Origin: a virus
IMG/VR virus record: IMGVR_UViG_3300025870_000089
Span: 1 to 21,535 of that record
Length of the DNA stretch: 21,535 nt
Direction: 5' to 3' (one strand)
Below, piece after piece: positions 1 to 21,535 of this stretch. How positions within the stretch are numbered: position 1 is the stretch's first letter; every line of letters begins with the position of its first letter. A program made the translations under genes and the position numbers. The notes beneath the pieces were generated by a model that was given only the letters and a program-made list of their open reading frames with translations, searched no databases and was not told the origin of the DNA.

Positions 1-753
1 AATGGTCATGTCTTCATCATCATAATCAATTTTATGAAACATGCGATTTGGATTTTCAACCTTCACCATTTCGCGAGTCTCAGTATCGAATACATGGAAC
101 CCTCTGCTCCCACCATAATCGGACCAAGTCATTTCATATGGAGCACCCAGATATTCTAGGTTCTGGTAGCGAGATGGGTGATGAAAGTGACCAGAGTAAA
201 CATTTTCAAAGCCTTTAAAGAGTCCAACATCAAGACCATGAGAACACACCGAGCCTTTCATCATTTCAAAGCCCTTCATTTCCAAATGAGCCATTACAAC
301 ATCTGCATCAGAATTTGCAATGACATCGAAATTGTATTCAGAATTTTCTTTGCTAATCCACGGCAACATCAGAAACTTGGTAGACCCTAGCTGAAGATGT
401 TGGGCCTTATCTTCATAGAGGTTGAACGATGGGTATTCTGAGAGCAAGAGCTTCATTGAATTTACATCATTCGTGTTTGTATAATAGGTGTCGTGGTTGC
501 CAATCAACGCATGAAAGTCAATATTTCTTTTTGCCAATTCATCGAATAAGAATTCTCTGCCTCGCTTGAGGCTCAAATAATTCACATACTTTCGACGATC
601 GAACGTATCACCAAGATCAAACACAGTGGTAATGCCATGTTCATCTAGGTAAGGGAAGAAAACTTCCAAAAAGAATTTACGCTGAAAGTCAGCAAAGATT
701 CTACTGTCACCACGGGCACCAATGTGAATGTCTGTGACTATTGCAATTTTCAT
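1..753 (-). CDS. 47: gp47-like recombination endonuclease subunit (Mre11/SbcD type), partial
   Basis: This is the nuclease subunit of the phage gp46/gp47 complex, the counterpart of Rad50/Mre11, which processes DNA ends for recombination-dependent replication. The translation starts MKIAIVTDIHIGARGDSR and carries the metallophosphoesterase signatures in order: D8-x-H10, GDTFDRR, GNHDT, and GHFHHP near the window edge. These supply the metal ligands of the di-Mn site. About 251 codons are present and the frame runs off the left edge, so the C-terminus is missing (T4 gp47 is about 340 residues). The ATG overlaps the stop of the upstream DUF2061 gene in an ATGA, so translation is probably coupled. 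The partner gene 46 would be expected just outside the window on the same strand. The family assignment is secure. Confidence 0.95.
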   Translation of the reverse strand, partial: MKIAIVTDIHIGARGDSRIFADFQRKFFLEVFFPYLDEHGITTVFDLGDTFDRRKYVNYLSLKRGREFLFDELAKRNIDFHALIGNHDTYYTNTNDVNSMKLLLSEYPSFNLYEDKAQHLQLGSTKFLMLPWISKENSEYNFDVIANSDADVVMAHLEMKGFEMMKGSVCSHGLDVGLFKGFENVYSGHFHHPSRYQNLEYLGAPYEMTWSDYGGSRGFHVFDTETREMVKVENPNRMFHKIDYDDEDMTI

Positions 754-971
754 TTACGATCCTTTAATCCGAAATCGATATATTTGTACCAGACTCTTTC
801 GTGTCCGTAGTATAATATCATTTTTGTTACCACCTCAAAACCGGCAATCATTCCAGCCCAATCCAACTGACCGGTGATTAACCATGCTAGAAGAAATGTA
901 TCGGTCGTCGCTACTATTCTCCAGGTGAGTGTTTTTGCTAGGTGTCGAGACGCACTTACTGTCTTTTCCAT
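750..971 (-). CDS. DUF2061-type small membrane protein
   Basis: A 73-residue protein whose N-terminal pattern SxSRHLAKTLTWRIVATTDTFLLAW is typical of the DUF2061 family of predicted membrane proteins; the biochemical role is unknown. Two hydrophobic stretches (about residues 17-33 and 39-55) separated by a short loop suggest two membrane passes, with basic residues at both ends. It lies between gene 55 (6-bp gap) and gene 47 (4-bp ATGA overlap), so it is translated within the gp55-gp47 operon. The ribosome-binding site is weak, which fits coupling to gp55. Such proteins are also found in marine bacteria, so acquisition from a host is possible. What it does beside recombination and transcription genes cannot be read from the sequence. 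Confidence 0.75.
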   Translation of the reverse strand: MEKTVSASRHLAKTLTWRIVATTDTFLLAWLITGQLDWAGMIAGFEVVTKMILYYGHERVWYKYIDFGLKDRK

Positions 972-977
972 AGCTGT

Positions 978-1451
978 CTACTTTTTAATTTTGGCTTCGA
1001 AGTCTTTGATGAATTCTGCGATGTATTCGGGTGGGTCACTCAATTGAACTTGAACATCACTGGAATCCATAATCTCAGCCTCGGTCATCATAGCCTGGGA
1101 AGACTTAAACCGAATGTACATTTGCTTCTTTTCTTTTTGAATACGTCTCAAAAATGCGAACCAAATTATCTGGGTAAAATATGCAAAGGGGTTCTGAGAT
1201 TTTTCTGGGTTGAAATTGTGAATGTACTGAATACAGTTCTCAATTCCGTCAGAAATCATATCGTCCTTATATGAGTAGCCAGAGAAGTTTGGTTTGGTAG
1301 CCAAACGCGTTGCAATAAGAAAAATGCACTCGCCGATATACTCTGGAATTTTTGGGTTGGGTTCACCCGATTCTTCAGCATCTTTACAAGCCTGCCCATA
1401 GTTAATCAGAGCCTCTAGTAAACTCTTATTATTCACATAGTTTTTAGCCAT
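978..1451 (-). CDS. 55: gp55-like late-transcription sigma factor
   Basis: The phage-encoded sigma factor that directs host RNA polymerase to late promoters of the TATAAATA type, working with the coactivator gp33 and the sliding clamp. The product is 157 residues and contains the T4-family core NPFAYFTQIIWFAFLRRIQKEKKQ (about residues 88-111), corresponding to the sigma region 2 helix that binds the core enzyme and the -10 element. The ATG at 1451 is chosen because GGAGG stands 5 bases before it; an in-frame TTG 12 bases upstream would contain this Shine-Dalgarno and is unlikely. A sigma70-type promoter lies 36 bp upstream. It is the first gene of the gp55-DUF2061-gp47 unit. The boxes it would recognise are present at 3054 and 15009-15022. 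Confidence 0.95.
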   Translation of the reverse strand: MAKNYVNNKSLLEALINYGQACKDAEESGEPNPKIPEYIGECIFLIATRLATKPNFSGYSYKDDMISDGIENCIQYIHNFNPEKSQNPFAYFTQIIWFAFLRRIQKEKKQMYIRFKSSQAMMTEAEIMDSSDVQVQLSDPPEYIAEFIKDFEAKIKK

Positions 1452-1486
1452 TACAACCTCCAAACAAATATTAAATTAAGAGTGCC

Positions 1487-1515
1487 ATTTTATACCATTT
1501 CTGGTTAAAAGTCAA
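1487..1515 (-). promoter_or_regulatory. Sigma70-type promoter for the gp55 operon
   Basis: On the minus strand TTGACT (1515-1510), a 17-bp spacer and TAAAAT (1492-1487). The predicted start near 1480 leaves a leader of about 29 nt containing GGAGG before the gp55 ATG. This is the only gap of any size in this part of the strand. Confidence 0.7.
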
Positions 1516-1527
1516 CCATTAATTGTG

Positions 1528-3021
1528 TTATATGTCGATTGTGTAGATTTTGAACTTGAATTGTTCGCTAGAATAGATGTCGATACGTTGTCTAAAATGC
1601 TTTAACGTGTAATTCTCAAATGAACCCACACTCAAATCGTCGGTGATATCATACAAGGTTGCCTTGTCTGATCCATTACCTTTTCGTAGTGTTCTACCAA
1701 TACTCTGCAGAACCTTGATTTCTGATTTACTGCTCGATGCAAAGATTACGTTATCAAGCCGACGCAAATTAACCCCAGTAGAAAATACTCCATAAGAGGC
1801 CAAAATGTCGTGTTTTTTATCAGGGTCATTTTCAACCAGATGTCGAATTCTTTCACGTTCGTCTCCTTTTGTCTTACCATAAATGAAATGTAATTCTCTG
1901 CCTTCCTTTCTTAAAAGAGGCTCAAGAATCTTACCATGTTTTTCAACAAGATCAAACAGAATTAAGTTATTCTGACCTTCCAGACTGTGTACAAGATTGC
2001 GTATAAAATTATTACGTCTTTCGTGATTAACTATAAACTCTCTTTCAGCCGGATACTTTCGACTGTTGTCTTTAATCTTTCTCAAAGCATCTTTGAATTG
2101 TTTTCTGCCATCATTCGAGTGAGATAACACGATTGCCTTAACCTCGAAATCTGCGACAGTACCTTCTGCCATGAGATCCTTAGTAGCGACATATCTTTTC
2201 ACCTCACCAAAACAACCCTCTAATACCATCTGGTGAGTTTTACTTTCAGCCGTTTTAAGTGTGCCAGTAAACCCATGTCGATACTCACAATCGGTTAACT
2301 TTTCCATAATTGTGGTGAGAGATTTTGCTTGGAATGTGTGAGCCTCGTCACCCAATACTACCCTGAATTGGTCGAACCAGGCTTTTGGTTGTTTTACAAT
2401 TGATTGCCAGGTACTGATTACAATGGGTGATTTTGTATTCTTATCAATACCGCCTTGTATACGATAGATAAGACTCTCGTCACAGCCATAGTCCATAAAG
2501 TCACCAGCCATCTGATGTACCAAAGAAATGGTGGGCACGATAATTAAGGTACGATGACCAAATGTCTGATAATAGTGTTGCTGTATCAGATAGATTATTA
2601 AAGACTTACCAGATGATGTCGGTGATAAAGATAGAGATCTGCGTTTACGCAATGCGTTAAGTACATATTGTGCTTGATAATCTCTCGGTACAAACTTACA
2701 GTTGATTTCTTTAGCGAGCTCAGAAACATAATCTTCCTCAAAGTCCTCATCTAGCCCAATCTCGTCGGGCACATTTAAATGATAATCTCTCGCCTCACAA
2801 AATTCTTTGAGTTTTGGAAAGAGCCCAACGAAAAGAGTAGGTCGCATTGGTTGATACAAACGAATCGTACCATCCCATACACGTGCTTTTACCTTTGGAT
2901 TAAATTGCCACCCATCTGGTTTGAATGAGAAATATTCAGAGATTTCTTGTCGAATACCAGGATCAGCCGTAACTTTCATGTGAACCGAGTTGATATATTC
3001 GACGTTGACCACGTCACCCAT
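1528..3021 (-). CDS. uvsW: UvsW-like RNA-DNA and recombination helicase
   Basis: A superfamily 2 helicase of 497 residues (T4 UvsW is 503) that unwinds branched DNA and R-loops and, in T4, helps switch replication from origin to recombination-dependent initiation. Motifs in order: an N-terminal domain with the T4-like DGWQFNPKVKARVWDGTIRL (36-55); Walker A SPTSSGKS (133-140); DEAH (225-228; the T4 sequence has DECH); FTGTL motif III (251-255); ASYGVFSTGVNL (408-419); and motif VI QSIGRTLRKG (439-448). The start ATG has a poor Shine-Dalgarno, with AAAGG 13 bases upstream. It follows uvsY and a small membrane gene, an order also seen in T4, where small genes lie between uvsY and uvsW. A late box lies 33 bp upstream, in keeping with the late expression known for T4 uvsW. 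Confidence 0.96.
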   Translation of the reverse strand: MGDVVNVEYINSVHMKVTADPGIRQEISEYFSFKPDGWQFNPKVKARVWDGTIRLYQPMRPTLFVGLFPKLKEFCEARDYHLNVPDEIGLDEDFEEDYVSELAKEINCKFVPRDYQAQYVLNALRKRRSLSLSPTSSGKSLIIYLIQQHYYQTFGHRTLIIVPTISLVHQMAGDFMDYGCDESLIYRIQGGIDKNTKSPIVISTWQSIVKQPKAWFDQFRVVLGDEAHTFQAKSLTTIMEKLTDCEYRHGFTGTLKTAESKTHQMVLEGCFGEVKRYVATKDLMAEGTVADFEVKAIVLSHSNDGRKQFKDALRKIKDNSRKYPAEREFIVNHERRNNFIRNLVHSLEGQNNLILFDLVEKHGKILEPLLRKEGRELHFIYGKTKGDERERIRHLVENDPDKKHDILASYGVFSTGVNLRRLDNVIFASSSKSEIKVLQSIGRTLRKGNGSDKATLYDITDDLSVGSFENYTLKHFRQRIDIYSSEQFKFKIYTIDI

Positions 3022-3052
3022 GATTTAGATAAACCTTTCATTGCCGTTTTAC

Positions 3053-3277
3053 CTATTTATATTTCTTTGAGAAATAGGAACGGAGCAGAAAGATTCGTAC
3101 ATATGCTATTAGGGTAAACCCAATGGTGGTCATAATGCTAATTTTCACGGGGTCGAGAATCTGCCAAAGTTCTATAAAGGTATACAGCATTAAAAGATTC
3201 AGTGGGTAGTTAATGATAATGCCGGTAGCTACTTGTGTCAATGTCTCCTTGTGCAATCGTTTGGTTTCTAATTTCAT
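3053..3277 (-). CDS. Small two-helix membrane protein between uvsY and uvsW
   Basis: A 74-residue protein with a basic N-terminus (KLETKRLHKETLT), two hydrophobic segments (about residues 16-38 and 47-64) and a basic end RSYFSKKYK, so probably two membrane passes with both ends cytoplasmic. I do not assign a characterised family; it resembles short phage membrane proteins annotated only as hypothetical. It starts in a TAATG junction with the stop of uvsY, so it is translationally coupled. Its last codons contain the TATAAATA box that precedes uvsW. Its position matches that of the uvsY.-1/-2 small genes of T4, but I see no sequence reason to call it homologous to them. Confidence 0.75.
   Translation of the reverse strand: MKLETKRLHKETLTQVATGIIINYPLNLLMLYTFIELWQILDPVKISIMTTIGFTLIAYVRIFLLRSYFSKKYK
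3054..3061 (-). promoter_or_regulatory. T4-type late promoter box before uvsW
   Basis: A perfect TATAAATA on the minus strand, overlapping the stop codon of the preceding small membrane gene. It would start a transcript near 3048, about 27 nt before the uvsW ATG. This fits late transcription by gp55/gp33 polymerase. Confidence 0.65.
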
Positions 3278-3714
3278 TAATAGTCACCAGACTGGAATTT
3301 CATCACATCCAGCATATTCTTAATAATGAAATTACGAGAGTGAATCATTTTAATAATGTCTTCGTAGAAAGAGGCCCGAGCTGTATGATAATCAATTTTG
3401 AGGCTGTGGTTAATAATGTCTTTATCAGCCTGAATGTATTTGTCGAGATCGTTGCGAAGAACCTTTTTCTGGTAAGGTCTCCAGCCACGTTCTCTCAGAT
3501 CCTCTTCAGCCATAGAACCATCATAGTATTCTCTCTTATCATGCTCAAGCTCTTTGTATTCAGCCTTAAGCTTCTTAATGCGCAACACTTCCTTGAAATA
3601 CATGTTATAATATTTGCTGTGCAATTTGGGAATCTTACGACTCTCTGAAACCAAATCAGTTTCATCAATGGGTGCATCTTGTGACCACATTTCACTTATA
3701 TCTTCAGTACTCAT
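3277..3714 (-). CDS. uvsY: UvsY-like recombination mediator
   Basis: The mediator that loads the UvsX recombinase onto gp32-coated single-stranded DNA. The product is 145 residues (T4 UvsY is 137), charged, without cysteine and largely helical. Landmarks shared with T4 UvsY are the YYDGSM segment (T4 YYSGRG), the stretch VLRNDLDKYIQADKDI (T4 has a LSADKDVLKV segment here) and the C-terminal IHSRNFIIKNMLDVMKFQSG (T4 IKSRGFAIKHIQDMRAFEAG). AGGAG lies 6 bases before the ATG and overlaps the region of the upstream oxygenase stop. The stop shares a base with the next start (TAATG). Its partners gp32, UvsX and gp41 are encoded on the other strand at the right end of the window. Confidence 0.9.
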   Translation of the reverse strand: MSTEDISEMWSQDAPIDETDLVSESRKIPKLHSKYYNMYFKEVLRIKKLKAEYKELEHDKREYYDGSMAEEDLRERGWRPYQKKVLRNDLDKYIQADKDIINHSLKIDYHTARASFYEDIIKMIHSRNFIIKNMLDVMKFQSGDY

Positions 3715-3723
3715 ACTATACTC

Positions 3724-4257
3724 CTAGTGCCAATCTTTATCCAGTTGCCGGTGGGGTCCATAAATCCACGTGATCAGTGAATATCGAACGCCTTCAGTAA
3801 CTGGTGTCACCCTATGACTTATATTAGATGGAAATAACATCACAGAACCTAGATGTGAAAATGGCTCTGTGCTACATTTTTTAACCTGCAACTGACCACC
3901 TTCGTAGGTATCTGGCTCGGATAGTTGAACCACCAAGGTCAATTTTCTTTGGGGATCACCCTCCAGTATATCAGAGTGCCAGACAAATTTCCCACCTGGT
4001 CTGTATCGCAGAAGAACCACTTCGCCGGTGTGGGTAATATCCATACCATCGTTGTGTTCTTGAGCTAATTCAAACAGCGTATCCCTTAACGACTGATCAT
4101 CAACATCGTAACAATCAACTTGACGTGCATCGGGCATATATCGAGTAGGCTGACCAGGTTCAACTTGGACATGCCCTTTATAGTAACTCTCAGGCAAGGT
4201 CAAAATTTTGTTGACGAAATCTTCATCAAAGTGTTTATAAAGAATCACAGGTTTCAT
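3724..4257 (-). CDS. 2-oxoglutarate/Fe(II)-dependent oxygenase, prolyl-4-hydroxylase type
   Basis: A 177-residue double-stranded beta-helix dioxygenase that would hydroxylate a protein or small-molecule substrate using Fe(II), O2 and 2-oxoglutarate. The iron ligands are visible as H94-x-D96 (WHSD) and the distal H148 (NISHRV). R158 in GVRYSLITWIYGP is the expected 2-oxoglutarate carboxylate ligand. GGQLQ and MLFPSNISHRVTPVTEG are typical of the family. Such enzymes are common in marine T4-like phages, with unknown substrates. A consensus promoter lies directly upstream and predicts a 5' leader of only about 3 nt with no Shine-Dalgarno, so the mRNA may be nearly leaderless. It is the first gene of the unit leading to uvsY and uvsW. 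Confidence 0.92.
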   Translation of the reverse strand: MKPVILYKHFDEDFVNKILTLPESYYKGHVQVEPGQPTRYMPDARQVDCYDVDDQSLRDTLFELAQEHNDGMDITHTGEVVLLRYRPGGKFVWHSDILEGDPQRKLTLVVQLSEPDTYEGGQLQVKKCSTEPFSHLGSVMLFPSNISHRVTPVTEGVRYSLITWIYGPHRQLDKDWH

Positions 4258-4266
4258 AATAAAAGG

Positions 4267-4295
4267 ATTATATCAGGTTTGAAGCTGTTTGTCAA
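4267..4295 (-). promoter_or_regulatory. Consensus sigma70 promoter with extended -10, before the oxygenase gene
   Basis: On the minus strand TTGACA (4295-4290), a 17-bp spacer ending in TGA, and TATAAT (4272-4267). The -35 hexamer contains the TGA stop of the preceding tail-tube-like gene. The predicted start is about A4260, three bases before the ATG at 4257. Confidence 0.85.
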
Positions 4296-4783
4296 CCAGA
4301 AATTGAATTGACCTTAAAATCATCATACCTAAATGTCACAGTGGCCTTGGGATATGTAATATCGGCCTGTGTGATATCGAGGTCAATAGAGCTCATACCT
4401 GTGGGAAAGGCATTGGTGAAGACAAATTCTTTATTGGGGTTTTTATGGCTATTCTGAATCAATACACGAATGTCACTTACCAAACCGGCCGATGAAGCCT
4501 TGACAGCCTTGAATTGGTCTGTCGAGTCTGGTGTACCAAGGCCTTCCATCCAACCCAAAACCTCGAGATAATTTTGCATATCTTCATCAATGACAAAGCT
4601 CAGATCCAGATCACCATATGACAATCGATCACCTGTGGCGTATAGTGCCTTCAGTGGGTTTGCTACCTCAACTGGAGAGGATGAGATATCTGGTATTGTA
4701 AGAGTCTGGGTGAAGAACTCTACGTTCGGCAATCGCTCAATTGATATTGTAAATGAGGCCGGTGATAAGTAATTAGTAATCAT
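4292..4783 (-). CDS. gp19-like tail-tube-fold structural protein
   Basis: A 163-residue protein, the same length as the T4 tail tube protein gp19, which polymerises into the inner tail tube. The pattern runs SFTISIERLPNVEFFTQTLTIPD at the N-terminus, then PLKALYATGDRLSYGDLDLSFVIDEDMQNY, and near the end FVFTNAFPTGMSSIDLDIT followed by YPKATVTFRYDDFKV. This alternation of beta strands and the F-PT---I-LD motif resembles gp19 (GLWPTNVGELQLDWD) and its baseplate paralogues. It could be a paralogue such as a tube-initiating protein rather than the main tube subunit. It starts in an ATGA overlap with the topoisomerase medium subunit, an unexpected neighbour for a structural gene. An internal TATAAATA in gene 52 could provide late expression. 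Confidence 0.65.
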   Translation of the reverse strand: MITNYLSPASFTISIERLPNVEFFTQTLTIPDISSSPVEVANPLKALYATGDRLSYGDLDLSFVIDEDMQNYLEVLGWMEGLGTPDSTDQFKAVKASSAGLVSDIRVLIQNSHKNPNKEFVFTNAFPTGMSSIDLDITQADITYPKATVTFRYDDFKVNSISG

Positions 4784-6144
4784 TTTTGATTCCGTAATTC
4801 GTCTAAGTCAGAAATAAACTGATTCTTTGGAGTCTCTCTACTCCAGAATTTGTAGTCCTTTTGAGCCTGACCAATTTCTTTCTTGAGTTCTTTGACCATC
4901 TCGTCAGTTAGGCTCATGATATTTATACGTAGCAGGCGATCGACCTGATCCTTCGTCGCATCAGTGACATCAAGAATTTGTTTTGCCACTTCAGCCTTCT
5001 TTTTGTTCTTAAAGATAATTTTATCATCAAGTACAGCCTGAATAAATTGCATCTTTACGTTTAACCAGCCACCGAGTTCTCGAGCACGTTCTTGTTCAAG
5101 CTCAATTCTCTTTTGAAGAACACCCAACCGATAATCGCAGAAGTCTTTGATCAGTTCTCTTGCGTCATCATATTCACGAAGACGACCATTGAAATCAATT
5201 ACAGTCAGATTCTCAACGAATGATTTGCTCAGTTTGAATTTAGAAACAATCTTTGCGTCATTCCATTTGGCAGAGGTGACCTGTTTTAATTTCACTTCAA
5301 AGCGAAAACCATTCTTGTCACAGAGATCGTCATAACTAACAATGTCACCTTCTTCCTCAAGCTTGTCGAGAACCTTGACGTAGCCCTCTCGGTCGAAACC
5401 ATAAGGGACCTCAGTGATTGTCATCATGGTCTTTGACGTCTTCTCGTAAGTGCCGGATGCAATCCACTTGTTGGGTGACTCGGGGTCAGCCTTCACATCA
5501 CCCGAGAACTCTGGAAATTTGATTTTGGGCTGTCGTGATACCTTGCCCTTGGTAATGTACTCTTCGCACTTACGCAGAAGATCAGCAGGATCCCGAGGTA
5601 AGATGTTTGTAGCAAATCCAGTAGCAATACCTTTTGTCCCATTTGCCAAGACCAGTGGGATCGTGGGTAGATAGAACGCAGGGGGTTCGTGTTCAGGATC
5701 TTCATGCTTTGGTGACAATGCAAGGTCAGTCACATAACGATCAAAGTTCTCGTGGAGTCGAGTATAGACATATCGAGCAGCACCAGCCTCCTGTACCAGT
5801 CGCGTACCAAACGAACCTCGGCCTTCAATGAGACAGATGTTGTTATTCCAATTTGCTGCCATCAATTGACCGGCACCGGCTGCCGATGTCTCACCATGGT
5901 TATAGCCGTAATCAGAAATGATACCAGACACAGCCGAGACCTTCTTGTAATCTCGTTTGGAGTTGAGAATTGATGAGTAGAGATAGAACCTTTGCACAGG
6001 TTTCATCCCATCAATCATGTTGGGTATTGCTCGAGCCTCTACAGTATATTTTGCAAAGGACAACCATTCATTCTTGGCAACTGCCGAGATTGGATAATCA
6101 TAAGTCACTGACGAATCACTTGTAAATGTAGTCAAATCAACCAT
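4780..6144 (-). CDS. 52: Type II topoisomerase medium subunit (gp52-like)
   Basis: The DNA cleavage and religation subunit (GyrA/ParC-like) of the phage topoisomerase, 454 residues against 442 in T4. DGMKPVQRFYLYS (about 45-57) is the typical start of the breakage-reunion domain, and EAGAARYVYTRL (119-130) holds the catalytic R124-Y125, whose tyrosine forms the covalent DNA link. LANGTKGIATGFATNI is also characteristic. The start at 6144 is preferred over an in-frame TTG at 6183 because AAAGGAG lies about 10 bases before this ATG and the protein then begins like other family members. It overlaps the large-subunit stop by 8 bases. The C-terminal half is helical and charged, and the stop overlaps the next start (ATGA). 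Confidence 0.95.
   Translation of the reverse strand: MVDLTTFTSDSSVTYDYPISAVAKNEWLSFAKYTVEARAIPNMIDGMKPVQRFYLYSSILNSKRDYKKVSAVSGIISDYGYNHGETSAAGAGQLMAANWNNNICLIEGRGSFGTRLVQEAGAARYVYTRLHENFDRYVTDLALSPKHEDPEHEPPAFYLPTIPLVLANGTKGIATGFATNILPRDPADLLRKCEEYITKGKVSRQPKIKFPEFSGDVKADPESPNKWIASGTYEKTSKTMMTITEVPYGFDREGYVKVLDKLEEEGDIVSYDDLCDKNGFRFEVKLKQVTSAKWNDAKIVSKFKLSKSFVENLTVIDFNGRLREYDDARELIKDFCDYRLGVLQKRIELEQERARELGGWLNVKMQFIQAVLDDKIIFKNKKKAEVAKQILDVTDATKDQVDRLLRINIMSLTDEMVKELKKEIGQAQKDYKFWSRETPKNQFISDLDELRNQK
4920..4927 (-). promoter_or_regulatory. Possible internal late promoter in gene 52
   Basis: A perfect TATAAATA on the minus strand within the coding region for RINIMS of the topoisomerase medium subunit. 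A transcript from about 4914 would reach the tail-tube-like gene at 4783. The box also encodes protein, so chance is a real alternative. Confidence 0.35.
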
Positions 6145-7966
6145 TGAACATAAACTCCTTTCGGGGTGCAGAATCACTACCAAACATCATTTGGAATATT
6201 GAAGCGTCATCAACTGACACAGTATCATAAACAGGTTCATTAATAATTTCGCTGTATTCGTCTTCAGTCAACGAACCCAGACCTTTGATATACCGATGTT
6301 TCCAATCAGCATTTTTGGTCTTAAACTCGGATGCGTCTTCATAGTTATAGAACCATTTAACTTGATCTTTCTTTGACGATATCATAATAGGGGTACGAGT
6401 AATCATGACACGTCTTTCATGCAACAGTCGAGGCCAGAATTTGTAGAAGAACGCAATCAGCAATGGACTGATGTGACCAATACCATCATGGTCAGCATCG
6501 GTAAGGGTTGCAATACGTCGATACGTCATTTCATCAACACTGTCTGGGTTATTGATATCCAGCCCCAACACAGCAACCAATTCACTCAGTTCTTTGTTCT
6601 TCAGCACATTGGCTGGTGCCATATCCCATGTATTCATAATGACACCACGGAGTGGGTATGCACCAACCTTATTAGGATCTCGCACCTTCAATAAGAAACC
6701 CATGGCCGAATCACCCTCTACAATTTTGAGAGTCGCATCATCACGATTAGCTGAGATGTGTTTGGCGACCTTTGCCTTACGAAGTTTTTTCTGGGCAAGA
6801 GTTGCAGCACGTTTATCAGCAGCAATTTTCTTGGCCAATTGAGCCTCAATAATCGGGTCAATGATGGCACAGGTTCCCATGATCTTTCGTGCGAGAGTTT
6901 GAAAATCCTTAACCTCAGCCTTATCCATGTGTTCACGTACATTAGACATTGGGTTGGTGAGGCGTTCTTTGGTCTGGCTGTCAAACTTTGGATTCACAAA
7001 ATTCCGAGCAAACTTGATAAAGGTCAAACCACCCTTGATGGTAGTCTTTGCAACTTCAACCTTGTGTTTACGTTTGATCATTGATACCAGTTCTTCAACG
7101 ACACCATTGACAATGTAATCAACATACGTACCACCCTGTCGAGTGTTCACACCGTTGACATAACTGTTGGTTCGAAACCCATCCTCAGAAGGTGCGAAGA
7201 AAAATGACAAGTCTTGTGATTTCTCAACGACACATGATTCATCATAGAGGGCTGCATATTTCTTTAGATCAGATACCTTAACTCGTCTCTTATTAAAAGA
7301 GAATGCAATCTCAGGGAATGCCATTTGAAGACTGATCAGTCGATCCTCAATCAAGGCGACAGTGTCTAGTTCATCAAGACAATCAACCTCGAACAGATCG
7401 AAATCAGCAACGAACGTGACCTCGGTACCATTACCATCCCGAGATTTCTGGTCAACCTTGGTCACCTCAGCACCTCGTTGACACTTCACCTCAACAAGAT
7501 TTCCATTCTGCCAGGTACGACCGATGAATTGTGTGGATAAGAAGTTGGTGGCAGCAGAACCGACACCATTGGTTCCTATCGTCACTCTTTCATCATCAAA
7601 AGAAGTACCAGCATTGACCTTAGTCCATGCAGCGACAGGACGCAGGATCTTTTTACCTGTCTGTTCATCAAACACTTCGTCTTGTGGGATACCTCGGCCG
7701 TTGTCGGTGACGATGACCTTATTACCATCTATAGATACATTAATCTTATTGGCAAATTTAAAGTTGGTTCGGATTGCCTCATCAATGGCGTTGTCTAGTA
7801 TCTCGTCCACCATTTTCGATAGGGCTGGAACATAGGTCGCCTTAGACCATTGACCCAGCACAAAGCGTTCTATCTCCTCTTTAGAAGATGAACCCATATA
7901 CATGCCGATACGCTCACGAACGTGTTGTCTTGCTGTGAGAATACGAAATTCTTCAGTTTCTTTCAT
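6137..7966 (-). CDS. 39: Type II topoisomerase large subunit, uninterrupted (gp39/gp60-like)
   Basis: The ATPase subunit (GyrB/ParE-like) of the phage topoisomerase, 609 residues. In T4 this subunit is split between genes 39 and 60; here it is one frame. GHKL ATPase motifs: EILDNAIDEA (55-64), TDNGRGIP (87-94) and GTNGVGSAATN (131-141). The transducer region contains QTKERLTNP (331-339). The Toprim metal-binding motifs are EGDS (417-420) and LTDADHDG (488-495), so cleavage-site chemistry looks intact. Start: ATG with GGAG six bases upstream and a 17-18 nt leader from the nearest promoter. It is the first gene of the topoisomerase operon and overlaps gene 52 by 8 bases. Confidence 0.96.
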   Translation of the reverse strand: MKETEEFRILTARQHVRERIGMYMGSSSKEEIERFVLGQWSKATYVPALSKMVDEILDNAIDEAIRTNFKFANKINVSIDGNKVIVTDNGRGIPQDEVFDEQTGKKILRPVAAWTKVNAGTSFDDERVTIGTNGVGSAATNFLSTQFIGRTWQNGNLVEVKCQRGAEVTKVDQKSRDGNGTEVTFVADFDLFEVDCLDELDTVALIEDRLISLQMAFPEIAFSFNKRRVKVSDLKKYAALYDESCVVEKSQDLSFFFAPSEDGFRTNSYVNGVNTRQGGTYVDYIVNGVVEELVSMIKRKHKVEVAKTTIKGGLTFIKFARNFVNPKFDSQTKERLTNPMSNVREHMDKAEVKDFQTLARKIMGTCAIIDPIIEAQLAKKIAADKRAATLAQKKLRKAKVAKHISANRDDATLKIVEGDSAMGFLLKVRDPNKVGAYPLRGVIMNTWDMAPANVLKNKELSELVAVLGLDINNPDSVDEMTYRRIATLTDADHDGIGHISPLLIAFFYKFWPRLLHERRVMITRTPIMISSKKDQVKWFYNYEDASEFKTKNADWKHRYIKGLGSLTEDEYSEIINEPVYDTVSVDDASIFQMMFGSDSAPRKEFMFNG

Positions 7967-7990
7967 TCAGTGCTCCATTTCAGATCTGTC

Positions 7991-8019
7991 ATAGTATCAG
8001 GTCTAGCTCTGTCTGTCAA
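7991..8019 (-). promoter_or_regulatory. Proximal sigma70-type promoter of the topoisomerase operon
   Basis: On the minus strand TTGACA (8019-8014), a 17-bp spacer ending in TGA, and TACTAT (7996-7991). The predicted start near 7984 leaves a short leader containing GGAG before the ATG at 7966. Confidence 0.78.
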
Positions 8020-8064
8020 CCATTTTTTTAAAATAATTTCATATTTTTCATATTTCATGCGACC

Positions 8065-8093
8065 ATTATATCAGGCCAGAACACCGCTGTCAA
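8065..8093 (-). promoter_or_regulatory. Distal consensus sigma70 promoter of the topoisomerase operon
   Basis: On the minus strand TTGACA (8093-8088), a 17-bp spacer ending in TGA, and TATAAT (8070-8065). It is a perfect match to both hexamers with an extended -10, 74 bp upstream of the proximal promoter. Confidence 0.85.
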
Positions 8094-8223
8094 CACTTTT
8101 CTCGTCTTTTTAATGAAAACAATCACTTAGCAGGGGTATCTGAGGTACAATCTCACTTGATCATGCTACACAATTGATTTGTATAGGGTTCTAAAAATAG
8201 TTCAAAATAATTGAAAAAAAGTG

Positions 8224-8252
8224 TTGACAAGTGGCCGAAAACCAATTATAAT
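8224..8252 (+). promoter_or_regulatory. Consensus sigma70 promoter, rightward, distal
   Basis: TTGACA (8224-8229), a 17-bp spacer and TATAAT (8247-8252), preceded by GTG. The block GTGTTGACAA and the spacer end ACCAAT are repeated in the second rightward promoter 124 bp downstream. Confidence 0.85.
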
Positions 8253-8347
8253 CCTTTTATCACATGAAAAGATAGATGTCTTTAAACAACCTTTCAATTG
8301 GTTATATGTATATTCCAAAAAGATCTAAACATTTTTTCTCCAACGTG

Positions 8348-8376
8348 TTGACAAACCGTTCAGAACCAATTAAAAT
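8348..8376 (+). promoter_or_regulatory. Sigma70-type promoter, rightward, proximal
   Basis: TTGACA (8348-8353), a 17-bp spacer and TAAAAT (8371-8376). The predicted start near 8383 leaves a leader of about 28 nt with AAGG before the first rightward gene at 8411. Confidence 0.8.
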
Positions 8377-8410
8377 GTATCCATCAACTCAATGAAATAA
8401 GGTATGTAAT

Positions 8411-8617
8411 ATGTATGACGAAATAGATGATGTCCAAATCGCCATGAGAGAACTTGAATTGGCCGATCGTCGAGAGAAGAAGAAAAATGCAAAGGCTCTC
8501 AAGGCACTGACCAAGACCAGAAGTTCTGACTTTGTTCTTTATATAGACAGAGCCGAAGATTTTTCTTTCAGTGAGATCGGGCGAGAGGATCTCGTCCACC
8601 GTGAAGCGGAATATTAA
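8411..8617 (+). CDS. Small charged protein, first gene of the rightward operon
   Basis: A 68-residue hydrophilic protein that I do not recognise. The first half is rich in Lys, Arg and Glu (IAMRELELADRREKKKNAK) and probably forms one long helix; the second half is more acidic and contains FVLYIDRAEDFSF. It has no cysteine and no membrane segment. The start is supported by AAGG 8 bases before the ATG and by the promoter at 8348-8376 directly upstream. As the first gene behind two strong host-type promoters it is likely expressed early. An opposing frame of similar length exists but lacks any upstream signal. Confidence 0.7.
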   Translation: MYDEIDDVQIAMRELELADRREKKKNAKALKALTKTRSSDFVLYIDRAEDFSFSEIGREDLVHREAEY

Positions 8618-8629
8618 GGTCAATATCGA

Positions 8630-8779
8630 ATGGTTGAAGCGACTTTCTTCTTTGCCCTACTTATCTTTGTTTTCTTTATCGCAGTTTTTCTCGGTATCAT
8701 TGCAAAGGTGGTTGAGGTCGCTTTCGACAACGCAGGTTTGATACTCCTGCTGTTTATTCTGTTTATATTAATTGTATGA
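8630..8779 (+). CDS. Tiny two-helix membrane protein (49 aa)
   Basis: A short gene of 49 codons, from ATG at 8630 to TGA at 8779, with AAGGT about 10 bases before the start and only 12 bp after the previous stop. Nearly all residues are hydrophobic: a first segment ATFFFALLIFVFFIAVFLGII (4-24), a short polar turn with K, E, D and N, and a second segment LILLLFILFILIV at the C-terminus. It would sit in the inner membrane as a hairpin. I do not recognise a family. Early expression and small size are compatible with a host-takeover or superinfection role, but that is only a guess. Confidence 0.6.
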   Translation: MVEATFFFALLIFVFFIAVFLGIIAKVVEVAFDNAGLILLLFILFILIV

Positions 8780-8788
8780 GGTAATCAC

Positions 8789-9214
8789 ATGGATATATGG
8801 GTCTCAGGTCCTAATGGTGGTAATGTACCGATCACTCTCAATGCTATGGCAACAATGGCTGCAACGAGTTTTTGTAAACAACTGAAGATAAATCGGCTGA
8901 AGACATCGATCCAAATTCGCTTTCACAAAAATATTGTAGTAGAGCGTGGAACGAGTGCAGAAGGTCTCTGTGATTGTATAGATAAGAGGACATTCATTAT
9001 TGACGTTGCTCTATATTCCAACTGGATGAGTATTCTTGCCCATGAGTTGGTTCACGTCAAACAGTTTGCTCGAGGTGAACTCAACCCGCAGTTGACCCAT
9101 TGGAAAAAACGCAACTTCTCTAATGCAGAATACTGGGATCAACCATGGGAAAAAGAAGCCCGACGATTACAACTGAAACTGGTTGAAAGTTTCGAAAACG
9201 GTGAGTTCATATAA
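8789..9214 (+). CDS. Predicted zinc metallopeptidase (HExxH, SprT-like)
   Basis: A 141-residue protein with a clear zincin motif, H85-E86-L-V-H89 (LAHELVHVKQFARGE), and a downstream WEKEA segment (E121/E123) that would supply the third metal ligand. This arrangement, with a small alpha/beta N-terminal part, resembles SprT-like and other compact phage-borne peptidase domains. A protease role is inferred; the target is unknown. Three cysteines lie outside the metal motif (C29, C61, C63). The gene sits 9 bp after a small membrane gene, with GAGGT before the ATG, and directly before a tRNA gene, all in one rightward unit. Confidence 0.75.
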   Translation: MDIWVSGPNGGNVPITLNAMATMAATSFCKQLKINRLKTSIQIRFHKNIVVERGTSAEGLCDCIDKRTFIIDVALYSNWMSILAHELVHVKQFARGELNPQLTHWKKRNFSNAEYWDQPWEKEARRLQLKLVESFENGEFI

Positions 9215-9222
9215 AACATTCC

Positions 9223-9299
9223 CGGCCCATAGCACAATCGGATAGTGCAACAGCCTTCTAAGCTGTAGGTTGTAGGTTCGAGTCCTACTGGGTCGGCCA
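9223..9299 (+). tRNA. tRNA-Arg (anticodon UCU)
   Basis: The cloverleaf folds by eye: acceptor CGGCCCA (9223-9229) with TGGGTCG (one G-T pair), D stem GCAC/GTGC around AATCGGATA, anticodon stem ACAGC/GCTGT with the 7-base loop CTTCTAA, T stem GTAGG/CCTAC with loop TTCGAGT, discriminator G9296 and an encoded CCA (9297-9299). The anticodon TCT is at 9257-9259 and reads AGA (and AGG by wobble). It lies in the 105-bp gap between the metallopeptidase and the GroES-like gene and is presumably cut from their transcript. Phage tRNAs for AGA commonly supplement hosts that use this codon rarely. Confidence 0.93.
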
Positions 9300-9319
9300 A
9301 TCTAATAATGAGGTAAATA

Positions 9320-9592
9320 ATGGCTATTCAAATGATAGGCGACAACGTGCTAATTGCAGCTGTCCCAAAAGAAACAAAAGAAACAATGTCAGACGGTGGT
9401 ATCATCTTGACAAGTGAACTCAAAAAGACAGCATCAGAGCCTGGTGTCGTCATTGCTGTTGGCCCTTCGGCTGGTATGATTCAGCAAGGTGACACAGTAT
9501 ATCTGTCTTGGGATAAATCAATGCCGGTGAAGATCAATGGCCAAGAAGCAGTGATCGTCTCTGCAGAACACGTCAAGGCCATTGTGTCGTGA
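9320..9592 (+). CDS. GroES/gp31-like cochaperonin
   Basis: A 90-residue Cpn10-fold protein that would cap the host GroEL chamber during folding of phage proteins such as the capsid subunit. The N-terminal IGDNVLIAAVPKETKET matches the GroES start, followed by the mobile loop region SDGGIILTSELKKTASEPGVVIAVGPS (about 24-50), whose IIL tripeptide contacts GroEL, and then GDTVYLSWDKSMPVKINGQEAVIVSAEHVKAIV, the typical C-terminal half. It is nearer in length to bacterial GroES (97) than to T4 gp31 (111), and is better described as a phage GroES than a gp31 orthologue. GAGG precedes the ATG. Its stop overlaps the GTG start of the next gene. Confidence 0.88.
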   Translation: MAIQMIGDNVLIAAVPKETKETMSDGGIILTSELKKTASEPGVVIAVGPSAGMIQQGDTVYLSWDKSMPVKINGQEAVIVSAEHVKAIVS

Positions 9593-9765
9593 CCAAAGAA
9601 CGCATTCCTTTGAAGGGTGGTGATGAGTATGATGTCCACACTGGCTGGAGAAAATTCCTCGCCCCCCACAATAGAATGATCAAGGCCGCGAAGCGATCTT
9701 ACAACAAAAGGTTTAGGAAGCATGGAAAGGGACAAGCGCAATCCGGTAGCCAAGAACTTGAATAA
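9589..9765 (+). CDS. Small basic phage protein (58 aa), GTG start
   Basis: From GTG at 9589, overlapping the cochaperonin stop by 4 bases (GTGA), to TAA at 9765. The translation begins TKERIPLKGGDEYDVHTGW and continues RKFLAPHNRMIKAAKRSYNKR. The opening PLKGGDEYD--TGWRKFL and the basic second half are a pattern I know from many phage proteins annotated only as hypothetical. Its strongly basic second half suggests nucleic acid contact, though no function is established. Its last 44 bases overlap the next gene in another frame. The coupled GTG start and the conserved pattern are the reasons to call it a gene despite its size. Confidence 0.7.
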   Translation: MTKERIPLKGGDEYDVHTGWRKFLAPHNRMIKAAKRSYNKRFRKHGKGQAQSGSQELE

Positions 9766-9856
9766 GTTCAACAAACCTGCCACGCACAAGGATCGCAAGA
9801 AAGCGGCCTCGCGTGGTTATCGTAAGCACAGGCTCAAAAGTGACGAGCTTGAATAA
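9722..9856 (+). CDS. Small highly basic phage protein (44 aa), overlapping frame
   Basis: From ATG at 9722 to TAA at 9856, starting inside the preceding gene. The product MERDKRNPVAKNLNKFNKPA, followed by HKDRKKAASRGYRKH, is very rich in Lys and Arg. The pattern RNPVAKN--KFN-----HKDRKK----GYRKHK recurs in short proteins of many phages (DUF-type, uncharacterised), so selection on this frame is likely. It may bind RNA or DNA, but this is inferred only from charge. AGG lies just before the ATG, and translation probably depends on ribosomes from the overlapping upstream gene. Confidence 0.72.
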   Translation: MERDKRNPVAKNLNKFNKPATHKDRKKAASRGYRKHRLKSDELE

Positions 9857-9891
9857 ATACACTTTTGGTCATTCGAAAAGAGGAATTGAGC

Positions 9892-10083
9892 ATGACAAAT
9901 AGACACAGTGAAATTCGAAGAGTACCTGCACCGCAGTGCGCATCTGGTGAGATGTTCGTAGTCGATTTGTACGAAGACAATAAGCTTGTGCAGACAAGAG
10001 AGTTACCCGAACATAATTATTATTATGCTCAAGATCTCTCAGAGAATTGGGACACAGGGCTGATACAACAACTAAATGGATAG
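9892..10083 (+). CDS. Hypothetical protein (63 aa)
   Basis: The product begins MTNRHSEIRRVPAPQCASGE and contains FVVDLYEDNKLVQTRELPEHNYYYAQDLSENWDTGLI; it is soluble and slightly acidic, with a central beta-rich part. I do not recognise the family. The ATG at 9892 is chosen because AAGAGGAA ends 6 bases before it; a TTG-initiated extension upstream would include that site. Its stop lies within an ATGGATAG junction, so the next gene may begin 8 bases before this one ends. It belongs to a run of four small overlapping genes before the sulfotransferase-like gene. Confidence 0.68.
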   Translation: MTNRHSEIRRVPAPQCASGEMFVVDLYEDNKLVQTRELPEHNYYYAQDLSENWDTGLIQQLNG

Positions 10084-10294
10084 TGATATGGAAAAGCTTT
10101 GGGAGCTTCTTGAGAAGCATGACTGGTACTACAACTACAGTGACGATCATCGTTACTATGTGAAAGGTAGCAACGAACGCAAAGCGATTCAAGCCATGTG
10201 CCAAGAAAATGGTGGCATGACACGACTATATGAGGATTACGCCCATTATGTCTTCAATAAAACAGAGAAGCCGGAGTTAAAAAATTATGGATAG
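10076..10294 (+). CDS. Conserved small phage protein (72 aa)
   Basis: The product has a segment LWELLEKHDWYYNYSDDHRYYVKG followed by RKAIQAMCQENGG and YEDYAHYVFN. The HDWYY--SDD-R-Y--G pattern is one I know from short hypothetical proteins of T4-like phages, with no known function. The start is uncertain: ATG at 10076 overlaps the previous gene by 8 bases, while ATG at 10088 (MEKLW) comes just after that stop; neither has a strong Shine-Dalgarno. The aromatic and charged composition suggests a small soluble helical protein. It again ends in an ATGGATAG junction. Confidence 0.7.
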   Translation: MDSDMEKLWELLEKHDWYYNYSDDHRYYVKGSNERKAIQAMCQENGGMTRLYEDYAHYVFNKTEKPELKNYG

Positions 10295-10517
10295 TGTTAA
10301 CAACAACAATGTGGTTGCTCTCAGTGATTCATATCGGGTCAATCCCGCAACCCAAGCAAATGTCGTGCAGACAGAGAAGTCTACACAGTCGACTTATAAG
10401 TCTGCCGATGGAAATTACCATATTCGCGAGGTGAATTATTCGTTCACTATGTACGATGTGAATGGTAAGGAATACACCTATTCGACCAGCCAGGTCATAG
10501 ATCGAGCGACAGTATAA
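10287..10517 (+). CDS. Hypothetical protein (76 aa)
   Basis: A Ser/Thr/Asn/Gln-rich N-terminal half (SVNNNNVVALSDSYRVNP, then TQANVVQTEKSTQSTYKS) is followed by a beta-rich region DGNYHIREVNYSFTMYDVNGKEYTYSTSQVIDR. I do not recognise it. The start shares an 8-base ATGGATAG overlap with the preceding stop, and its own stop forms TAATG with the next start, so expression is coupled on both sides. The polar, low-complexity start resembles flexible linkers of small phage proteins; there is no signal peptide or membrane segment. Confidence 0.68.
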   Translation: MDSVNNNNVVALSDSYRVNPATQANVVQTEKSTQSTYKSADGNYHIREVNYSFTMYDVNGKEYTYSTSQVIDRATV

Positions 10518-10699
10518 TGCGTAAGGTCAGAATCACTTATACTCACCCAATGAAAGAGGGTGTCGAGCTGGAGACTGCTGGTGTCTTACCAGAAGAGTTG
10601 AATGGTGATGATGCGTCGTCCCATTTCGTCAAGCGTCATGATGGCATGGTCATTGATGTGCCCAAAGACAAGGTTATTGAAATATTTGAATTGAGTTAG
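10517..10699 (+). CDS. Hypothetical protein (60 aa)
   Basis: A 60-residue protein, MRKVRITYTHPMKEGVELET followed by AGVLPEELNGDDASSHFVKRHDGMVIDVPKDKVIEIFELS. It reads like a compact beta-alpha-beta domain in which the last strands (GMVIDVPKDKVIEIFEL) fit a small barrel. Many marine phages encode such 60-residue proteins near this position; the function is unknown to me. The ATG overlaps the previous stop by one base (TAATG). The next gene begins 3 bp after its stop. No membrane segment or cysteine is present. Confidence 0.68.
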   Translation: MRKVRITYTHPMKEGVELETAGVLPEELNGDDASSHFVKRHDGMVIDVPKDKVIEIFELS

Positions 10700-10702
10700 A
10701 GT

Positions 10703-11440
10703 ATGTTAAGTCGTAATGAATTTTTGAATGATTACCAGAAGGTAAAATACCCAGAGGTCAAAGAAGTCTCTGGCGATAAGCACATTGAGGGTGGTCCTAC
10801 CATTCTACGCGCTCCCAAAACCCTAAGAGACTGTCGCTGTTGGCATTGTGATAGAATCAAGTGGCCTTTACTGTATAAGCTCTATGAGGACCCCAACGAT
10901 TACCGGTGTTGGTTTGAGATACCCCGAAGCGGTTCGGTCACGATAAAAGAATCTCACCCAGAGCGAAAACACATTCAGAGATCGGATCCGGTCTATCAAG
11001 AGCTGGTGGCAAACTATAAACCACATGTTATCTTTACAGATCCGATTGACCGATTCACATCAACAGCCAATGCATATCTTGTAGAAGATGGACGTTATTG
11101 GACTACTGGCCAACATGCGTTTTTCTATAACGCTCGTGTCGATATCACATTCAAATCATATGAAGAACGCTGGGATCTATTCTTTAATAATTTAGATGTT
11201 TTGCATTCAGAGCATCAGGTACATCATTTCCACAATCAAGCTCTTTACGTCGATACAAAGGCGTTTAGTGAATTTCAATTTGCTTGGAAAAAAGATATCG
11301 GAAAGGTTTTTGATACTGAAAAGCACGATAATAAAACCAACTATAAAATTACAAGGGATATGTTTACCCCAAAGCAGATAGATTGGTTGACGAATTATTA
11401 CAAATTAGATTACGAATTCATTCAGAAGTATGGGGCCTAA
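10703..11440 (+). CDS. Sulfotransferase-like protein
   Basis: A 245-residue protein with the two cofactor signatures of PAPS-dependent sulfotransferases: a 5'-phosphosulfate loop FEIPRSGSVTIKE (71-83) after a beta strand, and the 3'-phosphate motif VIFTDPIDRFTSTANAYL (109-126), where R117 and S120 are the expected contacts. This layout matches the carbohydrate sulfotransferase branch rather than the cytosolic aryl type. The likely reaction is sulfate transfer from PAPS to a sugar. It has an extra cysteine cluster CRCWHC (44-49). Downstream lie an FkbM methyltransferase and a GT25-like glycosyltransferase, so it is probably part of a glycan-modification set. The family call is by motif only, and the substrate is unknown. 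Confidence 0.68.
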   Translation: MLSRNEFLNDYQKVKYPEVKEVSGDKHIEGGPTILRAPKTLRDCRCWHCDRIKWPLLYKLYEDPNDYRCWFEIPRSGSVTIKESHPERKHIQRSDPVYQELVANYKPHVIFTDPIDRFTSTANAYLVEDGRYWTTGQHAFFYNARVDITFKSYEERWDLFFNNLDVLHSEHQVHHFHNQALYVDTKAFSEFQFAWKKDIGKVFDTEKHDNKTNYKITRDMFTPKQIDWLTNYYKLDYEFIQKYGA

Positions 11441-11441
11441 T

Positions 11442-11585
11442 ATGGATATGTTAGATGTAATTCTCTCTAGTATTTTGGTAGCGATAATGGTTGTAACCAT
11501 GTGTGCTGTTATATTCGCTGGTGTGACTACATTCACACTGATAAAGAAAACGACAGACCAAGACGATAATAAAAAAGGATTATAA
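11442..11585 (+). CDS. Tiny single-pass membrane protein (47 aa)
   Basis: From ATG at 11442, one base after the previous stop, to TAA at 11585, immediately followed by the next ATG. The sequence starts MDMLDVILSSILVAIMVVTM, continues with CAVIFAGVTTFTLI and ends in a charged tail KKTTDQDDNKKGL. One membrane helix of about 25 residues is evident, with the charged tail probably cytoplasmic by the positive-inside rule. I do not recognise a family. The end of this gene provides AAAAGGA, the ribosome-binding site of the methyltransferase gene. It could anchor the neighbouring sugar-modifying enzymes or act independently. Confidence 0.6.
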   Translation: MDMLDVILSSILVAIMVVTMCAVIFAGVTTFTLIKKTTDQDDNKKGL

Positions 11586-12407
11586 ATGTCACAGCACCAA
11601 ATGCTTCGAGTACTGATTAAAGATAAAGTGATTCCCATTAAGTTCAAGCAGATTGAATGGTGGAATTTGTTTGAAAGTAGACCAGAAACCTTTTTTGTTC
11701 CCGATGTGGTACAGGAACATGCCACAGCTAAGTGTCTGCTTCGTGGATTTTTATTTGAGGAAGTCACGCACATGCTAGTGCGACATATATGTGATAGAAT
11801 ACCCGGCAAGGATGTTGTTCATGCTGGGGCGTTCGTTGGCGATATGCTACCCTCGTTCTCTAAGGCAAACCCGGAAGGCAAGATCTTTGCATTTGAACCA
11901 GTCCACGAAAACTACTATGCTTGTCTGCTGACTACTAACCAGAATAAATTATCGAATGTCGTGCTTCACCATGCAGCTCTTTCGAATGAGATAGGTACAT
12001 TTTGGGTCGACAGTCAAATGGTCATGCACACAGAAGATGTCCTAGGCAGTCTGGTTGATGGCAAAAATATTGCTGCTGGGGGTCAACTCACTAATGCGCA
12101 TACAGTCGACATGTATAATATGGCAAATATTGTATGCATGCACATTGATGTGGAAGGACATGAGCAAAAGGTATTGGAAGGTTCTGAAGGTACTCTACAA
12201 AAATATAAGCCCATTGTGATGCTGGAAGATTATGGCGTGACGGAAGCAATTGAATTTATGGAAAAACAAAACTATCACAGAATAGGTGACATACCAAAAA
12301 TCTCTGTGTGGGTACCAAAAGACATGCCACAATACATTGAAGTTCTTACAGAGTTTTTCAAGACCGAAAGGATGCAAAGAGAAGCTACTTTTTTTGAAAT
12401 GGAGTAA
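11586..12407 (+). CDS. FkbM-family methyltransferase
   Basis: A 273-residue SAM-dependent methyltransferase of the FkbM type, a family that usually O-methylates sugars or polyketides. Visible motifs: SAM loop VVHAGAFVGDMLP (77-89), acidic motif FAFEPVHENY (101-110), NVVLHHAALS (124-133), and the FkbM signature MHIDVEGHEQKVLEGSEGTL (185-204). AAAAGGA stands before the ATG. The first 75 residues form an additional N-terminal region. It lies between a sulfotransferase-like gene and a GT25-like gene, suggesting modification of a surface or virion glycan. Similar FkbM genes are common in marine phage genomes and host O-antigen clusters, so horizontal exchange is plausible. The substrate is not deducible. 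Confidence 0.85.
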   Translation: MSQHQMLRVLIKDKVIPIKFKQIEWWNLFESRPETFFVPDVVQEHATAKCLLRGFLFEEVTHMLVRHICDRIPGKDVVHAGAFVGDMLPSFSKANPEGKIFAFEPVHENYYACLLTTNQNKLSNVVLHHAALSNEIGTFWVDSQMVMHTEDVLGSLVDGKNIAAGGQLTNAHTVDMYNMANIVCMHIDVEGHEQKVLEGSEGTLQKYKPIVMLEDYGVTEAIEFMEKQNYHRIGDIPKISVWVPKDMPQYIEVLTEFFKTERMQREATFFEME

Positions 12408-12409
12408 AC

Positions 12410-13252
12410 ATGATTGAGAGAATGACAGGCTTTCCTCAGTGTAGGGTAGTCAATGTAAAAGAAGCTGCCGATCGTCGAGAATACATGGCAGGAGAATTTG
12501 CCAAATTGGGCATTACTGACTATGAGATTTATCAGTATGAACGCTGGGAAAATTCCGATGTGAAAGTGACTGGAGATCAAGCGGTATTAGATATGTTACC
12601 CCTTGGGGCTACTACTTCTCACCTACTTACAATCAAGCGTTGGTATGAAGAGTCCGACGAAGATATGGTTGCAATTTTTGAAGATGACGCCGATTTCGAA
12701 GTCACCAAGAAATGGCCTTTTCGATTCGATCAGCTACTTGAGAGATTCGGACCTCTATGGGATGGTATACAGCTTTGTGTGATGCACGAAGGTTGGGCTG
12801 TAATGTATCCTCGGCATCGAAATGGATTTGATCATGGTCTGCAATGTTATATTATCAAAAGACATTATGCCAAAAAGATCATCGATTACTACTTTACCGA
12901 TGATAATACGATTCATTTTAAAATGCCCTTTATCATAAAACAAGGACCACCGGCTGATGGGCCTCGGTCTGGCACATATGAAAGATGGGAAGCTACCATT
13001 GAGAATACGGTCTTTGGTCTAGGTTACTTCTACATTTATCCAATCATCAACCACAACGTCCCGAGATTTCAGACGATAGATCCAGTTCGACGATCGCGAA
13101 AAGATCTCGAGCATGTAGCACAGAGATCCTATGATTACGTGAATAGCTGGTGGGAAAGAGTCGGGCAACATTCAACATTAGATCAATTATTTGATTATGA
13201 ACATTGTTGCCCGAAAACTCAGAACTATGGCAATGTAATGCCTATAGGCTAA
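12410..13252 (+). CDS. GT25-like glycosyltransferase
   Basis: A 280-residue protein with the organisation of family 25 (LPS beta-galactosyltransferase-like) enzymes. The N-terminal VVNVKEAADRREYMAGEFAKLGI (13-35) corresponds to the nucleotide-sugar binding start, and AIFEDDADFE (88-97) contains the metal-binding acidic DxD-type motif. QCYIIKRHYAKKIIDYY and the ENTVFG--YFYIYPIINHNVPRF region are also in line with the family. It would transfer a sugar from a nucleotide donor to a lipopolysaccharide or protein glycan. It begins 2 bp after the FkbM stop and is the last gene of the rightward operon. Its end is 1 bp from the convergent end of the EF-hand gene, with no terminator visible between them. 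Confidence 0.78.
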   Translation: MIERMTGFPQCRVVNVKEAADRREYMAGEFAKLGITDYEIYQYERWENSDVKVTGDQAVLDMLPLGATTSHLLTIKRWYEESDEDMVAIFEDDADFEVTKKWPFRFDQLLERFGPLWDGIQLCVMHEGWAVMYPRHRNGFDHGLQCYIIKRHYAKKIIDYYFTDDNTIHFKMPFIIKQGPPADGPRSGTYERWEATIENTVFGLGYFYIYPIINHNVPRFQTIDPVRRSRKDLEHVAQRSYDYVNSWWERVGQHSTLDQLFDYEHCCPKTQNYGNVMPIG

Positions 13253-13253
13253 G

Positions 13254-13577
13254 TTATTTCTTTGAAGCGAATGCCTGTCCGCCGAAGAAAGCAGCAACGA
13301 TTGCAGCTACTGACACGAAATAGGTTGCAGCCATGTCACCAAGGATTTTCGAAGCCTGATCCAGACCCACGAATGTAGCAAGTACCACAGCAAATGGATA
13401 GAGAAGCATACCGAACAAGGCAAACCATGCCATTGATCTCTGTGCATCTCTCATTGCATCTGCATCTTCAAGTTCTTTTCGCTTGAACTCTAAATACATT
13501 TGCTCTTCTACGTCAGTTACCTTACCATCACCGTTGGTGTCAGCTGGGTGGTACGTCTTATTTTCTTCTTCTGCCAT
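13254..13577 (-). CDS. EF-hand membrane protein, possible holin-like protein
   Basis: A 107-residue protein with three parts. A cytoplasmic-looking N-terminus carries a canonical Ca-binding EF-hand loop DTNGDGKVTDVE (residues 13-24, with D13, N15, D17, K19, T21 and E24 in the usual places). A charged helix FKRKELEDADAMRDAQRSMAW follows, and then two membrane segments (about 50-70 and 82-102) ending in KK. Proteins of this layout occur widely in marine T4-like phages, usually annotated as hypothetical or EF-hand protein. A holin role is possible given two helices and the lipase gene in the same operon, but unproven. AAGGAA precedes the ATG. It is the last gene of the minus-strand cluster. Confidence 0.75.
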   Translation of the reverse strand: MAEEENKTYHPADTNGDGKVTDVEEQMYLEFKRKELEDADAMRDAQRSMAWFALFGMLLYPFAVVLATFVGLDQASKILGDMAATYFVSVAAIVAAFFGGQAFASKK

Positions 13578-13588
13578 TGAATAATTCC

Positions 13589-13792
13589 TTATAATTTTAT
13601 TGATAAAACAATGAGTATAGCGATCAATAATATATTAGTCATCAAAATTTCCAATGCCAAAATTGTATGGTACCAAATCCACCGAGTCTTATAAGCGTTT
13701 TCGATGCTGACATCGGAAGGATCTGTATCGTCCTTCATGACATCTATCGTTTCTTTTTCGGGAGGATGAATCCCCCAAAATTTCCATTTCAT
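13589..13792 (-). CDS. Small tail-anchored membrane protein (67 aa)
   Basis: From ATG at 13792, 7 bp after the upstream stop and preceded by AAAGG, to the stop at 13589. An upstream in-frame ATG at 13843 lies inside the previous gene and lacks a ribosome-binding site. The product starts MKWKFWGIHPPEKETIDVMK, has an acidic middle DDTDPSDVSIENAYK and ends with a long hydrophobic run LALEILMTNILLIAILIVLSIKL, a C-terminal membrane anchor. I do not recognise a family. Together with the EF-hand gene downstream it makes two membrane proteins in this late-looking cluster. Confidence 0.65.
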   Translation of the reverse strand: MKWKFWGIHPPEKETIDVMKDDTDPSDVSIENAYKTRWIWYHTILALEILMTNILLIAILIVLSIKL

Positions 13793-13799
13793 TTGGCCT

Positions 13800-14000
13800 T
13801 TACTTACTCTCCATGCTATTTTTCTTTTCTTGAATTTCAGCACGTCGGATCTTTACTAATTTGCCGATCTCGCCCAAGTGCTTACGAGCTCTTGTTGCTG
13901 AAGCCTTAATACCTTTCTGTTCGAACTTAGCCTCTTCCATTAAGTAGTTGCTATAGTGATTCATAATCTCGCGATGAGTTTCTGTTTCGTCTTCTGACAT
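13800..14000 (-). CDS. Histone H1-like (Hc1-type) small basic protein
   Basis: A 66-residue helical protein with an acidic start (MSEDETETHREIM) and a basic core KGIKASATRARKHLGEIGKLVKIRRAEIQEKK (29-60). The alternation KASxTRARKxLxEIxKLxKxIRxEI resembles bacterial Hc1 histone-like proteins, which condense DNA, and short phage proteins of the same pattern. A DNA-associated or virion-internal role is therefore an inference from similarity. The ATG shares one base with the preceding stop (TAATG). It is too short to contain another domain. Confidence 0.65.
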   Translation of the reverse strand: MSEDETETHREIMNHYSNYLMEEAKFEQKGIKASATRARKHLGEIGKLVKIRRAEIQEKKNSMESK

Positions 14001-14212
14001 TATTTCTTCTCCAGCTTTGTTATTCTTTTTTCTAGTTTACGGATTTTATCATCAAGCTCAGTTGCACCACCAGGAGCAACAGGCGGATGAGTCCACTCTT
14101 CTAACCTTCTGAGTCTTTCGTTGACATTTAGACCAAGTTTCCAATCCCATGAGGGGTCGAACATACCCATGATTAATACTTTAGCTCTTGCTATTCTTTC
14201 CTTGATGTTCAT
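14000..14212 (-). CDS. Small coiled-coil protein (70 aa)
   Basis: The start at 14212 (MNIKERIARAKVLIMGMFDP) is preferred to an ATG at 14269 deep within the lipase gene, although its Shine-Dalgarno is weak (GAG). The protein continues SWDWKLGLNVNERLRRLEEWTHPPVAPGGATE and ends with a heptad-like coiled coil LDDKIRKLEKRITKLEKK. Two helical stretches separated by a Pro/Gly linker suggest an oligomerising adaptor. I do not recognise the family. It overlaps the end of the lipase gene by 32 bases and the start of the H1-like gene by one, so all three are translated from one transcript. Confidence 0.62.
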   Translation of the reverse strand: MNIKERIARAKVLIMGMFDPSWDWKLGLNVNERLRRLEEWTHPPVAPGGATELDDKIRKLEKRITKLEKK

Positions 14213-14978
14213 AATTACTCGCTGTATATTGACAATAATAATTTGTACCGTGATCGTACAGTCCATCAAAGACTTGACCCTTTTTAAGAGCTGTCCATTT
14301 GCCCTTCAATTTATCCAGCCGATCTTCCCAGAAGGTAAACTTTCTTAAGATGCCAGAGTAATTAAAGTACATACATTCACCGTGGTGTCGGTAACCCATC
14401 CACATGAAAGGAACTGTAGGAACGATGTCGTTGTTGTTAACAAACCTATAATGGGTCAGGTCTTTAATTGCGTTGACAAATTTCTTATTGCCAACACGGG
14501 GTGAACCAAATGTATAGAGAGAATGTACTCTGTCTTTTAATCTGGAAGCTGCCAGTGTGGCCATTGCCCCACCGAGCGAATGGCCACACATGGTCAACTT
14601 TTTAGAGGCGTGAGTTTTTGAAGAAACTGTTTTAAGAATACTTCCCCAAATCTTATCCACCTCGGTTTGGAAGCCATCGTGAACAAGTCCCCCAACTTCT
14701 CCACGATCCGGCCAGGCATTAAGATCTGCTTTGAGATCACTAATTTCTGTTGGCTCGGTGCCCCTAAAGCAAAGAACAATATATTCTTTGTTCCAAACTG
14801 CATAGGCTTGAGCTCCATCCTTTTCGAAAAATTTCGATCCGGTGAAACCTTCTGCCTTATAGATTGGTTTTGCTACATCGGGATCTTCATATGCTGCCGC
14901 GGCTAATTTTGCATGTAATTGTCCCAACCAACTGGTAACTACATGTTTTTCGTATTGTCTCGCAGCTTCATTCAGCAT
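14181..14978 (-). CDS. Class 3 lipase (alpha/beta hydrolase)
   Basis: A 265-residue alpha/beta hydrolase of the class 3 lipase type, which hydrolyses acylglycerols or phospholipids. The nucleophile elbow GHSLGGAMA (132-140) gives S134. LCFRGTE (69-75) is the family strand near the oxyanion hole. TFGSPRVGN (157-165) is the following conserved strand. Asp184 in NNNDIVPTVP and His243 in DGLYDHGTNYY complete a plausible triad. There is no signal peptide, so it would act inside the cell or after lysis. A GGGGGG run precedes the ATG and a late promoter lies just upstream, so it heads the minus-strand cluster. Its job may be membrane damage at lysis or a virion role, which are guesses. Confidence 0.88.
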   Translation of the reverse strand: MLNEAARQYEKHVVTSWLGQLHAKLAAAAYEDPDVAKPIYKAEGFTGSKFFEKDGAQAYAVWNKEYIVLCFRGTEPTEISDLKADLNAWPDRGEVGGLVHDGFQTEVDKIWGSILKTVSSKTHASKKLTMCGHSLGGAMATLAASRLKDRVHSLYTFGSPRVGNKKFVNAIKDLTHYRFVNNNDIVPTVPFMWMGYRHHGECMYFNYSGILRKFTFWEDRLDKLKGKWTALKKGQVFDGLYDHGTNYYCQYTASNYEHQGKNSKS

Positions 14979-15008
14979 ATAAACCCCCCTTATTATTTGA
15001 ATTTTAAT

Positions 15009-15016
15009 TATTTATA
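15009..15016 (-). promoter_or_regulatory. Late promoter box for the lipase cluster
   Basis: A perfect TATAAATA on the minus strand that shares 2 bp with the plus-strand box at 15015-15022. The predicted start near 15003 gives the lipase mRNA a leader of about 25 nt. Confidence 0.8.
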
Positions 15017-15022
15017 TAAATA
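15015..15022 (+). promoter_or_regulatory. Late promoter box for the heme oxygenase operon
   Basis: A perfect TATAAATA on the plus strand. Initiation about 6 bp past the box, near 15028, would make the whole GC-rich leader upstream of the heme oxygenase gene part of its mRNA. Confidence 0.8.
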
Positions 15023-15026
15023 AATT

Positions 15027-15092
15027 CACTCGAGGCAGTCGCAGCCTCGCTACAGGGTGTGGCCCCAGCCCTGCTACCGAACCGGGGCACTA
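15027..15092 (+). ncRNA. Structured 5' leader, possible riboswitch or pseudoknot
   Basis: GC-rich in an otherwise AT-rich region. Hairpin 1 is CGAGGC (15031-15036)/GCCTCG (15044-15049) around a 7-base loop. Hairpin 2 is CAGGGT (15053-15058)/GCCCTG (15068-15073), with one T-G pair. The loop of hairpin 2 contains GCCCC (15062-15066), which can pair with GGGGC (15084-15088), making an H-type pseudoknot. The element ends about 10 bases before the ribosome-binding site GAGAGGG of the heme oxygenase gene. Riboswitches of the SAM-II/SAM-V or preQ1 types have this kind of fold, but I cannot match it to a family by eye. Confidence 0.55.
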
Positions 15093-15110
15093 ATAATAAT
15101 GAGAGGGAAT

Positions 15111-15659
15111 ATGGCTACCAGTCTAAAACAATTAACCCAGAAACACCACGATATGGCCGAACAATCAAGGTTCGCCGGTATGTTGATTAGTGGAGATATT
15201 ACTCCTGTCGCATATCAATATTATTTAAAATCACAATATGAAATTTACCGGGCACTTGAGGAACGTGTACATCTAGCACAAGAACTCACCGGTGTCTTTA
15301 GGGCAGACAAGATCCTGGCCGATTTGTGTGAATTAGAAGAGTCCTACAACTTAACATGGATTTCTGAAAACCTAAGATCTGTTGATGACTACATCGATCA
15401 TATTTTAAGCCTAGAAGATAACGACGATCTAATGGCCCACCTTTATGTAAGACATTTCGGCGATATGCACGGTGGTCAGATTATTAAAAAGAGAGTACCA
15501 GGCTCGGGTTCAATGTATGAATTTGAGAATAGACGAGAATTGATTTCTGGTATTCGAGAATTGTTGTACGATGATATGGTCGATGAGGCAATTATTTGCT
15601 TTGAATACGCAACAAAATTATTTGGGGAATTAGATACAATTTTCTCAACAACTGATTAA
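15111..15659 (+). CDS. Heme oxygenase
   Basis: A 182-residue heme oxygenase that would open heme to biliverdin, iron and CO using electrons from ferredoxin or another reductant. The proximal heme ligand is His13 in KHHDMAE, matching the H-x-x-A-E pattern of the family. The distal helix is HFGDMHGGQIIKK, with the flexible GD--GG (117-122). YYLKSQYEIYRALEE (37-51) is also typical. The start at 15111 is preferred because GAGAGGG lies just upstream; an ATG at 15099 would include that site. It is shorter than cyanobacterial HO1 (about 240) and nearer small bacterial HemO proteins. The bilin reductase gene follows after 14 bp, so biliverdin is the shared intermediate. Confidence 0.93.
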   Translation: MATSLKQLTQKHHDMAEQSRFAGMLISGDITPVAYQYYLKSQYEIYRALEERVHLAQELTGVFRADKILADLCELEESYNLTWISENLRSVDDYIDHILSLEDNDDLMAHLYVRHFGDMHGGQIIKKRVPGSGSMYEFENRRELISGIRELLYDDMVDEAIICFEYATKLFGELDTIFSTTD

Positions 15660-15673
15660 CCACAGGATACATT

Positions 15674-16366
15674 ATGGATACACCATTACTGAATAGACTG
15701 CGAGAGCTGTCGGCCGATATTATTAAACTATTCGACAATCATTTAGAATCATTTGATAACGAAAAGCATGTCAATGAGTTTGAAGGTTGGACAGATCTCT
15801 TTTGGCGATCTGATTCCATTCGTAAGGCACACCTAAAAATAATTGAGCCATTGCCAGGCAAGCCAAAACTCTGGTTGATACACATTAATGTCTTCCCAGA
15901 TGCCTCATTACATTACCCTATCTTGGGGCTCGATGTTGTTGCAGGTCCGAATAAAATCAGTGGTTCTTTTTTTGATTTCTCTCCCGTGTCTCACGATACG
16001 CACCCCATTGTTACCACATTTGGTCTTGCCACCAGAGATTTGGTATGGAAGAAAGAACGAGAGCTACCCGATTGGGCCAAAGAGATATTTTCACCTCATA
16101 TGGTTGCAGCAGGAAATATTCGTGAGGGTGAAGAAACAGAGCAGTTTTGTGAGCATGCATTAAAATTGATTTCTTACTATCTTTCAGAAGTCCAACATGG
16201 GGCTCTTTGGAAGAATGGTGTTGATCATTTGGATTGGCATAATAATTACTGTGTTAATCAGAAAAAGAATAAGCAGCTCTGGAACTCACTTAGGGCAATG
16301 AACCTAGACGAAGGTAAGATAGAGCAATATGTCAATGATGTATTGTTTGAGGAGATCGATCCTTAA
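15674..16366 (+). CDS. Ferredoxin-dependent bilin reductase, PcyA/PcyX-like
   Basis: A 230-residue reductase that would take biliverdin from the adjacent heme oxygenase and reduce it in ferredoxin-dependent steps. The core LGLDVVAGPNKISGSFFDFSP aligns with [21 protein letters not shown] of Synechocystis PcyA; RELPDWAKEIFS with RELPPWGEIFS; and NYCVNQKKNK with HYCQQQQKND. By this alignment the catalytic pair H88/D105 of PcyA is H70/D87 here and N219 is N199. Glu76 of PcyA, needed for D-ring exovinyl reduction, is replaced by K55 (RKAHLK against RKMHLE). That would fit phycoerythrobilin production as reported for the oceanic phage enzyme PcyX, rather than phycocyanobilin. CAGGAT precedes the ATG. 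No ferredoxin gene is seen in the window, so electrons would come from the host. Confidence 0.9.
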   Translation: MDTPLLNRLRELSADIIKLFDNHLESFDNEKHVNEFEGWTDLFWRSDSIRKAHLKIIEPLPGKPKLWLIHINVFPDASLHYPILGLDVVAGPNKISGSFFDFSPVSHDTHPIVTTFGLATRDLVWKKERELPDWAKEIFSPHMVAAGNIREGEETEQFCEHALKLISYYLSEVQHGALWKNGVDHLDWHNNYCVNQKKNKQLWNSLRAMNLDEGKIEQYVNDVLFEEIDP

Positions 16367-16463
16367 CACATTCCGCTATGTAATATATTGTATGACAAAA
16401 ATAAATGGAAGAAATAACGCATTCTGACGATCTAGCTGTATATATATTATCGTAAAATGAAAG

Positions 16464-16484
16464 ATTGTTACAAAAGGTAACAAT
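16464..16484. repeat. Perfect short palindrome in the gap after the bilin reductase
   Basis: ATTGTTAC and GTAACAAT (8 bp each) flank the 5-base loop AAAAG. No T-tract follows on either strand, so it is not a typical terminator. It may be an operator or an mRNA end-stabilising hairpin. The remainder of 16367-16534 holds nothing I can name. Confidence 0.5.
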
Positions 16485-16534
16485 AAACTATCTTTTACAC
16501 CTTAAATCCCCCAAATGAAAGGAGTTTTTCTGAG

Positions 16535-16600
16535 ATGAAAAATTTGATTATAGCGAACCACCGAATGGAGCAGGAGGGTCATGAACAACCTTCTGTCTAA
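16535..16600 (+). CDS. Possible 21-residue peptide gene
   Basis: ATG at 16535 to TAA at 16600, encoding MKNLIIANHRMEQEGHEQPS followed by V. AAAGGAG lies 11 bases before the start, and the frame overlaps the next gene by 20 bases. It could be a leader that couples ribosomes onto the following membrane-protein gene, or a chance frame. Confidence 0.3.
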   Translation: MKNLIIANHRMEQEGHEQPSV

Positions 16601-16715
16601 CTTCCGCAACAATGGTAAATTATGTTTGTTCTGTGATGCAGTGTACCTCACAACAGCAGTAACCTTGCCTATAGCCCTACCCTTTATTATCATAGCAATG
16701 ACAGTGTCACAATGA
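16581..16715 (+). CDS. Tiny membrane protein (44 aa)
   Basis: ATG at 16581 with AGGAGGG immediately upstream, ending at TGA 16715 in an ATGA overlap with the next gene. The product begins MNNLLSNFRNNGKLCLFCDA and continues with a hydrophobic run VYLTTAVTLPIALPFIIIAMTV. One membrane segment is likely. There is a CLFC cysteine pair before it. I do not recognise the family. The strong ribosome-binding site and the overlap with another small membrane gene support it as a real gene, but there is no homology evidence. Confidence 0.5.
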   Translation: MNNLLSNFRNNGKLCLFCDAVYLTTAVTLPIALPFIIIAMTVSQ

Positions 16716-16882
16716 TGAAAAAGCCCACGGATTCCAAAAAAGAAGATCGTATTGCTATCATAGCATTGTCTGTGATACTTATACTGTCGATCGCTGGTGG
16801 CTTGATGCCCCTTATAAGCCCCGCAAGTTATCAGATCCACCCGGAGTTGATGATGTACTCGATCCCGGTACCGATGTTGTAA
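16712..16882 (+). CDS. Tiny membrane protein (56 aa)
   Basis: ATG at 16712 (two in-frame ATGs in a row) to TAA at 16882. The N-terminus MMKKPTDSKKEDR is basic and polar, followed by a membrane segment IAIIALSVILILSIAGGLMPLI and an outward tail SPASYQIHPELMMYSIPVP. The layout is that of a single-pass protein with its N-terminus in the cytoplasm, or of a short signal anchor. It is translationally coupled by ATGA to the preceding gene. The promoter-terminator pair starting at 16890 follows directly, so this gene ends its transcription unit. Confidence 0.5.
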   Translation: MMKKPTDSKKEDRIAIIALSVILILSIAGGLMPLISPASYQIHPELMMYSIPVPML

Positions 16883-16889
16883 ATAACCC

Positions 16890-16918
16890 TTGACATAGTG
16901 GTAGCACTTTGATATAAT
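16890..16918 (+). promoter_or_regulatory. Consensus sigma70 promoter overlapping a terminator
   Basis: TTGACA (16890-16895), a 17-bp spacer ending in TGA, and TATAAT (16913-16918). The predicted start is near 16925, inside the 5' arm of the terminator stem at 16920-16929. Confidence 0.8.
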
Positions 16919-16919
16919 G

Positions 16920-16957
16920 ACGGTCTGAATGTGAGAATGTTCAGGCCGTTTTTTTTA
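16920..16957 (+). terminator. Rho-independent terminator before gene 33
   Basis: A 10-bp stem ACGGTCTGAA (16920-16929)/TTCAGGCCGT (16940-16949), with one T-G pair and a 10-base loop, followed by eight T residues. It would stop transcription coming from the bilin reductase and small membrane genes. Confidence 0.88.
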
Positions 16958-16970
16958 TTTGCGAAATTGG

Positions 16971-16999
16971 TTGACATTGTATGCATATCCTGATATAAT
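16971..16999 (+). promoter_or_regulatory. Consensus sigma70 promoter of the gp33-gp59-gp32 operon
   Basis: TTGACA (16971-16976), a 17-bp spacer ending in TGA, and TATAAT (16994-16999). A start near 17006 gives a leader of about 22 nt containing AAGGAGG (17016-17022) before the gene 33 ATG. Confidence 0.88.
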
Positions 17000-17027
17000 G
17001 TACTCTTCAAAAATCAAGGAGGTATTA

Positions 17028-17267
17028 ATGTCGGTTGTGAAAATGACCCCCGAAAAGATCCACCATGACATCTCAAACATGATTGCGCGCGGTGTTCCAT
17101 ACATCGATGCTCTCGTCCATTACGCCGAGAAAAACAATCTTGAGATCGAATCTATCGCTGACATCGTTAAGAAGTCTTCGATATTGAAAGAAAAAGTAAG
17201 AACTGAAGCTGTTGATTTGAGAATGGTAAAACAAGATGAGCCTAACATCACCGACCTATGTGAATGA
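17028..17267 (+). CDS. 33: gp33-like late-transcription coactivator
   Basis: A 79-residue protein that would link the gp55-bearing RNA polymerase to the sliding clamp at late promoters. The order 33-59-32 is that of T4, and the sequence shows the family features: GVPYIDALVHYAEKNNLEIESIADIVKKSSILKEKVRTEA (T4 has GMSYLEATTAFLEENSI...IIEKIQSEA) and a short acidic/hydrophobic tail ITDLCE, in the position of the clamp-binding C-terminus of T4 gp33 (TLDFLL). AAGGAGG is placed 5 bases before the ATG. T4 gp33 is 112 residues, so this one is a shorter form lacking the T4 N-terminal extension. It overlaps gene 59 by 32 bases. Confidence 0.88.
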   Translation: MSVVKMTPEKIHHDISNMIARGVPYIDALVHYAEKNNLEIESIADIVKKSSILKEKVRTEAVDLRMVKQDEPNITDLCE

Positions 17268-17838
17268 AACCTCATTTGAGGCCTACGTCAAATATCTTGC
17301 TTTAAAGAAGCATTTTACAACTGACGGTTACGATTTTCATAAATACAATGGTAAAGTTAGGGCTTCAATGGATTCATTTAGAGCCCGAAACGATGCATTC
17401 TTCTTTGCCAAACTGGCACAAAAAGAGGATTACATCAACAGAATTATGTCCAATATGTTGGTAAAACCCAACTGCTGGATAAAGGATATACTTGAACACG
17501 AAGGTGAACAAGTCTATGTAGATTGGAAACGAAAACAAGAGTCACTCTCTTACATTTTCAAGTCTGATCTGAAACAGCTTGATGAAAATTATCAAGCTAA
17601 TTTTGTATCACGCGATGGTCAACATCCAATTTTGATGACGACATATCTGCGGAAACAGATCTCAATAGAGACATTTACTCTATTAGTCCATTTCGCAAAT
17701 ATTTTTGATTATTGGGACAAAAAATTGGTTGACAAAATAGTTTCGCGTGATATAATAAGAACTGCTAGAAAGTATAAACCCTTTCTGGCTATTGATGAAA
17801 AGAAGTTCAAAGACATTGTCCGCGAACACTTTATTTGA
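17236..17838 (+). CDS. 59: gp59-like helicase loader
   Basis: The loader that places gp41 helicase on gp32-coated forked DNA. It has 200 residues (T4 gp59 has 217), mostly helical. Matches with T4 include the N-terminal YDFHKYNGKVRASMDSFRARNDAFFFAKLAQK (T4 YDVIKYNWCMRVSDAAYQKRRDKYFFQKLSEK) and the C-terminal part ISIETFTLLVHFANIFDYWD (T4 ISFETFILLDSFLNIIDKHD). The start at 17236 within gene 33 gives the usual length but has a poor Shine-Dalgarno, so translation probably depends on gp33. The neighbours gp33 and gp32 and the downstream uvsX and gp41 fit its role. A promoter-like sequence for gp32 lies near its 3' end. Confidence 0.92.
   Translation: MSLTSPTYVNETSFEAYVKYLALKKHFTTDGYDFHKYNGKVRASMDSFRARNDAFFFAKLAQKEDYINRIMSNMLVKPNCWIKDILEHEGEQVYVDWKRKQESLSYIFKSDLKQLDENYQANFVSRDGQHPILMTTYLRKQISIETFTLLVHFANIFDYWDKKLVDKIVSRDIIRTARKYKPFLAIDEKKFKDIVREHFI
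17729..17756 (+). promoter_or_regulatory. Probable internal promoter for gene 32
   Basis: TTGACA (17729-17734), a 16-bp spacer ending in TGA, and TATAAT (17751-17756) inside gene 59. It would give gene 32 its own transcript with a leader of about 120 nt. The same bases encode protein, but both hexamers and the TGA are perfect. Confidence 0.65.
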
Positions 17839-17883
17839 TATGAAATATATCGCATATAACGCTATACAAAGGAGAAACACAAT

Positions 17884-18810
17884 ATGGCACCTACAGACTT
17901 CGCTGCACTTAAGAAAAATCGAAGCAAATCCCTCGACAAGCTCAATCAACAGCTTGACAAAATCCAAACAAAAAGCTATTCAGATCCTAATGAAGGTAAA
18001 TTCTGGAAACCCGTACGTGACAAGGCTGGCAATGGTTTCGCAATCATTCGTTTCTTGCCTGCACCAAACGGTGAAGAAATGCCATTCGTTCGTATCTGGG
18101 ATCATGGCTTCCAAGGACCTACCGGCCTTTGGTACATCGAAAACTCACTGACCACTCTTGGCAATGATGACCCTGTTTCTGAGTTTAACTCTAAGCTCTG
18201 GAACACTGGTATTGATGCCGACAAAGAGCAGGCTCGAAAGCAGAAACGTCGACTCAAGTATGTTTCTAATATCTACGTTGTGAAGGATTCTGCAAATCCC
18301 GAAAACGAAGGTAAGGTATTCATGTATCAGTTCGGTAAAAAGATCTTTGATAAGTTGAATGACTTGATGAATCCTAGCTTTGAAGATGAGGATCCAGTAA
18401 ACCCATTCGATCTTTGGGAAGGTGCAAACTTCCGTCTGAAGATTCGACAGTTTGAAGGATACCCCAACTACGATAAGTCAGAGTTCGATGCGCCGACTCC
18501 ACTCTTTGATGATGATTCAGAGATGGAAGCGGTATGGACACAAGAACACTCGCTTGACGAGGTGATTGATCCTAAGAACTTCAAGTCTTACACCGAGTTG
18601 AAGACTAAGCTCTATCGGGTACTTGATATTACTGCAGATGCACCGGTTGCACCTTCCCCTATGGAAGACACGACTGATGACTTAGATCTTGGTAACATGG
18701 CTTCGGCCGAACCCGAGACTCCGGTTGCAGAATCTCCAATGGCATCTAGTGTTGTAGAAGATGACGATGACGACGATCTATCAATTTTTAAAGAACTTGC
18801 TAGAAGTTAA
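17884..18810 (+). CDS. 32: gp32-like single-stranded DNA-binding protein, zinc-less
   Basis: The 308-residue phage SSB that coats single-stranded DNA in replication, recombination and repair. The N-terminus MAPTDFAALKKNRSKSLDKL holds a basic LAST-type motif (KKNRSKS) for cooperative binding. The OB-fold core includes GKFWKPVRDKAGNGFAIIRFLPAP and KYVSNIYVVKDSANPENEGKVFMYQFGKKIFDKL, nearly identical to T4 in its centre. WEGANFRLKIRQFEGYPNYDKSEF follows. The acidic C-tail ends DDDDDDLSIFKELARS and would bind partner proteins. There is no cysteine in the entire protein, so the zinc site of T4 gp32 is absent. AAGGAG precedes the ATG. Autogenous translational control is known in T4; no T4-like operator pseudoknot is evident here. 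Confidence 0.96.
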   Translation: MAPTDFAALKKNRSKSLDKLNQQLDKIQTKSYSDPNEGKFWKPVRDKAGNGFAIIRFLPAPNGEEMPFVRIWDHGFQGPTGLWYIENSLTTLGNDDPVSEFNSKLWNTGIDADKEQARKQKRRLKYVSNIYVVKDSANPENEGKVFMYQFGKKIFDKLNDLMNPSFEDEDPVNPFDLWEGANFRLKIRQFEGYPNYDKSEFDAPTPLFDDDSEMEAVWTQEHSLDEVIDPKNFKSYTELKTKLYRVLDITADAPVAPSPMEDTTDDLDLGNMASAEPETPVAESPMASSVVEDDDDDDLSIFKELARS

Positions 18811-18820
18811 TTAAGGTCAT

Positions 18821-18888
18821 TGGGGCATGTGAGATTCAAAAGCGCTCGGTTGAACATCGTCCGTACAGCGCGCCTCACCTCTGCCCCA
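18821..18888 (+). ncRNA. GC-rich elongated inverted-repeat RNA element after gene 32
   Basis: Nested arms: TGGGGCA (18821-18827)/TGCCCCA (18882-18888), GTGAG (18829-18833)/CTCAC (18874-18878), GCGC (18842-18845)/GCGC (18870-18873 or 18868-18871) and CGG (18847-18849)/CCG (18861-18863). The next bases are CTCTTCTATT rather than a T-tract, so it is not an ordinary terminator. It fills the 100-bp gap between gene 32 and the next gene. It may stabilise gp32 mRNA or regulate the downstream genes. Confidence 0.55.
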
Positions 18889-18910
18889 CTCTTCTATTAC
18901 GGAGATCCAT

Positions 18911-19189
18911 ATGGATAAACAAGAAACTATACTCGATTTTGATTTTGGCTTTACTGCGGTAAATGCTGATGAGCTTGATGTAGTAAGAGAGGCAAAGCAG
19001 GTGGCCGAGACCACTTCCGCAACTGCTGAATCTAATGCTGCTAAGGCTCAACTCATCTATGATGCAGTCGTACCGCTACTCAATAATCTCAAAGCGAATC
19101 CAGAAAAAGATTACATCTATTGGCCGGATCGTTATGATAAACTTGATGCGTTTGCTGATAAGCTATATCAGATCTTGAAAGGAGATTAA
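18911..19189 (+). CDS. Conserved small phage protein between gp32 and UvsX (92 aa)
   Basis: A 92-residue acidic helical protein: MDKQETILDFDFGFTAVNAD, then a long helix ELDVVREAKQVAETTSATAESNAAKAQLIYDAVVPLLNNL, then NPEKDYIYWPDRYDKLDAFADKLYQIL. The NPEK-YIYWPDR segment is one I know from conserved hypothetical proteins of marine T4-like phages at this very position. The N-terminal DFDFGF and the central Ala-rich coiled-coil-like helix suggest a protein-interaction role, possibly with gp32 or UvsX, but no function is established. GGAG precedes the ATG by 7 bases. It is 2 bp from uvsX, so they form one operon. Confidence 0.78.
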   Translation: MDKQETILDFDFGFTAVNADELDVVREAKQVAETTSATAESNAAKAQLIYDAVVPLLNNLKANPEKDYIYWPDRYDKLDAFADKLYQILKGD

Positions 19190-19191
19190 TT

Positions 19192-20256
19192 ATGAGTTTG
19201 CTTGATAAAATGTTAAAGGCCGGTTCGGTCAAGGGCTCTTCGGTCCTGTCAAAATCTTCCTTCTTCGGTGAGAAAGATCCCATTCAAACTGAACTTCCAA
19301 TCGTGAATATTGCTTTCAGTGGTTCACTTCATGGTGGTCTGATCCCTGGTCTGACTGTTATTGCTGGTGAATCAAAAAGTTTCAAGACTCTCTTGTCACT
19401 TTATTGTATGAAAGCATATCTGAAGAAGTACAAAGACAGTATTGCAATGCTGTATGATTCGGAATACGGTATCACGCCTGAATATCTTGAAGGCATTGGT
19501 ATCGATACCGATCGTGTATTGCACATACCGATTGAAGATGTCGAACAGCTCAAGTTTGACCTCACCAAACGATTGAATGAAATCGACAAAGGTGATAAAG
19601 TTTTTATTATGATAGACTCTGTTGGTAACTTGGCTTCTCGTAAAGAGGTAGAAGATGCCGAGAATGAGAAATCTGTTGCTGACATGTCACGTGCTAAACA
19701 ATTGAAATCACTCTTCCGCATTGTAACTCCCAAGGTCACAGGCAAAGATATTCCATTGGTCGCAATCAATCATACCTACAAGGAGATTGGTCTGTTCCCT
19801 AAGAATATTGTATCCGGTGGTACTGGTATTTACTATTCAGCCAATCAGATCTTTATTATCTCTAAGGCACAAGAGAAAGATGGTACTGATCTTGCAGGCT
19901 TTAAATTCACAATCAACATTGAAAAATCTCGTTATGTAAAAGAGAAATCAAAACTTCCATTTAAAGTATTATATGACTCGGGTATTCAGAAATGGTCTTC
20001 CCTTTTTGAACTCGCACTTGAATCAGGGCACTTGACAAAGGCCAATCAAGGATGGTATAATATAGTTAACATGGATACTGGCGAGATTATCGAACCTAAG
20101 AGACGCTCTAAAGACATTGAACAGGACGATGAGTTCTTTGAAGGTCTTGTTGCTGATCCTCGGTTCAATAATTATATTGAAAGTAAATTTAAACTGCTAA
20201 TGGCTGATGAGGTTAAGGATGCTAGAGAAGACGATACTGTCGAATTTGATACTTAA
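19192..20256 (+). CDS. uvsX: UvsX RecA-like recombinase
   Basis: The 354-residue ATP-dependent strand-exchange protein (T4 UvsX is about 390). Walker A is GESKSFKT (59-66), a T4-type variant (T4 GPSKSFKS); Walker B is VFIMIDSVGN (137-146) with D142; NHTY, IVSGGTGIYYSANQIFII and EKSRYVKEKSKLPFKVLYDSGI are family landmarks. The C-terminal tail is acidic (DAREDDTVEFDT). GGAG stands seven bases before the ATG. It acts with UvsY (minus strand) and gp32. It overlaps the start of gene 41 by 38 bases, and a promoter-like sequence at 20032-20061 within it may serve gene 41. T4 has gene 40 between uvsX and 41; it is absent here. Confidence 0.96.
   Translation: MSLLDKMLKAGSVKGSSVLSKSSFFGEKDPIQTELPIVNIAFSGSLHGGLIPGLTVIAGESKSFKTLLSLYCMKAYLKKYKDSIAMLYDSEYGITPEYLEGIGIDTDRVLHIPIEDVEQLKFDLTKRLNEIDKGDKVFIMIDSVGNLASRKEVEDAENEKSVADMSRAKQLKSLFRIVTPKVTGKDIPLVAINHTYKEIGLFPKNIVSGGTGIYYSANQIFIISKAQEKDGTDLAGFKFTINIEKSRYVKEKSKLPFKVLYDSGIQKWSSLFELALESGHLTKANQGWYNIVNMDTGEIIEPKRRSKDIEQDDEFFEGLVADPRFNNYIESKFKLLMADEVKDAREDDTVEFDT
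20032..20061 (+). promoter_or_regulatory. Possible internal promoter for gene 41
   Basis: TTGACA (20032-20037), an 18-bp spacer and TATAAT (20056-20061) inside uvsX, about 158 bp before the gp41 start. The hexamers are perfect but the spacer is one base longer than in the other promoters and the TGA is missing, so this may be coding coincidence. Confidence 0.45.
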
Positions 20257-21535
20257 TGATGAGTACTACCGAAAGGTATACCCCTATATTAAGGAAGAAT
20301 ATTTCGACGAAAACGCACTTCAAAAGGTCTTTTCAACGTTTGTAGATTATGTTGAGCAATACAGAGAGCCTCCTTCAACGGAGGCTCTCAAACTCACCAT
20401 CGACAAACGCAAAGATCTAAACGAAGAAACATATTCCCAGGTGATGGGCATTGTTGACGAATTACAAGTCGACAAAGATACGAGTCAAGAATTTTTGATC
20501 ACGGAGACTGAGAAGTTCTGCCAAGACAAAGATTTGTATAACTCAATCCGTAAGGCTATTCTAATCTTAGATGGCCAAGACAAAGACACTGACAAAGGCT
20601 CGATACCAAAAATCTTATCTGATTCGCTCGGAATCAACTTTGACTCGAGTGTCGGTCACGACTTCTTAGAACAATTCGAAGATCGTTATGACTATTATCA
20701 CAGAAAAGAGGAAAGAATTCCTTTTGATATTGATATTCTGAACAAGATCACCAAGGGTGGTCTGCCTCGCAAATCAATGACTGTATTACTTGCCACGACT
20801 GGTGGTGGTAAATCTTTATTGAAATGTCACTTCGCTGCTAATCATTTGATGTATGGTAAGAATGTATTATATGTCACCATGGAAATGGCTGAAGAAGAAA
20901 TCGGTCGGCGTATTGATGCCAATATTATGGACATCACGCTAGATGAACTCACTGAATGCCCACGAGATGTTTATGAGAAACGAATGGGTAGATACAAGAC
21001 CAAGACTCCTGGCAAACTTGTGATTAAAGAGTACCCCACCGGATCGGCTCACGCTGGTCACATGCGGCACTTACTGAATGAATTGAGAATGAAAAAAGGC
21101 TTCGTACCTGACGTTGTATTTGTTGATTATCTAAATATTTGTGCATCTTCCAGAGTTCGTGGGGCTGCGGCAGCAAATTCATATACACTTGTCAAATCAA
21201 TTGCTGAGGAAATACGTGGACTTGCAATGGAATTCAATTGTGCGATTGTCACTTCTTCTCAGTTTAATCGCGATGGCTATGGTAATTCAGACGTGGATCT
21301 TACAAACACTTCCGAGTCAATGGGTATTACTCATACAGCAGATTGCATCCTCGGCATTGTTACTTCCGAACATTTAGATGAACTTGGGCAGGTGATGCTC
21401 AAACAGCTGAAGAATCGATGGGGTGACCTTGGATATTATCGACGATTCCTTGTCGGTATTGATCGTGCCAAAATGAAGATCTACGATCTTGAAGAAAGTG
21501 CACAGCAGAACATCAATTTAGATGGTGGCAATAAT
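20219..21535 (+). CDS. 41: gp41-like replicative DNA helicase (DnaB type), partial
   Basis: The hexameric replicative helicase that unwinds the fork and binds primase. 439 codons are present and the frame continues past the right edge (T4 gp41 is 475). The start at 20219 (MLEKTILSNLILNDEYYRKV) lies 38 bases inside uvsX; GAGG is 6 bases upstream and the protein then begins like T4-family gp41 (Y-KV-P-IK-EYF). The Walker A is ATTGGGKS (192-199), preceded by KGGLPRKSMTVLL. DnaB-type motifs TMEMAEEEIGRRID, VVFVDYLNI and IVTSSQFNRDG follow, and NRWG is near the end. It would be loaded by gp59. Only the extreme C-terminus is missing. Confidence 0.96.
   Translation, partial: MLEKTILSNLILNDEYYRKVYPYIKEEYFDENALQKVFSTFVDYVEQYREPPSTEALKLTIDKRKDLNEETYSQVMGIVDELQVDKDTSQEFLITETEKFCQDKDLYNSIRKAILILDGQDKDTDKGSIPKILSDSLGINFDSSVGHDFLEQFEDRYDYYHRKEERIPFDIDILNKITKGGLPRKSMTVLLATTGGGKSLLKCHFAANHLMYGKNVLYVTMEMAEEEIGRRIDANIMDITLDELTECPRDVYEKRMGRYKTKTPGKLVIKEYPTGSAHAGHMRHLLNELRMKKGFVPDVVFVDYLNICASSRVRGAAAANSYTLVKSIAEEIRGLAMEFNCAIVTSSQFNRDGYGNSDVDLTNTSESMGITHTADCILGIVTSEHLDELGQVMLKQLKNRWGDLGYYRRFLVGIDRAKMKIYDLEESAQQNINLDGGNN

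Follow-up and report, generated by a model that had tools for sequence, protein, structure and literature searches.

The 5' leader of the late ho-pcyX mRNA of a marine T4-like phage is, to judge from sequence and covariance comparisons, very probably what remains of the 3' end of a phage's ssrA (tmRNA) gene. The explanation we propose, to which we give as a whole a probability of about 0.55, is that this fragment was exapted and serves as the structured 5' end of the late mRNA.

The window, i.e. the whole stretch of 21,535 nucleotides analysed (IMG/VR record IMGVR_UViG_3300025870_000089), carries the genes of a marine T4-like phage fragment: a gp59-type helicase loader, gp32, recA/uvsX, a tail tube and topoisomerase subunits. 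The leader precedes ho, which encodes a heme oxygenase (15111 to 15659, plus strand; PF01126, E 1.9e-18), and pcyX (15674 to 16366, plus strand; PF05996, E 1e-16), which encodes a ferredoxin-dependent bilin reductase nearest to PcyX, the best solved relative being the viral PcyX 5owg (E 9.7e-36). As read from the sequence, the T4-type late promoter of the two genes, TATAAATA (15015 to 15022, plus strand), is contained in the perfect 14-nt palindrome TATTTATATAAATA (15009 to 15022), which holds a pair of T4-type late promoters that overlap and point in opposite directions, towards the divergent lipase gene and towards ho-pcyX. In the sister genome G001, the same motif precedes the tail-sheath and capsid-type late genes, whose leaders are short and AU-rich; there the other late leaders measure 18 to 71 nt, are mostly AU-rich and lack a comparable GC-rich element, against 86 to 88 nt and up to 72% GC for the ho leader. 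Elsewhere in the window, two near-identical sigma70-like promoters (TTGACA...GATATAATG) stand at 16880 to 17030 on either side of a hairpin that, with its run of T, resembles a terminator, before a small gene upstream of gp59, and a GroES-like co-chaperonin gene (phrog_3188, 9320 to 9592) adjoins a tRNA-Arg(TCT) gene (9223 to 9299).

Within the leader (15028 to 15110), the fold occupies positions 15031 to 15090, downstream of the late promoter, and combines a hairpin with an H-type pseudoknot. The P1 hairpin, CGAGGC(AGUCGCA)GCCUCG, extends from 15031 to 15049 on the plus strand (strands 15031-15036 and 15044-15049, loop AGUCGCA) and begins 2 to 4 nt from the transcription start predicted from the promoter motif. 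P2, which is stem 1 of the pseudoknot, pairs CAGGGU with GCCCUG on the plus strand (15053 to 15073; strands 15053-15058 and 15068-15073). The core of stem 2 is formed by the pairing of GCCCC (15062-15066) with GGGGC (15084-15088), and can be extended to GUG[G]CCCC (15059-15066) and GGGGCAC (15084-15090), with one bulged G; this stem spans 15059 to 15090 on the plus strand. Loop 3, CUACCGAACC, occupies 15074 to 15083 on the same strand, and an AU-rich spacer bearing the Shine-Dalgarno sequence GAGAGGG (15101-15107) fills the interval from 15091 to 15110. The GC content of the element is 71%, that of the genome 41%. The preliminary description, which had announced two hairpins, the GCCCC/GGGGC loop pairing and, between a late promoter and a bilin operon, a structured leader with a pseudoknot, was right on all these points. 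It was also right in ending the element upstream of the Shine-Dalgarno sequence, not in placing that end just before it: the element stops about 10 nt upstream of 15101-15107 and 20 nt from the AUG at 15111, and neither contains nor touches the Shine-Dalgarno sequence.

The nested minimum free energy fold of the leader is ordinary (z +0.29), so that a plain test of this kind would miss the element. A pseudoknot-aware search does better: among dinucleotide shuffles, it found equally good structures in 4/300 for version A of the leader, 3/300 for version B, 1/300 for version C and 35/300 for version D (the four versions are defined below), the pseudoknot of D being non-significant when taken alone. 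Only two among 6000 random windows of G001 scored as well as A to C.

Homologous leaders were gathered from IMG/VR by scans with ho, pcyX and gp59, and all of them come from metagenome contigs. Four distinct versions were found, each directly before ho (and pcyX): A in the window and L001, B in L003, L004, L005 and L011, C in L006 to L009, and D in L002. In the contigs searched, the element is present as one copy per phage and is confined to one small clade. The preliminary description had called for covariation in homologous leaders, and the pairing is indeed maintained by compensatory changes: in P1, a G-C pair is replaced by A-U in B and a C-G pair by A-U in C. P2 (CAGGGU/GCCCUG) is present in A and B and partly in D, and in C it is replaced by an unrelated 8-bp stem, UUGGUCGC/GCGGCCAA, in the same role. 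In the case of D, the pseudoknot helix is GGUCUU/AAGGCC instead of GCCCC/GGGGC and most loop bases are changed, whereas the loops of A to C are identical; MAFFT misaligned this version, and the pair counts therefore understate its pseudoknot. The distance from stem 2 of the pseudoknot to the AUG is constant, 22 to 23 nt, in all four versions, which are a small sample for these inferences. Among relatives with 50 to 61% identity in ho, the gene is mostly preceded by a late promoter and an AU-rich leader that is short and lacks the element, or else it sits within an operon. Apart from ho leaders, pattern scans of IMG/VR yielded nothing but coding sequences matched by chance, a BLAST search of phages and plasmids with the element gave chance matches only, and a strict exact-pattern scan of 84,980 species genomes gave three matches, judged by inspection to be coding or chance.

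The origin of the element is supported by two reciprocal covariance models. In 41 contigs of related phages (1.4 Mb), the model built from the four leaders only had as its top two matches the 3' ends of permuted tmRNAs, in G024 (E 6.5e-6, tag ANDNFASEDYAIAA) and in G017 (E 0.0063, tag ANDNVAPSGYALAA); the fourth was the tmRNA 3' end of G014 (E 0.13), and all three matches are in homologous register. The same model found no match in the part of the loci listed by a late-promoter pattern scan of IMG/VR that was searched with it. The reverse model was built solely from the 3' ends of nine phage tmRNAs. Its best match in the window is the leader (18.1 bits, E 9e-4, the runner-up scoring 6.0), and the leaders of L004 and L002 also come first in their contigs, though weakly (12.6 and 8.5 bits); in L007 the model did not pick out the leader of version C. 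When the leaders were aligned to the tmRNA ends, none of 1000 shuffles was as good for A, B or D and 84/1000 were for C, so that the homology of C rests on its likeness to A and B. A sequence-only HMM profile, used as a control, detects A (3/2000 shuffles) and misses B to D.

Both models align P1 with the hairpin formed by the last tmRNA tag codons (GCx xUC GCA GCx stop), to which it is homologous, and stem 2 with its loop has its homologue in PK2, the final pseudoknot of permuted tmRNA, down to the bulged G and the loop GC(A/U)AC(A/C)GAA. The anatomy that leaders and tmRNA ends have in common is specific: besides this stem and loop, it comprises the UCGCAGC hairpin and ACAGGG; the equivalent stem in the tmRNA of L345 is UG[G]CCACU/AGUGGCA, against GUG[G]CCCC/GGGGCAC in the leader. 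The coding pieces of two-piece tmRNAs typically have two pseudoknots flanking the tag (PMC3985003); the counterpart of the leader is therefore the end of the tag together with PK2. Only the last codons of the tag frame survive, inside P1, and the stop codon is replaced by UCG, UUG or CCU. No tmRNA resume site was found behind the late promoter in the leader sequences, and neither ARAGORN nor RF04321/RF01849 found a tRNA-like domain (acceptor stem, T arm) in the window or in the sister contigs searched.

Complete, circularly permuted tmRNA genes do exist in related ho/pcyX phages, where they are confirmed by ARAGORN and Rfam (94 to 121 bits). A tmRNA scores above the Rfam cut-off in 14 of 46 records, Pelagibacter phage Mosig among them, and none was found in the window's clade (G000 to G005). 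In L471 and L345, moreover, ssrA is the immediate upstream neighbour of ho. In the case of L471, the tmRNA (1569 to 1944, tag ANDDVYDMEYALAA) runs straight into ho, a few bases separating its last stem from the ribosome-binding site, and no promoter was seen between the two genes; in the case of L345, the late promoter of ho is located after the tmRNA. In many marine phages (L500, L502, L504, L506 and L509), permuted tmRNA genes end about 15 to 45 nt before the start codon of the next gene, so that the tmRNA and the mRNA are probably one transcript.

The history that we propose would begin with the loss, in the window's clade, of the body of ssrA, i.e. the tRNA-like domain with the greater part of the tag frame. 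The late promoter would then have come to abut the surviving 3' end, made of the tag-end hairpin and the final pseudoknot, and transcription from this promoter would give the ho-pcyX mRNA that remnant as its 5' end. That the element has been retained for a function is, in our opinion, quite likely. The mechanism is more tentative, and we put the chances of a passive structured 5' end at somewhat less than even: a stable P1 at the very start and the pseudoknot behind it would slow the 5'-dependent decay of the late mRNA, and the structure would keep the ribosome-binding site clear of mRNA folding and thus open in the constant stretch of 22 to 23 nt. The constancy of this spacing and the contrast with the short, AU-rich late leaders of G001 speak for a structural role. 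With the textbook value for the size of the ribosome footprint, the pseudoknot would stop just outside it. The leader has no terminator, hidden Shine-Dalgarno sequence or known aptamer; a structured 5' end is the simplest account.

The identity of the loops in A to C nevertheless exceeds the needs of a purely structural role, which hints at a binding partner. The leader could thus be a translational operator, on which a protein of the phage or the host (a gp32-like single-stranded DNA-binding protein, ribosomal protein S1 or another tmRNA-binding factor) would tune the translation of ho-pcyX, much as gp32 of T4 acts on the mRNA that encodes it. Its layout is that of the T4 gene 32 operator, a 5' pseudoknot and then an AU-rich ribosome-binding region (PMC3014915, PMC535899), and the loops of A to C are unchanged despite saturated synonymous divergence. 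However, the element precedes ho, while the gene 32 of the window has only a short AU-rich leader without it; the AU-rich part measures about 20 nt compared with more than 40 nt in T4; and most loop bases are altered in D. We consider such an operator unlikely on balance. The loop conservation in A to C leaves more room for a binding protein than for a ligand. Could the exapted leader still recruit S1 or some other translation factor that binds tmRNA, which would tie late bilin synthesis to the state of the translation machinery? This addition to the structured 5' end seems rather unlikely to us.

The element might also be a decaying ssrA fragment without present function. No tag stop codon or reading frame is left, most of the loop identity has disappeared in D, and relatives with a 57%-identical ho manage without the element. 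The comparison with ho argues otherwise. Among the four-fold degenerate positions of ho, 26/43 (60%) differ between A and B and 26/36 (72%) between A and C, yet the element is near intact between A and B: its roughly 60 nt show a single 2-nt indel and three substitutions, of which two compensate each other. The adjoining spacer is not conserved, and C shares conserved blocks with A and B. A recent exchange could account for the likeness of A and B, yet not for the blocks shared with C. The computation shows that the element is under strong purifying selection, and with the compensatory pairing and the constant spacing to the AUG, it makes a neutral leftover quite unlikely. In the case of L002 (G002, version D), the four-fold differences from the window reach 0.35 to 0.40 in ho and pcyX and only 0.11 in the lipase and gp59 genes that flank them; its ho-pcyX segment thus appears recombinant, the bilin cassette and its leader having apparently been swapped as one unit.

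The preliminary description had proposed a metabolite riboswitch, and such a switch, built on the tmRNA-derived fold and responding to heme, biliverdin, a bilin or another ligand, would suit a compact pseudoknot with conserved loops ahead of an operon that uses heme and produces a bilin; a glutamine riboswitch has moreover been reported in the related marine phages Melnitz and Mosig (PMC9004378). The proposal finds no support in our data. At gathering and relaxed thresholds, the Rfam covariance models detected no riboswitch in any version, even at E values as high as 10, and a weak beta_tmRNA match in B (E 0.008) is accounted for by the tmRNA homology. Ensemble folding found no conserved alternative fold hiding the Shine-Dalgarno sequence across A to D, this sequence being free and outside the pseudoknot, and no terminator is read after the leader. 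The distribution is restricted to a single small clade, the homology is to tmRNA ends, and a limited literature search found no paper with the phrase 'heme riboswitch'. A riboswitch is accordingly very unlikely. On the minus strand of L002 (2880 to 3001), towards the lipase gene, the nqrA-II motif is matched weakly, at 24 bits where the cut-off is 55 bits (E 0.03), and probably by chance.

Finally, genomic islands insert at tmRNA genes (PMC11915505), and ssrA as a prophage site as well as ssrA fragments are mentioned in PMC9004378, but the idea that the fragment is an attP for a host tmRNA gene was rejected as highly improbable: no tyrosine integrase is present in G000 to G005, whose gene set is that of a lytic T4-like phage, the element lies exactly between the late promoter and the ribosome-binding site of ho, and the strict pattern met only chance matches in the species genomes.

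The exapted leader can be compared with several known systems. In marine phages, the structured RNAs manA, wcaG, PhotoRC-II and the glutamine riboswitch stand ahead of metabolic genes (PMC2864571, PMC9004378), as the leader does; unlike them, it has no match to such an RNA in Rfam, is tmRNA-derived and has no known ligand. With the T4 gene 32 operator (layout according to PMC535899), it shares a 5' pseudoknot and an AU-rich ribosome-binding region in the mRNA of a T4-like phage, and by this analogy gp32 would be a candidate for binding; it differs in its location before ho, its extra hairpin, its shorter AU-rich stretch and its unrelated origin. With the permuted tmRNA itself (RF01849 alpha_tmRNA, RF04321 tmRNA_permuted), it has in common the tag-end hairpin GC..UCGCAGC, the last pseudoknot with its bulged-G stem, the GCAACAGAA-type loop and the position immediately upstream of ho that the tmRNA occupies in L345 and L471. 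In contrast to tmRNA, it has no tRNA-like domain, acceptor piece, resume site, tag frame or stop codon, and it lies behind a late promoter as part of an mRNA. A limited literature search found no paper on a tmRNA fragment retained as a 5' leader. The trimming of an adjacent noncoding RNA gene, with its folded end kept, would be a route to a new mRNA leader; it explains how a compact pseudoknot can resemble a riboswitch without being one, and makes the leader a test bed for what the pseudoknots of tmRNA do alone.
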